This document shows, piece after piece, positions 1-64,000 of a stretch of DNA of 64,000 bases (its first letter is position 1; each line of letters begins with the position of its first letter). The translations under genes were made by a program, and so were the position numbers. The DNA is from Bacteroidota bacterium (lineage in GTDB: Bacteria > Bacteroidota > Bacteroidia > Chitinophagales > Chitinophagaceae): positions 1 to 64,000 of the forward strand of contig JABDDT010000002.1 in the NCBI GenBank assembly GCA_013287475.1, given 5' to 3'. The notes under the pieces were generated by a model. The model was not told the origin of the DNA. It made no database searches and worked only from the letters and a program-made list of their open reading frames with translations.

Positions 1-1185
1 CCTTTTGATCCAAGGTTGCTTTCAACCGTAGCACCGGCAGTTGCAAAAGCAGCTATTGAAAGCAATGTGGCGCAGATAAATATTGAAAACTGGGATACTT
101 ATGCCATTGAACTGAATAAGCGGCTCGGTCTCGATAACCAGTTGATTCGGGTGCTGGGCAGTAAAGCAAGAAGTGATCCAAGACGATTGGTATTTGCAGA
201 AGCGGATAATATTAAAATACTAAAAGTTGCACAACTCCTGTTCGATGAAGGCGCGGCTTATCCAATCCTGCTGGGGAATAAAGAAAGAATTCGTGCTACT
301 GCAGCTGCTAATAAAATTGATATTGAAGAGTTCCCCATCGTAGATCCAAGAAGTGAAGAACATGATGAACGCCGTATAAGATATACAGAGTTATTTTTTC
401 AAAAAAGACAAAGAAGAGGATTTAATAAATACGAATCGACCAAGATTATGCGCGACCGGAATTATTTCGGATGCATGATGGTAGAAACAGGCGAGGCCGA
501 CGCGATGATTTCGGGCCTGACAAAAAACTATCCGGATACAATTCGTCCGGCAATAGAAATAATCGGTACAGAAGAAGGAGTAAAAAAAATTGCAGGCATG
601 TATCTGATGCTCACAAAAAAAGGCCCGCTTTTTCTGGCAGATACAACTGTGAATTTTAATCCGACAGCCGAAGAACTTGCAGACATAACGTTGCTTGCTG
701 CGAAAGAAGTAAGACATTTCAACCTGGTTCCGCGAATTGCTATGTTGAGTTATTCAAATTTTGGAACGAGTAATTCTCCTGAAGCCCGACTCGTTGCTAA
801 GGCAACAGAAATTGTAAAACAAAAAGACCCGGATCTGATAGTGGATGGAGAGATGCAGGCAAGTATTGCATTGAACAATGAAATCCTACGTGAGAATTAT
901 CCATTCAGCAGCCTCGTCGATCAGGAGGTAAATACACTGATCTTCCCCAATCTTGCAGCGGGTAATATTGCGTATAATATTTTAAAGGAATTGGGTGCTG
1001 CGGATGCGATTGGTCCGATTTTACTCGGGATGAAAAAGCCGGTACACGTTCTTCAACTGGGCAGTTCCGTGAGAAATATTTATAATATGGCGCTGGTTGC
1101 CGTGATCGATGCGCAAACTAAATGCCGCGAAACGCCTGAAGAAGCCATGCGCAGATCGCCCTGGTGGAAAAGAACCAAGAAATAA
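1..1185 (+). CDS. maeB: NADP-dependent malic enzyme, C-terminal part with phosphate acetyltransferase-like domain (5' truncated by window edge)
   Basis: Open frame continues to base 1 (PFDPRLLSTVAPAVAKAA...); PTA-like domain (VDGEMQASIALN, FPNLAAGNIAYNI). Confidence 0.85.
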   Translation, partial: PFDPRLLSTVAPAVAKAAIESNVAQINIENWDTYAIELNKRLGLDNQLIRVLGSKARSDPRRLVFAEADNIKILKVAQLLFDEGAAYPILLGNKERIRATAAANKIDIEEFPIVDPRSEEHDERRIRYTELFFQKRQRRGFNKYESTKIMRDRNYFGCMMVETGEADAMISGLTKNYPDTIRPAIEIIGTEEGVKKIAGMYLMLTKKGPLFLADTTVNFNPTAEELADITLLAAKEVRHFNLVPRIAMLSYSNFGTSNSPEARLVAKATEIVKQKDPDLIVDGEMQASIALNNEILRENYPFSSLVDQEVNTLIFPNLAAGNIAYNILKELGAADAIGPILLGMKKPVHVLQLGSSVRNIYNMALVAVIDAQTKCRETPEEAMRRSPWWKRTKK

Positions 1186-1247
1186 ACCGTAATTTCATTG
1201 CAGAATTAACATGAATATTTTTTACTGAACTGGGGCGATTTATATTG

Positions 1248-1949
1248 ATGATTAAGGATATGTTTTCCAAACCGGAAAACCTGAAGATGTACTGGAAGGA
1301 GCTAATGCATCAATGTGTCGAAATCGGTATCCGTTCGCTTGGAATTGTTATCATTATTTCTGTTTTTATGGGTGCGGTATCTGCACTTCAGACAGCATAT
1401 CAACTCGTAAGCCCACTGATTCCATTGTCAACCATTGCTCAGATCGTGCGCGATACTGTCATTCTTGAATTTTCCCCCACGCTGGTCTGTATCGTGCTGG
1501 CAGGTGTGGTCGGAAGTAAGATAGCCGGAGAATTGGGAAATATGCGTGTGAGCGAACAGATAGATGCATTGGAAATTATGGGAATCAACACCAAGACTTA
1601 CCTCATTCTTCCAAAAATTCTGGCTGCTATGATTACCATTCCAATGTTGGTAATTATTTCTGCTGTTCTTGGTATCCTGGGAGGTAAACTGGCTTCTGTT
1701 GCAACGGGTATTGTTTCCACATCTCAATTTGATAAAGGTTTATTTCAATATTTTAAACCATTCAACGTATTATTTGCCCTGGTAAAATCATATTGTTTTG
1801 CTTTCATTATTTCCAGTATTTCGTCTTTTTATGGTTACTATGTAAATGGAGGAGCACTTGAAATTGGAAGAGCCAGCACAAAGTCCGTTGTGGTGAGTTG
1901 TGTATTGATCCTTTTAATGGACTACGTGCTTTCTTCCCTCCTCTTATAA
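1248..1949 (+). CDS. mlaE: MlaE-family ABC transporter permease
   Basis: MlaE-like (LEFSPTLVCIVLAGVVGSKIAGELGNMRVSEQIDALEIMGI); ATG at 1248 follows the TTG start used in the ORF track. Confidence 0.85.
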   Translation: MIKDMFSKPENLKMYWKELMHQCVEIGIRSLGIVIIISVFMGAVSALQTAYQLVSPLIPLSTIAQIVRDTVILEFSPTLVCIVLAGVVGSKIAGELGNMRVSEQIDALEIMGINTKTYLILPKILAAMITIPMLVIISAVLGILGGKLASVATGIVSTSQFDKGLFQYFKPFNVLFALVKSYCFAFIISSISSFYGYYVNGGALEIGRASTKSVVVSCVLILLMDYVLSSLLL

Positions 1950-1958
1950 TCGACAGGC

Positions 1959-2756
1959 ATGATAGAAGTTAAAGATTTAAAAAAAGGTTTCGATGGCAAA
2001 CCAGTCATAAATGGAGTGAGCGCCATTTTCCAAACCGGGAAATGTAACCTCATTATCGGTTCCAGCGGAAGCGGCAAAACGGTATTAATGAAATGCCTTG
2101 TCGGACTCTTCGAACCGGATTCCGGCGATATCTCCTACGGGGGTAAGGACTTTACCAGCATGAATGAAGAAGACAGGAAAATACTTCGTCAGCAGATAGG
2201 AATGTTATTTCAGGGCTCTGCACTATTTGACAGCATGACTGTGGAACAAAATATTATGTTTCCTCTGGATATGTTCACAGACGATAGTTTTACAAATAAA
2301 CTCAGCCGTGTAAATGAGGTTTTGGATCGGGTGAATCTGAAAGAAGTGAACAATAAGTTTCCTGCTGAAATTTCAGGTGGTATGAAGAAACGGGTGGGTA
2401 TCGCCCGTGCAATTGTTTTGAATCCCAGGTATCTTTTTTGTGATGAACCAAATTCGGGACTTGACCCACAAACATCTATATTAATTGATAAACTTATTAA
2501 AGAAATAACAACTGAATATAATATTACAACAGTTGTGAATACCCACGACATGAACAGTGTGATGGAAACCGGGGATCATATTATTTATATGTATGATGGC
2601 CTGAAAGAATGGGAAGGTTCCAACAAGGAGATTATTTTCAGCAAGAATAAAAAACTGAATGATTTCATTTTTGCATCAGAATTCCTGCAGGATGCCAAGG
2701 ATATGCGACAGCTGGAAATGAAAGGGAAAATTGAAAATAACCACAACCATGGATGA
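1959..2756 (+). CDS. mlaF: MlaF-like ABC transporter ATP-binding protein
   Basis: Walker A GSSGSGKT, signature ISGGMKKRVGIARA, Walker B; next to the MlaE permease. Confidence 0.88.
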   Translation: MIEVKDLKKGFDGKPVINGVSAIFQTGKCNLIIGSSGSGKTVLMKCLVGLFEPDSGDISYGGKDFTSMNEEDRKILRQQIGMLFQGSALFDSMTVEQNIMFPLDMFTDDSFTNKLSRVNEVLDRVNLKEVNNKFPAEISGGMKKRVGIARAIVLNPRYLFCDEPNSGLDPQTSILIDKLIKEITTEYNITTVVNTHDMNSVMETGDHIIYMYDGLKEWEGSNKEIIFSKNKKLNDFIFASEFLQDAKDMRQLEMKGKIENNHNHG

Positions 2757-2807
2757 ATTGTTGAAATAAGTAATTTTGTTAGCATAAAAACCACCTAAAA
2801 AAGAACA

Positions 2808-3674
2808 ATGGCAGTATTAGTCAACAAAAATTCAAAAATCATTGTACAGGGCTTCACAGGAACAGAAGGCAGCTTTCATGCATTGCAGATGATCGAATAC
2901 GGAACTCAGGTGGTGGGTGGAGTAACACCCGGAAAAGGCGGTAGCAAACATCTTGACCGCCCGGTTTTCAATACGGTTGCAGACGCTGTGAAAACTACTG
3001 GTGCTAATGTGTCTATTATTTTTGTGCCACCGGCTTTTGCAGCAGATGCCATCATGGAATCTGCTGAAGCAGGTATCGCCCTGATAGTCTGTATCACGGA
3101 AGGTATTCCTGTGCAGGATATGGTAAAGGCAAAACATTATTTAACGGGCACCAATAGCCGGTTGATTGGCCCAAATTGTCCGGGAGTTATTACACCGGGA
3201 GAATGTAAAGTAGGTATCATGCCCGGATTTGTTTTTAAAACCGGGAAGATTGGAATTGTATCCAAATCCGGAACGTTAACTTATGAAGCAGCAGACCAGG
3301 TAGTAAAAGCGGGTCTGGGTATCTCTACAGCCATTGGAATTGGTGGAGATCCCATCATCGGCACTACCACAAAAGAAGCGGTGGAATTATTGATGAATGA
3401 TCCCGAAACAGAAGGTATAGTAATGATTGGAGAAATTGGCGGCAGCATGGAAGCGGAAGCAGCACGGTGGATAAAAGTAAATTACCGTAAGCCGGTGGTT
3501 GGATTTATTGCAGGGCAGACAGCACCACCCGGACGCCGTATGGGTCATGCAGGTGCAATTATCGGCGGAGCCGACGACACTGCTTCAGCAAAAATGAAAA
3601 TCATGACAGAATGTGGTATTGAAGTGGTGCAAAGCCCCGCTAATATCGGAGCAACTATGGCGAGGGTGCTGTGA
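2808..3674 (+). CDS. sucD: Succinate-CoA ligase alpha subunit
   Basis: [52 protein letters not shown]. Confidence 0.95.
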
Positions 3675-3710
3675 AGCCTAAAGCTTAAAGCCTAAAGCTT
3701 AAAGCTTAAA
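3674..3710. repeat. Heptad array, family A (AAGCCTA/AAGCTTA), left arm
   Basis: AAGCCTA AAGCTTA AAGCCTA AAGCTTA AAGCTTA; starts at the last base of the sucD stop codon. Confidence 0.9.
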
Positions 3711-3762
3711 ACTTTTTATTGATAATGCTATTTACGAATTAAGTAATGGTTTCAATAAATTT

Positions 3763-3796
3763 AAAATCCTCTTGATATTCTGAGAGGATTTTTTCT
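3763..3796 (+). terminator. Intrinsic terminator nested between family A arms
   Basis: AAAATCCTCT-N10-AGAGGATTTT followed by a T-rich tract. Confidence 0.85.
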
Positions 3797-3799
3797 TTT

Positions 3800-3836
3800 A
3801 AAAGCTTTAGGCCTTAAGCTTTAGGCTTTTGGCTTT
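3800..3836. repeat. Heptad array, family A, inverted right arm
   Basis: AAAGCTT TAGGCCT TAAGCTT TAGGCTT TTGGCTT, complementary to the left arm. Confidence 0.88.
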
Positions 3837-3850
3837 GCATTATTTATGTT

Positions 3851-4912
3851 ATGAAGAAAGTGGATGTTTTGATTGTTGGACAAGGACTCGCAGGAACCTG
3901 GCTCAGCTACTGGTTACATAAATCCGGAGTTTCTTTTAAACTCATCGATCAGATAAATCCGGATAGCGCTTCCATTCGCGCGGCTGGCCTGATTAACCCT
4001 GTCACAGGAAGAAGACTCGTTACTACCTGGATGATAGATGAACTTATGCCCTTTGCAAAAAATGCATATCAGGAAATAGGAAATTTTCTGGAGGAAAATT
4101 TTATTGACGAAATAAGCTTGATTGATTTCTTTCCAACTGTGCAAATGTTACAGGCTTTTCAGAAACGTTATGAGGAAGATCCGTCTTATCTGATTCCTGG
4201 TGAAGACAGTAAAAAATATGCAGAATGGTTCAGATATGATCTGGGGTGGGGTGCGATCCATCCATGCCAGTTAGTAAATGTCGAAAAATTATTGAAAAGC
4301 TGGAGAATATGGCTGAAAGAAAATAATTGCCTGGTTGACTGTCACTTTGATCCGTTTAAATTAAAAGAAACGGGTAAAAAGTTAGAATATTCGAATATGC
4401 GTGCCAGTTATATAATATTTTGTGACGGTAAATCATCTGCGCAAAATCCATATTTTAATAAATTACCATTCGCATTAAACAAAGGAGAAGCACTCTTGGT
4501 GGAAATAAAAAGCCTGCCTGCTGATAAGGTTTATAAAAAGGGTATGAGTCTGGTTCCCTGCGGGGAAAATATTTTCTGGCTGGGATCTTCTTACGAATGG
4601 TCATTCGACAATGACCTGCCATCAGAGAAATTCAGGAAAAATGGGGAGGAATGGCTGAATTTTAATATAAAATTACCTTATGCCATTCAAGAACATTTTG
4701 CATCCATTCGTCCAGCTACACTTGAACGAAGACCATTTGTTGGTTTTCATCCATTGAATTCCCGCATAGGTATATTAAACGGATTGGGAACCAAAGGTTG
4801 TTCGCTGGCTCCCTATTTCGGCAAACAGTTAGCTGATAAAATAACGGGTAAGGAACTCATCGACCCGCTGGTAGACATCAGTCGTTTTGAAAAAATTCTT
4901 ACACGTATATAA
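3851..4912 (+). CDS. FAD-dependent oxidoreductase (DAO family)
   Basis: N-terminal GQGLAGTWLSYWL dinucleotide-binding motif; C-terminal LNGLGTKGCSLAPYF. Confidence 0.8.
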   Translation: MKKVDVLIVGQGLAGTWLSYWLHKSGVSFKLIDQINPDSASIRAAGLINPVTGRRLVTTWMIDELMPFAKNAYQEIGNFLEENFIDEISLIDFFPTVQMLQAFQKRYEEDPSYLIPGEDSKKYAEWFRYDLGWGAIHPCQLVNVEKLLKSWRIWLKENNCLVDCHFDPFKLKETGKKLEYSNMRASYIIFCDGKSSAQNPYFNKLPFALNKGEALLVEIKSLPADKVYKKGMSLVPCGENIFWLGSSYEWSFDNDLPSEKFRKNGEEWLNFNIKLPYAIQEHFASIRPATLERRPFVGFHPLNSRIGILNGLGTKGCSLAPYFGKQLADKITGKELIDPLVDISRFEKILTRI

Positions 4913-4922
4913 TTCGAAAAGG

Positions 4923-4949
4923 TTTTAGGCTTTAAGCTTTACGCTTTCT
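4923..4949. repeat. Heptad array, family A, overlapping the 3' end of the M90 peptidase CDS
   Basis: TTTTAGG CTTTAAG CTTTACG CTTTC; contains the stop codon of the minus-strand gene. Confidence 0.8.
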
Positions 4950-5767
4950 TTCGCCTTCACCATAAAGACTGCTTTGCCAATGTTGTTATTGCGCATTTGC
5001 AAAGGATCCTGACGAAGAAGGCTGATCATAGCCTGGTATAATTCCGGCAGGTCGTGTTGCATGCAAACAGGATTTTCGAAGAAAGTTTCGACTGACACAG
5101 CCCAGAATTCATGGTAATTGACTGCAGCATATTCACCCAGCAGGTTGCGGTTTCCTCCCTGCATACTTGTAAAAATGGGTCGTGCAACTTTAGAGAAGTT
5201 TTTGAATTCTTTTTTAAAATGTTTGTCTTCTTCAGTTTCTGTTATGAAAGTAACATAAGCCAGAGCATGACCCATTTCATGAAGCCCGACATTGCAATTG
5301 GGAGTCTGACCGGTAATGCCTTTGATAAAATTATCCCAGGAAAGATAAATTCCACTCTGATCCACATGACCCATAAAAGGACGGGAATAGAATCCATAGT
5401 GGTAATCATCTTTCAAAACATAAATGTCGTTGAAGTAATTCAGCATATATTTATCGAGACCGAATGTGAGTTGTATTGCAACGGCGCTGATAAGAATGGG
5501 CATTTCTGCACTCTCTTTAACTTCGATATAATGAAAGCGCCGGGATTTTCTGAATAAAAAAGTACGGAAAAGGAATCTTCGCTGTTCTTCGAGGCCCAGG
5601 CGGTTATAAAAACGGATGTATTTGGAAACCACACTATGATAAAAAGTTTCGCACTCTATAAATTTATGCTGCTGGCGGCTTATATAGAGCTTATTGAATA
5701 AGGCTGAAAGAGGTCGGTGCAGGATCAGTACGGCCGTAACCAGCGCAACAATAATAATGAATTCCAT
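4925..5767 (-). CDS. Zinc-dependent peptidase, MtfA/M90-like
   Basis: HEMGHALAY HExxH motif in an MtfA-like context. Confidence 0.75.
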   Translation of the reverse strand: MEFIIIVALVTAVLILHRPLSALFNKLYISRQQHKFIECETFYHSVVSKYIRFYNRLGLEEQRRFLFRTFLFRKSRRFHYIEVKESAEMPILISAVAIQLTFGLDKYMLNYFNDIYVLKDDYHYGFYSRPFMGHVDQSGIYLSWDNFIKGITGQTPNCNVGLHEMGHALAYVTFITETEEDKHFKKEFKNFSKVARPIFTSMQGGNRNLLGEYAAVNYHEFWAVSVETFFENPVCMQHDLPELYQAMISLLRQDPLQMRNNNIGKAVFMVKAKESVKLKA

Positions 5768-5999
5768 AAGGTCCGTTTTTCGTTTTGATTGCTTCAGGTT
5801 GGTCCGATCAAAAAACAGATGGCCTTACAAGGGTATGGATGTAGTTGCTTAAGGTAAGAATAGAATAACCAGGATAGGTTTAATCATGAGGAGGTGAATC
5901 GCACGGATGGTTACAAGATAAAAACTATTTTTAACAAATGAAAGGGGGCGCAAACGGTTTTTTATTTTTTTAAACGTTTTCGGTCTACCTGGCACCCCC

Positions 6000-6007
6000 T
6001 ACCTTTG
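6000..6007 (+). promoter_or_regulatory. Bacteroidota-type -7 element TACCTTTG upstream of aspS
   Basis: TAnnTTTG match 21 bp before the ATG; weak TTTTCG at a -33-like position. Confidence 0.45.
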
Positions 6008-6027
6008 CCGGCTAATCCTGGAATCAA

Positions 6028-7857
6028 ATGTTCAGAACACATACCTGTGGCGAGTTAGGGCTGGGTGACCTCAACCGGGAAGTAACCCTTGCTGGCTGGG
6101 TTCAAACCCTTAGAAAGTTTGGCAGTATAACCTTTATTGACCTCAGGGACCGCTACGGAATTACGCAATTAGTGCTCGATGAGGCTCAGAATGAAGCACA
6201 GGCAAATATTCCATTGGGCCGTGAATTCGTAATCCAGGCTACCGGAACTGTTTCAGAACGTTCCAATAAGAATCTGATTATACCGACGGGGGAAATAGAA
6301 ATCAGGGTAAAACAGATTACGATATTGAATAAATCGGTAACACCTCCATTTACCATTCAGGACGAAACTGACGGTGGAGAAGATCTTCGTATGAAATTCC
6401 GATTTCTGGACCTGCGCCGAAATCCCATTAAAAGGAATATTGAATTGCGTTATGCCGTGAACCGGGCTGCCCGGAACTATCTTCATTTGAACCAGTTCAT
6501 GGATATTGAAACTCCTTTTCTGATCAAATCGACACCGGAAGGTGCCCGTGATTTTGTGGTTCCGTCGCGCATGAATCCCGGGCAGTTTTATGCTCTTCCG
6601 CAAAGCCCGCAGACTTTTAAACAACTGCTCATGGTCAGCGGTTATGATCGCTATTACCAGGTGGTAAAATGCTTCCGGGATGAAGATCTTCGCGCCGACC
6701 GCCAGCCTGAATTCACGCAGATCGATTGTGAAATGAGCTTTATAGAACAGGAAGATATTCTTCAGATGTTCGAAGGTATGATCCGTTATATTTTTAAAGA
6801 AGTAAAAGGCATTGATTATACGGATACCATAGAAAAAATGACCTGGGAAGATGCCATGTGGGATTATGGAAATGATAAACCTGATATTCGTTTTGGAATG
6901 AAAATCTCAAATCTGAAGTCAGTTTTCAAAAGAAAGGGTTCCGCTGAAGCAGATGGGTTCCTCATTAACAATGCCGGTTTCCAGGTATTTGACAATGCTG
7001 AAACTGTACTGGCAATTGCCGTTCCGGCTGCCGCCGCATGGTCACGTAAACAATTTGACGAACTAACGGACTGGGTCAAACGCCCCCAGATAGGAATGCA
7101 GGGTCTTGTTAATATTCGTTATAATGAAGATGGTTCTTTCAAAAGCAGCATTGACAAATTTTATTCTGAAGATAGACTTAAAGCCATCACTGGATTCGTT
7201 AATGCACAAAAAGGAGATGCAATTCTTATACTTTCCGGCAAAGAAGAAAAAACACGTAAGGCAATCAGTGATCTGCGCCTCGAATTGGGAGAAAGAATGG
7301 GTTTGCGGAAGAACGATGAGTTCAGGCTGCTTTGGGTTATTGATTTTCCTCTATTTGAATACAGTGAAGAAGATAATCGCTGGGTTGCCCGACATCACCC
7401 TTTTACAGCTCCAAAACCTGACCAGATAGCCACCATGATCAACAATGATCCGCTGATTGCCGATGCGACCCGGTATCTCAGACATCCTTATGCTGATATC
7501 AAAGCAAATGCCTATGATATGGTACTGAACGGAAATGAAATAGGTGGTGGTTCGATCAGGATTTATCAGCGAGAATTGCAGGAAAAAATGTTTGACGCGC
7601 TGGGCATGACCCGTGAAGAAGCCAACCACAAATTTGGTTTCCTGTTAGGTGCTTTTGAATATGGCGCGCCACCCCATGGCGGTATTGCCTTTGGATTTGA
7701 CAGACTCTGCGCTATTCTGGGTGGAAGCGAAAGTATCCGCGACTTCATTGCATTCCCTAAAAACAACAGCGGTCGCGATGTGATGCTCGATGCACCGGCA
7801 ACTATCGATGATAAACAATTGAAGGAACTTAATATTTCGTTACTAACAAGCCGGTGA
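6028..7857 (+). CDS. aspS: Aspartate-tRNA ligase
   Basis: [26 protein letters not shown], class II aaRS motifs, [14 protein letters not shown]. Confidence 0.97.
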
Positions 7858-7863
7858 ATATAC

Positions 7864-9690
7864 ATGCCAGGATTTGCTAAAATAAATGTACAAACGAACA
7901 GATATCTATTAAAACGAATATCTGTCTTATATGGAATTAAACATGTTTTTTTCCTTACATTATTTTTATTGGCTGGGTATTTTACGAGGGCACAGAACTT
8001 TTTCTTAAGGGAAGACAGTTTACTTACCTTACTAAAAACCCAGTATACCGCTCTTTCCACAAACCGGATTTTGATAGTGTCAGAAATAATAAGCCACCGC
8101 CTGCCGGATGAACCCATATTCGATAGCCTAAAAAATTTGCTGATTCAGGAATCAGAAGATAGTCGTAACAGAAATTTTATCTGTATGACCTATAGTCAGA
8201 TCTCAAAAATCTATTTGAATTATTACGTCAGACCCGATTTTTATGAACAGGGAAAGCCTTATGCGGATAAATGCCTTCAGGTAGCTAATGAAAGCGGATT
8301 GGATGGATATAAAGTTTCTGCTTATTTACTCTATGCCAGATATTTTCTGAATATCGCGGAAAATCAAAAAGCGCTGGGTTATAATAACCAGGCAATTTCT
8401 CTGGCATCGTCCATAGGATCAGACAGCCTTCTCTGCCAGTCTTATTCATCGATTTCAGTTACATGGAATGCCCTTGCAAACAAGCTATCAGAATTTCAGG
8501 CGTTATTGGATGCAAGGAATTTTGCTGAAAAATCAAAGATCCATTTACTGAACTTACAAAGCCTAGATGAGCTGGGGAATTTTTATGAATCCGTAAACGA
8601 TTACGAAAAGGCAAAGGATTACTATACTATTTGTGAAAATGAAGCACAGGAATGGAACGAAAGTGCATACGTATTTACCTCCCTCCGGGCACTTGGAAGA
8701 ACACATATGCATCAAAAAAATGAAAAACTGGGAATTTTTTATTATGATAAAGCAACCAGATATGGAGATTCGCTGGGAATTGGAAATTTAAAATTGCAGA
8801 TTTACCTTGATTTGTTGAACTATTACTTCAACACCAGCGATCCAATTAAGGGAATAGCATATATGAATCAGCATCCTGCATTGATGGAATTTATTCGGAA
8901 ATTCGGAGTGGAGTATCAGGTAAATAAATTATACGCAGTGGTGGAAAGCTCTAAAAATAAGTTCGATTCCGCTCTGTATTTTCTGAATCTTGCATTGCCC
9001 TATGAATACAGCCAAAAGGGAAATTACCCTGAGAAATATAATTTTGCCGACCAGCTTTCAGAGGTTTACCGCGGGATGCATAAATATCCGGAGGAATATA
9101 AAACCCTGCTGCTTGCTAACAGATTTGCCGATTCATCAGAGAATATTTATTATCAGCGGGATGTTATGCTCAACCTGGATTCTGTGAGTTATCTCCTGGG
9201 TGATTATAAGCTTTCGCAACAATACCTTTCAAGATACAACGTCTACAGGGATTCAATTGAGTCTCTTAGTAAACAAAAAGATTTATTGAGTGTAGAGATT
9301 CAGAATGCAAACAAAAGAGCTGAACAGCAAAAGAAAGATGAAGAAGATAGAAAAAGGACCAGAAATAATATTGAATATTTGGGAATTACTGCAGTGATCG
9401 CAACTGTTTTTATTATTCTCGTGGTGTTCGGTGTTTTTAAGATATCTCCTGCCATTATCCGGGCAATGGGATTTTTTGCTTTTATATTTTTATTTGAATT
9501 CATTGTTTTGTTGCTGGATGATCAGATCCAGGTTATCACCCATGGCGAACCCTGGAAAGTACTGACTGTGAAAATATTTATTATCTCCCTGCTACTGCCA
9601 TTGCATCACTGGCTTGAAAAAAAGATGACGCATTATCTTACGTATAAAGCGCATATGATCAAGTCCAAAATTTTTGCAAAAAAAGCCTGA
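7864..9690 (+). CDS. TPR-repeat protein with C-terminal transmembrane segments
   Basis: Signal-like N-terminus, TPR-like repeats, hydrophobic C-terminal helices. Confidence 0.6.
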   Translation: MPGFAKINVQTNRYLLKRISVLYGIKHVFFLTLFLLAGYFTRAQNFFLREDSLLTLLKTQYTALSTNRILIVSEIISHRLPDEPIFDSLKNLLIQESEDSRNRNFICMTYSQISKIYLNYYVRPDFYEQGKPYADKCLQVANESGLDGYKVSAYLLYARYFLNIAENQKALGYNNQAISLASSIGSDSLLCQSYSSISVTWNALANKLSEFQALLDARNFAEKSKIHLLNLQSLDELGNFYESVNDYEKAKDYYTICENEAQEWNESAYVFTSLRALGRTHMHQKNEKLGIFYYDKATRYGDSLGIGNLKLQIYLDLLNYYFNTSDPIKGIAYMNQHPALMEFIRKFGVEYQVNKLYAVVESSKNKFDSALYFLNLALPYEYSQKGNYPEKYNFADQLSEVYRGMHKYPEEYKTLLLANRFADSSENIYYQRDVMLNLDSVSYLLGDYKLSQQYLSRYNVYRDSIESLSKQKDLLSVEIQNANKRAEQQKKDEEDRKRTRNNIEYLGITAVIATVFIILVVFGVFKISPAIIRAMGFFAFIFLFEFIVLLLDDQIQVITHGEPWKVLTVKIFIISLLLPLHHWLEKKMTHYLTYKAHMIKSKIFAKKA

Positions 9691-9756
9691 GGAATTACTT
9701 CTCACGGCCGTTGGAAATATCTCCTTATTTTTACGGGTACAAAATCGCTGAATTGT

Positions 9757-10584
9757 ATGTCTTATCAATTGCTTAAGGGGAAAAAAGGAATCATATTTGG
9801 TGCGTTGGATGAAAAATCTCTCGCATGGAGAACGGCCCTTCGGTGCCACCAGGAAGGCGCGGAAATCGTATTGACGAATGCTCCCGTCGCGTTGCGAATG
9901 GGTGAGATTAATAAACTAGCTGAAGAGATAAAAGCTCCGGTTATTGGTGCAGATGTAACTAAGTCGGAGGACTTGAAGAAACTGTTTGAAGATTCTATGA
10001 CGCACTTCGGCAGCAGGATTGATTTTGTATTGCATTCCGTAGGTATGAGTGTGAACATGAGGAAAGGGCGTGCTTATACAGAACTGGATTATGGTTTTAA
10101 TCAAAAAACGCTTGATATATCAGCAATCTCATTTCACAGAGTATTGCAAACGGCATATGAACTTGATGCGATCAACTATTGGGGCAGCGTAGTAGCCCTA
10201 ACATATATTGCCGCTCAAAGAGTATTTCCTGATTACAATGAAATGGCTGATGCCAAGGCTTTGCTGGAAAGTATTGCCAGGAGCTTCGGATATTATTATG
10301 GTATTAAGAAAAAAGTCCGCATTAATACCGTTTCACAATCACCTACAAAAACAACGGCTGGCAGTGGAGTAAAAGGATTTGACGGATTCCAGGAATATGC
10401 TGAAAAAATGAGCCCCTTGGGGAATGCGAGTGCGGATGATTGTGCTGGTTATGTCGCTGTATTATTCAGCGATCTGACAAAGATGGTCACGATGCAAAAT
10501 CTTTTTCACGATGGGGGCTTTTCCTTTACCGGTGTCACTGAAGCAGTAGTGGCTGAATTGGAGAAAAATTTGGAGAAAGCCTAA
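9757..10584 (+). CDS. fabI: Enoyl-ACP reductase (NADH), FabI type
   Basis: LLKGKKGIIFGALDEKSLAWRTA; SDR fold; VRINTVSQSPTKTTAGSGVKGFDGF. Confidence 0.92.
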   Translation: MSYQLLKGKKGIIFGALDEKSLAWRTALRCHQEGAEIVLTNAPVALRMGEINKLAEEIKAPVIGADVTKSEDLKKLFEDSMTHFGSRIDFVLHSVGMSVNMRKGRAYTELDYGFNQKTLDISAISFHRVLQTAYELDAINYWGSVVALTYIAAQRVFPDYNEMADAKALLESIARSFGYYYGIKKKVRINTVSQSPTKTTAGSGVKGFDGFQEYAEKMSPLGNASADDCAGYVAVLFSDLTKMVTMQNLFHDGGFSFTGVTEAVVAELEKNLEKA

Positions 10585-10614
10585 GGCCTAAAGCCCAAAG
10601 CTGAAAGCCTAAAA
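10579..10614. repeat. Heptad array, family A, left arm
   Basis: GCCTAAG GCCTAAA GCCCAAA GCTGAAA GCCTAAA; contains the fabI stop. Confidence 0.88.
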
Positions 10615-10663
10615 CTGATTTCTTTATCAAATGAATTGAATATTTGTCAACAAACTAAAATTT

Positions 10664-10694
10664 AAAAGTCCTCTCATTTTAAGAGAGGACTTTT
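10664..10694. terminator. Intrinsic bidirectional terminator nested between family A arms
   Basis: AAAAGTCCTCTC-ATTTTAA-GAGAGGACTTTT. Confidence 0.88.
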
Positions 10695-10709
10695 ACATTA
10701 TAAAAAGTT

Positions 10710-10746
10710 TTAGGCTTTAAGCTTTCGGCCTTGGGCCTTAAGCTTA
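10710..10746. repeat. Heptad array, family A, inverted right arm
   Basis: TTAGGCT TTAAGCT TTCGGCC TTGGGCC TTAAGCT; reaches the DUF2795 gene stop. Confidence 0.88.
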
Positions 10747-10965
10747 ATATTCATCTTCGTTAAAAAAGAAATCTTCCTGCGAAGGGTAATCGGGCCAGAT
10801 ATCATCTATTCCTTCATAAATCTCTCCTTCGTCTTCCAGTTCCTGCAGATTTTCCACAACTTCAATGGGCGCGCCGGACCTGATGGCGTAATCAATAAGT
10901 TCGTCTTTAGTGGCCGGCCAGGGAGCATCTTCAAGGTAACTGGCTAATTCTAGTGTCCAAAACAT
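10744..10965 (-). CDS. DUF2795-domain protein
   Basis: MFWTLELASYLEDAPWPATKDELIDYAIRSGAP. Confidence 0.75.
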   Translation of the reverse strand: MFWTLELASYLEDAPWPATKDELIDYAIRSGAPIEVVENLQELEDEGEIYEGIDDIWPDYPSQEDFFFNEDEY

Positions 10966-11146
10966 CGTATCCTTTATTTAGTTTCTGGTATTTTTAATAA
11001 GGTCAGATTCTATGTTAGTTCCCCGACCAGAGGGAGCAAACCCTGTCTTTAATTTTTCGCAAAAGTAATTTTTATAATGAAACAACCAAATACCATTTAT
11101 AGGAGTAAACCGCTTAACTGCTTGGAACAAGCCGTTATATTTGTGA

Positions 11147-11827
11147 ATGATCCCATCTGCGGCCAGTCAACCGATTCTTTCAGCAAGGAATATTCATAAA
11201 TATTATGGAGCGCTGCACGTTTTACAGGGGGTAGATCTGGACATCCATGCAGGTGAGATAGTCAGCATGGTAGGGCCTTCCGGATCTGGTAAAAGCACTT
11301 TATTGCATATTCTGGGCACTTTGGATGAACCTGCGGAGGGTGAAATTCGCCTCAAGAACCTGGAATTGCATAGTTTAAAGGGAAAAACACTTGCTGCCTT
11401 CCGAAATCGCCATATTGGCTTTGTATTCCAGTTTCACCATTTATTACCTGAATTTACCGCTTTGGAGAACGTTTGCATACCAGGTTGGATAGGAGGGGCT
11501 GATAAGTCATCTATCGAATCCCGGGCAAGGGAGCTGCTGGAAATCCTGGGCGTGGGGCATCGTATGGAGAACAAACCGGCTGCCATGTCGGGTGGAGAAC
11601 AACAAAGAGTTGCCGTTTGCAGGGCTCTGATCAACAGCCCGGATATCATTTTTGCAGATGAGCCAACGGGTAACCTGGATTCTGCAAATGCAAAAGAGCT
11701 TCACCAGTTATTCTTCGAATTAAGGGGAAAACTGAATCAGACTTTTTTAATTGTTACTCATAACGAAGCACTTGCAGAAATGTCGGACAGAGTAGTTCGC
11801 ATGCAGGATGGGAAGATAAAAGTGTGA
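11147..11827 (+). CDS. lolD: LolD-like lipoprotein-releasing ABC ATP-binding protein
   Basis: [37 protein letters not shown]. Confidence 0.85.
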   Translation: MIPSAASQPILSARNIHKYYGALHVLQGVDLDIHAGEIVSMVGPSGSGKSTLLHILGTLDEPAEGEIRLKNLELHSLKGKTLAAFRNRHIGFVFQFHHLLPEFTALENVCIPGWIGGADKSSIESRARELLEILGVGHRMENKPAAMSGGEQQRVAVCRALINSPDIIFADEPTGNLDSANAKELHQLFFELRGKLNQTFLIVTHNEALAEMSDRVVRMQDGKIKV

Positions 11828-11896
11828 GAGTGTGAGAGTGTGAGAGTGTGAGAATAGGGTTTGAATTTTTATTCTCACACTCTCACACTCTCACAC
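11822..11896. repeat. Octad inverted repeat (GTGTGAGA x4 / TCTCACAC x3)
   Basis: Perfect 26-bp stem 11830-11855 / 11871-11896 with 15-nt loop; fills the whole gap between two convergent stop codons. Confidence 0.95.
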
Positions 11897-12456
11897 TATT
11901 TTCTCGGCTTCCATTTTATTTCAGTGACCCCGTTTAAGAGTCCGATGTATCGTGCCAGAACAAACAGATAATCACTCAGCCTGTTCAGATATTTAATAAT
12001 CAGCGGTTGGGCGAGGGGTTCGGTTTCATTGAGTTCTACAACAAATCTTTCGGCGCGGCGACAAACCGTGCGGCAAATATGCGCGGTTGAAACAGAGATA
12101 TTTCCGCCGGGAAGAATAAAAGATTTCATCTCCGGCAGTTTTTCATTCATCGAATCAATTTCATTTTCCAGAAGGAGAATATCTGATTCCCTGAGATCCG
12201 GGATCCTCATGGCAATTTCCTTATCAGGATCGCAAGCCAGAGATGAACCAATCGTAAAAAGCCTGTCCTGAATTTCCCGTAGCATCTCACGGCCATGTGT
12301 ATCCGCTAATTGATCGCCCAGCAATCCGATAAATGCATTTAGTTCATCCACGGTACCATAAGCTCCGATGCGGATATGACTTTTAGGGACCTTTGTCCCG
12401 CCGATCAGACTGGTTTTACCCGTGTCTCCGGTTTTAGTATATATTTTTAGAGACAT
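11896..12456 (-). CDS. Cob(I)alamin adenosyltransferase, PduO type
   Basis: MSLKIYTKTGDTGKTSLIGGTKVPKS; CRRAERFVVEL; LNRLSDYLFVLAR. Confidence 0.93.
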   Translation of the reverse strand: MSLKIYTKTGDTGKTSLIGGTKVPKSHIRIGAYGTVDELNAFIGLLGDQLADTHGREMLREIQDRLFTIGSSLACDPDKEIAMRIPDLRESDILLLENEIDSMNEKLPEMKSFILPGGNISVSTAHICRTVCRRAERFVVELNETEPLAQPLIIKYLNRLSDYLFVLARYIGLLNGVTEIKWKPRK

Positions 12457-12462
12457 GACTTT

Positions 12463-12546
12463 AATTATAGGTTATGAGTTATGGGTTGTGAATTATAGGC
12501 TCCTGATAAATTCATGTCCCATAACTCATAACCCATAATTCATAAT
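12463..12546. repeat. Heptad inverted repeat, family C (GGTTATGAGTTATGGG / CCCATAACTCATAACC)
   Basis: 16-bp perfect core, ~26-bp imperfect stem between two minus-strand genes. Confidence 0.88.
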
Positions 12547-13263
12547 TTACATCGTTAAGGCAGCGTACATGCCTTCTCTGCGTTTGTCCGTTTCGATAAT
12601 GCCATCACGCAACCGGACTACCCTATTCGCATAATTGGAAATATCTTCTTCATGTGTTACAAGAACAACCGTATTTCCGGCAGCCTGTATTTTATTGAAT
12701 ATTTCCATGATTTCTATGGAAGTCTTGGTATCCAGATTTCCGGTTGGTTCATCTGCAAGGATGAGTGAAGGATTGTTTACCAGTGCACGCGCAATAGCGA
12801 CACGCTGACACTGGCCGCCGGAAAGTTCATTGGGTTTGTGATGACTCCTGTCTGTCAGACTTACTTTCTCCAAAACCTCCATAGCCATTTCATTTCTTGT
12901 CCTTTTTGTAATACCAGCGTACACCAGCGGAAGGGCAACATTTTCAGCAGCTGTCAGGCGGGGTAAAAGATTAAATTGTTGAAATACGAAACCAATTTCT
13001 TTATTCCTCACTTCAGCCAGATCGTCATCGGCCATTTCACTTACATCCTGGCCATTCAATATATATTTTCCTTCAGTGGGCGAATCCAGGCATCCCAGGA
13101 TATTCATTAATGTACTTTTCCCCGAACCCGAGGGGCCCATGAGTGCGACATATTCGTTTTTGGAAATATCCAGACTAATACCCTTTAATACCGGAACAGC
13201 CTGTTTACCCATGAAATAACTTTTCACGATCCGGTCCAGATGAATAATAGCTGTTGATGTCAT
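12547..13263 (-). CDS. ABC transporter ATP-binding protein (MacB/LolD family)
   Basis: [38 protein letters not shown]. Confidence 0.88.
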
Positions 13264-13276
13264 GATCGAATTTCTT

Positions 13277-13588
13277 TTAGCCTTCCGTTGAGGTGGCGGG
13301 ATTTTTAACTACCTGTGGCACTTTAAAATACTGTTCATCAGCCATTGGCGCATTTTTCAAAGCATCCTCCCGGCTAAGGGTTACTTCTGGAATATCTTCA
13401 CGCATCACATTCATCTCTTCTCCCATATATAAAAGTGGTTTTACATCATGAAGATCGAGTTCATTCAGCTTTTCAACAAAGCCAATCATTTTCTGCAGAT
13501 CTTTTTTAATTTCCTGCTTTCCGGCTGCGTCGAATTCCAGGCAGGCCAGTTTACACAAATTTTCTACAAGCGCATCATTCACTTCCAT
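13277..13588 (-). CDS. gatC: Asp-tRNA(Asn)/Glu-tRNA(Gln) amidotransferase subunit C
   Basis: 103 aa; [33 protein letters not shown]. Confidence 0.85.
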
Positions 13589-13660
13589 GAAAAGGGATTA
13601 AGACAAAAATAATGGTTTCAGGGAGATTTTGAGTGCCTCTTCATTATCTTCGCCTTCCTC

Positions 13661-14665
13661 ATGGAGAAAAATAAAGAAATTGTTTTAAGCGGTATCAGGC
13701 CCACCGGGTTTCTTCATCTTGGGAACTATTTCGGGGCATTGAAGAACTGGGCAAGGATGCAAAATGAATACGAATGCTATTTTTTTATAGCTGACTGGCA
13801 TAGCCTTACCACACATGCAGATACCAGTGGATTGAAATCGATGACCAGGAGCCTGGTTTCAGAACTCATTGCAGGCGGACTGGATCCGGACAAATGTACG
13901 ATCTATGCACAAAGTGATATCCCGGAAATTCCCGAACTATATCTTTATCTGAATATGCTGGCCTATAAAGGCGAACTCGAAAAAACAGTTACGTTCAAAG
14001 ATAAAGTGAGGCAGCAACCTGAAAATATTAATGCGGGTCTGCTGACTTATCCTGTTTTACAGGCAGCAGACATACTCATTCACCGCGCACATTATGTGCC
14101 CGTTGGAAAAGACCAGGAACAACATATCGAAATGACAAGGAATTTTGCGGAAAGATTTAATCATCGTTATGGCGAAATATTCCCTGTTCCGAAAGCCTTC
14201 AGTTATAGCGAAGATCTTGTTAAAATTCTCAGTCTCGATGGTAGCGGTAAAATGAGTAAAAGTGAACAGCAGATGAATACCATTTACCTTAACGATGATG
14301 ATGTCCTCATTACAAAAAAAATTATGAAGGCAAAAACTGACCAGGGACCTGTTTTAGCCAATAGTAAAAAACCTGAATATATTCAGGGACTTTTTACTCT
14401 GCTGGGACTGGTAAGCAGTCATGAAATTTTAAAAAAATTCGAATATGATTTTAACCACTGTCAGATCCGGTATGGTGACATGAAAAAACAACTGGCAGAA
14501 GATATGATCCGATTTATTAAACCCATCAGGGAAAGAGCAGCTGCCCTTCAAAGTGACCCGGTTCAAATAGATAAAATACTCACGAAAGGAGCGGAGAAAG
14601 CAAGAAAAAGCGCAACAGCAACCCTTTTGGAAGTACGTAAAGCGCTCGGTTTTAGATATCTCTGA
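13661..14665 (+). CDS. trpS: Tryptophan-tRNA ligase
   Basis: SGIRPTGFLHLGNYFGAL, KMSKS. Confidence 0.96.
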   Translation: MEKNKEIVLSGIRPTGFLHLGNYFGALKNWARMQNEYECYFFIADWHSLTTHADTSGLKSMTRSLVSELIAGGLDPDKCTIYAQSDIPEIPELYLYLNMLAYKGELEKTVTFKDKVRQQPENINAGLLTYPVLQAADILIHRAHYVPVGKDQEQHIEMTRNFAERFNHRYGEIFPVPKAFSYSEDLVKILSLDGSGKMSKSEQQMNTIYLNDDDVLITKKIMKAKTDQGPVLANSKKPEYIQGLFTLLGLVSSHEILKKFEYDFNHCQIRYGDMKKQLAEDMIRFIKPIRERAAALQSDPVQIDKILTKGAEKARKSATATLLEVRKALGFRYL

Positions 14666-14715
14666 TAACCATTCGATTCTTTTTATATTTCGCTCATAAG
14701 ATTTTACATTTAGGA

Positions 14716-15351
14716 ATGGCAAAAACGAAGAAACCCAAACATATCGCCGTAGCTGGTAATATCGGTGCCGGTAAAACAACCCTAACTGAATTATTGAGCA
14801 AACATTATAAATGGATCCCACAATTTGAAGACGTTGATCATAATCCTTATCTAAATGATTTTTATGAAGATATGCCCCGCTGGAGTTTCAACCTGCAGAT
14901 TTTTTTTCTGAACGGAAGGCTGAACCAGTTGCTAGAAATATACAGCGGCACCGAAACTGTTATTCAGGACCGGACGATTTATGAAGACGCACACATTTTC
15001 GCTCCCAACCTGCATGATATGGGCCTCATGAGTAAAAGAGACTACAATAATTATTTCCAGTTTTTTCAAACGCTTAAAAGAATGGTTCAGCCACCTGACC
15101 TGTTAATTTATCTGCAGGCATCAGTACCTACGCTGGTCGGACAAATTCAGAAACGTGGCCGTGAATACGAAGAAAATATCCGGCTCGATTATTTAAAAAG
15201 ACTGAATGATCTTTATAATAAGTGGATCGACGGATATAAAGAGGGAAGTCTGCTGGTCGTTGATGTGGACAAGAATAAATTCCCCGAAAATGAAGAACAT
15301 CTTGGAGAAATTATAACCCGGATTGATGCTCAGTTGTATGGGTTATTTTGA
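14716..15351 (+). CDS. Deoxynucleoside kinase
   Basis: IAVAGNIGAGKTTLTELL, EDVDHNPYLNDFY, DRTIYEDAHIFA. Confidence 0.9.
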   Translation: MAKTKKPKHIAVAGNIGAGKTTLTELLSKHYKWIPQFEDVDHNPYLNDFYEDMPRWSFNLQIFFLNGRLNQLLEIYSGTETVIQDRTIYEDAHIFAPNLHDMGLMSKRDYNNYFQFFQTLKRMVQPPDLLIYLQASVPTLVGQIQKRGREYEENIRLDYLKRLNDLYNKWIDGYKEGSLLVVDVDKNKFPENEEHLGEIITRIDAQLYGLF

Positions 15352-15398
15352 TTAAAAGGTAAAAAGTAAAAACTGATTCGGGACTTTGAATATAAATA

Positions 15399-15428
15399 AA
15401 AAAAGCCCCTTTTTTGGAGGAGCTTTTT
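15399..15428 (+). terminator. Probable intrinsic terminator downstream of the deoxynucleoside kinase
   Basis: AAAAAGCCCC...GGAGGAGCTTTTT hairpin. Confidence 0.6.
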
Positions 15429-15594
15429 ATAGCAAACAATGTTAGAGGTCGTTAGGTAGTAAACAATTGGCTGCCAAGATGACGAAAATATTTTTAAAAT
15501 AACAAGTTTTTGTTAAGTTTTTTTAGAATTAACGAATCAAATCGCTTTTTAGGCTTAAAACTGCTGGTTTAGCCAATCCGGCCAACTTAAAAAG

Positions 15595-16887
15595 ATGAAA
15601 TATTTGCCATTAAACCCCCTGATTTTTAAACAGAACCGCGGGCGTTTCTCCAGGGAAATGCAGCCTGCTTCCATCGCCATTTTTGTCAGTAATGATGAAT
15701 TTCCGACCAATGGAGACGCGTTATATCCTTTTAAACAAAACAGCGATCTCTATTGGCTCACCGGTATAGTGCAGGAAGATACCATGCTGGTTTTATTTCC
15801 TGATCATCCGGATCCGAAATTCAGGGAAGTATTGATCCTTGTCCGCCCCAATGAACTAAAAGAAAAGTGGGATGGTAAAAGACTGCGGGCAGAAGACGGA
15901 AAAAAAATATCCGGCATCGGCACAGTAGTCTGGCTGGATGCCAGTGAGCCTCTCCTGCAGGTTTGGATTCATCTGGCAAAGAATATTTACCTTGATTCGA
16001 ATGAAAATGACAGGAAAAATAATCTCATTCAAACACGCGAGTACCGTTTTATTAAAGAGACCAGGAAAAAATTTCCTCTTCACCAGTACCTGCGTGCCGC
16101 CAGCATTTTAAAAGAACTTCGTGCTGTTAAAACTGCTGAGGAAGTGGTTGTGATTCAACAGGCCGTTGATATTACTGCAAAAACTTTTTCACGCGTGATG
16201 AAATTCATGCGGCCTGGTGTTTTTGAATATGAAGTTGAAGCTGAAATCCTTCATTCATTTTTGTCTCAAAGGGCCACAGGTCCAGGATATAGCAGCATCC
16301 TTGCTTCCGGTGAAAATGCGTGCACATTGCATTATATTTCCAACAACCAGGAATGTAAGGACGGAGATCTGGTGCTGATGGATTTTGGTGCAGAATACGG
16401 AGGTTATAATGCGGATCTTACCCGTACCATTCCGGTGAATGGAAAATTCACCAGGCGTCAGAAACAGGTTTATAATGCATGTCTGCATTTGCATCAATAT
16501 GCGAAAAGCCTCCTGAAACCTGGTATAACGATTAATAAATATCATATTCAGGTGGGCAAAGAAGCCGATATTGTTTTTCAAAAAATCGGTCTGCTCACAA
16601 AGGCGGATATAAAAAATTCAACTCCGGAGCAGCCAGCCTACCGGAAATATTTGTACCACGGAATTTCCCATCACCTGGGTATTGACGTTCATGATCTCGG
16701 TCCCCGTGCCGAGCCGCTTCGCGCGGGAATGGTGCTGACAGTAGAGCCAGGCATTTATATTCAGGAAGAAAAAATGGGGATACGCATCGAAAATAATATT
16801 TGGCTTACTAAGAACGGGCATAAAGATCTAATGAAAGATATTCCGATTACTGTTGATGAGATTGAAGCGTTTATGAAGATGGCCTAA
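15595..16887 (+). CDS. pepP: Aminopeptidase P family protein
   Basis: M24 metallopeptidase: MDFGAEYGGYNADLTRTIPVNGKF, GISHHLGIDVHD, TVEPGIYI. Confidence 0.93.
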   Translation: MKYLPLNPLIFKQNRGRFSREMQPASIAIFVSNDEFPTNGDALYPFKQNSDLYWLTGIVQEDTMLVLFPDHPDPKFREVLILVRPNELKEKWDGKRLRAEDGKKISGIGTVVWLDASEPLLQVWIHLAKNIYLDSNENDRKNNLIQTREYRFIKETRKKFPLHQYLRAASILKELRAVKTAEEVVVIQQAVDITAKTFSRVMKFMRPGVFEYEVEAEILHSFLSQRATGPGYSSILASGENACTLHYISNNQECKDGDLVLMDFGAEYGGYNADLTRTIPVNGKFTRRQKQVYNACLHLHQYAKSLLKPGITINKYHIQVGKEADIVFQKIGLLTKADIKNSTPEQPAYRKYLYHGISHHLGIDVHDLGPRAEPLRAGMVLTVEPGIYIQEEKMGIRIENNIWLTKNGHKDLMKDIPITVDEIEAFMKMA

Positions 16888-16937
16888 AGCCTAAAGCCTA
16901 AAGCCTAAAGCCTAAAGCCTAAAGCCTAAAGCCTAAA
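16882..16937. repeat. Heptad array GCCTAAA x8
   Basis: Eight exact 7-bp copies; first copy contains the pepP stop TAA. Confidence 0.97.
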
Positions 16938-16981
16938 ATAATTTTGGATCAGCAATTTACATCATCATTATAAAAATTTTT

Positions 16982-17013
16982 TTCCACACTCTCACATTCT
17001 CACACTCTCACAC
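16982..17013. repeat. Octad array TTCCACAC TCTCACAT TCTCACAC TCTCACAC
   Basis: 8-bp period; ends 4 bp before the pssA ATG. Confidence 0.9.
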
Positions 17014-17017
17014 TCTA

Positions 17018-17782
17018 ATGAAACATATCCCCAATTTATTTACGCTCCTCAACTTGTTCTTCGGGTGCATTGCTGTGATCTGCATTCTTCAGAACGGGAT
17101 AACCATAATTTATTCTGCTGAAGGAACACAATATGCTGATTTTCCTGAACGCATATGGCTGGCGCCTTTATTCATCGGACTTGCTGCCATAGTGGATTTT
17201 CTGGATGGATTCATTGCAAGGCTTTTAAAACAAACATCGTTGCTGGGTCGTGAACTGGATTCTCTGGCCGACGTAGTAAGTTTTGGAGTAGCGCCCGGAT
17301 TGATTATATACCAGTTTTTAAGATTAAGTTTTATGAGTCAGGATGATGGTGCAGATGTTTCGATGATCTGGCTGCTGCCTGCCCTTATTCTGCCATGTGC
17401 AGCTGCCTATCGCCTGGCTGTTTTCAACCTGGATACAACACAGGTACAGAGTTTCAAAGGTGTCCCGGTGCCAGCGGTCGGTTTGATGGTCGCTTCTTTT
17501 CCGTTAATCTACTGGACCAGAAACAGCAATTGGATATTGAATCTAATACTGAATAAATGGATATTATATGCGATCGTGATCGTCCTTTCATTTCTGATGA
17601 TAAGCCGTATTCCCATGGTATCAATGAAGTTTGGCGGGAAAAAAGATCCTCAGTTGGTTCCCAGGGTAATATTGATCCTGCTTGCACTGATCTCCGTCTT
17701 TATTTTCCAATGGATGGCAGTGCCGTTAATCTTCCTTTTTTACATTGTCATATCTTTGCTCTTCAAAAACAGGATCGCATGA
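17018..17782 (+). CDS. pssA: CDP-diacylglycerol-serine O-phosphatidyltransferase
   Basis: CDP-alcohol phosphotransferase motif (DFLDGFIARLLKQTSLLGRELDSLADVVSFGVAPG). Confidence 0.92.
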   Translation: MKHIPNLFTLLNLFFGCIAVICILQNGITIIYSAEGTQYADFPERIWLAPLFIGLAAIVDFLDGFIARLLKQTSLLGRELDSLADVVSFGVAPGLIIYQFLRLSFMSQDDGADVSMIWLLPALILPCAAAYRLAVFNLDTTQVQSFKGVPVPAVGLMVASFPLIYWTRNSNWILNLILNKWILYAIVIVLSFLMISRIPMVSMKFGGKKDPQLVPRVILILLALISVFIFQWMAVPLIFLFYIVISLLFKNRIA

Positions 17783-18024
17783 ATTTTTCTGTACAGGTTA
17801 AAGTAATGCCACTTAAAGAATTGCTGGACCCACAGGGAAAGGCGGTCATGGGAGGACTTCAGAATCTAGGAATTAAAACAGTGCAGGATGTTCGGATTGG
17901 TAAAACGATCCAGCTTCAGGTAGACGCATCTTCTTCTGATGAAGCAAAAAAAATCGCAGAAGAAGCGAGCAGGAAGTTACTGGCTAATCCGGTAATGGAA
18001 TATTATGAAATCACTATAAACTGA
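17779..18024 (+). CDS. purS: Phosphoribosylformylglycinamidine synthase subunit PurS
   Basis: MNFSVQVKVMPLKELLDPQGKAVMGGLQNLG; ATG at 17779 overlaps the pssA stop (ATGA); the longer track ORF starts inside pssA. Confidence 0.88.
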   Translation: MNFSVQVKVMPLKELLDPQGKAVMGGLQNLGIKTVQDVRIGKTIQLQVDASSSDEAKKIAEEASRKLLANPVMEYYEITIN

Positions 18025-18028
18025 AAGT

Positions 18029-18062
18029 AAGGGAGTATGGAAGTATGGGAGAATGGGAGTGT
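18029..18062. repeat. Octad array (GGGAGTAT-type), left arm
   Basis: GGGAGTATGGAAGTATGGGAGAATGGGAGTGTG just after the purS stop. Confidence 0.85.
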
Positions 18063-18131
18063 GATTCACGAAAGCCGGAACTTGATTCTCATACTCAAAC
18101 ATTAATTTTAAATATATTTTCCAAACCCCCA

Positions 18132-18160
18132 AACTCCCATACTCCCATACTCCCATACTA
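18132..18160. repeat. Octad array TCCCATAC x3, right arm
   Basis: Complementary to 18029-18062; ends next to the rsmI ATG. Confidence 0.9.
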
Positions 18161-18162
18161 AA

Positions 18163-18828
18163 ATGTTATATCTCGTACCATCACCAATAGGAAATCTACA
18201 GGATATAACATTTCGTGCGCTTGAGGTACTCAAAAAAGCCGACCTTATACTCGCAGAAGATACAAGAAACTCACTCAAGCTGCTGAATCACTATAAGATA
18301 ATTAAACCGCTTACGCCTTATCATCAGCACAATGAACATAAGGTATTAAGACATTTGGTGGATCAGTTATTGCAGGGCAGGGTGATGGCACTTTTAACTG
18401 ACGCGGGAACGCCGGGTATTTCGGATCCTGCTTTTTTGTTAATTCGTGAATGCATTCTGGTGAATATCCGGGTTGAATGCCTGCCGGGTGCCACCGCTTT
18501 TGTACCGGCCCTTGTAAATAGTGGCCTTCCAATGAACCGTTTTTGCTTTGAAGGATTTCTGCCAATTAAAAAAGGCAGACAATCACTATTAAAAAAATTA
18601 TCGACAGAAGAAAGAACCATGGTTTTTTATGAATCACCGTTACGCCTGGTAAAAACACTTGAAGAATTCAGCGGCTACTTCGGCTTATCCAGGAAATGCA
18701 CTGTAAGCCGCGAACTCAGTAAAATTTTTGAAGAAAATATTCGCGGAACTTTGGAAGAAGTCACTGCTCATTTCAGGGAAAAAGGCGTTAAGGGAGAAAT
18801 CGTTTTGGTTATCGAAGGCAATGGATAA
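18163..18828 (+). CDS. rsmI: 16S rRNA (cytidine(1402)-2'-O)-methyltransferase
   Basis: LYLVPSPIGNLQDITFRALEVLKKADLILAEDTRNS; TDAGTPGISDPAF. Confidence 0.92.
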   Translation: MLYLVPSPIGNLQDITFRALEVLKKADLILAEDTRNSLKLLNHYKIIKPLTPYHQHNEHKVLRHLVDQLLQGRVMALLTDAGTPGISDPAFLLIRECILVNIRVECLPGATAFVPALVNSGLPMNRFCFEGFLPIKKGRQSLLKKLSTEERTMVFYESPLRLVKTLEEFSGYFGLSRKCTVSRELSKIFEENIRGTLEEVTAHFREKGVKGEIVLVIEGNG

Positions 18829-18928
18829 TATTTGAATAGGATTTATTTTAGCCGGATTTATAAAGAACATAAAATGAGTAAGATTTTTACTTTTACTATT
18901 TCCTTTTGACTTTTTAACGTAGAAAAAT

Positions 18929-20800
18929 ATGCACTATTGTTATTTCAGAAAGCCATTCCGCAGTATCATATTTACTCTGATCCTGCAAAGTTTTACCTCC
19001 TTTGGATTTTCCCAGCCCGATCGTTGGCAACAGCATGTGAAATACGTCATGGATATTGATATGAACGTTGTGACCAATAAATTTACCGCCAAACAACAAT
19101 TGGATTATACCAATCATTCTCCCGACACATTGAGGAAAGTTTTTTACCATCTGTATTGGAATGCATTTCAACCTAACAGTATGATGGACAATCGCAGCCG
19201 CGAGCTTGGTAAAATCATGATCAATGACCAGCCTGATTGGGACCTACGGGTACAGGACCGAATCCAGCATTTGAATCCGGATGAAATCGGTTATCAGAAA
19301 ATACTTTCTTTAAAAATGAACGGGGTCATCCAGCCCCTTCAGGTGGAAGAAACAATTCTGGAAGTAAATCTGACTAAACCGATTCTTCCCAATTCAACGG
19401 TTCATTTTGAAATGGAATTCGAAGCACAGGTTCCACTTCAAATCCGGCGTAGTGGCCGTGATAATCCCGATACTAAAGTTCGTTATTCCATGAGTCAGTG
19501 GTATCCCAAGATTTGCGAATACGACTATGAAGGTTGGCATGCGACTCCCTATATCGGCCGCGAATTTTATGGAGTATGGGGAGATTTTGATGTGAATATC
19601 CATATTGATAAATCCTATATCCTGGGCGGCACCGGCTATTTACAAAACCCGGAACAAATCGGATATGGTTATGAAATGAAAGGAAGTAAGGTAACAAGGC
19701 CCGCAGGTGAAAAACTGAACTGGCATTTTTTTGCGCCCAACGTACACGATTTTGTCTGGGCCGCAGATCCTGAATTTATTCATGTAACAAAAAAAATACG
19801 GAATGACCTTACTCTTCATCTGCTGTATAAAAAAACAAACGAGCAGGAAAAGAAATGGCTAAACATACTGGATGTGGCCGAAAAAGCACTTCCCTATATG
19901 GAACAGACTTATGGAGCTTATCCCTATAAACAATATTCGTTTATTCATGGCGGTGATGGAGGTATGGAATATCCCATGGCTACTTTGTTAAAGGATGCCG
20001 GAGGCTGGATGCATGAGTGGATGCATAGCTGGTACCAGGGTATGATGGGAACAAATGAACTCAAATACCCATGGATGGACGAGGGATTTACACAATATGC
20101 GGCGGCCCGCAACTGGGGATTCCTGAATAAGGATACTTCAGCAGACCAGACATTCAAAAGGGAATACAACAATTATTTCTACCTGGCAAAAAGTAGTTTC
20201 CAGGAACCTATGACCACTTACGCTGATTATTTTAGTACAAACATTGGTTACAGTTTAACGAGTTATTATAAGGGTACGGTCTTTATGGTGCAACTCGGAT
20301 ACATTGTAGGTGATCAGGTACTTAATAAGATATTACTCGAATATTACCGCGAATGGCGTTTTAAACATCCAAATGCAGATGATTTTTTCCGCGTTGCAGA
20401 GAAAGTGAGTAATCTGCAACTGGATTGGTATAAGGATTTCTGGATCAAGAGTATAAAAAAAGTGGACTATGGTATTGACAGTTTGTGGGAAGTAAACGGA
20501 AAAACCAGGGTCAGGCTTCGCATGCTCGGGCAGGTTCCCATGCCTATCGACGTGTTTCTTCAATATAAGGATGGAAGTAAAGAACTCGCCTATATTCCTC
20601 TTTATTCGATGTTTGGAATCAAACCGGTAGAGGATACAAAAATTCCGCGATTGGTATTCGAACCCTGGAAATGGACAAGCCCTTCATATGAATTTGAAGT
20701 GAACCACAGGCTTACTGATCTCAGGCTTATTGAGATCGATGCTTCCCACCGGATGGCGGATGTTAACCGGAATAATAATAAGCTTGAACTGAAATGGTAG
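18929..20800 (+). CDS. M1 family metallopeptidase, secreted
   Basis: HEWMHSWYQGMMG with downstream WMDEGF; signal peptide. Confidence 0.82.
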   Translation: MHYCYFRKPFRSIIFTLILQSFTSFGFSQPDRWQQHVKYVMDIDMNVVTNKFTAKQQLDYTNHSPDTLRKVFYHLYWNAFQPNSMMDNRSRELGKIMINDQPDWDLRVQDRIQHLNPDEIGYQKILSLKMNGVIQPLQVEETILEVNLTKPILPNSTVHFEMEFEAQVPLQIRRSGRDNPDTKVRYSMSQWYPKICEYDYEGWHATPYIGREFYGVWGDFDVNIHIDKSYILGGTGYLQNPEQIGYGYEMKGSKVTRPAGEKLNWHFFAPNVHDFVWAADPEFIHVTKKIRNDLTLHLLYKKTNEQEKKWLNILDVAEKALPYMEQTYGAYPYKQYSFIHGGDGGMEYPMATLLKDAGGWMHEWMHSWYQGMMGTNELKYPWMDEGFTQYAAARNWGFLNKDTSADQTFKREYNNYFYLAKSSFQEPMTTYADYFSTNIGYSLTSYYKGTVFMVQLGYIVGDQVLNKILLEYYREWRFKHPNADDFFRVAEKVSNLQLDWYKDFWIKSIKKVDYGIDSLWEVNGKTRVRLRMLGQVPMPIDVFLQYKDGSKELAYIPLYSMFGIKPVEDTKIPRLVFEPWKWTSPSYEFEVNHRLTDLRLIEIDASHRMADVNRNNNKLELKW

Positions 20801-20813
20801 TCGGGATCTGAAT

Positions 20814-21476
20814 TCATGACCTTCTGAAATATTTATTGATGGCTTCCACACGGTTGCCAACCTGTAGTTTACCGTAAATATTGTACACGTGTTTACGCAC
20901 CGTTTCGGAACTGATATAAAGAGTAGATGCAATTTCTTTGTATAGTAATCCGCGTGAAAGCAATTGCAGAATTTCGTTTTCACGGTTTGATAAAACAGGC
21001 AGTGATTTTCCTTTTTTTGCATGCAGCGGATTCCATCCCCATCCGCCACTATCATTAACTTGGAAAACACTCACTACTTTCCTTGCAATCAGTCCGCTCA
21101 TTGGAGCACCGCCTTCATACATTTCTTTTATGGACCGAATTAACTCCGTAGGAGAAGTTCTTTTCAGCATATAGCCATTTGCGCCCGCACACAATGCTTC
21201 GAATATTTTTTCGTCGTCATCAAAAACTGTACAGATCATAAACAGCATTTCTGGATGATCAGGTTTTATTTTACGGATACACTCAATGCCTGACCCATTA
21301 TTCCCGAGGTTGATATCCATGAGAACTATGTCGGGATTTGTAAATGGTATCAGTACAATGGCTTCCTGCGCATCACTATAACTTCCGGTCAGTTCAAATT
21401 CCCCTGCCCCTGATATTATTTTTTCCAGCGTTTTACGCATGTCCGGATTGTCTTCTACAATAGCTATTTTAATCAT
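20814..21476 (-). CDS. LuxR/NarL-family response regulator
   Basis: Receiver MIKIAIVEDNPDMRKTLEK and LuxR HTH LSNRENEILQLLSRGLLYKEIASTLYISSETVRKHVYNIYGKL; the track N-terminal extension is repeat-derived. Confidence 0.92.
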   Translation of the reverse strand: MIKIAIVEDNPDMRKTLEKIISGAGEFELTGSYSDAQEAIVLIPFTNPDIVLMDINLGNNGSGIECIRKIKPDHPEMLFMICTVFDDDEKIFEALCAGANGYMLKRTSPTELIRSIKEMYEGGAPMSGLIARKVVSVFQVNDSGGWGWNPLHAKKGKSLPVLSNRENEILQLLSRGLLYKEIASTLYISSETVRKHVYNIYGKLQVGNRVEAINKYFRRS

Positions 21477-21477
21477 T

Positions 21478-21553
21478 AGTTGGCGGTTTATAGTTGGCGG
21501 TTGGCTGCTTGCGGTAAACACGGTCAAACGTCAACGGTCATCAGTCAACGATA
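21478..21553. repeat. Heptad array, family D (AGTTGGC ... ACGGTCA)
   Basis: ~11 heptads; first half GTTGGC-type, second half its complement; abuts the response regulator start. Confidence 0.85.
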
Positions 21554-21622
21554 AAATTACCTGGGACAGAATTACCGGAATAAGTATAAACACCCTTTCT
21601 TTTGAAGAAAAAACAGGATCAT

Positions 21623-22285
21623 TTATACATTACGTTGGTAGGGAACCTGAAGAATATATTTTTCCCGGAAAGAATCTTCGGGAAAAAGTTCGTATATGTC
21701 AAAAACTTTTGGCCTGGTACCGCTTTCAGAAATTTCTGCGGCGAGATCACCGCCTTTGAGACAGATAAGCCCACTGGCATCCGGCAGGGTTCCGGGATTT
21801 TCATTGGCTGAATGAATGTTTTGTGGTCTCAATAAGGGTCTGGACCATGCCCAGAGGGCTTTTAACGGAGCTACCGCCCTCGATATAGCAATATCAAATT
21901 TTCTCCCTTTAATTTCTTCAGCCCGGATATGTTCTGTATAGATATTGGTGAGAGAAAGAGCATCGGCCACAGCATCCACGACTTTTAGTTTTTTTGCAAT
22001 ACTGTCTACGAGTTGAAACTGGGATTCAGGAAAGATAATGGCAAGCGGGATACCCGGAAATCCTCCACCCGTACCTATATCAATCACCCGGGAGCCAGGA
22101 GGAAAATTATAAACAGCGGCAATACTCAGAGAATGAAGAACATGTTTTTCATAAAGACTCCCGATATCTTTCCTGGATATAACATTTATTTGCGCATTCC
22201 ATTCATGGTAAACTGCTTCCAGGGCTTTCAGCTGGCGAATTTGTTCAGTTGTAAAATCTGAAAAATAACGGGTGATTACCTCCAT
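21623..22285 (-). CDS. rsmG: 16S rRNA (guanine(527)-N7)-methyltransferase
   Basis: VIDIGTGGGFPGIPLAIIFPESQFQLVDSIAKKLKVV; start set at MEVITRYF (22285). Confidence 0.93.
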   Translation of the reverse strand: MEVITRYFSDFTTEQIRQLKALEAVYHEWNAQINVISRKDIGSLYEKHVLHSLSIAAVYNFPPGSRVIDIGTGGGFPGIPLAIIFPESQFQLVDSIAKKLKVVDAVADALSLTNIYTEHIRAEEIKGRKFDIAISRAVAPLKALWAWSRPLLRPQNIHSANENPGTLPDASGLICLKGGDLAAEISESGTRPKVFDIYELFPEDSFREKYILQVPYQRNV

Positions 22286-23409
22286 TCCGCGCGTGGCTTC
22301 TTCCATAATGAAGGTGCAAAGATGATATAATATCCAATCATCCACAGATCCAGCAGCCACCAGAAGGGAAAAAGATCCGACTCGCCCAGTTTTTTCATAC
22401 AACGGAAATAAATAATTCCCTGAATAAGAAAACGAAGAAGAAATACAGACAGAGTCCATTGCCAGTGAAAATAAAAGAGACTGAGAATGAAGGCCGGATA
22501 GAATAAAATATGACTTGCTGAATACAGTGACAGCAGAAATTTATGTCTTGTCTTATAATATTTACCGGTCGTATAATGACGGGTTTTCTGTCGTACCCAT
22601 TCCCGGAATGTTTTTTTTGATTCTGACATCGTGAAAGATTCCCGATCAATTACAATCCTTGTATTAGCCGCTGTAGCTACTTTGTTGACAAATAAATCGT
22701 CATCACCGCCTGGTACATGGTTTATGGAAGAGAACCCTTTATTTCTTAGGAAAAGTTCTTTTTTATATGAAAGATTTCTTCCAACCCCCATATAAGGCTG
22801 ACCAGCCAGTGCATAAGACAAATATTGCAGGGCTGAATGAAAAGTTTCAAACCGTATGAGCTTATTCAGGATGCCGGGTTTTTTTGTATAAGGACTATAT
22901 CCAAGCACGATCTGCGTACCTTCCTGATATCCATCCTGCATCTTTTCAACCCAAAATTCACTTACAGGAATACAATCGCTGTCTGTTAACAACATCACTT
23001 CATGCCTTGCTTCGCGAATGCCCATGCTCAACGGGTATTTTTTACCCGGAATTCCTTTGGCTTCATATTCAAGGTTTACAATGTGCAATCCCTTGAAGGT
23101 TTTTTTAAATTCCTCCAGCAGATAACGCGTATCGTCCTGACTATTATGGTTGACAACGATCACTTCGTGGGTACTTGGATAAGTCTGGGAAAGCGCACCC
23201 GGAAGGTTTGAAGCCAGGTTCATGGCTTCATCCCTTGCACAAATAATTACACTTACAGGATGTTGCTGGGATTTATCCTTGGATGGTTTTCGGAAAAATG
23301 CAAGACGCAGAAAAAACCATACATAATAAAAAAGCTGGATAAAACAGATTAAGCAGAAAAGGGTAAACCAGATTTCACTCACCGAGAGATAAGGGGGCAG
23401 TTTAAACAT
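22276..23409 (-). CDS. Family 2 glycosyltransferase, membrane anchored
   Basis: PVSVIICARDEAMNLASNL, LLTDSDCIPV, GVGRNLSYKKELF, terminal TM segments. Confidence 0.87.
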   Translation of the reverse strand: MFKLPPYLSVSEIWFTLFCLICFIQLFYYVWFFLRLAFFRKPSKDKSQQHPVSVIICARDEAMNLASNLPGALSQTYPSTHEVIVVNHNSQDDTRYLLEEFKKTFKGLHIVNLEYEAKGIPGKKYPLSMGIREARHEVMLLTDSDCIPVSEFWVEKMQDGYQEGTQIVLGYSPYTKKPGILNKLIRFETFHSALQYLSYALAGQPYMGVGRNLSYKKELFLRNKGFSSINHVPGGDDDLFVNKVATAANTRIVIDRESFTMSESKKTFREWVRQKTRHYTTGKYYKTRHKFLLSLYSASHILFYPAFILSLFYFHWQWTLSVFLLRFLIQGIIYFRCMKKLGESDLFPFWWLLDLWMIGYYIIFAPSLWKKPRAEWR

Positions 23410-23450
23410 CGAACCACAGTTAGTTAGGGATGGTAAAAATACGGATTTCA

Positions 23451-23491
23451 GGCTTAAAGCCTAACGCTTAAAGCTTAAAGCCTAACGCTTA
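23451..23491. repeat. Heptad array, family A, in a divergent intergenic region
   Basis: GGCTTAAAGC CTAACGC TTAAAGC TTAAAGC CTAACGC. Confidence 0.88.
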
Positions 23492-23568
23492 TTTTGTATC
23501 GTTGTTGCGATTTTTTTGTATAACCACAATTTAAAATCAGATTCCAAAGCTGGAATTTACAGAAATAC

Positions 23569-23634
23569 TTAAGCGTTCGGCCTTACGCCTTATGCCTTAG
23601 GCTTTATGCTTTAGGCCTTGGGCTTTAAGCCTTA
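23569..23634. repeat. Heptad array, family A inverted, upstream of tgt
   Basis: TAAGCGT TCGGCCT TACGCCT TATGCCT TAGGCTT TATGCTT TAGGCCT TGGGCTT TAAGCCT. Confidence 0.9.
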
Positions 23635-23649
23635 AATTGCGTCTCTACT

Positions 23650-24789
23650 ATGGCCCAGTTATCATTCGAATTAAGCGGGAAAGATACCGCTTCGTCGGCA
23701 CGTGCAGGCTTGATGCGTACTGATCATGGCGAAATACAGACTCCCATATTTATGCCTGTTGGCACGGCAGGAAGCGTAAAAGCCGTTACTGGTGACCAGC
23801 TGATTCAGGAAATTCACGCTAAAATCATCCTTGGAAATACCTATCATCTTTATCTGCGTCCGGGAACTGAAGTGTTGGAAAAAGCCGGCGGCTTACACAG
23901 TTTTATGAATTGGGATCTCCCAATTCTGACCGACAGTGGCGGATACCAGGTTTTTTCCCTCGCTGGAACAAGGAAGATCTCGGAAGAAGGAGTCATATTT
24001 AAATCTCATATTGACGGATCACCCCATATGTTCAGCCCTGAAAAAGTAATGGATATTCAGCGCAGTATTGGCGGGGATATTATCATGGCATTTGATGAAT
24101 GTCCTGCATTTGGAACAGGGTACGAATATGCGGAGAAATCCATGCACCTGACACACCGCTGGCTCGACAGATGTTTAAAACGATTCAATGAAATGCCTGA
24201 CAGATATGGATATGCGCAAAATCTTTTTCCCATTGTCCAGGGTGGGATATTTGCAAATCTCCGTCGCGAATCCTGTGAATATATTGCTTCAAAAAATGCA
24301 CCCGGGAATGCCATCGGCGGATTAAGTGTGGGAGAGCTGGATCAAGAATTATATTCTATGACGGCTCTTTGCTGTGAGCATTTACCGCCTGAGAAGCCCC
24401 GGTACCTGATGGGAGTAGGCACTCCCTGGAATTTATTGGAATGCATCAGTCTTGGTATCGATATGTTTGATTGTGTAATGCCCACCCGCAACGGAAGAAA
24501 TGGCATGTTGTTCACTTCCCGTGGGGTGATCAATATTGATAATAAAAAATGGGAGAATGATTTCTCTGCTATCGATGACGGGATCGATTGCTCTTTCAGC
24601 AATAAATACAGTAAAGCCTATCTCCGTCATTTGATGAAGAGTAAAGAACTCACAGCGCTTACCATCGCAAGTGTACATAATCTTGCATTCTATCTGCATC
24701 TCGTGCAACAGGCAAGAATGCATATCCTGGCAGGCGATTTCTCCGGCTGGAAGTCACAACAGATGGGGATTTTGAGGGAACGACTTTAA
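23650..24789 (+). CDS. tgt: tRNA-guanine transglycosylase
   Basis: TPIFMPVGTAGSVKAVT, DSGGYQVFSLA, MPTRNGRNGMLF. Confidence 0.97.
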   Translation: MAQLSFELSGKDTASSARAGLMRTDHGEIQTPIFMPVGTAGSVKAVTGDQLIQEIHAKIILGNTYHLYLRPGTEVLEKAGGLHSFMNWDLPILTDSGGYQVFSLAGTRKISEEGVIFKSHIDGSPHMFSPEKVMDIQRSIGGDIIMAFDECPAFGTGYEYAEKSMHLTHRWLDRCLKRFNEMPDRYGYAQNLFPIVQGGIFANLRRESCEYIASKNAPGNAIGGLSVGELDQELYSMTALCCEHLPPEKPRYLMGVGTPWNLLECISLGIDMFDCVMPTRNGRNGMLFTSRGVINIDNKKWENDFSAIDDGIDCSFSNKYSKAYLRHLMKSKELTALTIASVHNLAFYLHLVQQARMHILAGDFSGWKSQQMGILRERL

Positions 24790-24825
24790 TAAGCCTAAAG
24801 CTTAAAGCCTAAAGCCTAAAACCTT
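24790..24825. repeat. Heptad array, family A, left arm after tgt
   Basis: AAGCCTA AAGCTTA AAGCCTA AAGCCTA. Confidence 0.9.
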
Positions 24826-24903
24826 TTAAGTATAAAAGTGCGGGGATTATTAATAATGTAACAGAAATGATTTATAATATAATAGTCGGAGATCCAAAAA
24901 GAA

Positions 24904-24951
24904 GTTTTAGGCTTTAAGCTTTAGGCTTTATGCTTTAAGCTTTAGGCTTAA
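24904..24951. repeat. Heptad array, family A, inverted right arm
   Basis: TTTTAGG CTTTAAG CTTTAGG CTTTATG CTTTAAG CTTTAGG, up to the M1 peptidase stop. Confidence 0.9.
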
Positions 24952-26897
24952 TTACCTTTCCACACATTATTACTCTCATCGATATCAGGCAGCATCTTGT
25001 CAGGATCGGCAGTCACAGATTCGATTGTTCGTGTGGATGGGTATAAGAATTTCCATTCTCCGCCCCTCTGCCAGATTTCAACAGGAAGGTTGACCCTTCC
25101 GGTTTTACCTCCCGTTTCTTTTATTTCTACCGTTACAGGCATCGGAAGTTTTTCACGGTTTTGAATTGTAATCAATGCTCCATTCACCGGATTACCCTGT
25201 TGATATTCCACGTTTGTTACTGCCACATCAAATTTCCAGTTATTAATAAACCAGCCCCGCCAGAACCAGCTCAAATCTTCACCGCTGCCATTTTCCATGG
25301 CATGAAAGAAGTCCCACGGTGTAGGATGTTTGAATGCCCAGCTTCGGATATAATACCTGAACGCTGAATCAAACCTTTCTTCACCCAGTATATCATATCT
25401 CAAAAGCTGCAGGCCCATTCCTGGTTTTTCATAAGCATTCACAGAGAGATACCGGCCATTCGTCACTTCAGGGATCGTCATGATGGATTCGGAATTTGGC
25501 TGGAAAAATCGGGTTGCCCGTTCAGGATAACGGGGTTTCCTGAAAAATTCGCCATGATTGAAATCCTGATTTGCCACCGAATTGATAAAAGTGTTGAAGC
25601 CTTCATCCATCCAGGGATATTTTCGCTCATTGCTTCCGACAATCATAGGAAACCATGTATGACCGAACTCATGACTGGTAACACCCCATAATTCTCTTCC
25701 CCTGGAAGATGCATGACAGAATACAATTCCGGGATATTCCATACCAGCTACATTGCCGGCTGCATTTACTGCATTCGGGTAAGGATATGGGTACCATCTG
25801 GAAGAATATCCTTCGATGGCTCCTTTCACAAATTCCGTAGATCTTTTCCAGGCGGAATCACTGGCAGATTCAATCGGATAGACCGACATAGCGAGTGATT
25901 TTTTTCCATCCGGCAGGTTTATCCTTGCGGCATCCCAGATGAAAGCAGTGGAAGAAGCAAATGCGACATCACGCGTATGATCACATCTGAAATGCCAAAC
26001 GAGTTTACTTTTCGACAATCTGCCTGATTTATTTTTTACTTCACCTTCCGAACGGATCATCACGGTTTTATCACTGTTACGGGCTGCATCCAGGCGTTTC
26101 ATCTGATCGGGTGTGAGCACTTCTGAAGGATTCATCAGTTCCCCTGATGCAACCACGAGCTGATTCGAAGAAGTTGTAATGGTGAAATCATAATTTCCAT
26201 ATTCAAGGTAAAACTCACCGGCACCGATATATGGCAGTGCATTCCATCCGAGAACATTGTCATAAACACACATGCGCGGATACCATTGTCCGATCGTATA
26301 GATCCAACCGTAGGAAGTTTCCATTCGCCCCATCCGGTCTGTGCCATGTTCAGGAATTCCAAAACTGTAAACAATATTTATTTTCAGGGAATCACCATGA
26401 CCCTTCATCGCCTCCGGCAGAAAAATCTGCATCCTTGTATCGTTAATGATATAGTGAATTTTTTGTTCTCTTCCCTGATAACTGACGGAAACAGATTGAA
26501 TCGCATATCCTCCCGAGAATCCTATATTCATATAACGACTACCCTCAACCGGAGTTGTTACCTCACCGCGGGAATCCGGTTTGTAAATATTCTGATCCAG
26601 CTGGAGCCATAAAAAAGGTAATGATTCGGGGCTGTTATTTTTATAGGTAATCTGCACATTGCCTGAAATCTGATGATTTACATCATCCAGGGTTGCATGA
26701 ATATTATAATCTGCTTCATTTTGCCAGTATTTTGAACCGGGTGTTCCCGCAGCTGTTCTTACTTCATCTCCATACGCAGGATAGAATATAGGAGCAAACG
26801 CTTCATGCTGATCATAGTTCCCAACAGACTGTGAAAGTCCTGAATATGAAATGGAAATCAATAAGGCAAACAGCCATAAGTTTTTCTTAACAAACAT
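24948..26897 (-). CDS. M1 family metallopeptidase, secreted
   Basis: HEFGHTWFPMIVGSNERKYPWMDEGFNTF; signal peptide. Confidence 0.9.
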   Translation of the reverse strand: MFVKKNLWLFALLISISYSGLSQSVGNYDQHEAFAPIFYPAYGDEVRTAAGTPGSKYWQNEADYNIHATLDDVNHQISGNVQITYKNNSPESLPFLWLQLDQNIYKPDSRGEVTTPVEGSRYMNIGFSGGYAIQSVSVSYQGREQKIHYIINDTRMQIFLPEAMKGHGDSLKINIVYSFGIPEHGTDRMGRMETSYGWIYTIGQWYPRMCVYDNVLGWNALPYIGAGEFYLEYGNYDFTITTSSNQLVVASGELMNPSEVLTPDQMKRLDAARNSDKTVMIRSEGEVKNKSGRLSKSKLVWHFRCDHTRDVAFASSTAFIWDAARINLPDGKKSLAMSVYPIESASDSAWKRSTEFVKGAIEGYSSRWYPYPYPNAVNAAGNVAGMEYPGIVFCHASSRGRELWGVTSHEFGHTWFPMIVGSNERKYPWMDEGFNTFINSVANQDFNHGEFFRKPRYPERATRFFQPNSESIMTIPEVTNGRYLSVNAYEKPGMGLQLLRYDILGEERFDSAFRYYIRSWAFKHPTPWDFFHAMENGSGEDLSWFWRGWFINNWKFDVAVTNVEYQQGNPVNGALITIQNREKLPMPVTVEIKETGGKTGRVNLPVEIWQRGGEWKFLYPSTRTIESVTADPDKMLPDIDESNNVWKGN

Positions 26898-27003
26898 TAA
26901 AAAAGTTTTAAGCCTGCGAAGATATATGGTAAAGTCATTCTAAAAACAATAAAAAGTGACGGGTGGTTAAAGCGGGAAGAGTTAATTTGCAGGCCTTGAA
27001 AGC

Positions 27004-28095
27004 ATGAAAAAACTGGATTGGTATATATTGAAGAAATTCCTGACCACTTTCGTGTTCACCATGCTCACAATCACGGTGATAGCTGTGGTGATCGACACCA
27101 GTGAGAAAGCAGATGATTTTGTTAAATCCGGATTAAGTACCTGGGGAATTGTTACACATTATTTCTTCGGATTTATTCCTTTTATCATGTCTATGATTTT
27201 CCCGCTGATGGTTTTTATTGCGGCTATTTATTTTAGTTCAAAGATGGCAGCTCAGTCGGAGTTTGTTGCCATCCTGGCCGGAGGGGTTCGTTATAACCGT
27301 ATGCTCCGGCCATATGTTGTGGGCGCCTTCATACTCGGAACATTTTTCTGGTTTGCAAGCCAGTTCTGGGTTCCCAAAGCAAATGAGATAAGGACCAATT
27401 TTCAGTCAACATATATTGATCCGCGAAGCACTTATAATGGAGATCTGTATCATTCGAATAATTTTTATTTACGGGTGAATACGGATACATATGTTGGTCT
27501 GCGATATTATGATACGACGCTGAAAAGAGCGGGAGCATTCTTTCTTTCAAAAATTAAAAACAACCATGTATATTATAATCTGCGTGCTGAATTCATGCGG
27601 TGGGATACAGCTAAAAAGAACTGGGCACTGACGAATGTGGTTGAACATACCAACGATGGTTTAAAAGAAACCGCCCGTATGATTCCTTCCATGAATATTA
27701 ATCTCAATGTAAAACCGGAGGAATTGAAAAGAGATGAATACCTGAAAGATAAATTTACAACACCTGAACTTATTCGTTTTATAAGGTTGGAAGAAATTCG
27801 CGGTTCTGAAGGTCTGAATACTTATAAGGAAGAAAGATACCACCGCGATGCCACTCCTTTTTCAGTTATTATATTGACCATGATGGGAGCAGTGATTGCA
27901 ACGCGCAGAGTAAGAGGTGGCAGCGGTGTTTTACTCGCAATAGGTCTCGTGATGGCGGCTCTTTTCGTGATCATGGATAAGTTTTCTGTAACCTTTGCAA
28001 CCAAAGGAAATTTTTCTCCCATGCTGGCGGCATGGATGCCCAATATTATTTTTAGTTTCGTAGCACTTGGACTCTACTGGAAAGCCCCGAAATGA
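27004..28095 (+). CDS. LptF/LptG-family LPS export permease
   Basis: MKKLDWYILKKFLTTFVFTM..., TM pattern of YjgP/YjgQ family. Confidence 0.88.
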   Translation: MKKLDWYILKKFLTTFVFTMLTITVIAVVIDTSEKADDFVKSGLSTWGIVTHYFFGFIPFIMSMIFPLMVFIAAIYFSSKMAAQSEFVAILAGGVRYNRMLRPYVVGAFILGTFFWFASQFWVPKANEIRTNFQSTYIDPRSTYNGDLYHSNNFYLRVNTDTYVGLRYYDTTLKRAGAFFLSKIKNNHVYYNLRAEFMRWDTAKKNWALTNVVEHTNDGLKETARMIPSMNINLNVKPEELKRDEYLKDKFTTPELIRFIRLEEIRGSEGLNTYKEERYHRDATPFSVIILTMMGAVIATRRVRGGSGVLLAIGLVMAALFVIMDKFSVTFATKGNFSPMLAAWMPNIIFSFVALGLYWKAPK

Positions 28096-28203
28096 ATATT
28101 AATCCCCGGTTAATTTTAAACATTCAGATTCAATCATTTGTTCCGACAACATTCATGGTTTAACTTTATCCACTATACCAGATCATCCTTTTAAAAGTGC
28201 GGC

Positions 28204-29526
28204 ATGACCATTAAGGAAAAATTTAAAATCAAAGCGGATAGCCTGAATGCAGAAGTAAAGGATATTCTCAAAGAACATGGTTCTAAAAAAATAGGAGAAG
28301 TTACCCTGTCACAGATTTACAGCGGGATGCGTGGTATGACGGGACTGGTTACGGAAACTTCTTTGCTCGATCCGCAGGAGGGCATTCGGTTTCGTGGATA
28401 TTCCATTCCTGAAATTCAGCAAAAACTTCCCAAAGCGCCCGGATGCAGTGAGCCTCTTCCGGAAGGATTGTTTTATCTTATGCTTTTGGGAGAACTTCCG
28501 AATGAAATAGATGTGCACGAACTAACGGCCAACTGGCAACGCCGCAGTCACGTTCCAAATTATGTTTTTGATGCCATTGAAGCTTTACCGGTTTCCTCTC
28601 ATCCGATGACGCAATTTGTCGTTGCGATCATGGCCCTGCAAACGGAAAGTCAGTTTGCAAAAAAATATGCAGAAGGACTGAATAAAAAAGATTACTGGGA
28701 AGCGGTATTTGACGATTCCATGAATCTGATAGCGCGGCTGCCAAGGGTAGCAGCTTATATCTACAGAAGAAAATATAAAAACGGGGAACATATTCAACCC
28801 AATGGCCTGCTTGACTGGGCCGGAAATTTCGCCCATATGCTGGGGTATAAAAACGATACTTTTCATGAACTCATGCGGCTTTATATGACTATACATGCAG
28901 ATCATGAAGGTGGTAATGTGAGTGCGCATACAACCCATCTCGTGGGTTCTGCACTTAGCGATCCATATCTGAGTTTTGCAGCGGGCATGAACGGACTGGC
29001 AGGACCACTTCACGGGCTCGCCAACCAGGAAGTGATCAAATGGATCCTGGAAATGCGCGAAGAATTGGATACTGAACTGCCTACGCAGGAACAGATTGTT
29101 GCCTACGTGAAAAAAACGCTTAATGACGGGAAAGTGGTTCCGGGTTATGGGCATGCGGTATTGCGGAAAACAGATCCCCGTTTCACTGCCCAGATGGAAT
29201 TCGGGAAAAAACATCTTCCCGATGATTCACTTGTAAAAACTGTCTGGAATATATATGAGGCCGTTCCGCCTGTATTACAATCCCTCGGTAAAATAAAGAA
29301 CCCCTGGCCAAATGTAGACGCGCACAGCGGTGCCCTCCTCGTACATTTCGGATTGGTGGAATATGAATTCTATACCGTCTTATTTGGCGTGAGCCGCTCC
29401 CTCGGCGTACTCGCAAGCCTTTGCTGGGACCGGGCCCTGGGATATTCTCTGGAAAGACCCAAATCCGTAACAACTGAATCGGTTAAACAATGGTTGGAAG
29501 GGAAAGGAGAAATATGGGGGGAATAA
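28204..29526 (+). CDS. gltA: Citrate synthase (eukaryotic-like type)
   Basis: NVSAHTTHLVGSALSDPYLSFAAGMNGLAGPLHGLANQEV; GYGHAVLRKTDPR. Confidence 0.94.
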   Translation: MTIKEKFKIKADSLNAEVKDILKEHGSKKIGEVTLSQIYSGMRGMTGLVTETSLLDPQEGIRFRGYSIPEIQQKLPKAPGCSEPLPEGLFYLMLLGELPNEIDVHELTANWQRRSHVPNYVFDAIEALPVSSHPMTQFVVAIMALQTESQFAKKYAEGLNKKDYWEAVFDDSMNLIARLPRVAAYIYRRKYKNGEHIQPNGLLDWAGNFAHMLGYKNDTFHELMRLYMTIHADHEGGNVSAHTTHLVGSALSDPYLSFAAGMNGLAGPLHGLANQEVIKWILEMREELDTELPTQEQIVAYVKKTLNDGKVVPGYGHAVLRKTDPRFTAQMEFGKKHLPDDSLVKTVWNIYEAVPPVLQSLGKIKNPWPNVDAHSGALLVHFGLVEYEFYTVLFGVSRSLGVLASLCWDRALGYSLERPKSVTTESVKQWLEGKGEIWGE

Positions 29527-29529
29527 CAA

Positions 29530-29603
29530 TTAATGTGACGAATACGGAAATGTACTGAATTAAAAATGGGGAAATTAAATGGGAAAATGATAATGTGGGA
29601 ATG
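29530..29603. repeat. Left ~74-bp inverted repeat flanking the four-helix-bundle ORF
   Basis: TTAATGTGACGAATACGGAAATG...AATGGGGAAATTAAATGGGAAAATGATAATGTGGGAATG. Confidence 0.93.
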
Positions 29604-29709
29604 AAAGATGAAAAGGAGAAATAAGCAATTATTTCTGGTGTAATCACTTCAAAGATCTATTTGATTTGCAATAATATTGATCATCCTAAGGATCAAATAT
29701 TATTGAATA

Positions 29710-30054
29710 ATGAAAGAGAATATCATCCTGAACAAATCCATCAATTTTTCGGTCGGTATTAGAAATTATTGTCAGGCACTTTATTTCAAAAAAGAAACAA
29801 CGATTGCAAACCAGTTGATAAGATGTGGAATGGCGATTGGTGCAAATATTTCAGAAGCGCAACAGGCAGAGAGCAGGTCGGACTTCATACATAAAATGAA
29901 AATTGCTGCGAAAGAAGCGAGTGAATCGCTTTATTGGCTGTCAGTTTGTGAAAAATCAGACATAGCAGGATTTCAGCATGAGTTGATGAGTGAAGTAAAT
30001 CAGATCATTGCGATCCTTTCGAAAATTATTATATCAGCAAAGAAAAATATCTAA
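29710..30054 (+). CDS. Four helix bundle protein (S23/IVP-like, TIGR02436 type)
   Basis: GANISEAQQAESRSDFIHKMKIAAKEASESLYWL is the family signature. Confidence 0.9.
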   Translation: MKENIILNKSINFSVGIRNYCQALYFKKETTIANQLIRCGMAIGANISEAQQAESRSDFIHKMKIAAKEASESLYWLSVCEKSDIAGFQHELMSEVNQIIAILSKIIISAKKNI

Positions 30055-30066
30055 CGCATAAATCCA

Positions 30067-30141
30067 CATTCCCACATTATCATTTCCCCATTTAATTTCC
30101 CCATTTTTTAATTCCCAGCATTTCCGTATTCGCCACATTAA
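30067..30141. repeat. Right ~75-bp inverted repeat flanking the four-helix-bundle ORF
   Basis: Reverse complement matches 29530-29603 at roughly 90% by eye, one 1-nt gap. Confidence 0.93.
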
Positions 30142-30146
30142 AAGAA

Positions 30147-31307
30147 CTATAACGCCTGTAAGATGTCATTAAGAATATCATCCCTGTGTTCCAGTCCGCA
30201 GGAAATGCGTATAAGCCCCGGCGTTATATTAACTGCCTGTCTTTCTTCTTCGGTTAATTTGGCGTGTGTTGTACTTGCCGGATGAGAAGCAATACTGCGT
30301 GTATCGCCGAGGTTGGCGGTGCGCGAAAGCATTTTCAGATTATCGAGGAATTTTCTTCCGTTATCCAATCCGCCTTTCAGTTCAAAACAAAAGAGACCGC
30401 CACCGTTTTTCATTTGTTTTTTTGCAATCGCATACTGAGGATGTGATTCGAGAAAAGGATATTTAAGCCAGCTGATAGCCGGATGATTTTGCAATTGCTG
30501 CGACAGGTAAAATGCATTGGATGCATGACGCTCCATCCTGACTTCCAGGGTTTCAAGGCTTCTGCTCAGGACCCACGCATTAAAGGGAGAAAGGGCCGGA
30601 CCGGTACTCCGGCAGAAAAGATATATTTCATGTATGAGCTTTTTACTGCCCAGTACTATTCCACCAAGCACGCGTCCTTGTCCATCAAGCCATTTGGTTG
30701 CAGAATGCACTACCAGGTCGGCGCCAAATTCAACAGGAAGCTGTCCTATGGGCGTTGCAAAACAATTGTCAACGCAATAAATCAGGCCATGTTTTTTTGC
30801 AAGATCGCCTACTTCCTTCAAATCTATCAGATCCAGCCCCGGGTTTGTCGGTGATTCCAGATAAATCATTTTAGTATTATCCTGTACCGCTGCTTCCCAT
30901 GATGCAATGTCATATACCGGTACATATGTATATTCAATGCCATATTTAGGCAGAATCTTCGTAATAACAGTATGTGTACTTCCGAAGATCGCATTACATG
31001 AAATCAGGTGGTCTCCTTTTTTGAGAAAAGTCAGTATGGATGCAAAGACAGCACTCATTCCGGAAGAAGTGGCGAATCCTGATTCCATTCCTTCCAGTAC
31101 ACACATGCGGTCAGTAAATTCCTGTACGCTGGGATTGGAAAATCGACTGTAGATATTGTCGTCATTTTCGTCGGCAAATGCAGCACGCATTTCTTCCGCA
31201 TTGTCGAAACTGAAACTGCTGGTAAGAAACAACGGTGAGGAATGTTCCATTTCATTGGTCTGCTCCACTCGGGTGCGGATCATTTTGGATACGGGGTGTA
31301 AGGACAT
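30147..31307 (-). CDS. Cys/Met metabolism PLP-dependent enzyme (O-succinylhomoserine sulfhydrylase / trans-sulfuration type)
   Basis: SATKWLDGQGRVLGG PLP lysine region; SRFSNPSVQEF; next to an acyl-homoserine synthesis gene. Confidence 0.88.
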   Translation of the reverse strand: MSLHPVSKMIRTRVEQTNEMEHSSPLFLTSSFSFDNAEEMRAAFADENDDNIYSRFSNPSVQEFTDRMCVLEGMESGFATSSGMSAVFASILTFLKKGDHLISCNAIFGSTHTVITKILPKYGIEYTYVPVYDIASWEAAVQDNTKMIYLESPTNPGLDLIDLKEVGDLAKKHGLIYCVDNCFATPIGQLPVEFGADLVVHSATKWLDGQGRVLGGIVLGSKKLIHEIYLFCRSTGPALSPFNAWVLSRSLETLEVRMERHASNAFYLSQQLQNHPAISWLKYPFLESHPQYAIAKKQMKNGGGLFCFELKGGLDNGRKFLDNLKMLSRTANLGDTRSIASHPASTTHAKLTEEERQAVNITPGLIRISCGLEHRDDILNDILQAL

Positions 31308-31319
31308 ATATTAAAATGT

Positions 31320-31742
31320 TTAGGATATGATTTTAGTTTCCCAGTGAATTTTACAACCTGCACCCATCAGTGTAGCCGCAACAGAACAATATTTTTCGAT
31401 GGAAAGATCACAGGCTCTCTTGGCTTTTTCAGGTTCGATATTACCCTTCAATTCAAAAATAATCTTAATATATTTCCATAGGGTGGGATCTTTACCAGCC
31501 TCTCTTTCTCCGTCAATAAGAATCCGGAATTCTTCAACGGTTTGTTTTTGTTTTTTCAGAATGGATACAATATCGATCCCACTGCAGCCTCCCAGACCCA
31601 TCAGCAACATTTGCATTGGCCTTATGCCGAAATTATGTCCGCCGCTTTCAGGACTTGAATCCATTTTCACGGTATGACCACTGGCATCTTTTCCTTCAAA
31701 TCCAAAATCATTGTTAACGCGGAAGACTTCAACATGGAACAT
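31320..31742 (-). CDS. OsmC family protein
   Basis: GGHNFGIRPMQMLLMGLGGCSGIDIVSIL. Confidence 0.85.
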   Translation of the reverse strand: MFHVEVFRVNNDFGFEGKDASGHTVKMDSSPESGGHNFGIRPMQMLLMGLGGCSGIDIVSILKKQKQTVEEFRILIDGEREAGKDPTLWKYIKIIFELKGNIEPEKAKRACDLSIEKYCSVAATLMGAGCKIHWETKIIS

Positions 31743-31811
31743 AAAAAAGATTTTTGCAAAGGTAATTCATGCATGTCCTTATTTTGCATTCATAAAATTT
31801 GAATCTTCAGC

Positions 31812-32822
31812 ATGGAGGAATTTCTTCATTACCATCCCTTTACCCTTGAAAACGGTCAGACTTTACCCGGAATCAGGATAGGTTACCATGCTTATGGCAA
31901 TCTGAATGCAACGGGGGATAATGTTGTCTGGATTTGTCACGCACTTACTGCTAATTCAGATGTAATCCGCTGGTGGCCGGGCATGGTGGGAGATCATCGT
32001 TATGTGAACCCGGAGAAATATTTCATAGTGTGTGCCAATATTTTAGGCTCCTGCTATGGAAGTTCCGGACCTCTTAGTGAAGATCCCGATACTGGCAGGA
32101 CTTACTTCAGCAGTTTTCCTATGGTTACCATCCGGGATATGGTTAAAGCGCATATTCTGTTACGTAAGCACCTGGGCATAAAGCAGATTCTACTACTGAT
32201 GGGAGGCAGCATGGGTGGTTATCAGGCGCTCGAATGGAGTTTGATGGAACCTCTTATAATCCGTGATCTTTTTCTGATCGCCACTTCTGCTGCAGAAAGT
32301 GCATGGGGAATTGCTGTTCATACAGCCCAGCGCCTCGCTATTGAAGCCGATCCTACCTGGATGGACCGGAATGAAGAGGCTGGATCCAGGGGTCTCCGTG
32401 CTGCAAGGGGTATAGGAATAATCACATATAGGAACTATGCAATCATGAAAGAAAAACAAACAGATGCTGATCCGAATAAATTGGATAATTACAGGGCTTC
32501 TTCCTATATATCTTACCAGGGAAATAAACTCTCGCGGCGTTTCAATGCATATAGTTACTGGTTGCTGACCAAGGCAATGGACAGCCATAATATTGCACGG
32601 AACCGTGGCGGCGACCTGAAAAAAGCACTTAGCAGCATTACCCATCGAACACTGATCGTAGGCATTACAAGTGATATCCTTTGTCCGATCGTAGAACAGG
32701 AATTCCTGGCTGATAACATTCCTGACAGCAAGCTCATCAGCATCGATTCACTTTACGGCCATGATGGTTTCATGGTAGAGACAGAAAAAATCGGGTTTTG
32801 TTTGAAGGAGTGGATGTCTTAA
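31812..32822 (+). CDS. metX: Homoserine O-acetyltransferase family protein
   Basis: GGSMGGYQALEW; NVVWICHALTANSDV; SDILCPIVEQEFLADNIP; YGHDGFM. Confidence 0.9.
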   Translation: MEEFLHYHPFTLENGQTLPGIRIGYHAYGNLNATGDNVVWICHALTANSDVIRWWPGMVGDHRYVNPEKYFIVCANILGSCYGSSGPLSEDPDTGRTYFSSFPMVTIRDMVKAHILLRKHLGIKQILLLMGGSMGGYQALEWSLMEPLIIRDLFLIATSAAESAWGIAVHTAQRLAIEADPTWMDRNEEAGSRGLRAARGIGIITYRNYAIMKEKQTDADPNKLDNYRASSYISYQGNKLSRRFNAYSYWLLTKAMDSHNIARNRGGDLKKALSSITHRTLIVGITSDILCPIVEQEFLADNIPDSKLISIDSLYGHDGFMVETEKIGFCLKEWMS

Positions 32823-32867
32823 GCGTAACGCTTAACGCCTAACGCTAAACGCCTAACGCTAAACGCA
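32819..32867. repeat. Heptad array TAACGCT/TAACGCC/AAACGCC
   Basis: Seven heptads starting at the metX stop codon. Confidence 0.92.
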
Positions 32868-32875
32868 TTTAAATA

Positions 32876-32992
32876 GGATATGGGATATGAGATATGAGAT
32901 ATGGATTGGAATAATATTTTCAACAATCGCTCATAATCCATAATCCATAACCCATATCCCATATCTCATACCTCATAACCCATATCCCATAA
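32876..32992. repeat. Heptad inverted repeat, family C (ATGGGAT/ATGAGAT)
   Basis: GGATATGGGATATGAGATATGAGATATGGATT vs AATCCATAATCCATAACCCATATCCCATATCTCAT... Confidence 0.88.
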
Positions 32993-32996
32993 CTAT

Positions 32997-34427
32997 TTAA
33001 AGAGTCAGCCTTCCTTCGTAATATTCTAAAATTTTCGTTCTGAAAATATAATTATACCGGGCGGCGCTCAGGTTTAGATTGGCGCGGTCTACATTATTCT
33101 TTGCGATCACATAATCCACGGATGTAAGTACACCAGCATTGAAACGGATTTCTGCCGTACGGAACGACTCCCCATAGGCGCGCACCTGATCCACATAACC
33201 CTTGTATTGTCCGTATGCAGAACGGAGATTCTGCCAGGCTTGTTCTACCATTTGTTGCAGCTGGTAGTGAGAAGAAGTGGAAATTATTTTGGCATTTTCA
33301 TAATTCAACTTGGCAATTTTCACGTTGTTTCTTAAGGATAAATAATTCAGAATCGGAATATTCAGTTGCAGACCGATTGACTGGAACCGGTTATTTTTTA
33401 CCTGGTCAACAAAGGCAGTTTTTTCGGTCGGATAGCCGTTTGCCTGTACGTCATAAGTGTTCGGACCAATGGTAACAAACTCTCCGGTATTTCCAGGTGT
33501 TGGTAAACTGTTCGCAATCGTATTCGTCGCGATACTCGTATAGTTTGAATTCAGATTGCCATAAAAATAAAGTGATGGCCACATTTTACCTCGGGCAACT
33601 GCAATACTTTTCTGAAATGACTGGACACGGAGGTCATTCGCCTTGATTGTTGGAATGGTTTGCAAGGCTGCCTGGTATATGCTGTCTGAACTGCCATTCA
33701 AATCACTGATATCCGCATTCATATTCACCATTTCATACACCGCGTCTTTTTGATAGGGCACGTTGAGATAAGAAAATAAAGTCACTTTTGCAGTTTCTAA
33801 TGCATTGATGGCATTCACTACTGTTACCTCATCACTGGCATACTGACCCTGTAGATCGGATAAAGTTGCAGGGGGGATAGCTCCCTGCTCGTTCTGAATT
33901 GCAAGGCGCGCCACCTGGGCCGAATCAACGGAAGCCTGTTTATTTGCAATGCCAAGGGCCTCCTGGCTACTCAGCACCGTTAGATATGCATTTAATACCA
34001 GCAGGGTAATATTATCTTTCTGCTGTTGCAGGTCCATCTTACTGGCATGATAGAACAATGCATTTTGTTTGATGGCATTTTGCAGCTGAAGACCGTTGAA
34101 TAAAAGAAGGTTGCCATTGAGTGAATAACTTCCGGAACTATTCTGTTGATCAACATATGTATTATTGGTGGAATTTACGCTCCTTCCGTAATTATTCCCC
34201 TGTGAAACAGTTCCGCTAATCTGTGGAAGTAAATTATCCTTGGCCTGTTTAAATGTAACACCGTTCGTTTCCAGCGTTATTTGACTTTGCTGAACCAGCA
34301 GATTATTCTTGATGGCGAGATCAACACATTGCTTTATAGAAAGGAATTTTGTGCTGTCCTGACTAAAACCTGAATTATGAAAAATCAGAATAAAAATAAA
34401 AACCCAACTGCTGTACCGCTTCATCAT
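32997..34427 (-). CDS. TolC family outer membrane efflux protein
   Basis: SIKQCVDLAIKNNLLVQQSQITLE; paired OEP repeats; signal peptide. Confidence 0.9.
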   Translation of the reverse strand: MMKRYSSWVFIFILIFHNSGFSQDSTKFLSIKQCVDLAIKNNLLVQQSQITLETNGVTFKQAKDNLLPQISGTVSQGNNYGRSVNSTNNTYVDQQNSSGSYSLNGNLLLFNGLQLQNAIKQNALFYHASKMDLQQQKDNITLLVLNAYLTVLSSQEALGIANKQASVDSAQVARLAIQNEQGAIPPATLSDLQGQYASDEVTVVNAINALETAKVTLFSYLNVPYQKDAVYEMVNMNADISDLNGSSDSIYQAALQTIPTIKANDLRVQSFQKSIAVARGKMWPSLYFYGNLNSNYTSIATNTIANSLPTPGNTGEFVTIGPNTYDVQANGYPTEKTAFVDQVKNNRFQSIGLQLNIPILNYLSLRNNVKIAKLNYENAKIISTSSHYQLQQMVEQAWQNLRSAYGQYKGYVDQVRAYGESFRTAEIRFNAGVLTSVDYVIAKNNVDRANLNLSAARYNYIFRTKILEYYEGRLTL

Positions 34428-34435
34428 TTCTTCTT

Positions 34436-35113
34436 TTAATTGGTTACCGTTTTTTCAATGCGTCCGTCTAGCAGGTGAATAATTCTTTTTCCGTAGCTGG
34501 CATTTTTTTCAGAATGTGTTACCTGAATAATGGTTACGCCATCCTGTTTATTGAGTTGTACAAAAAGTTCCATGATCTCTTCTCCCTGTTTTGAATTCAG
34601 ATTACCTGTCGGCTCGTCAGCCAGTATGAGTTTGGGTTTTGCAACAAGCGCTCTTGCTATGCCAACGAGTTGCTGCTGACCGCCGGAAAGCTGGGTAGGG
34701 AACAAATCTTTCTTTCCTACCATCTGGAAACGGTCGAGAATATCCGCGACAATAGCCTTGCGTTCAGAAGTCTTAACGTCCTGATAGATCAACGGAGTTT
34801 CAATATTTTCATATACTGTGAGTTCATCAATCAGGTGATATGCCTGGAATACAAAGCCGATATGTGTTTTATACAGATTGGAACGCTGTTTTTCTTTCAG
34901 CTTGTAAACTTCCTGTTCCATGAAATCGTAATCTCCTTCAGAAGGCGTGTCGAGCATGCCGATGATATTGAGCAGGGTTGATTTGCCTGATCCGGATGGA
35001 CCCATTACAGAAACGAATTCACCCTCTTTAATATTCAGGTTGATATCTTTCAGAATGAAATTCCGGATATTTCCCTGGTTTATCCACTTTGATATATGTT
35101 CTAATTTTATCAT
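34436..35113 (-). CDS. ABC transporter ATP-binding protein (MacB/LolD-like)
   Basis: [41 protein letters not shown]. Confidence 0.9.
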   Translation of the reverse strand: MIKLEHISKWINQGNIRNFILKDINLNIKEGEFVSVMGPSGSGKSTLLNIIGMLDTPSEGDYDFMEQEVYKLKEKQRSNLYKTHIGFVFQAYHLIDELTVYENIETPLIYQDVKTSERKAIVADILDRFQMVGKKDLFPTQLSGGQQQLVGIARALVAKPKLILADEPTGNLNSKQGEEIMELFVQLNKQDGVTIIQVTHSEKNASYGKRIIHLLDGRIEKTVTN

Positions 35114-35136
35114 AATTTGTTTAATATTTATTTTCA

Positions 35137-35178
35137 GTTGGCCGTTGGCGGTTGGCCGTCATCCGGCATCCGTCACTC
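35137..35178. repeat. Heptad array, family D (GTTGGCC GTTGGCG GTTGGCC GTCATCC GGCATCC GTCACTC)
   Basis: Six in-register heptads overlapping the permease stop codon. Confidence 0.85.
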
Positions 35179-37554
35179 CGTCCTAAGACTTTTCACCGGA
35201 TTCGAAACCGCTGCTTTGATGGCCTGAAAGCTGACAGTAATTATTGCTATAAGTGTTGCTGTCACGGCAGCTGTAACAAATATCCACCACGAAATCGGAA
35301 TCCTGTATGCAAAATCCAGCAACCATTTATGCATAGAGAAGTATGCAATGGGTGATGCTATGATAACGGCAATGCCAACCAGCCTCAAAAAATCTTTTGA
35401 AAGCAGGTTTACAATATTTCCTACCGATGCACCCAGCACTTTCCGTATCCCTATTTCCCTGGTTCGCTGCATCGTACTGTAAGAAGCGAGACCCAGCAGG
35501 CCCAGACAGGATATAATAATAGCCAGGATGGCGAAATTCAAAAACAGTTTTCCAAATCTCTGTTCAGACTTGTATTGTTTATCAAAATATTCATCCAGGA
35601 AAAAATAACTGAAGGGCCTCGCAGGTATAAGGGTGTTCCATTTATTCTCAATAGAAGAAATCGTTCCCGGCAAATTATTTCCTGAAACCTTGATTGAAAT
35701 CAGGGAACAGCCATTCGGTTCAATGCGCATGGAAAGTGGTTTTATTACTTCCTGCAAAGACTTAAAATGAAAATCTTTCATCACTCCAATGATCTTGCCT
35801 TCCCTTCCCCATTGATTAAAATCCCGGCCAACGGCATCCATTGGTGAACGGTATCCAAACATCTTCACTGCCGCTTCATTAAGGATCATCGCATGGGTGG
35901 TATCCGTCATAAAATCCCTTGAGAAACTCCGGCCGGCTGCCATTTTTATATCAAATTGTTTCAGGTAATCGAAGTCCACAAAATATAGATCAAGGTTTGC
36001 GATCTGCATATCCCCTTTTACATTTTGTATTTTTGAATAAGCTCCCATATTGCCTCCGCCCGGCACGCTGGACGACATGGAAACAGATTTCACATTTGGT
36101 AAGGATGATACTGCATGCATGAAAGCATCCCTGGCAGGATCACCGTTCGAATTGATCACCATCATCTGGTCTTTATTAAATCCCAGATCCTGGTTTCGCA
36201 TAAAGTTCATCTGAAGATAAACGATGATGGTGGCTATAATCAGTGTGATTGAAATAGTGAACTGTGAAATGACCAGGCCTTTTCTAAGTAAAATACCCTT
36301 GGTCCCGGTTGTAAATCTTCCTTTAAGAACCGTGACCGGTTTGAATGAAGACAACACGAGTGCCGGATAAATGCCTGCCAGTACTCCGATTCCGATACTT
36401 GCAAGAAACAGGATACCAATAAAGTTCATATTGTCAAAAACTCCCCTGCTGAGTGTTTTGCCAGCCAGCTGATTAAAGGAAGGAAGTAACAATGCGGCAA
36501 CAGCAATGGTAAGAATAAACGCTATCATGCAAATCAAAACAGATTCGCCGATAAACTGCCGGGTAAGTTGTTGTTTCCCGGCACCCACTACTTTCCGGAT
36601 GCCCACTTCCTTGGCTCTTTCGGCAGAGCGCGCAGTAGTAAGATTGATAAAATTAAAACAGGCGATCAGGAGAATAAATACGGCAATAATGGAAAATATA
36701 TAAACATTTTTGATGCTTCCTGAGTTACTATCGTTACGATCTGAACGCAGATACGCATCCTTGAATTTTTCCAAAATTAAAGTAGGATACATATTCAACT
36801 GCTTCATTTCGGTCCCGTTCATTTTTTCCAGGAATGCGGGAATTTGTTTTTCAAATGCTGCTGCATTTGCGCCGGGCCTTAAAAGAACATACGTTCTGTT
36901 TCCATAATTTCCCCACTGGTCGTCGAGTCCCGGATTCAGTTTGCGGGTTAAAGTATTCATGGATACAATCATGTCGGCCTTGATCATCGAATTTTCCGGA
37001 ATATCTTTCATCACACCGGTGATTTTAGCCGTGAATCCATCACCCGTGAGTAATACGGTTTGACCGATGGGATCTTTGTCACCAAAATATTTTTTTACCG
37101 CGGATTCAGAAAAAACAATGCTGAGCGGTTCGTTAAGTGCTGTTTTAGGATTTCCTTTTATCAGTTTAAAATCGAAGACCTGGAAAAAAGAAGAATCAGC
37201 CCACAGAGAATTTTTTTCCTGGAATTTGACATTGCCTTTTCTCACGAGTAATTCGTCATCAGTAGTTCGTACAGCCGCCTCTACCTGCGGAAAACCTCCC
37301 ATAAGATGAGGACCCACGGCCCAGGACGGACCTCCCGGATGCATGGTTTCTGTAGGTGTTTTGATGTCGCATACGATCCGGTATATCCGGTCGCCTTTGG
37401 AATGAAATTTATCATAGCTTAATTCAAAACGCACATATAGAAAAATCAGGAAACAGGCGGTCATCCCCACCGTCAGCCCCAGGATATTAATCAGGGAGAA
37501 AACACGGTGCCTCCAGAGATTTCTGAACGCGATTTTGAAATAATTCTTAATCAT
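35173..37554 (-). CDS. ABC transporter permease, FtsX/MacB type with MacB-PCD
   Basis: FKIAFRNLWRHRVFSLINILGLTVGM; EVGIRKVVGAGK; REIGIRKVLGASV. Confidence 0.92.
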   Translation of the reverse strand: MIKNYFKIAFRNLWRHRVFSLINILGLTVGMTACFLIFLYVRFELSYDKFHSKGDRIYRIVCDIKTPTETMHPGGPSWAVGPHLMGGFPQVEAAVRTTDDELLVRKGNVKFQEKNSLWADSSFFQVFDFKLIKGNPKTALNEPLSIVFSESAVKKYFGDKDPIGQTVLLTGDGFTAKITGVMKDIPENSMIKADMIVSMNTLTRKLNPGLDDQWGNYGNRTYVLLRPGANAAAFEKQIPAFLEKMNGTEMKQLNMYPTLILEKFKDAYLRSDRNDSNSGSIKNVYIFSIIAVFILLIACFNFINLTTARSAERAKEVGIRKVVGAGKQQLTRQFIGESVLICMIAFILTIAVAALLLPSFNQLAGKTLSRGVFDNMNFIGILFLASIGIGVLAGIYPALVLSSFKPVTVLKGRFTTGTKGILLRKGLVISQFTISITLIIATIIVYLQMNFMRNQDLGFNKDQMMVINSNGDPARDAFMHAVSSLPNVKSVSMSSSVPGGGNMGAYSKIQNVKGDMQIANLDLYFVDFDYLKQFDIKMAAGRSFSRDFMTDTTHAMILNEAAVKMFGYRSPMDAVGRDFNQWGREGKIIGVMKDFHFKSLQEVIKPLSMRIEPNGCSLISIKVSGNNLPGTISSIENKWNTLIPARPFSYFFLDEYFDKQYKSEQRFGKLFLNFAILAIIISCLGLLGLASYSTMQRTREIGIRKVLGASVGNIVNLLSKDFLRLVGIAVIIASPIAYFSMHKWLLDFAYRIPISWWIFVTAAVTATLIAIITVSFQAIKAAVSNPVKSLRTE

Positions 37555-37570
37555 ACATTAATAGATAATC

Positions 37571-37605
37571 GTTGACCGTTGACCGACGACGGTTGACCGA
37601 TAACG
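37571..37605. repeat. Heptad array, family D (GTTGACC GTTGACC GACGACG GTTGACC GATAACG)
   Basis: 7-bp period, direct reading. Confidence 0.85.
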
Positions 37606-37643
37606 CCTGCCTTCTTAAGGAAGTGTTGAGGTTTGACATTTGA

Positions 37644-37691
37644 TCTCACACTTCCACACTCCCATACTCCCATACTCCCATACTCCCATAC
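37644..37691. repeat. Octad array TCTCACAC TTCCACAC TCCCATAC x4
   Basis: Six in-register octads. Confidence 0.93.
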
Positions 37692-37710
37692 TTTGTTTAA
37701 GGCGTCAGCC

Positions 37711-38388
37711 TTAAACAAGTATGTTCTCAGTCACTGTTTGTCCATCCAGCATCCGGATGATCCGGTGACTGTACCGGGCATCGTGTTCTGAGTGCGTAAC
37801 CATGATTATGGTTGTACCCTGTTCATTCAGATCCGTGAGCAATTCCATTACTTCATTACCATTGGATGAATCCAGGTTTCCTGTCGGTTCATCCGCCAGT
37901 ATCAGTTTTGGTTTGTTAACCACGGCACGGGCCACGGCAACCCTTTGCTGCTGACCGCCGGATAATTGCTGGGGATAGTGATTGCGGCGATGCATGATCT
38001 GCATTTTATCCAGCATTTCTTCCACACGTTTTTTTCTTTCATCACTTTTAACGCCGAGGTAAATCAGGGGCAGTTCTACATTTTCGAAAACAGTAAGTTC
38101 ATCGATCAGGTTGAAACTCTGGAACACGAAGCCGATGTTTCTCTTTCTGAGATCGGCCCTTTTGCGTTCATTGAAGCCAGCCACTTCGATACCGTTGAAA
38201 AGAAAGCTTCCGCTATCCGGATCGTCAAGCAGGCCGAGAATATTCAATAAGGTTGACTTACCGCAACCAGACGGACCCATCACGGCTACGAATTCACCTT
38301 CATTCACCTGGAATGAAAGCTTATTGAGGGCGATGGTTTCTACTTCTTCTGTTCTGTAGATCTTTTCCAGATCGTGAATCTTTATCAT
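37711..38388 (-). CDS. ABC transporter ATP-binding protein (MacB/LolD-like)
   Basis: [42 protein letters not shown]. Confidence 0.92.
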   Translation of the reverse strand: MIKIHDLEKIYRTEEVETIALNKLSFQVNEGEFVAVMGPSGCGKSTLLNILGLLDDPDSGSFLFNGIEVAGFNERKRADLRKRNIGFVFQSFNLIDELTVFENVELPLIYLGVKSDERKKRVEEMLDKMQIMHRRNHYPQQLSGGQQQRVAVARAVVNKPKLILADEPTGNLDSSNGNEVMELLTDLNEQGTTIIMVTHSEHDARYSHRIIRMLDGQTVTENILV

Positions 38389-38417
38389 TGTTTTTTACTT
38401 TATACTGTGATTGAGAA

Positions 38418-39674
38418 TTATTTTTTGAGAATGAGCTCCTGCATGGTTCCATAATTTTCATAACTGCTGGTCACCACTTTATCTCCCGGCTGCAATCCAC
38501 CCAACACTTCATAATATTCCGGGTTCTGATTGCCCAGTTGTATATCGGCCCTGAATGCAGTTTTACCATCTTCACTCACCTTAAATATCCAGTTGCCACC
38601 CGTCTGCTGATAGAAACCTCCGCGGGGAACAAGAACAGCCACTTTTTCTTCACTGAGTGCCAGTAGGATCTGTAAAGTCTGACCGCGCCGGATCCCTTTT
38701 GGAGCCGGCCCAACGAATTGCATATCCACCTGGAAGTGACCTCCCGTAGATACAGTATATACTTTAAAAATTTTAAGATCATAAGTCGTGTCGCCATTTG
38801 TCCATTTGCCCATAAGTCCGTTGAATACTCTGGAGATATAATGTTCGTCCACGTCAACACGAACTTTGAAACCGGTTAACACGTCAATCTGTCCCAAACG
38901 AGTGCCGGCAGTCTTGGATTGCCCCACTTCCGCATCCAGTGAAGTCAGTTGTCCTTCAACCGGCGATCTCACGATCAGGTCACCTACTTTTTTGCTCAGA
39001 ATAGCCAGTGTTTTCTGGGCTCCTTCATAAGATTGCTTATCCTGCAATGCCTGCTGGTTTACAGAAACAGAATCCTGTTTAAGAATCTGCTGGGTAAGTT
39101 GTTTTTTCTGCAGGTAATAATTATAGTTGTTTTCTGACTGTTTAAATTCCTGATAACCAATGGCTTTCTGGGCGTATAGCTTTTGGTCCAGTGTATATAC
39201 CCTTTCTGCTTCTCTGTAAAAACTTTCAACATCTGCCAGGCTGGTAAGCTTATTGACGGTATTCTGCTGGGCGGTTACGCTGGAAAGGCGCATATTAGAA
39301 AGCAGGGTATATACTGAAGTCTGCTGGTTAGCCAGGCTGAGTTCAAGATCCGTGTTGGATAACCGGAGTATGGGTTCACCTTTCTTCATAAAAGTGCCGT
39401 CTTCCACATATTTTTCCTCCACCCGGCCGCCTTCTGTTGCGTCAAGGTAAATACTGCTGATGGGCAGAACGACCCCGTTTACCGGGATGGTCTCCTGGAA
39501 AGGTCCCTTCGTTACAGTGGCGATCGTGATTCTGTCAAGATCCACATTCAGGCGGCTTTTGCCGGAAGTAAAATAATAACTGCCAAAAGCCAGCAATACA
39601 AGGGCGGTAATACCGCCGATTGTCAGAAGTCTCTTCGTCGACCATCTCTTTTTCTTGATAACCCTGTCTACCAT
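38418..39674 (-). CDS. HlyD/RND-type periplasmic adaptor subunit
   Basis: N-terminal TM, coiled-coil hairpin, VRSPVEGQLTSLDAEVGQ lipoyl-like motif. Confidence 0.88.
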   Translation of the reverse strand: MVDRVIKKKRWSTKRLLTIGGITALVLLAFGSYYFTSGKSRLNVDLDRITIATVTKGPFQETIPVNGVVLPISSIYLDATEGGRVEEKYVEDGTFMKKGEPILRLSNTDLELSLANQQTSVYTLLSNMRLSSVTAQQNTVNKLTSLADVESFYREAERVYTLDQKLYAQKAIGYQEFKQSENNYNYYLQKKQLTQQILKQDSVSVNQQALQDKQSYEGAQKTLAILSKKVGDLIVRSPVEGQLTSLDAEVGQSKTAGTRLGQIDVLTGFKVRVDVDEHYISRVFNGLMGKWTNGDTTYDLKIFKVYTVSTGGHFQVDMQFVGPAPKGIRRGQTLQILLALSEEKVAVLVPRGGFYQQTGGNWIFKVSEDGKTAFRADIQLGNQNPEYYEVLGGLQPGDKVVTSSYENYGTMQELILKK

Positions 39675-39763
39675 TGCTTGAAATATTTTTTATAAAAGCA
39701 CCCGGTATGAAAATACCCGGTGATATAATCATAGCTGAAACTTTGAAAATACGAAACCATAAA

Positions 39764-39778
39764 TGCAACCACGTGCCA
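39764..39778 (-). promoter_or_regulatory. Sigma54-like promoter TGGCACGTGGTTGCA upstream of the HlyD-ABC-TolC cluster (spacing 1 nt short)
   Basis: Near-perfect -24 and -12 words on the minus strand, 90 bp upstream of the HlyD gene and divergent from an NtrC-family regulator. Confidence 0.45.
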
Positions 39779-39977
39779 GAACCTAAGGAATATGATTTAC
39801 AACAATTTATAAATAGTGAGAAGGTCATCCCGGTCGTTTCTGATACAGGAACTGTTCGGTTTCGATACAGGCCTTTCGGACCCGGTTATGTTTAAAAAAT
39901 TAATTGTCACCATCTTATCTTATAGTAAACTTGTGGCATTGTTTTGTTGCATCTTCGCATGAATATTTTTAACGGCT

Positions 39978-41339
39978 ATGGTTTTAAAAAATGCGCGTAT
40001 CCTGGTTATTGATGATGACGTGGATATTCTGACCGCTGTACGGTTGCTCTTAAAAACAGAAGCCGCGGAGGTCCTCACAGAAAAAAACCCCGAAAATATC
40101 AGGTCAATATTATATAAAAATCATTTTGACCTGATTTTGCTGGATATGAATTTTAACAGTGCCATCAATACGGGAAACGAAGGATTGTATTGGTTGCGCA
40201 AGATAAGGGAATGGGACGCAGCAGCCTCAGTGATTATGATAACTGCTTATGGTGATATTGACCTGGCGGTCAGATCCCTGAAAGAGGGTGCTTTGGATTT
40301 TGTCGTGAAACCATGGCATAACGAAAAGCTGGTGGCTACAATACGTGAAACGCTGCAGAAAAAAGATGGCTCGGTACCTTCCAAATCTTATGATGCACCC
40401 GCAGGTCAGGGTCAAACGCCATTTATTGGTCAGTCAGCCCCGATGAGAGATATATTGAGTAAAGTCGAAAAAATTGCTCCGACAGACGCCAATATCCTGA
40501 TCATGGGAGAAAACGGTACCGGAAAAGATCTCATGGCCCGCATGATTCATGAAAGATCGGGGAGGGCTGCAAAGCAATTTGTAAAAGTTGATGTGGGCGC
40601 ACTGACCGAAACATTATTCGAAAGTGAATTATTCGGACATAAAAAAGGGGCGTTTACAGATGCACGTGATGATCGCACGGGCCGTTTTGAAATGGCTTCC
40701 GGCGGTACTTTATTTTTGGATGAAATCGGGAATATAACACTTCAGCAACAAGCCAAACTCCTGTCGGTAATTCAAAACAGGCAGGTATCCAGACTGGGAT
40801 CCAACCTGCTGATTCCGGTGGATATCCGCCTGATCTGTGCCACCAACCTGCCCATTTCCGAACTGGCCAACGAAATGAGATTCAGGAAAGATCTCATCTA
40901 CCGTATCAACACCGTGGAGATCACCATGCCTCCGCTCAGAAAAAGACCGGACGATATTCCGCCACTTGCCAGGGAATTTGCGCTGATGTATGCGGGTAAA
41001 TATCTGAAACGCTCCCTGGAACTGGATAATAAAGCCATTGAAAAACTCAGAGCCTATCATTTCCCGGGAAATGTGCGGGAACTTCAATACAGTATAGAAA
41101 GAGCTGTGATCATGTGTGAAGGAGATCAGATACGGGCAGAAGATATCATCTTTTCACCTTTGGAAACCGTTAAGGAAATGGCTGAGGAGGATGATAGTAA
41201 TTTCACACTAAGCACCATTGAGAAAAACACCATTCTGAAAGTAATTGAAAAGCATCAGGGAAACATATCGCGCGCTGCGCGAGAACTGGGCCTTACACGC
41301 ACAGCACTTTATCGCAGGCTCAGCAAATATGATATTTAA
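39978..41339 (+). CDS. Sigma54-dependent response regulator (NtrC family)
   Basis: Receiver + AAA+ (GENGTGKDLMARMIHERSGR, ELFGHKKGAFTDA, GGTLFLDEIGN) + Fis HTH. Confidence 0.95.
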   Translation: MVLKNARILVIDDDVDILTAVRLLLKTEAAEVLTEKNPENIRSILYKNHFDLILLDMNFNSAINTGNEGLYWLRKIREWDAAASVIMITAYGDIDLAVRSLKEGALDFVVKPWHNEKLVATIRETLQKKDGSVPSKSYDAPAGQGQTPFIGQSAPMRDILSKVEKIAPTDANILIMGENGTGKDLMARMIHERSGRAAKQFVKVDVGALTETLFESELFGHKKGAFTDARDDRTGRFEMASGGTLFLDEIGNITLQQQAKLLSVIQNRQVSRLGSNLLIPVDIRLICATNLPISELANEMRFRKDLIYRINTVEITMPPLRKRPDDIPPLAREFALMYAGKYLKRSLELDNKAIEKLRAYHFPGNVRELQYSIERAVIMCEGDQIRAEDIIFSPLETVKEMAEEDDSNFTLSTIEKNTILKVIEKHQGNISRAARELGLTRTALYRRLSKYDI

Positions 41340-41399
41340 CGCTTAAAGCGTAACGCCTAACGCCAACGGCCAACCGTCATCCGTCAACCGTCAACCATG
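41337..41399. repeat. Nine-heptad array spanning stop codon to start codon
   Basis: TAACGCT TAAAGCG TAACGCC TAACGCC AACGGCC AACCGTC ATCCGTC AACCGTC AACCATG. Confidence 0.95.
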
Positions 41400-42740
41400 T
41401 TTAAACGTTTCGAACTTCGCATACTTGTCCGCGTTATTTTCATGTTCCTGGTGCTCTGCCTGGCATCCATCACCGTAATTCAGGCCCAGTATATTTATCT
41501 CATTATCCTCGTACCGGTTATTGCCTGGCAGTTTTCTGATTTCTACCGTTTTTTCAGAAAAACCCAGGATGAACTCGAACAGTTCGTTGAATCCATTCAC
41601 TATCGTGATTTCTCCAGGCATTTTGATGTAAGCCATGCACCGGATGAACTGAAAACCATGCGAAAAGGGTTCAATGATATCAACAGCACTTTTAAAGTGA
41701 TCAGCCGTGAAAAAGAAACCCAATATCTCTATCTTCAGAAAATTCTGGAATTGGTTGAAACAGGTATTCTTTCTTATGAAGTGGAAAGCGGGGACGTGGT
41801 ATGGATGAATGATTCCCTAAAAAAAATTCTCGGAATTCCATATCTGAAAACTCTTCATTCCCTGGAAAAAAGAGACGTTTACCTTTTCCAGGAAATCAAT
41901 CAGCTGCAACCCGGTGCCGGCAAGATTCTTTCTATCTCAAAAGATAATGGTATTGTAAAAGTGCTGGCATCCGCTACCGGATTTCAGACAGACAATAAAA
42001 CCTACAAACTGGCTGCGTTTCAGAATGTGAACGAAGCGCTGGATGAAACAGAGGCAAAAGCCTGGCAAAAACTACTCAGCGTAATGACCCATGAAATCAT
42101 GAATTCCGTGGCACCGATTTCTTCTCTCGCAGATACCATGCTGAGCCGTTTACAGAAAGCCACTGATTTTATGCTGGAGCAACCGGCAGCTGTGGAAGAC
42201 CTTGAACTGGGAATCGAAACGATCAGAAGAAGGAGTGAAGGGCTTTTGAAATTTGCAGAAACATACAGGAATCTCAATAAAATCATTTCTCCGACAGTAA
42301 AAAAAGTATACCTCCGTGACATGTTTGAAAATTTGCATCAACTCATGTTGCCAACCCTTGAACAGAAAAATGTGGAACTGGAAATCATTTTACAAAATCC
42401 GGATCTGTCATACGAACTCGATGCAACACTGATTGAACAGGTACTGATCAATTTACTGGTGAACGCAATTGAAGCCGTGAAGGACAAACCCAAACCAAGG
42501 ATCCAGCTTTCTGCATTTTCGGCGGCAGGAAGCAGTAAGATCAATATAAAAGTGGCAGACAACGGTTGCGGGATTCCGGCTTCCCTGATGGACCGGATTT
42601 TTATTCCTTTCTTCAGTACCAGGAAAAACGGCAGTGGAATCGGTCTCAGTCTATGCCAGCAGATCCTTCTCCTGCATAAGGGAAATATCCAGGTTCAATC
42701 TGTCGAAAATGAAGGATCGGTCTTTACTTTGCACCTGTAA
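41397..42740 (+). CDS. Sensor histidine kinase
   Basis: VMTHEIMNSVAPISSLADTM H-box; NLLVNAIEAV; DNGCGIP; GSGIGLSLCQQI. Confidence 0.94.
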   Translation: MFKRFELRILVRVIFMFLVLCLASITVIQAQYIYLIILVPVIAWQFSDFYRFFRKTQDELEQFVESIHYRDFSRHFDVSHAPDELKTMRKGFNDINSTFKVISREKETQYLYLQKILELVETGILSYEVESGDVVWMNDSLKKILGIPYLKTLHSLEKRDVYLFQEINQLQPGAGKILSISKDNGIVKVLASATGFQTDNKTYKLAAFQNVNEALDETEAKAWQKLLSVMTHEIMNSVAPISSLADTMLSRLQKATDFMLEQPAAVEDLELGIETIRRRSEGLLKFAETYRNLNKIISPTVKKVYLRDMFENLHQLMLPTLEQKNVELEIILQNPDLSYELDATLIEQVLINLLVNAIEAVKDKPKPRIQLSAFSAAGSSKINIKVADNGCGIPASLMDRIFIPFFSTRKNGSGIGLSLCQQILLLHKGNIQVQSVENEGSVFTLHL

Positions 42741-42744
42741 GGAA

Positions 42745-42776
42745 AGTATGGGAGTATGGGAGTATGGGAGTGTAAA
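42745..42776. repeat. Octad array AGTATGGG x3 plus AGTGTAAA
   Basis: 8-bp period shortly after the histidine kinase stop. Confidence 0.9.
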
Positions 42777-42789
42777 TTCCTATTAAAAC

Positions 42790-42824
42790 AATTAATAATT
42801 AATAACTGATAATTAATAATTATG
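42790..42824. repeat. Heptad array, family E (AATTAAT AATTAAT AACTGAT AATTAAT AATTATG)
   Basis: Five heptads; the last ends in the start codon of the C26 gene. Confidence 0.88.
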
Positions 42825-43502
42825 CTCATTGGCATTACCGATTGTAGGAAATTCGAAAATTACCGCAAATGGGTGGAATCGGAAACTGGCGTCAAAGTTG
42901 TAAAACTGAGTTTGTATAATAAAAACGCGGATGAAATGGACGAATGTGATGGAGTGATTTTCAGTGGCGGAGAAGACCTGCATCCCAAATTATATGGTAA
43001 GCCTGAATTTGAATTGGATTATGGGCTAAAAGAAATCATTCCGGAACGAGACCAGTTTGAATACCAGGTGATCGCTAAGGCATTTTCATCAAAAAAACCA
43101 GTTCTCGGAATCTGCAGGGGACTTCAGCTGATCAATGTTTTCCTCGAAGGAACCCTGGTTCCTGATATTCCGGTCGTACTCTCATCTACCGCACATGGTA
43201 AAAAAAATGGGGTGGATCAGACACATTTTATCCGGGTAATCCCCAACACCCTTCTCTTTAATATTTGCGGACTGGAACTGGGCACCGTAAATTCCGCACA
43301 CCACCAGTCGGTCGACAAGCCGGGCGATCTCCTTAAAATTTCGGCATACAGCGAACCCTCCATCGTCGAAGCCATGGAGTGGAAAGATCCTCTGAATAAG
43401 TCCTGGCTCCTTATGGTTCAATGGCATCCTGAACGAATGACAGACCAGTCTTCCCCATTTTCTGTTGCCATTAAAACTGCATTTCTCGACGCCTGTCTTT
43501 AG
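42822..43502 (+). CDS. Class I glutamine amidotransferase-like / gamma-glutamyl-GABA hydrolase (C26)
   Basis: GVIFSGGEDLHP; VLGICRGLQLINVF; VQWHPE. Confidence 0.88.
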   Translation: MLIGITDCRKFENYRKWVESETGVKVVKLSLYNKNADEMDECDGVIFSGGEDLHPKLYGKPEFELDYGLKEIIPERDQFEYQVIAKAFSSKKPVLGICRGLQLINVFLEGTLVPDIPVVLSSTAHGKKNGVDQTHFIRVIPNTLLFNICGLELGTVNSAHHQSVDKPGDLLKISAYSEPSIVEAMEWKDPLNKSWLLMVQWHPERMTDQSSPFSVAIKTAFLDACL

Positions 43503-43764
43503 GCCAATAAAAGTTTCATAAATAAATCTCTAAGAGTAAACCCTTAGTATGATTAAGAAATTGCTTTATTCCTTTCATTTTATAGGAGTTGGCAAAAGAA
43601 TTGATGGTATTTAACAGGTGGTTTAAGTCCTGATTCATCCCTTCGAAAACTGATTTTATTTCGCTTCCTTTCCTGTTGATTAAAATCCTCCTTGAAAATA
43701 TTCCGGTAAAAGATAAGAACTGTATAATCATAAAAGATAACAACTGATTAATCAATTATTGTTT

Positions 43765-45561
43765 ATGAAAAAATTTTACACACCGGTTTTTACTTCAGTC
43801 ATATTACTTACTACAATTTTTTCACAGGGCCAGGTATATAATTCGATCACTTCGAATCCTTTTAATTACACATTAGATGATGTACGTTTCTGGCAGGGAG
43901 GAATTCAACCCCCTAATCCCTGTAATAATTGTACGATAAAAATATTTTCGAGTGTTACCATGGTCAAATGTTGCGGATTCAGTACTGCTGTGAATCCGGT
44001 GGCTTCTGCAGTATTTACCAGCCAGACTCCTGTGAGCGGAGTTTTTAATGATTTACCGGTTACGCTGGGTATGAGATTTCAAGCTTCTGTAGCTGGCAGT
44101 ATAAACGGGGCCAGGTTTTACAAAATGCCGGGTATGAACGGACCGCATACCGGAATTTTATACGACAATACGGGTGGTGTCATCAGGACCGTAAACTTTA
44201 CCGGTGAAACGGCCAGCGGGTGGCAGACCCAGGATTTCGCAATTCCCTTTACAGCCGTACCTGGAACCACCTATGTTATAGCTGTTTACTTTTCAGATGG
44301 AAATTATCTGGCAGATCATTCATATTTTGCTACTTCGGGTGTTACCAATGGCGTATTAACTGCATTGCAGGATGGAACGCCGGACCCCAACGGTGTTTAT
44401 ACTTATGGTGGAGTTCCCGCATTTCCAACATCGACCAATCTCTCAAGCAACTATTGGGTGGATATTAATTTCAGCGGCAGCGATGGTATCTGGTTGAATG
44501 ACGTGTTGATAAATAACAGTACCATTAATGCTTATGGCAATACAACGCTTACTTTTAATACATACGTTCAACTATTCAATTCCAGTATTACTATTGGAAA
44601 TGATCCGGTTTCTACGGAAAACATAAAATTAAATGACCAGGTAGACCTGAATGGCAGCTCGGCGGTAATATTAGCCAATAACCTCACTGAGATTGACGCG
44701 ACTAATATTGGTCTTCCCATTGCGGGTCCCCACACTGATTTTCCTGCAGGAAATCCCAGTGTCAGCCCGGGACTTTATGCCATCATTCCACCGGATGCGA
44801 ATGGTTTCGATTATACCTGGACTTTGGATGTCAATGGACTTGGTAAGTCAACCGCACCATATACCCCTAATGGAAATCCTTATTATGGCTTAAACTGCCT
44901 GCCCTATGTGGCAGGTTCTCCCGGTACCTGTGGAGCCGGATTAGTATTTGGACCGGCAGTTACGACGCTGGATCCTACATTTGGCCTGATATTCACAGGA
45001 TCTACACCACTTCCCGTTGTTTTAGTTCAATTCCTCGCTACCAGAAACGATGATGGCTCAGTAAGAATCAGCTGGTCAACTTCACAGGAAGAAAATTCGA
45101 ATTATTATGATGTGGAAAGAAGCAGCGATCAGTCAACATGGGCAAGCATTGGTACTGTAAAAGCAAAAGGTTTTTCGACCACCACCAGTAATTATTTCCT
45201 GAACGACATGACACCCATCGACGGGACCGGTTATTACCGCCTGAAAATGGTTGACCTGGATGGTAAATTCATATACAGCAAAGCAATTCCTGTAACTACT
45301 GACAACAGCAGCCAGGCCCTGGTAATTTACAGTAATCCGTTCAGCGACCAGATACGTCTGAAGATAAATGTATCCAGGCCGCAGAATTTGATTCTAACAG
45401 TCACCGATATACTGGGTAAAACCTATATCACCCAGTCATACCAGGCACAAAGCGGAGATAACTTTGTCAACCTGCAACCTTCCATTGCAAGCAGTGGAAT
45501 GTATATCCTGCATATACAGGGAGACAGTTATAATCAAACAGTTAAACTGGAGAAGCAATAA
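43765..45561 (+). CDS. T9SS type A sorting-domain protein with an inserted DUF4082-like domain
   Basis: Signal peptide MKKFYTPVFTSVILLTT; C-terminal SNPFSDQIRLK...GMYILHIQ...VKLEKQ; central VFNDLPVTLGMRFQASVAGSINGARFYK. Confidence 0.85.
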   Translation: MKKFYTPVFTSVILLTTIFSQGQVYNSITSNPFNYTLDDVRFWQGGIQPPNPCNNCTIKIFSSVTMVKCCGFSTAVNPVASAVFTSQTPVSGVFNDLPVTLGMRFQASVAGSINGARFYKMPGMNGPHTGILYDNTGGVIRTVNFTGETASGWQTQDFAIPFTAVPGTTYVIAVYFSDGNYLADHSYFATSGVTNGVLTALQDGTPDPNGVYTYGGVPAFPTSTNLSSNYWVDINFSGSDGIWLNDVLINNSTINAYGNTTLTFNTYVQLFNSSITIGNDPVSTENIKLNDQVDLNGSSAVILANNLTEIDATNIGLPIAGPHTDFPAGNPSVSPGLYAIIPPDANGFDYTWTLDVNGLGKSTAPYTPNGNPYYGLNCLPYVAGSPGTCGAGLVFGPAVTTLDPTFGLIFTGSTPLPVVLVQFLATRNDDGSVRISWSTSQEENSNYYDVERSSDQSTWASIGTVKAKGFSTTTSNYFLNDMTPIDGTGYYRLKMVDLDGKFIYSKAIPVTTDNSSQALVIYSNPFSDQIRLKINVSRPQNLILTVTDILGKTYITQSYQAQSGDNFVNLQPSIASSGMYILHIQGDSYNQTVKLEKQ

Positions 45562-45617
45562 AATTCAGACTGCAATCTAAGAAATCGAAAAACCGGAAAT
45601 AAATCCTGGCTTCTAAC

Positions 45618-45654
45618 GACAGGGTAACATTCAAAACGGATGGTATACCCTGTC
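45618..45654 (+). terminator. Hairpin after the first T9SS paralog, possible terminator
   Basis: GACAGGGTA-N19-TACCCTGTC, weak T tract. Confidence 0.5.
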
Positions 45655-45999
45655 TTCATATTGTTCAATGACCATCCGGAAATAAATCAATAAGAGAAAA
45701 CCCTTAGGAATTTTACGATCTGCGTCTCAATTATTTACGCTTTGGACCGGCAATTTTTTACACGAAATGAAATAGATTGAAAAATGTAGATAAAATTCCA
45801 TGTCCTTCGCTTTTAATTCATGGGAGAATCCTATTTTTGTTACATACATATCCTTAGAAACACACTTTTTAAAAATCCCATCCATTTAAAGGCCTGATTC
45901 GACCCTCCGAAAGAAGATTCCATATCTGTTGCATGCCTTTGTATAAAATCGTCCCGGAAATTTTCTGTGCATTACTGACGAACCGATTAACTAATGATT

Positions 46000-47301
46000 A
46001 TGAAAAAATTTTACATTCAGATTTTTGCTGTGGTATTTCTTTTTGTTTCGTTCACTTCGCAAGGGCAGATAACCTACAACTCAATTACATCTAATCCGTC
46101 ACATTACACTTTGGATGATATACGTTACTGGCAGGCAGGACTTCAGCCACCCAATCCATGTAACAATTGCATAATAAATATTAATTCGGACGTTTCCATG
46201 GTGCAAAACGGAGCCAGTTCGGATCCGACACACAACTGTGGAGGATGCACTTACTTAAATGATGTTGTAATTAACGGGATCTCCATAAACATATATGGAA
46301 CGACTACTTTGTCTGTCAATACTTACCTCCAGCTTTTTGGTGTTATCGTAACACTGGGAAATGATCCGACCAGTGTTGAAACATTTCTTGTCAACGACCA
46401 GGTAGATATTGATGCAGCTTCTTCTATCCAGCTTGCAAATAATTTTACTGTCATAAATGCCAATAATGATATAGGAAATACTGTCGTAGGACCGCATCTT
46501 GATTTTGCCAATGGCCCCACGTTTTTACCCAAAGTCGCAGGTATTTATAGTATTCTATCCGCTCCGGTTGGAGGATGGAGTTATTCTTATGTACTCAACG
46601 GAGAAGGTATTGGGTACGCGAATAACGGATTTGCATTTTATAACATTAATTGTACCGGACCGGCAGGTTGTAATTTTGGAGTTATTAATGGTCCCGCAAC
46701 TACCAGTGCAGATCCCACTTATGGAATTATTTTTAAAGTATCCACTACTTTACCTGTGCAACTGGTTCAGTTTCTTGCAACCAAAAATGACGACGGTTCG
46801 GTTAAGATTAGCTGGGCAACTTCTCAGGAAGAAAATTCAAATTATTATGATGTGGAAAGAAGCAGTGACCAGGCAACCTGGTCAAGTATCGGCACAGTGA
46901 AGGCGAAAGGTTTTTCGTCTACCACCACTAATTATTTCCTTACCGACAAAACGCCCATTAACGGGACCGGTTATTACCGCCTGAAAATGGTTGACCTGGA
47001 TGGTAAGTTTACCTACAGTAAAGCAATTCCTGTAACTACCGACAATAGCAGCCAGGCCCTGGTGATTTACAGCAATCCGTTCAGTGACCAGATCCGCCTG
47101 AAAATAAATATATCCAGGCCGCAGAATTTGATTCTAACAGTCACCGATATGCTGGGTAAGACCTATATCACCCAGTCATACCAGGCACAAAACGGTAATA
47201 ATTTTGTTAACCTGCAGCCATCCGTCGTAAGCAGTGGAATGTATATTCTGCGCATACAAGGAGACAGCTATAATCAAACAGTTAAACTCGAAAAGCAATA
47301 A
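46000..47301 (+). CDS. T9SS type A sorting-domain protein, paralog of the preceding gene without the inserted domain
   Basis: Near-identical C-terminal ~180 aa to the 43765 gene; signal peptide MKKFYIQIFAVVFLFVSF. Confidence 0.87.
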   Translation: MKKFYIQIFAVVFLFVSFTSQGQITYNSITSNPSHYTLDDIRYWQAGLQPPNPCNNCIININSDVSMVQNGASSDPTHNCGGCTYLNDVVINGISINIYGTTTLSVNTYLQLFGVIVTLGNDPTSVETFLVNDQVDIDAASSIQLANNFTVINANNDIGNTVVGPHLDFANGPTFLPKVAGIYSILSAPVGGWSYSYVLNGEGIGYANNGFAFYNINCTGPAGCNFGVINGPATTSADPTYGIIFKVSTTLPVQLVQFLATKNDDGSVKISWATSQEENSNYYDVERSSDQATWSSIGTVKAKGFSSTTTNYFLTDKTPINGTGYYRLKMVDLDGKFTYSKAIPVTTDNSSQALVIYSNPFSDQIRLKINISRPQNLILTVTDMLGKTYITQSYQAQNGNNFVNLQPSVVSSGMYILRIQGDSYNQTVKLEKQ

Positions 47302-47327
47302 AATAATCTGATAATCACGATCCCTGC

Positions 47328-47364
47328 ATGCCACTGTTCCGGAGACAGACTCTGACAGTGGCAT
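47328..47364 (+). terminator. Hairpin after the second T9SS paralog, probable terminator
   Basis: ATGCCACTGT-N17-ACAGTGGCAT. Confidence 0.65.
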
Positions 47365-47379
47365 TGCTATTATTTAAAG

Positions 47380-48048
47380 ATGCCTATGCAGACTTTTCCG
47401 CGCGCGCTTATATTTGATCTCAATGGTACGATGATCAATGATATGGAATTTCATTTGAGGGCCTGGAGCGAAATACTTAATAACGATCTGAAAGCGGGAC
47501 TTAGCCCGGAACAGGTAAAAAGTCAGATGTATGGTAAAAACTCGGAATTACTGGATCGTGTTTTTGGGAAGGGGAAATTTTCTGAAGATGAAATGGAATA
47601 TTGGTCGCGCGAAAAGGAAAAAAGATATCAGAAAGCCTATCTGCCCTATCTCCGGTTGATAAAGGGTCTCCCGGAACTCCTGGATAAAGCCTGGGAGAAA
47701 AAAATTCCCATGGCCATTGGTTCGGCGGCCATACCTTTTAATATAGATTTTGTACTGGATAATCTGAATATAAGAAAATATTTCAGTGCGATTGTAAGTG
47801 CTGAAGATGTTGTGATCAGTAAACCTGATCCAGAAACTTTTTTAAAGACTGCTGCATTATTACATATAGAACCATCCGGCTGTCTGGTATTCGAAGACGC
47901 GCCGAAAGGCGTTGAAGCTGCAGTGCGTGCGGGAATGAAATCTGTCGTGCTAACGACTATGCATAACCGCAATGATTTTCCCTTCCCGGAAAATATCCTG
48001 GCATTCATAAAAGATTATACTGACCCTTTTATTGATTCTTTATTCTGA
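47380..48048 (+). CDS. HAD superfamily hydrolase, beta-phosphoglucomutase-like
   Basis: LIFDLNGTMINDMEFHLRAW; KPDPETFLKTA; VFEDAPKGVEAAVRAGMKSV. Confidence 0.9.
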   Translation: MPMQTFPRALIFDLNGTMINDMEFHLRAWSEILNNDLKAGLSPEQVKSQMYGKNSELLDRVFGKGKFSEDEMEYWSREKEKRYQKAYLPYLRLIKGLPELLDKAWEKKIPMAIGSAAIPFNIDFVLDNLNIRKYFSAIVSAEDVVISKPDPETFLKTAALLHIEPSGCLVFEDAPKGVEAAVRAGMKSVVLTTMHNRNDFPFPENILAFIKDYTDPFIDSLF

Positions 48049-48175
48049 AAAACCTTTTCAGGAAAAATTATCCCAAATTCGGAAGAAAATAACACCTGCC
48101 AATCTGCAAAACATTCAGTTTCAGATCCTCCCGTTTTGGTATGGCGATTGAAATATTCAGTCAAACTTACCAAAC

Positions 48176-48646
48176 ATGATACAGGATATACCATTAGCAT
48201 TTTTAAGTGAAAAGATAAAGGAACTTGAAAATGCATTATTTATGTCTGAATCAAATGCACTGGTTAATTTACCTACACATATTGCACGTATTACTGAAGT
48301 AGATGGAGAAGGAAATATTTGGTTCATTATTCCAAGGCCTACACAAATTATTGAGTCTTTTTCAAGGGAAATGCCTGCGAAACTGGACTTCTTTAAAAAA
48401 GGAAAAGATTTCTTTCTTAAAATAACCGGAGTTGCTACTATAATATGGTCACTGGAAGAATTGACCTGTGCCAAGCTTAAAATGCAATTATCTGGTTCTT
48501 TTGAAAAAAATAATGTGGTTGCTGTTAAAGTGAGGGTAGAAGGATCTGAATATGTGGAGAAGACGCCGAAGCCCAGCTCTAACCCCCTTTTAAATGTTGG
48601 AAGCCAGGTTTATAACTGGTTACTGAATCCACTTTTTAACGCTTAA
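48176..48646 (+). CDS. Pyridoxamine 5'-phosphate oxidase-like / general stress FMN-binding split barrel protein
   Basis: ARITEVDGEGNIWFIIPRP; split-barrel-like length and pattern. Confidence 0.6.
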   Translation: MIQDIPLAFLSEKIKELENALFMSESNALVNLPTHIARITEVDGEGNIWFIIPRPTQIIESFSREMPAKLDFFKKGKDFFLKITGVATIIWSLEELTCAKLKMQLSGSFEKNNVVAVKVRVEGSEYVEKTPKPSSNPLLNVGSQVYNWLLNPLFNA

Positions 48647-48706
48647 CGCTTAACGCTGAACGCTGAACGACAAACGAGTAATTAATAATTGATAATTAAT
48701 AATTAG
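48637..48706. repeat. Ten-heptad array, family A to family E
   Basis: TAACGCT x3, GAACGCT GAACGAC AAACGAG TAATTAA TAATTGA TAATTAA TAATTAG; the second heptad supplies the stop codon. Confidence 0.92.
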
Positions 48707-48731
48707 TAAAAAAGTACCCTTAAGCCCGAGA

Positions 48732-48774
48732 GGTCGATGGTCGATGCGAGGAGCAGACCATTGGCCATTTTTTT
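48732..48774 (+). terminator. Intrinsic terminator downstream of the split-barrel gene
   Basis: GGTCGATGGTC / GACCATTGGCC stem (two wobbles) then ATTTTTTT. Confidence 0.8.
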
Positions 48775-48806
48775 GTTGTTAATAAAGTGTATAAGATTAA
48801 ACTGGA

Positions 48807-49277
48807 TCAGGAAGAAAAATTCGCAACTGCTTCGTGGCGCACCGGGAAATTAACTGAGTTTGAAATGAAACAAAAATGATGTGCTTTGTCGTGGAGAGCA
48901 GCCGTTTTTTCTATCATCCATTCTTCTTTCACTTTGACCACCGGATGCAAAATAACCTCTGAGAATTTTCCATTGCCATCATCTGATTCAAGCATCGTTC
49001 CTGTGGCCGCATCAATATAATCCAAAACAATAATGGATGCTACCGAACAAAAATGAAGAAACCAGAGCATATGACAGGAGGAGAGAGATGCCAGAAACAT
49101 TTCCTCAGGATTGTATTTTAATTTATCACCCCGAAAGGATGGATCTGAAGAAGCTTCGAGGACAGGTTTTCCTTCTACTGAAATAGTATGTGCTCTTTCA
49201 TATCCGCGGTAACTCTCGGTGCCTTTACCTGTATTGCCGGTCCATCGGAGGTTGGTTTTGTAATAGTGTTGTTTCAT
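48807..49277 (-). CDS. OsmC family protein
   Basis: GDKLKYNPEEMFLASLSSCHMLWFLHFC. Confidence 0.9.
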   Translation of the reverse strand: MKQHYYKTNLRWTGNTGKGTESYRGYERAHTISVEGKPVLEASSDPSFRGDKLKYNPEEMFLASLSSCHMLWFLHFCSVASIIVLDYIDAATGTMLESDDGNGKFSEVILHPVVKVKEEWMIEKTAALHDKAHHFCFISNSVNFPVRHEAVANFSS

Positions 49278-49281
49278 TATT

Positions 49282-49380
49282 AATTGAGTTATGGGATATA
49301 GGATATAGGATATGGGTTATGAATTATGAGTTAAGATCAAATGCTCTCATAACTCATATCCCATAACCCATATCTCAATT
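49282..49380. repeat. Heptad inverted repeat, family C
   Basis: GAGTTATGGGATATAGG...GTTATGAATTATGAGTT vs CTCATAACTCATATCCCATAACCCATATCTCAATT. Confidence 0.87.
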
Positions 49381-50475
49381 AAGTTTTGAAGTGATAATTC
49401 CACCTCCGATAATGTCATCGCCTTCATAAAAAACGGCGCTTTGTCCGGGTGCGATACTTTTTACCGGTTCATAAAAATGCACGCGTAATTTATTTCCTTC
49501 TGCATAAATATTGCTCAACGCTCCTTTATCTTTATATCGGATTTTTGTAATTACTTCCATCCCTTCCGGAACTGTTTCGTATTTCTGCAGGTTCAGCCCG
49601 GACACCATAAGCGACCTTCCTTCGAGATCTTTTTCGTCTCCAAGTACAACGGTATTATTTTCAGGGTGAATGGCGGTAACATATACCGGTTTCCCGAATG
49701 TAATATCAAGACCCTTACGCTGGCCGATTGTATAAAATGGATAACCGCGGTGATTGCCGATAATATTTCCTCCTGCATCAACAAAATGACCTCCTTCAAC
49801 AGTAGTTTCAAGTCCGGGTATTTTCTTTTTCAGAAATCCGCGATAGTCATTGTCCGGTACAAAACAAATTTCATAACTCTCACTTTTCTTTGCCAGTTCC
49901 GGATAACCGTAATCAATGGCCATCTGACGGATTTCAGGTTTCTTATATTTTCCGAGTGGAAGCATGGTTCGGCTGAGCAGATCCTGCTGCAGTCCCCATA
50001 ACACATAGCTCTGATCTTTTTGTTCATCTACGCCTTTGCTGAGGAAAAATCGTCCATTTTCATGCTGATGTATGAATGCATAGTGACCCGTGGCGATAAA
50101 CTCGCAATCCAGTGCATCCGCTCTTTTCAGCAGGGCGCGCCATTTAATATGCGTATTGCACATGACGCAGGGATTGGGAGTACGCCCTGCGAGATATTCT
50201 TCAACAAAATTGTCGATTACGGCTGTGCCGAACTCATCCCGGATATCCAGTACAAAATGCGGAAAGCCATGCTGAACAGCTGCCATACGGGCATCATTGA
50301 AACTGTCCAGGTTACAACAACCGGTTTCTTTTTTGGATGAACCCGAGCCGGCATAGTCCCAGGTCTTCATCGTAATGCCAATCACTTCGTAACCCTGATC
50401 CTTCAGCATGAGGGCAGTGATGGTACTGTCGATACCTCCGCTCATGGCCACCAGAACCTTTCCTTTTCTGCTCAT
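49375..50475 (-). CDS. mnmA: tRNA 2-thiouridine(34) synthase
   Basis: KVLVAMSGGIDSTITALML; NPCVMCNTHIKW; start set to MSRKGKV (50475). Confidence 0.96.
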   Translation of the reverse strand: MSRKGKVLVAMSGGIDSTITALMLKDQGYEVIGITMKTWDYAGSGSSKKETGCCNLDSFNDARMAAVQHGFPHFVLDIRDEFGTAVIDNFVEEYLAGRTPNPCVMCNTHIKWRALLKRADALDCEFIATGHYAFIHQHENGRFFLSKGVDEQKDQSYVLWGLQQDLLSRTMLPLGKYKKPEIRQMAIDYGYPELAKKSESYEICFVPDNDYRGFLKKKIPGLETTVEGGHFVDAGGNIIGNHRGYPFYTIGQRKGLDITFGKPVYVTAIHPENNTVVLGDEKDLEGRSLMVSGLNLQKYETVPEGMEVITKIRYKDKGALSNIYAEGNKLRVHFYEPVKSIAPGQSAVFYEGDDIIGGGIITSKLN

Positions 50476-50579
50476 AGCGTCAAAGATACTTATTCCCTGA
50501 AAATAGTATTTTACAGGCCTCTCAAAACCTGTAAATTGCCTTATAAACAATTATTAAGTACGCAGCTAAATTTTAAGTT

Positions 50580-51008
50580 ATGATCAAAATGCAAGTCATC
50601 GGAAATCTTGGAAAAGATTGCGTGACCAATCTCGTGAATGGTAAAAATGTGATCAATTTCAATGTGGCGCATACGGAGAAATTCCGGGATGCACAGGGAA
50701 ATCAGAAAGAGAAAACAGTGTGGGTGGATTGTGCTTACTGGACGGACAGAACAGCGATCGCGCCTTATCTGAAAAAAGGAACCCAGGTATATGCAGAAGG
50801 GATACCTGATCTGCGCACATATCAGAAATCAGATGGCACCCAGGGTGTTTCACTAACGCTCCGGGTTTTATCAGTTCAATTGCTGGGAAGCCGCAATACC
50901 AATGAAACTGGAGGAAATGACAGTTATAATTCAGGTTCTTCCGGCAATACATCGGGCGTGCCTGCTACTGGAGAAATGGCCGCACCAATAGACGACCTTC
51001 CTTTTTAA
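50580..51008 (+). CDS. ssb: Single-stranded DNA-binding protein
   Basis: OB-fold MQVIGNLGKDCVTNLVNGKNVINFNVAHTEKF; acidic tail PIDDLPF. Confidence 0.94.
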   Translation: MIKMQVIGNLGKDCVTNLVNGKNVINFNVAHTEKFRDAQGNQKEKTVWVDCAYWTDRTAIAPYLKKGTQVYAEGIPDLRTYQKSDGTQGVSLTLRVLSVQLLGSRNTNETGGNDSYNSGSSGNTSGVPATGEMAAPIDDLPF

Positions 51009-51022
51009 TTACTCAAGTAATG

Positions 51023-51058
51023 AATGTCATCCCGGCTCCGCCGGGGTGACATTTTCTT
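51023..51058 (+). terminator. Intrinsic terminator downstream of ssb
   Basis: AATGTCATCCCGGC-TCC-GCCGGGGTGACATT then TTCTTTT. Confidence 0.88.
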
Positions 51059-51092
51059 TTCTTAACTTCCTGCCTCATCTTAAAAAATCCAT

Positions 51093-52496
51093 ATGAAAGG
51101 TTCTTCTTCACGTCGTCATTTTATTCAGCAGATGAGTGGCACAGCCCTGGCACTTGCTGCTGCAAATTCCACATTAGCTTTTGCTGATCAATGGCAGAAC
51201 AGGGTGGACGGATATTCAAGAAAAATTTCTCCCAATGATAAAATCCGGATTGCCACGATCGGTATGGGTATCATGGGATATAATGACACCAATACAGCTT
51301 TAAAGATTCCGGGAACCGAACTGGTTGCCGTAGCGGATTTATATACCGGAAGACTTGCAAGAGCGAAAGAATTATACGGAAATAATATTCAGGTTACTGC
51401 CGATTACAAAGAAATTCTGAACAGAAAAGATATCGATGCCGTCATTATTGCGACCGCCGATTTATGGCATGCGCGCATTTCTATCGATGCCCTGAAAGAA
51501 GGTAAGGCAGTCTATTGTGAAAAACCGATGGTGCATGAAATCAGTGAAGGACAGGGAGTGATCGAGGCCTGGGAAAAAAGCAACAAAACCATGCAGATCG
51601 GCAGTCAGCGGGCAAGCAGTCTGGGGGTTCTTAAAGCCCGCGAAGCTATAAAAAATGGTGCCATCGGTCAGTTGGCCATGGTGGTTGCGAATTTCGACAG
51701 GCAGAGTGCCCTGGGTGCCTGGGAATATACCATGCCGACCGATGCTTCAGCAGCGACTGTCGACTGGAAACGATATATCACGGGAATGAAAGATGAACCC
51801 TACGATCCGAAAAAGTTTTTCTGGTGGAGGAATTACCGTGCTTTTGGAACGGGTGTGGCAGGTGATCTTTTTGTCCATCTTTTAACGGGAATCAATGTAA
51901 TCACCAATTCAAAAGGACCTGAAAAAATATATGCATCCGGACAAACCTGTTATTGGCAGGATGGCCGCGATGTACCCGATGTGATGGCAGGCGTCATGCA
52001 ATATCCAAAAACAGCGGATCATCCGGAATTTCAGGTTATGCTTCGGGTGGATTTTATCAGCGGTAACAGTGAATCAGAAGGAACCCAGTTCATAGGATCT
52101 GAAGGTGTGCTGACGCTTGAAGGAGACGGATATTCCATTCGTCATCATAAAATGTCGAAAGCTCCGGGTATTGGTGGCTGGGATGCACTTGAAACTTATC
52201 CTAAAAAAATGCAGGATGAATTATTGAAAGCATACAATCAGAAATGGTCAGACGCTGATCAGAAAGATCAGACAGAGCCGGATACTGTTTTCAGAGCGCC
52301 GGATGATTTTAATGCAGACGTTGAACATTTCGGGCATTTCTTTGAAGGTGTGCGTAACAGAACACCTGTCATCGAAGATCCCGTATTTGGATTCAGAGCG
52401 GCAGCTCCCTGCCTCGCAGCGAATGAAAGTTATTTTCAGAATAAGATCATACGCTGGGATCCGGTGAATATGAAACTCGCAGATAAATTATTATAA
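51093..52496 (+). CDS. Gfo/Idh/MocA family oxidoreductase with Tat-like signal
   Basis: SSRRHFIQQMSGTALALAAA; IATIGMGIMGYND; YCEKPMVH. Confidence 0.88.
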   Translation: MKGSSSRRHFIQQMSGTALALAAANSTLAFADQWQNRVDGYSRKISPNDKIRIATIGMGIMGYNDTNTALKIPGTELVAVADLYTGRLARAKELYGNNIQVTADYKEILNRKDIDAVIIATADLWHARISIDALKEGKAVYCEKPMVHEISEGQGVIEAWEKSNKTMQIGSQRASSLGVLKAREAIKNGAIGQLAMVVANFDRQSALGAWEYTMPTDASAATVDWKRYITGMKDEPYDPKKFFWWRNYRAFGTGVAGDLFVHLLTGINVITNSKGPEKIYASGQTCYWQDGRDVPDVMAGVMQYPKTADHPEFQVMLRVDFISGNSESEGTQFIGSEGVLTLEGDGYSIRHHKMSKAPGIGGWDALETYPKKMQDELLKAYNQKWSDADQKDQTEPDTVFRAPDDFNADVEHFGHFFEGVRNRTPVIEDPVFGFRAAAPCLAANESYFQNKIIRWDPVNMKLADKLL

Positions 52497-52502
52497 CGAT
52501 GC

Positions 52503-53588
52503 ATGGAAAAATCTTTTGAATATGAACAGCTCTGGAGGTTTACAAAAAAAGTATTTGCAAGTATAGGTTCCGGCGAAGAACATGCGGCGCTGGCAGCAAC
52601 AGGATTGCTCCGGGCCGATTTGCGTGGAATTGATTCGCACGGCATTGCGCGGTTAACCGGGTACGTTAGATTATGGGATGCCGGTCGTGCGAATACCAGG
52701 CCTGATATTAAACTGGTACATGAAACACCATCCACCGGTGTCGTGGATGGCGATAAAGGCCTGGGACTTGTTGTAGCTCCGTTTGCAATGGATCTTGCCA
52801 TCGGCAAGGCAAAAAATGTGGGCAGCGGCTGGATCGCAGTCAGAAACTCCAATCATTTTGGAATAGCAGCACAGCATGCCATGAAAGCGCTCGATGAAGA
52901 AATGATCGGGATTGTGATGACAAATGCCAGTGCGCTTGTATCGCCTACATTTTCTATCGAGAGACTTTTAGGAACCAATCCCATTTGCGTAGCCATACCT
53001 GCAGGTAATGAACCACCTTTTGTTGCAGATATGGCAACCACAACCGCTGCGAATGGAAAACTTGAAATTCTGCAAAGGAAAAATCAGGAAGCACCGCAAG
53101 GCTGGATACAGGATAAGGAAGGGAAAATTTCTACCAATCCTCATGAGCTGAAATCTGGCGGTGCCTTATTGCCGCTGGGTGGTGACTTTGAACATGGCAG
53201 CCACAAAGGGTACGCTCTCGGCGCCATCGTGGATATTTTTTCAGGTGTATTAAGTGGTGCGAATTATGGTCCCTGGGTACCGCCTTTTCCGGCATTTATA
53301 CCGGTACCGGAAAATATGCCGGGTAAAGGTATCGGACATTTCTTTGGTGCCATGCGAATTGACGCATTCAGGGAATCATATGCATTTAAAAAAGATATGG
53401 ACCAGTGGCTTAAACGTTTTAGAAATGCGAATCCTGTGAAGGGTTTCGAGAAGGTGCTGGTTCCCGGCGATCCGGAAAGGTTCATGGAAACTGACAGAAT
53501 GAAAAATGGTATTCCTCTCATGGGCAGCGTAGTTGATGAGCTCAATAAATTGGCTGACAGATTCAAAATCCCGGCTCCGGGACTATAG
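52503..53588 (+). CDS. Malate/L-lactate dehydrogenase family (Ldh2) oxidoreductase
   Basis: LRADLRGIDSHGIARLTGYVRLW; NSNHFGIAAQHAMKAL; GSHKGYALGAIVDIFSGVLSGA. Confidence 0.93.
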   Translation: MEKSFEYEQLWRFTKKVFASIGSGEEHAALAATGLLRADLRGIDSHGIARLTGYVRLWDAGRANTRPDIKLVHETPSTGVVDGDKGLGLVVAPFAMDLAIGKAKNVGSGWIAVRNSNHFGIAAQHAMKALDEEMIGIVMTNASALVSPTFSIERLLGTNPICVAIPAGNEPPFVADMATTTAANGKLEILQRKNQEAPQGWIQDKEGKISTNPHELKSGGALLPLGGDFEHGSHKGYALGAIVDIFSGVLSGANYGPWVPPFPAFIPVPENMPGKGIGHFFGAMRIDAFRESYAFKKDMDQWLKRFRNANPVKGFEKVLVPGDPERFMETDRMKNGIPLMGSVVDELNKLADRFKIPAPGL

Positions 53589-53760
53589 CGATTATTTCCC
53601 AAAAACGCAATAATTCAGCCTTGATCTAAGTTAATACACTTACTTCTGCCAGACGTAAATGGCGAAGGAAATCCAATATAGGAATGGCATTCTCTAAATG
53701 GGAAAAACTCTTTCAAATTTGAAAGTTAATTCCCTCAGGATCAGGGTTTTTTGAATTGGT

Positions 53761-56010
53761 ATGCCAATTGGAACCCTTAAGGTGTCAAAAACCGTGTCTA
53801 TGAAAAAAGTTTACCCAAACACTGTAAAATCTTACAGTAAAAATAAAGCGGAGTCGATCGCTCAGGCGATACAGGCTTCAGGCAGGGAGACTATGCAGCT
53901 GCGTGGAATTAAGGCCGTTATACTGGCTGTTTTCATCATTCTTAATGGATTTGTGCTGCAGGCTCAGAATTGTCCTACGATCGGTACAACCGTACTGATG
54001 AACAATGAAAATACTTATTATCCGGGTACACAGGCAACTGTTGCCGCCGGTGCTACTTCAATCACTTTGGGTGCAATCGGTGCAGGTGCAAATTTTGGAA
54101 ATATACCTATTGCCACTGGTGATATCGTTTTGATAATCCAAATGCAGGGAGCACAAATAACTTTGCCAGGCTCAACAACAAGTGCGCTTTATGGAGCTAA
54201 TATGAGCGGCCAGGGAGCAGGTTTGATTACGACCAATCTGGTGGCCGGGAATATGGAATTTGCAGTAGCTACGAATGCGGTTCCTGTTGGTGGAGGTGTA
54301 TTAAATATCGCATCAGGACTTACTTATAATTATTCCTACGCACCATACGGAGCAACTGGTCAATATACTTACCAGGTAATCCGGGTGTCAACACATTTTA
54401 ATATTCAATTGGGTGCAACCATTACGACTCCATTTTGGAATGGATCAACCGGAGGAGTAACAGTAATAAGTGCTGTGAATCAACTCGACTTCAATGGTAA
54501 AACTATTAACGCATCAGGAGCTGGTTTTCGCGGAGGCGCAACGTTTAAATTACGCGGAACAACACCAGGGTTAAGTAAAAACGACTTTTATCAACCATCA
54601 TCTATTCTTGCAGATGCAAGTAAAGGTGAGGGGATTGCTGGTACGCCGAGATATGTATATTTTAATAATGCAGTTGTAGATAATGTTGTGGAAGGTTATC
54701 CCGGAGGTAGTTATTGTCGTGGTGCACCTGGGAATGCGGGTGGAGGAGCTACAGACAGTGATCCTTCAGCTAATGATCAGAATGCCGGTGGTGGTGGTGG
54801 TGGAAATGGTGGTGCGGGTGGATTGGGTGGTAATGGCTGGTTTTCTTTTGGATTCACCGGTGGCCGTGGAGGTACTGCATTTCAAACCTATACTCCTATA
54901 GTAACTTATTATGCTCCAAACCGCCTGATCATGGGTGGCGGCGGTGGCGGCGGTTCGAATAATGACGGAACTGGTATACCAGCTGGAGGTAACGCAAGCA
55001 GTGGTGCAACCGGAGGTGGGATGGTTATTATTAATTCAACAACAATTATTGGAGTTGGAATTATCAATGCAAATGGTCTAACAGGAAATAGTACCGTTCA
55101 GATCGATGGATCGGGTGGTGGCGGTGCAGGTGGTAGCATATTGATTTTTGCAAATAGCGGACAAGCCGGAATTACAGCTACTGCCAATGGCGGAAATGGC
55201 GGAAGTAATAATCCTTTAGCAGTGGGAGCAACCCAGCATGGTCCGGGGGGTGGTGGTGGCGGCGGAGTAATTTTTTCAAATGCTGCATTGAATATCGCAT
55301 CTTCTGTTAACCAGGGAACAGCCGGCATAAGTACTGGTACTTCCGGAATATCCACTTTTGGTGCGGGTGATGGATTTGTAGGTGTTCTTACACAAACATT
55401 CCCTTTTGCACAGCTTCCTCCGAAAATGCAGCTCTGTCAGTCAACTGTTCTTCCTGTAACCATTCTGGATTTCAGTGCAACCTATGTTTCTTCCAACAAT
55501 GTAAAAGTTGCATGGGCAACTACAGAAGAAATCAATGCTTCTTATTATGAAGTGGAAAGAAGTTCGGATGGTATAAACTTTATTGGAGTTACTCAAATAG
55601 ATGCCAGCAGTTCATTGGATCCGACCCATTTTTACAGCATCAATGACCAGTTGTATAATATCAATGGTAATATAATTTATTACCGTCTCCGCGTTGTAGA
55701 CAATGACGGAAAATATACTTACAGCAAAATCATTCCTGTGAAACTGGATCAGCCTGAGAATAGTTTCTCAGTGTATCCTAACCCGGTAGATAACTATGCT
55801 ATCCTGAATTTATATGCAGCCAAACCGGATAACGGTATGTTGCGATTGATTGATAATTCAGGAAGACAGATTCTTACCAAATCATTCACCATATCAAATG
55901 GTAATAACAGTATCATGGTTGATCAGCTTGGAAATCTTCCAAGAGGAATCTACATTATCCAGGTCATGGTAAATAACAACCTGTACAACCAGAAGATCAT
56001 TAAAAAATAA
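53761..56010 (+). CDS. Glycine-rich T9SS type A sorting-domain protein
   Basis: Long poly-Gly tracts; C-terminal SVYPNPVDNYAILNLYAA...RGIYIIQV...QKIIKK; start uncertain (53761 or 53800). Confidence 0.82.
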   Translation: MPIGTLKVSKTVSMKKVYPNTVKSYSKNKAESIAQAIQASGRETMQLRGIKAVILAVFIILNGFVLQAQNCPTIGTTVLMNNENTYYPGTQATVAAGATSITLGAIGAGANFGNIPIATGDIVLIIQMQGAQITLPGSTTSALYGANMSGQGAGLITTNLVAGNMEFAVATNAVPVGGGVLNIASGLTYNYSYAPYGATGQYTYQVIRVSTHFNIQLGATITTPFWNGSTGGVTVISAVNQLDFNGKTINASGAGFRGGATFKLRGTTPGLSKNDFYQPSSILADASKGEGIAGTPRYVYFNNAVVDNVVEGYPGGSYCRGAPGNAGGGATDSDPSANDQNAGGGGGGNGGAGGLGGNGWFSFGFTGGRGGTAFQTYTPIVTYYAPNRLIMGGGGGGGSNNDGTGIPAGGNASSGATGGGMVIINSTTIIGVGIINANGLTGNSTVQIDGSGGGGAGGSILIFANSGQAGITATANGGNGGSNNPLAVGATQHGPGGGGGGGVIFSNAALNIASSVNQGTAGISTGTSGISTFGAGDGFVGVLTQTFPFAQLPPKMQLCQSTVLPVTILDFSATYVSSNNVKVAWATTEEINASYYEVERSSDGINFIGVTQIDASSSLDPTHFYSINDQLYNINGNIIYYRLRVVDNDGKYTYSKIIPVKLDQPENSFSVYPNPVDNYAILNLYAAKPDNGMLRLIDNSGRQILTKSFTISNGNNSIMVDQLGNLPRGIYIIQVMVNNNLYNQKIIKK

Positions 56011-56027
56011 AGAAAAACTTTTATAGC

Positions 56028-56065
56028 AAACGCCACTGCGGTTAAAAACCATGGTGGCGTTTTCG
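56028..56065 (+). terminator. Intrinsic terminator upstream of lysC
   Basis: AAACGCCAC ... GTGGCGTTTTCG. Confidence 0.75.
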
Positions 56066-56097
56066 TTTGTATATTTGCGGTCCCAAAAATGGATCGC

Positions 56098-57420
56098 ATG
56101 AAAGTTATGAAATTCGGAGGCACTTCAGTAGGTAAACCGGAGCGTATGCATGAAGTGGCAAAACTCATTACAGCTGATCCGGAAAATAAGATCGTTGTTT
56201 TAAGTGCACTGAGTGGTACAACGAATGCACTCGTGGAAATTGGCCAGTCCGCCGCCCGCTTTGAAAGAGAGAATGCCGGTGAATTAATCAGCAAACTCAG
56301 CAATCATTATCATGATTTTGTTCAGCAGTTATTGAATTCAGAAAAAGCCCGCGAACATGCCATATCAATCATCCGTGAACATTTTGAATTCCTTCGTATC
56401 ATTCTGCGTATTTCCTTTAGTGAAGCCCTGAATAAAGATATCCTTGCCCAGGGAGAATTACTTTCAACAAAACTGTTCAGTGTTTATCTGGAGGAGCAGG
56501 GAATACAGCATGTGTTGTTGCCGGCTTTGGAATTCATGCAGATTGATGAAGAAGATGAACCCCAGCTGGAACTCATTCGTTCAAAGCTGATGGAATTACT
56601 GGCGAAATATCCGGCAAATAAAATTTTTATTACACAGGGATATATATGCAGAAATGCAAAAGGAGAAGTAGACAACCTGAAAAGAGGAGGAAGCGATTAC
56701 ACGGCATCCCTGGTGGCAGCAGCCATCCATGCAACCGTTTGTGAAATATGGACAGATATCGATGGCATGCATAATAACGATCCGAGGATTGTAAAGAAAA
56801 CCATTCCGGTTGAAGTACTGAGTTTTGATGAAGCAGCTGAACTGGCTTATTTCGGCGCTAAAATTTTACATCCGACCTGCATTTGGCCAACACAGCAACA
56901 AAATGTACCTGTTAAACTGCTCAATACGATGGCGCCGAATGCTCCGGGAACGGTGATACAGAAAACAACATCCACATCAGGCGTGAAAGCCATTGCAGCA
57001 AAAGATGGAATCATCGCCATTAATATCAAGAGCAGCCGCATGCTGCTGGCTTATGGATTTCTCAGGAAGATATTTGAAGTATTCGAAAAATATAAAACAC
57101 CCATTGATATGGTAACTACTTCCGAAGTAGCCGTATCCGTAACAATTGATAACGGCACTCAGCTGCATCATATTCTCAGGGAACTGGAGCCCTTCGGAAA
57201 TACCGAAGTGCAGCTGGACCAGACCATCGTATCCATTGTGGGAAATGAAATCGCCGAAACCAAAGATGTTCTGAATAAACTCTTCGAAGGTCTTTCCAGT
57301 ATTCCCGTTCGCATGGTGAGTTATGGTGGAAGCAAACACAATGTGTCAGTCCTCATTCCTTCTTCGTATAAAATCCTGACACTGCAGAAACTTAATCAGA
57401 AATTATTTGGACTTGAATAG
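56098..57420 (+). CDS. lysC: Aspartate kinase
   Basis: MKVMKFGGTSVGKPERM; KRGGSDYTASLVAAAI; ACT-like C-terminus; start likely 56098 or 56107 rather than 56089. Confidence 0.94.
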   Translation: MKVMKFGGTSVGKPERMHEVAKLITADPENKIVVLSALSGTTNALVEIGQSAARFERENAGELISKLSNHYHDFVQQLLNSEKAREHAISIIREHFEFLRIILRISFSEALNKDILAQGELLSTKLFSVYLEEQGIQHVLLPALEFMQIDEEDEPQLELIRSKLMELLAKYPANKIFITQGYICRNAKGEVDNLKRGGSDYTASLVAAAIHATVCEIWTDIDGMHNNDPRIVKKTIPVEVLSFDEAAELAYFGAKILHPTCIWPTQQQNVPVKLLNTMAPNAPGTVIQKTTSTSGVKAIAAKDGIIAINIKSSRMLLAYGFLRKIFEVFEKYKTPIDMVTTSEVAVSVTIDNGTQLHHILRELEPFGNTEVQLDQTIVSIVGNEIAETKDVLNKLFEGLSSIPVRMVSYGGSKHNVSVLIPSSYKILTLQKLNQKLFGLE

Positions 57421-57541
57421 GGTTATGGGATATGAGATATGGGTTATGAGATATGGGATATGGGTTAAGGGTTATAGGATTTGAACTAACTATGAGTAGA
57501 ATAAAATTTAAATTCATATCTCATAACCCATATCTCATAAT
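57419..57541. repeat. Heptad inverted repeat, family C
   Basis: 25-bp perfect arms TATGAGATATGGGTTATGAGATATG (57431-57455) / complement (57515-57539). Confidence 0.93.
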
Positions 57542-59154
57542 TATTTTATAATCATCTTCTCCAATGCTCCATCTCTTTTATAAATATCATCTCTGAAATT
57601 GATCCTTCCTTTATCGTCAACGAATGCAGTTATATAACCGATGTATACTGGTATAGGATTTTTCAGTGTAACATATTTTTCAACGCCTTTATGCATGGCT
57701 GCGACGATTTTTGCAGCTGACCAGCCTGTATCATTCCTCAAAAGATAAATGGCTAATTTTTCGGGCTCTCCAAGGCGTATGCAACCGTGACTGAAAGCAC
57801 GCGTGGAATGCTGAAAAAGACTTTTTGCAGGTGTGTCGTGCAGGTAGATATTATAGGAATTGGGAAATAAAAATTTAACCAGTCCAAGGGAATTCTTCGG
57901 TCCGGGCTTTTGCCTTACGCGGTTTCCAACCCACTCCATATTATTTCGTTTCAGATAATTCGGATCCTTTTGGATTCCGGGCAAAATTTCATTCTTAAGA
58001 ATGGAAGCGGGTACATCCCAGTAAGGACTGAATACGATATACTTTATATCGCCGGAAAATAAAACTGTTTTATGAACATTCTTGCCTACCACTACGTTCA
58101 TGGAAAAATCTAAGGTATCGTCATCAAAGACGTATAGCATGAATGAAGGGATGTTAATGATCAGGTAATGACTTTTTAAATCCAGGGGCAACCAGCGTGC
58201 ACGCTCCATATTTATAATAATTTTCCGAACATAATCCCGTAACGGTGTATTGAGATAACGTAAAAACACAGTACCTGCGATTCCGTCTGCTGTCATTCCA
58301 TAGCGGGTTTGAAATGATTTGATAGCGGCCTGCAGGCTGTCATCAAATATTTCACTGCCATTGTCCTGCTTAAGATCTCCCAATTCGTATAATTTTTTTC
58401 TGATAAGAACAATATCAGGCGAACGGTCATTGAGTTTAAATTTGTTTTTAACATCTAACGGTTTCCATTCAGCCGACGTTTCCAGTTGCCTGTATTTTTT
58501 CAAAGCTGCTTTCAACATATTGTATTGACGGAAACTGTAATTATCAGAGAAAAGTGGCGCTGAAGTATCCCTGATGAGGGAGTCAGTGATAAAAGGCAGA
58601 TCGAGTTTTTTCCTGGGAATATACCATTGCAGTTTAGTGGTTTGGTTTTCTGAGATTCCATTCCATACCCTGTCTGCATAAAAAAGATATTCGGCTGTCA
58701 GCAGTATTTCCAGCACGGAGTCCGGCCTGGTGGTCACTGCCGGATTATTGATGAGACTGTCCAGGCTTTTTATGTAAGGGGCAGATTCCAGGATGCCTTC
58801 GTCCTGCAAATTATTAAGATGCGTGTATAAATTACCGGCATCTTCTATGAGTCCCGATTTTTCGTACCATGCATATCTATTATTACGGTATTTATAAAAC
58901 TGTTGAACTTCGGAAGCGTATTTTCCGAGCAATGGGAAATCACCGAGAATTTTTTTGACTCGGCTGATATCCAGAAAAAGGATTTGCTGATCACTGAATG
59001 CACCTTTAAAAGATGCGTCCCGGTTTAAAAGAGAGTCAGTTTTTACAGCGACTACTGGTTGCTTTACTTCCTGATTGTGACAGGCGATCAGTAAAACCAA
59101 AACGATCAGGGTACAAAGTAAAAAAGAGAAGCTGACATTTTTTGTCATGACCAT
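57541..59154 (-). CDS. L,D-transpeptidase (YcbB-like) with peptidoglycan-binding domain
   Basis: YkuD motif HSTRAFSHGCIRLGEPEKLA; PG-binding IKSFQTRYGMTADGIAG. Confidence 0.93.
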   Translation of the reverse strand: MVMTKNVSFSFLLCTLIVLVLLIACHNQEVKQPVVAVKTDSLLNRDASFKGAFSDQQILFLDISRVKKILGDFPLLGKYASEVQQFYKYRNNRYAWYEKSGLIEDAGNLYTHLNNLQDEGILESAPYIKSLDSLINNPAVTTRPDSVLEILLTAEYLFYADRVWNGISENQTTKLQWYIPRKKLDLPFITDSLIRDTSAPLFSDNYSFRQYNMLKAALKKYRQLETSAEWKPLDVKNKFKLNDRSPDIVLIRKKLYELGDLKQDNGSEIFDDSLQAAIKSFQTRYGMTADGIAGTVFLRYLNTPLRDYVRKIIINMERARWLPLDLKSHYLIINIPSFMLYVFDDDTLDFSMNVVVGKNVHKTVLFSGDIKYIVFSPYWDVPASILKNEILPGIQKDPNYLKRNNMEWVGNRVRQKPGPKNSLGLVKFLFPNSYNIYLHDTPAKSLFQHSTRAFSHGCIRLGEPEKLAIYLLRNDTGWSAAKIVAAMHKGVEKYVTLKNPIPVYIGYITAFVDDKGRINFRDDIYKRDGALEKMIIK

Positions 59155-59160
59155 GTTTTC

Positions 59161-59193
59161 AAAAAAAATCCCTCCCGCTATGGCGGGAAGGAT
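59161..59193 (-). terminator. Intrinsic terminator of the RRM gene
   Basis: ATCCCTCCCGC-TATG-GCGGGAAGGAT with A8 on the left (U tract on the minus strand). Confidence 0.88.
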
Positions 59194-59219
59194 TTCAATA
59201 AATCAATATGGTGTGAAGA

Positions 59220-59591
59220 TTAATAGTCCCTGTCAAAGCCGCCACCACCGCCATTTCCACGGTTGAAGCCACCTTTCTTGTAACCACCACCACCTCCGCT
59301 TCCGCCTCCGAAACTTCTCTTTTTGAAACCGCCGCCACTGCCACCCTGTTGTTTAGGCTGGGATTCATTCACTATAATCTTACGACCCATTACTTCTGAA
59401 TCATAAAGTGCCGTAATGGCCGCCTGCGCTTCCGCATCGTTTTCCATTTCAACAAATCCAAAGCCTTTGCTTCGGCCTGAAACTTTGTCCTTAACGATTT
59501 TTGCAGAACCAACAGCTCCGTGTTGTTCAAAAAGACTTCTCAGATCCTCATCGGTCATTTGCCAGGAGAGGTTTCCAACATAAATGTTCAT
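59220..59591 (-). CDS. RRM-domain RNA-binding protein with Gly-rich tail
   Basis: MNIYVGNLSWQMTDEDLRSLFEQHGAV; KGFGFVEM; GGGGSGGGGG tail. Confidence 0.95.
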   Translation of the reverse strand: MNIYVGNLSWQMTDEDLRSLFEQHGAVGSAKIVKDKVSGRSKGFGFVEMENDAEAQAAITALYDSEVMGRKIIVNESQPKQQGGSGGGFKKRSFGGGSGGGGGYKKGGFNRGNGGGGGFDRDY

Positions 59592-59780
59592 TGTGCTAAA
59601 ATTAAAAATGATAAAAACAACTCTAAACTTCGTAGCTACAATGAACGATGGTCCTATCTAAAGAAGGGCACCAGCACAGCTTATAACTAGAATAACAGAG
59701 CGATTGTAAAGATAGTAATTTTTATAAATCAGTAAAATTTTGTACATCGGGCATAGGTGGGAGAAAAGGTCCGGCCTGAA

Positions 59781-59807
59781 AGAAAAAATCCCGCTAAAAG
59801 CGGGATT
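59781..59807 (-). terminator. Intrinsic terminator of the rpsF-rpsR-rplI operon
   Basis: AATCCCGCT-AAA-AGCGGGATT with a poly-A tract on the left. Confidence 0.88.
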
Positions 59808-59826
59808 CAAAATCTTTGGAGGACTA

Positions 59827-60273
59827 TTATTCGGCGCTTACTTCGAATTCAACTTCAGTTTCATTGCCGTGGCCAAAATCAACCTTTGCCTTGTAAGTCC
59901 CAAGTTCTTTCACTTCAGAAAGAATATGAATACGCCGCCGGTCGATTTCATAACCCTTCTGGTCACGTATGGCGCGGGCCAACTGTACGGAAGTGACACT
60001 TCCGAAAATCTTTCCGCTGGTACCGGTTTTTGCACCGATTTTCAACGGGGAGCCTTTCAGTACTTCGATTACTTTGTTAACTTCAGCCAGTAGTTTTTCT
60101 TCTTTCTTTTTCTGCTGTTTGATTTTCTCATCCAGCTGTTTAAGATTGGACGGACTGGCTTCTATCGCCTTTTTTTGTGGAATCAGGAAATTGCGCGCAT
60201 AACCATTTTTTACACTCACCTTTTCATGGGCGGCGCCAAGATTATCCACGTCCTGAATCAGAATGATTTCCAT
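59827..60273 (-). CDS. rplI: 50S ribosomal protein L9
   Basis: MEIILIQDVDNLGAAHEKVSVKNGYARNFLIPQKKA. Confidence 0.97.
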   Translation of the reverse strand: MEIILIQDVDNLGAAHEKVSVKNGYARNFLIPQKKAIEASPSNLKQLDEKIKQQKKKEEKLLAEVNKVIEVLKGSPLKIGAKTGTSGKIFGSVTSVQLARAIRDQKGYEIDRRRIHILSEVKELGTYKAKVDFGHGNETEVEFEVSAE

Positions 60274-60314
60274 TATTAATTATTTGATCCTCCGGCTTAG
60301 CCGAAAGGAAAGTA

Positions 60315-60581
60315 TTACTTAAATAAATCCGTTACGTATGGGAGGATGGCCATCTGCCTTGCTTTCTTTATCGCATCGGCTACCTTACGCTGATATTTCA
60401 GCGAATTACCCGTGATACGACGCGGAAGCATCTTACCCTGTTCGTTCAGAAATTTTTTCAGGAATTCACCGTCTTTATAATCCACATAACGGATGTGGTA
60501 TTTTTTGAAACGGCAGAATTTCTTCGCCCTTTGCTGGGTCTTGATCGCGGTCAGGTATTTGATCTCGTTGGTCTTTGCCAT
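60315..60581 (-). CDS. rpsR: 30S ribosomal protein S18
   Basis: [36 protein letters not shown]; start set to [10 protein letters not shown]. Confidence 0.96.
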
Positions 60582-60585
60582 GATA

Positions 60586-60939
60586 TTATGCCTCCGCTTT
60601 TTCTGTTCCTGATGGTACACCACTTCTCTTTCTGGCATTGTACTCGACGGCGTATTTATCGAGTTTGGTAGCCATAAAACGTAACACGGTTTCGTCGCGG
60701 AGAATCTGAATTTTCAGTTTCTCATTGAAGTCGGATGGCGCATAATATTCCATTACCCAGTATAAACCAGTGGTTTTTTTCTGGATGGGATACGCCAGTG
60801 ATTTAAGACCCCAGGGATTGTCGTGCACCACTTTGCCGCCGTTTTCTTTAACGAAGGCAGTGAATTTGTTCTGGGTGGCTTTAAAGTCCTCCTCAGACAG
60901 CACAGGGGTAAAAATCACCATCAATTCATAATTGTTCAT
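60586..60939 (-). CDS. rpsF: 30S ribosomal protein S6
   Basis: [35 protein letters not shown]; start set to 60939. Confidence 0.96.
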
Positions 60940-61014
60940 TTCCCTGTTTTTGTTTAAAATAAATAATTGGGCTGCGAAAGTAAAGCTTTTTAGGGAAATA
61001 GCGAAAGGAAAATC

Positions 61015-61070
61015 GTTGGCTGTTGGCCGTTGGCGGTCGGTCATCGGTCAACGGTCAACCGTCAACGATA
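61015..61070. repeat. Heptad array, family D, self-complementary
   Basis: GTTGGCT GTTGGCC GTTGGCG GTCGGTC ATCGGTC AACGGTC AACCGTC AACGATA. Confidence 0.92.
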
Positions 61071-61137
61071 ACCGACATGATGTCAGCACAAACACCAATG
61101 GCACTCTGTTTGAACGGCAAGCCTAAAACAGCCATCT

Positions 61138-62994
61138 ATGCAAAAAGGGAGTATTCGGGTAGAGACAGAAAACATCTTCCCCATCATTAAGAAATTTTTG
61201 TACAGCGATCATGAAATATTTCTTAGAGAACTGATTAGCAACGCGGTAGATGCATCTCAAAAACTGAAAACCCTCTCTTCCCTGGGGGAAGCCAAAGGCG
61301 AAATCGGAGACCTGCCCATCCATGTAAAGCTCGATAAAGAAGCTAAAACCCTCACTATTTCCGACCAGGGTATTGGTATGACGGCTGAAGAAGTAGATAA
61401 ATACCTGAACCAGGTAGCCCTTTCGGGAGCTGAAGAGTTTGTAAATAAATATAAAGGTCAGAACGAAAACGCCATTATCGGCAAATTCGGTCTTGGGTTT
61501 TATTCATCCTTCATGGTCAGCAGCAAGGTGGAAGTCATCACCAAATCCTATAAAGAAGACCAGCCCGCCGTGAAATGGGAATGCGATGGCAGCCCGGAAT
61601 ATAATCTAACTGAAGATCCCAAAACTGAAAGAGGCACCGATGTCGTCCTGTTTATTTCTGACGATTCCACAGAATTTCTGGACGATCACCGGATTCGAGG
61701 TATCCTAGAAAAATATTGCCGCTTTCTGCCCATACCCGTTTTCTTTGAGGAAAAACAAATTAATAATACACGCCCTGCCTGGACACGCAAGCCAAGCGAG
61801 CTTAGTACGGAAGATTATCAGGCTTTCTATAAAGAATTATATCCCTTTAATGAACCTCCGCTATTCTGGATACATCTGAATGTGGACTATCCTTTTAACC
61901 TCACGGGCATACTTTACTTTCCGAAAATCAAACAGACTTACGAGATTCAGAAAGACAAAATCCAGTTGTACAGCAACCAGGTTTTTGTTACGGATGAAGT
62001 AAAAGATATCGTTCCTGAATTCCTCATGCTGCTCCAGGGCGTGATTGACAGTCCGGATATTCCATTAAATGTGAGCCGCAGTTATCTCCAGGGAGATCCG
62101 AACGTAAAAAAGATTAACAACCATATCACAAAAAAAGTAGCGGACAAACTGGAAGAAATTTTTAACCGGGAAAGAAAAGAATACGAAGAGAAATGGGAAA
62201 GCCTCGGTCTTTTTGTGAAGTACGGCATGATGACCGACGATAAATTCCTGGAGAAAGCAAACAAGTTCCTCATCATGGAAGATGGCGACAGTTCGCGTTT
62301 TTATACTTTGGAAGAATATAAAAATACTGTTGAGGCCTTGCAGAAAAATAAGGATGGAAAGATCGTGATCATTTACACCAGCAATCCTGTTCAGCAGGAT
62401 AGTTATATCCGCACCGCACAGGGTAAAGGATATAAAATAGTAAAACTCGAGACCATCGTAGATGCCGGGTTCATCAACCAGATGGAAATGAAATGGGAAA
62501 ATGTTCATTTCACGCGTGTGGACAGTGAAGTGGTTGACAATCTCATCGACAAACAGGATTCAGCAGAATCAGTACTCAGCAAGGATGAAGTAGAGAAGTT
62601 GAAAACTTTATTTGCCTACGATATTCCTTCGCTAAATGTTTCTGTTGAAGTAAAAGGATTGAGTCCTGATGCAATGCCCGTCGTCGCTACCAGACCTGAA
62701 TTCATGCGACGCATGAAGGATATGGCTGCACTGAATGGAGGTGGAGGTATGGCCTCATTCTATGCAAATATGCCCGATGAAGTAACACTTACGGTAAACG
62801 GAAACCATCCTGTATATCCATATATTTTAAAAGAAACGGATCCGGAGAAACAGCAGAAGATCATCAGCAACCTGGCGGACCTCGCACTATTGAGCCAGGG
62901 TTTACTCAAGGGTGCCGAACTGACGAACTTTATTCAACGCAGTGTGGATCTTATCGAGAAAAAGGAACCGGGCAGAATCATTCTGGAAAGTTAA
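61138..62994 (+). CDS. htpG: Molecular chaperone HtpG (Hsp90)
   Basis: LYSDHEIFLRELISNAVDASQKL; DQGIGMT; GKFGLGFYSSFMV. Confidence 0.97.
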   Translation: MQKGSIRVETENIFPIIKKFLYSDHEIFLRELISNAVDASQKLKTLSSLGEAKGEIGDLPIHVKLDKEAKTLTISDQGIGMTAEEVDKYLNQVALSGAEEFVNKYKGQNENAIIGKFGLGFYSSFMVSSKVEVITKSYKEDQPAVKWECDGSPEYNLTEDPKTERGTDVVLFISDDSTEFLDDHRIRGILEKYCRFLPIPVFFEEKQINNTRPAWTRKPSELSTEDYQAFYKELYPFNEPPLFWIHLNVDYPFNLTGILYFPKIKQTYEIQKDKIQLYSNQVFVTDEVKDIVPEFLMLLQGVIDSPDIPLNVSRSYLQGDPNVKKINNHITKKVADKLEEIFNRERKEYEEKWESLGLFVKYGMMTDDKFLEKANKFLIMEDGDSSRFYTLEEYKNTVEALQKNKDGKIVIIYTSNPVQQDSYIRTAQGKGYKIVKLETIVDAGFINQMEMKWENVHFTRVDSEVVDNLIDKQDSAESVLSKDEVEKLKTLFAYDIPSLNVSVEVKGLSPDAMPVVATRPEFMRRMKDMAALNGGGGMASFYANMPDEVTLTVNGNHPVYPYILKETDPEKQQKIISNLADLALLSQGLLKGAELTNFIQRSVDLIEKKEPGRIILES

Positions 62995-63092
62995 ATTCAC
63001 CCGGAACATTAATGGTGAGACAGAATAATACTGAGTTGAATCATTCCTGCTTGCCGTAACATTCAGAAAACTAAGTGGCGTTCACTAAATAT

Positions 63093-63953
63093 TTATTTTT
63101 TTCCTGATTGTTGTCTTTGAAGGAATTCAAGTACATTTTCATGTTCCTCATGGTCGTATTTGAATTTCAATTTTTCAGCAACATGCATGGCATATTTGTC
63201 GAAAATTTCCATCATGATGAATATTGAATCCCAGATATTTTTGGCTTTATAATCGGGATATGTAGCGAGAATTTTTTTATATGCGTTCTTATCCAAATAT
63301 CTTTTCATCATTTTTCCCGATTGCCCGAAGGAAACCGAAAATCCTGTCTCCGTCCCGATATACCATTCAATCATCCGCATAAACATATGGCGAACCGGCC
63401 CTTCCATCATTGCTTTCACATATGTGATCTCTTTTCTTTTTAGTCCTTTGGAAATATTTGTTGCAACCCACCGGAATTCATTACAGCATTCTGCAAATTC
63501 ATTTTCCGAAGGCCTTTTAATCAGGTAATCTGAATCATCCGCTTTGCTTATATGATCGAACAAGCCATCTTTGTCCATCCACAAAACGGATAAGCTATCG
63601 GACTTGAAATCATTGTTGATTTTTTCTTTTGGATAGAGTGTCAGATCTATTCTGGTCTGGTCTTTGAAAAGCATTAAATAATGGAAACTATCTTTTTCAG
63701 CCTTTTGATCATCCACTGTTTTCATTTCGTCAGGAAGTTGCCATATGATTCTTTCTCCGAATATTGATGTCCATTGATGGTCGCTTATAAATTCTTCCAT
63801 TTGATTTACCACCAGAAAAATATCATAATCCTGATAAGCATCAGGAACAATTTTGCTGTTCGCGCGTGATCCCTGTAAAAGAATCGCCCTGATGCGGTCG
63901 TCCCGCATAGCGAGATCAATAAAGATTTGTTTTATTTCGGCGAGAGTTTTCAT
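63093..63953 (-). CDS. Aminoglycoside 6-adenylyltransferase-like nucleotidyltransferase (ANT(6)/AadS-AadE type)
   Basis: RAILLQGSRANSKIVPDAYQDYDIFLVV; RIDLTLYP; KMMKRYLDKNAYKKILATYPDY. Confidence 0.85.
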   Translation of the reverse strand: MKTLAEIKQIFIDLAMRDDRIRAILLQGSRANSKIVPDAYQDYDIFLVVNQMEEFISDHQWTSIFGERIIWQLPDEMKTVDDQKAEKDSFHYLMLFKDQTRIDLTLYPKEKINNDFKSDSLSVLWMDKDGLFDHISKADDSDYLIKRPSENEFAECCNEFRWVATNISKGLKRKEITYVKAMMEGPVRHMFMRMIEWYIGTETGFSVSFGQSGKMMKRYLDKNAYKKILATYPDYKAKNIWDSIFIMMEIFDKYAMHVAEKLKFKYDHEEHENVLEFLQRQQSGKK

Positions 63954-63986
63954 GGTATATGGTATATGGTTAATGGTATATGGTTC
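63952..63986. repeat. Heptad array, family F (ATGGTAT ATGGTAT ATGGTTA ATGGTAT ATGGTTC)
   Basis: 7-bp period touching the start codon of the ANT(6)-like gene. Confidence 0.88.
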
Positions 63987-64000
63987 TATTCATCTTCCAT

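Follow-up and report, generated by a model that had tools for sequence, protein, structure and literature searches.

Within the 64-kb stretch of DNA analysed here (the window), the gap between the convergent genes gltA and metZ holds a long hairpin with a small protein gene in its loop. The features of the locus are as follows.

28204-29526, + strand: gltA (citrate synthase; PF00285, 314 bits), the left flank, outside the cassette.
29530-29603, no strand: 5' arm of the cassette hairpin, apparently of degenerate AATGTG/AATGGG-type octamers, a type read from relatives.
29670-29704, no strand: small inner palindrome AATAATATTGATC..GATCAAATATTATT, immediately upstream of the start codon, recognized from sequence and fold.
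29710-30054, + strand: TIGR02436 / S23-IVP four-helix-bundle protein of 114 amino acids, occupying the hairpin loop.
30067-30141, no strand: 3' arm of the cassette hairpin, which pairs with 29530-29603.
30147-31307, - strand: metZ, O-succinylhomoserine sulfhydrylase-like and convergent (PF01053, 427 bits), the right flank, outside the cassette.

The first-pass annotation of this DNA had described inverted repeats of roughly 90% identity at 29530-29603 and 30067-30141, fitted between the gltA stop and the convergent sulfhydrylase stop and enclosing a single TIGR02436-type gene, and this description is accurate. The arms (74 and 75 bp), one aligned to the reverse complement of the other, agree in 70 of the 77 columns; the remainder are 2 mismatches and 5 gap positions. 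Their Smith-Waterman score is 58.5, whereas shuffling the dinucleotides of the 1.1-kb region 300 times gave 11.0 on average and never more than 17.0, and they form the top-scoring inverted repeat within the window. The 5' arm starts 3 bp past the gltA stop, which ends at 29526, and the 3' arm ends 5 bp short of the end of the sulfhydrylase gene at 30147 on the - strand. The sole open reading frame between them (29710-30054) belongs to the family, with 81.0 bits against TIGR02436 (cut-off 24) and 65.5 bits against PF05635 (cut-off 33.8). No known RNA family was found at the locus. The window arms are weakly periodic and degenerate, and fail an automatic period test; their octamer character is suggested by their relatives.

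Structures have been solved for the S23/IVP family and, to our knowledge, it has no known function. The high-confidence AlphaFold2 model of the window protein has four helices (mean pLDDT 94.5), and its nearest solved structures are 2RLD, the top match, and 2GSC, which is a homopentamer of four-helix bundles (PMC4990558). Values of pN/pS are mostly 0.05-0.3, and the protein is under purifying selection.

Much of the genus has gltA and metZ as a convergent pair, and the junction between the two genes takes several forms. It is 16 bp long with no hairpin in G003, contains a gene-less AATGTG/AATTTG octamer hairpin in G006 and G008, and has ordinary terminator-like stems in G017 and G012; among the junctions compared, hairpin and gene occur together only in the window. 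The first-pass annotation had guessed at a mobile cassette, and had proposed searching for an empty junction and for similar repeats around other four-helix-bundle genes. Both were found, as junctions lacking the hairpin or the gene in these relatives and as the repeats described below, and they support the guess; the opposing pattern, a block fixed in all relatives with no such repeats at other family members, was not found. A different near-perfect hairpin, with arms of ~72 bp and hardly periodic, lies at the junction of G015 (L039). If the gene-less octamer hairpins of G006 and G008 need a cognate protein in trans, then a gene of the window's clade is predicted elsewhere in these genomes. 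Each genome carries one, flanked by AATGTGNN octamers, with an internal stop codon in G008 (G008:C24) and with a clear octamer tract and a weak inverted repeat in G006 (G006:C38). Two other window-clade genes that were examined (L334 and L336) are of the octamer type too.

The assembly from which the window comes (G000; 3.16 Mb, 74% complete) contains seven TIGR02436 genes, and all seven are flanked by inverted repeats. In most of them a microrepeat of 7 or 8 nt is visible, and each gene has a different one: the heptad motifs are CGCTTAA/CGCGGAA, AAGCCTA, GTTGGCT, and TAATTAT, and the octamer motifs are AGTGTGGT, AGTATAAG, and the degenerate AATGTG type of the window. The weakest pair, GTTGGCT, scores 18.0 against a shuffle maximum of 14.7. 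Similar hairpins elsewhere between genes had also been remarked on in the first reading of the sequence, and the window indeed has ten gene-less intergenic hairpins (score at least 20), all with 7- or 8-nt periodicity. Among them are the following.

3680-3836, no strand: gene-less hairpin of AAGCCTA heptads, the motif of the resident four-helix-bundle gene L002.
10577-10745, no strand: gene-less hairpin of AAGCCTA heptads, the motif of the resident four-helix-bundle gene L002.
11829-11897, no strand: gene-less hairpin of AGTGTGAG octamers, the motif of the resident four-helix-bundle gene L005.
18026-18159, no strand: gene-less hairpin of AGTATGGG octamers, the motif of the resident four-helix-bundle gene L007.
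23445-23637, no strand: gene-less hairpin of AAGCCTA/AACGCTT heptads, with L001 as its best match.
24787-24954, no strand: gene-less hairpin of AAGCCTA heptads, the motif of the resident four-helix-bundle gene L002.

The window hairpins at 12463-12540, 32868-33001, 49273-49390, and 57431-57539 consist of ATATGGG/TTATGAG heptads. This is the main unmatched group in G000, where no matching TIGR02436 gene was found in the 74% of the genome that is assembled; relatives L021 and L028 carry a TIGR02436 gene with repeats of this type.

A scan of 464 kb sampled from G000 (score at least 20) identified 36 hairpins, nearly all with 7- or 8-nt periodicity. Loops measure 5-117 nt in gene-less hairpins and 371-474 nt in gene-bearing ones, and the arms are near-identical within one hairpin and different between hairpins. 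When arms of resident TIGR02436 genes were compared with equal numbers of random family arms, short-loop hairpins were better matched to the resident arms (p<0.05) in 22 of 36 cases in G000 and 7 of 10 in G008, where 5% would be expected. A membrane-protein gene (G000:C22:18901-19326), which we take to be DUF4293-like, was considered as a second type of gene carried in hairpins and was rejected, as it lies between separate repeats of the same motif and not within one hairpin. Another long-loop case in G000, a 55-bp repeat with a 183-nt spacer, is inside coding sequence beside runs of N.

The location of these hairpins relative to genes is relevant to the proposal that they are host transcription terminators or stabilisers of mRNA 3' ends, regulated by the gene. 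Hairpins are enriched in gaps between convergent genes, where the window copy also lies (16/36 hairpins compared with 37/223 gaps, p=0.0005), and are depleted between divergent genes (2/36 compared with 57/223, p=0.005). Such a distribution is expected if near-promoter insertions are lost, or if some of the hairpins act as terminators, and insertion followed by selection would leave the convergent bias equally well. However, more than half of the hairpins are outside convergent gaps, some are in 23S rRNA or inside coding sequence, and the gltA-metZ junction of relatives can do without a hairpin or have an ordinary terminator-like stem in its place. We regard a role as host terminators or stabilisers as improbable.

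Enclosure by inverted repeats extends well beyond the window's genome. Family genes with adequate flanks (133, taken from relatives, from the phylum, and from a set of 80 named contigs that covers many phyla) were compared with neighbouring open reading frames in the same loci, with control and test loci unequal in number per genome. An inverted repeat (score at least 18) encloses 78 of the 133 TIGR02436 genes (59%) and 6 of the 329 neighbours (1.8%), a frequency ~30 times higher (odds ratio 76, p=2.7e-44). The six enclosed controls include at least one further TIGR02436 gene, at L180. The repeats are typically 30-55 nt or less from the gene, and ~40% of family genes have no clear inverted repeat. 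Clear examples are found in Deltaproteobacteria (L107, 31/31 bases), Clostridia (L119), Planctomycetota (L129), Akkermansia (L173), Treponema (L145), and Bosea (L133). In the sample of Bacteroidota, 88 of 118 genomes carry the family, with 1-16 copies each, and tblastn of a phage collection found no relatives there.

Hairpin density was surveyed in 80-kb samples from 20 other genomes. Microrepeat hairpins are dense in G008 (11 per 100 kb; 99% complete) and present in G015 and G062. Seven of the eight sampled genomes that lack the family are free of them, and the eighth has one GC-type match that looks spurious. No microrepeat hairpin was seen in the 80 kb sampled from each of three family-rich genomes (G094, G132, and G058), and since hairpins are absent from several such genomes the TIGR02436 protein is at best necessary for them, and not sufficient. 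A comparison of density with gene count across 21 genomes is only suggestive (Mann-Whitney p=0.05), and proportionality between hairpin density and gene number is not supported in these genomes.

The type of repeat is paired with the subfamily of the protein. On a FastTree phylogeny of 193 proteins (the 110-residue protein), 92 were labelled heptamer and 32 octamer according to the unit length called in the arms. This labelling requires 5 changes on the tree, whereas 1000 shuffles of the labels needed 28.6 on average and never fewer than 22. Two subfamilies, that of the window and an EMQTQ/ELQTQ one, account for the octamers apart from three scattered cases. The nearest relatives of the window protein comprise 19 octamer loci, 10 that are unclear, and 1 heptamer locus, which is outside the clade. 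Motifs behave in a similar way, using patterns picked after inspection of the data: AATTTGNN/AATGTGNN octamers are associated with the window's clade, tandem AAT[TG]TGNN being present on both sides in 15/31 of its loci and 0/162 others; AG-type octamers occur in 13/15 of the EMQTQ clade; and AGTNNNNAGT heptads occur in 47/147 loci outside the two octamer clades and 0/46 within them. Unit length and motif follow the protein clade both within one genome and between genomes, and genome composition is not the explanation because heptamer and octamer genes coexist in G000. The association could also have arisen because the whole unit was inherited together, and not because the protein recognises the repeat. 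What goes beyond the first-pass annotation is that the stems are 7- or 8-nt microrepeats, that each protein subfamily has its repeat type, and that gene-less copies track the motif of a resident gene.

Plasmids of cyanobacteria provide examples of gain, loss, and insertion. Nearly all of the 10 family genes examined on these plasmids are flanked by inverted repeats or tracts of heptads of the STRR type, and in 8/10 the inverted repeat scores above every shuffle. At one site, between a TraM gene and a hypothetical gene, GGGAACA heptads and the TIGR02436 gene are present in Nostoc C052 and N. edaphicum; in Nostoc ATCC 53789 a hairpin of these heptads lacks the gene and shares its left junction with the filled copies; and the site is empty in two Nostoc C057 plasmids and one UHCC 0926 plasmid. 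A second site on Nostoc plasmids is filled in two cases and empty in four. Filled and empty states also contrast between ribonucleotide reductase subunits (L390 compared with L409) and between transporter genes (L387 compared with L407 and L408). Hairpin and gene come and go together, as one block, at gene junctions that are otherwise conserved.

In one plasmid (L404), a gene-less hairpin, 182 bp long and built of the same heptad, splits the TIGR02436 gene of the second site; the DNA is otherwise nearly identical, and this is direct evidence that gene-less hairpins insert. Gene-less hairpins that share a motif with the gene are dispersed in the same genomes and are able to insert into genes. 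The target duplications for which the first-pass annotation had proposed a check were not seen at this single event in coding sequence on a Nostoc plasmid, when compared with L401 and L403. An internal sequence, TCTGAATCCCCCACT, is common to gene-less Nostoc hairpins (L402 395-705 and the L404 insertion), which may therefore carry a conserved non-coding core.

There is no agreed explanation for the heptameric repeats of cyanobacteria, which were already known in 1990. These STRRs can form hairpins and are found at intergenic sites and in structural RNAs (PMC2670836; PMC4476775); the papers that we found give their function as unknown and do not tie them to an encoded protein. It is such tandem heptads that enclose TIGR02436 genes on the cyanobacterial plasmids, and the window copy differs from them in being of a degenerate octamer type and not cyanobacterial. 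In the trnL intron of Nostoc, the heptads that make up the P6b stem, TDNGATT or NNTGAGT, have undergone repeated replacement (PMC4476775), and by analogy with this published case the stem may be linked to TIGR02436 hairpins.

A further relationship is with the intervening sequences of 23S rRNA in Coxiella, Leptospira, and Salmonella, which similarly are hairpins with complementary ends and an S23/IVP reading frame in the loop. In Coxiella, tandem GACAGAT heptamers precede a reading frame that is decaying and probably untranslated (PMC4990558), so some copies survive without the protein. A locus from Spirochaetota (L382) matches 23S rRNA along its entire length (1726 bits) and has an intervening sequence with a decayed TIGR02436 reading frame and a heptad stem, GGACAGATGACAGAAGACTGAGGACAGAT on the rRNA strand, with a second, gene-less heptad hairpin in the same 23S gene. 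The window copy has the same arrangement of an S23 frame in the loop of a complementary-ended hairpin. Unlike the intervening sequences, the window copy (at gltA-metZ) and nearly all others are outside rRNA, and gene-less copies are dispersed; the pairing of protein clade with repeat type appears undescribed for 23S intervening sequences in the open-access literature.

Other known systems offer candidate partners for such a protein. The PF05635 fold may resemble that of Avd, a four-helix bundle of diversity-generating retroelements (Foldseek TM 0.63-0.75 to Avd chains, with E about 0.25-0.76), raising the idea that the protein helps a reverse transcriptase to copy the hairpin, as Avd does in those elements. 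A reverse transcriptase partner was rejected: RVT_1 (PF00078) was not found in G000, G008, G015, G006, G005, G446, or G452, several of them nearly complete and hairpin-rich, and an Avd-like role is largely refuted and very improbable. A second precedent is REPIN/RAYT, in which a genome has several independent protein-repeat families, each with many short inverted hairpins and one cognate protein family (PMC3116915). The same economy of short hairpins, one protein family, and non-autonomous copies is seen here, with several protein-repeat pairs per genome, and the hairpins might be REPINs moved by a RAYT/TnpA-REP Y1 transposase. Y1_Tnp (PF01797) is absent from G000 (74% complete), G008 (99% complete), G006, and G005, and the enclosed protein is a four-helix bundle; a RAYT/Y1 partner was rejected, and this reading, also largely refuted, has next to no chance of being correct. 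As both are absent from G008, which is hairpin-rich and nearly complete, and from G006 and the incomplete G000, neither an RVT_1-family reverse transcriptase nor a RAYT is required. The arms also differ from REPINs in being arrays of 7/8-nt microrepeats with the gene within the hairpin loop. Short gene-less inverted-repeat elements outnumber gene-bearing copies, as with MITEs and other non-autonomous derivatives of insertion sequences. Unlike MITEs and classical insertion sequences, there is no target duplication at the one readable insertion in coding sequence, and the gene-bearing form has TIGR02436 as its only reading frame and no transposase.

We consider it likely that 29530-30141 is a copy of a widespread mobile hairpin element, whose TIGR02436 protein binds the arms and drives copying. 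The best reading, by analogy, would be a system like REPIN/RAYT built on a four-helix-bundle protein. The element would have the TIGR02436 gene in its loop and an inverted arm on either side, the arms being typically built of microrepeats of 7 or 8 nt. Its protein, pentameric in a solved relative, may bind its own microrepeats as a folded single-stranded hairpin of DNA or RNA, and could promote hairpin copying to other sites, both in cis and in trans; both binding and copying are suggested here by patterns in the sequences. Copying itself would be done by host replication or repair enzymes, a role assigned to them since the element has no gene for a nuclease, recombinase, or reverse transcriptase of its own. 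Gene-less hairpins would be non-autonomous derivatives, insertions would survive mainly downstream of genes, where they are least harmful, and 23S intervening sequences would be copies that landed in rRNA and that RNase III removes from the transcript.

A different model is that the hairpins spread passively, through replication slippage or template switching at tandem microrepeats, with the gene as a passenger or as a regulator that binds hairpin RNA and has no role in movement. Quasi-palindrome correction would produce arms that are alike within a hairpin and unlike between hairpins, as observed, and the clear insertion without target duplication (L404) and the lack of proportion between hairpin and gene numbers are also consistent with passive spread. 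Against this, family genes are enclosed far more often than their neighbours, unit length and motif track the protein clade within and between genomes, insertions are found in clean sites and in coding sequence, and nearly all of the sampled genomes without the gene are also without microrepeat hairpins. On balance, we think passive spread unlikely.

If copying driven by the TIGR02436 protein is correct, this would be a mobile element without a known nuclease, recombinase, or reverse transcriptase. More tentatively, and with slightly less than even confidence, we suggest a class that spans phyla, in which a nuclease-less four-helix-bundle protein reads a microrepeat of 7 or 8 nt and drives hairpin copying both in cis and in trans, with 23S intervening sequences, cyanobacterial STRRs, and the heptad hairpins in the trnL intron of Nostoc among its products. 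No statement linking TIGR02436 to repeats or hairpins was found in open-access full texts, subscription papers being outside this scope. It appears that the class, with its pairing of protein and repeat and its gene-less copies, is new, and that the 23S intervening sequences, already known, are a special case of it. Most sampled Bacteroidota have members of the S23/IVP family, as do many other phyla, and a cognate relationship between protein and heptamer repeats gives both a testable role. It would account for a large class of intergenic hairpins and of insertions in introns and rRNA, and advises caution in reading such hairpins by default as terminators or regulators.

In a Daejeonella MAG (L180), two TIGR02436 genes, at 2977-3348 and 4826-5251, are inserted in one apparent fatty-acid oxidation operon. 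TIGR02436 cassettes also lie between cas6 and cas4 in CRISPR loci on plasmids of Pseudanabaena and Anabaena (L391 and L393), and the locus of L393 is of type I-D, as judged by its cas1d annotation.
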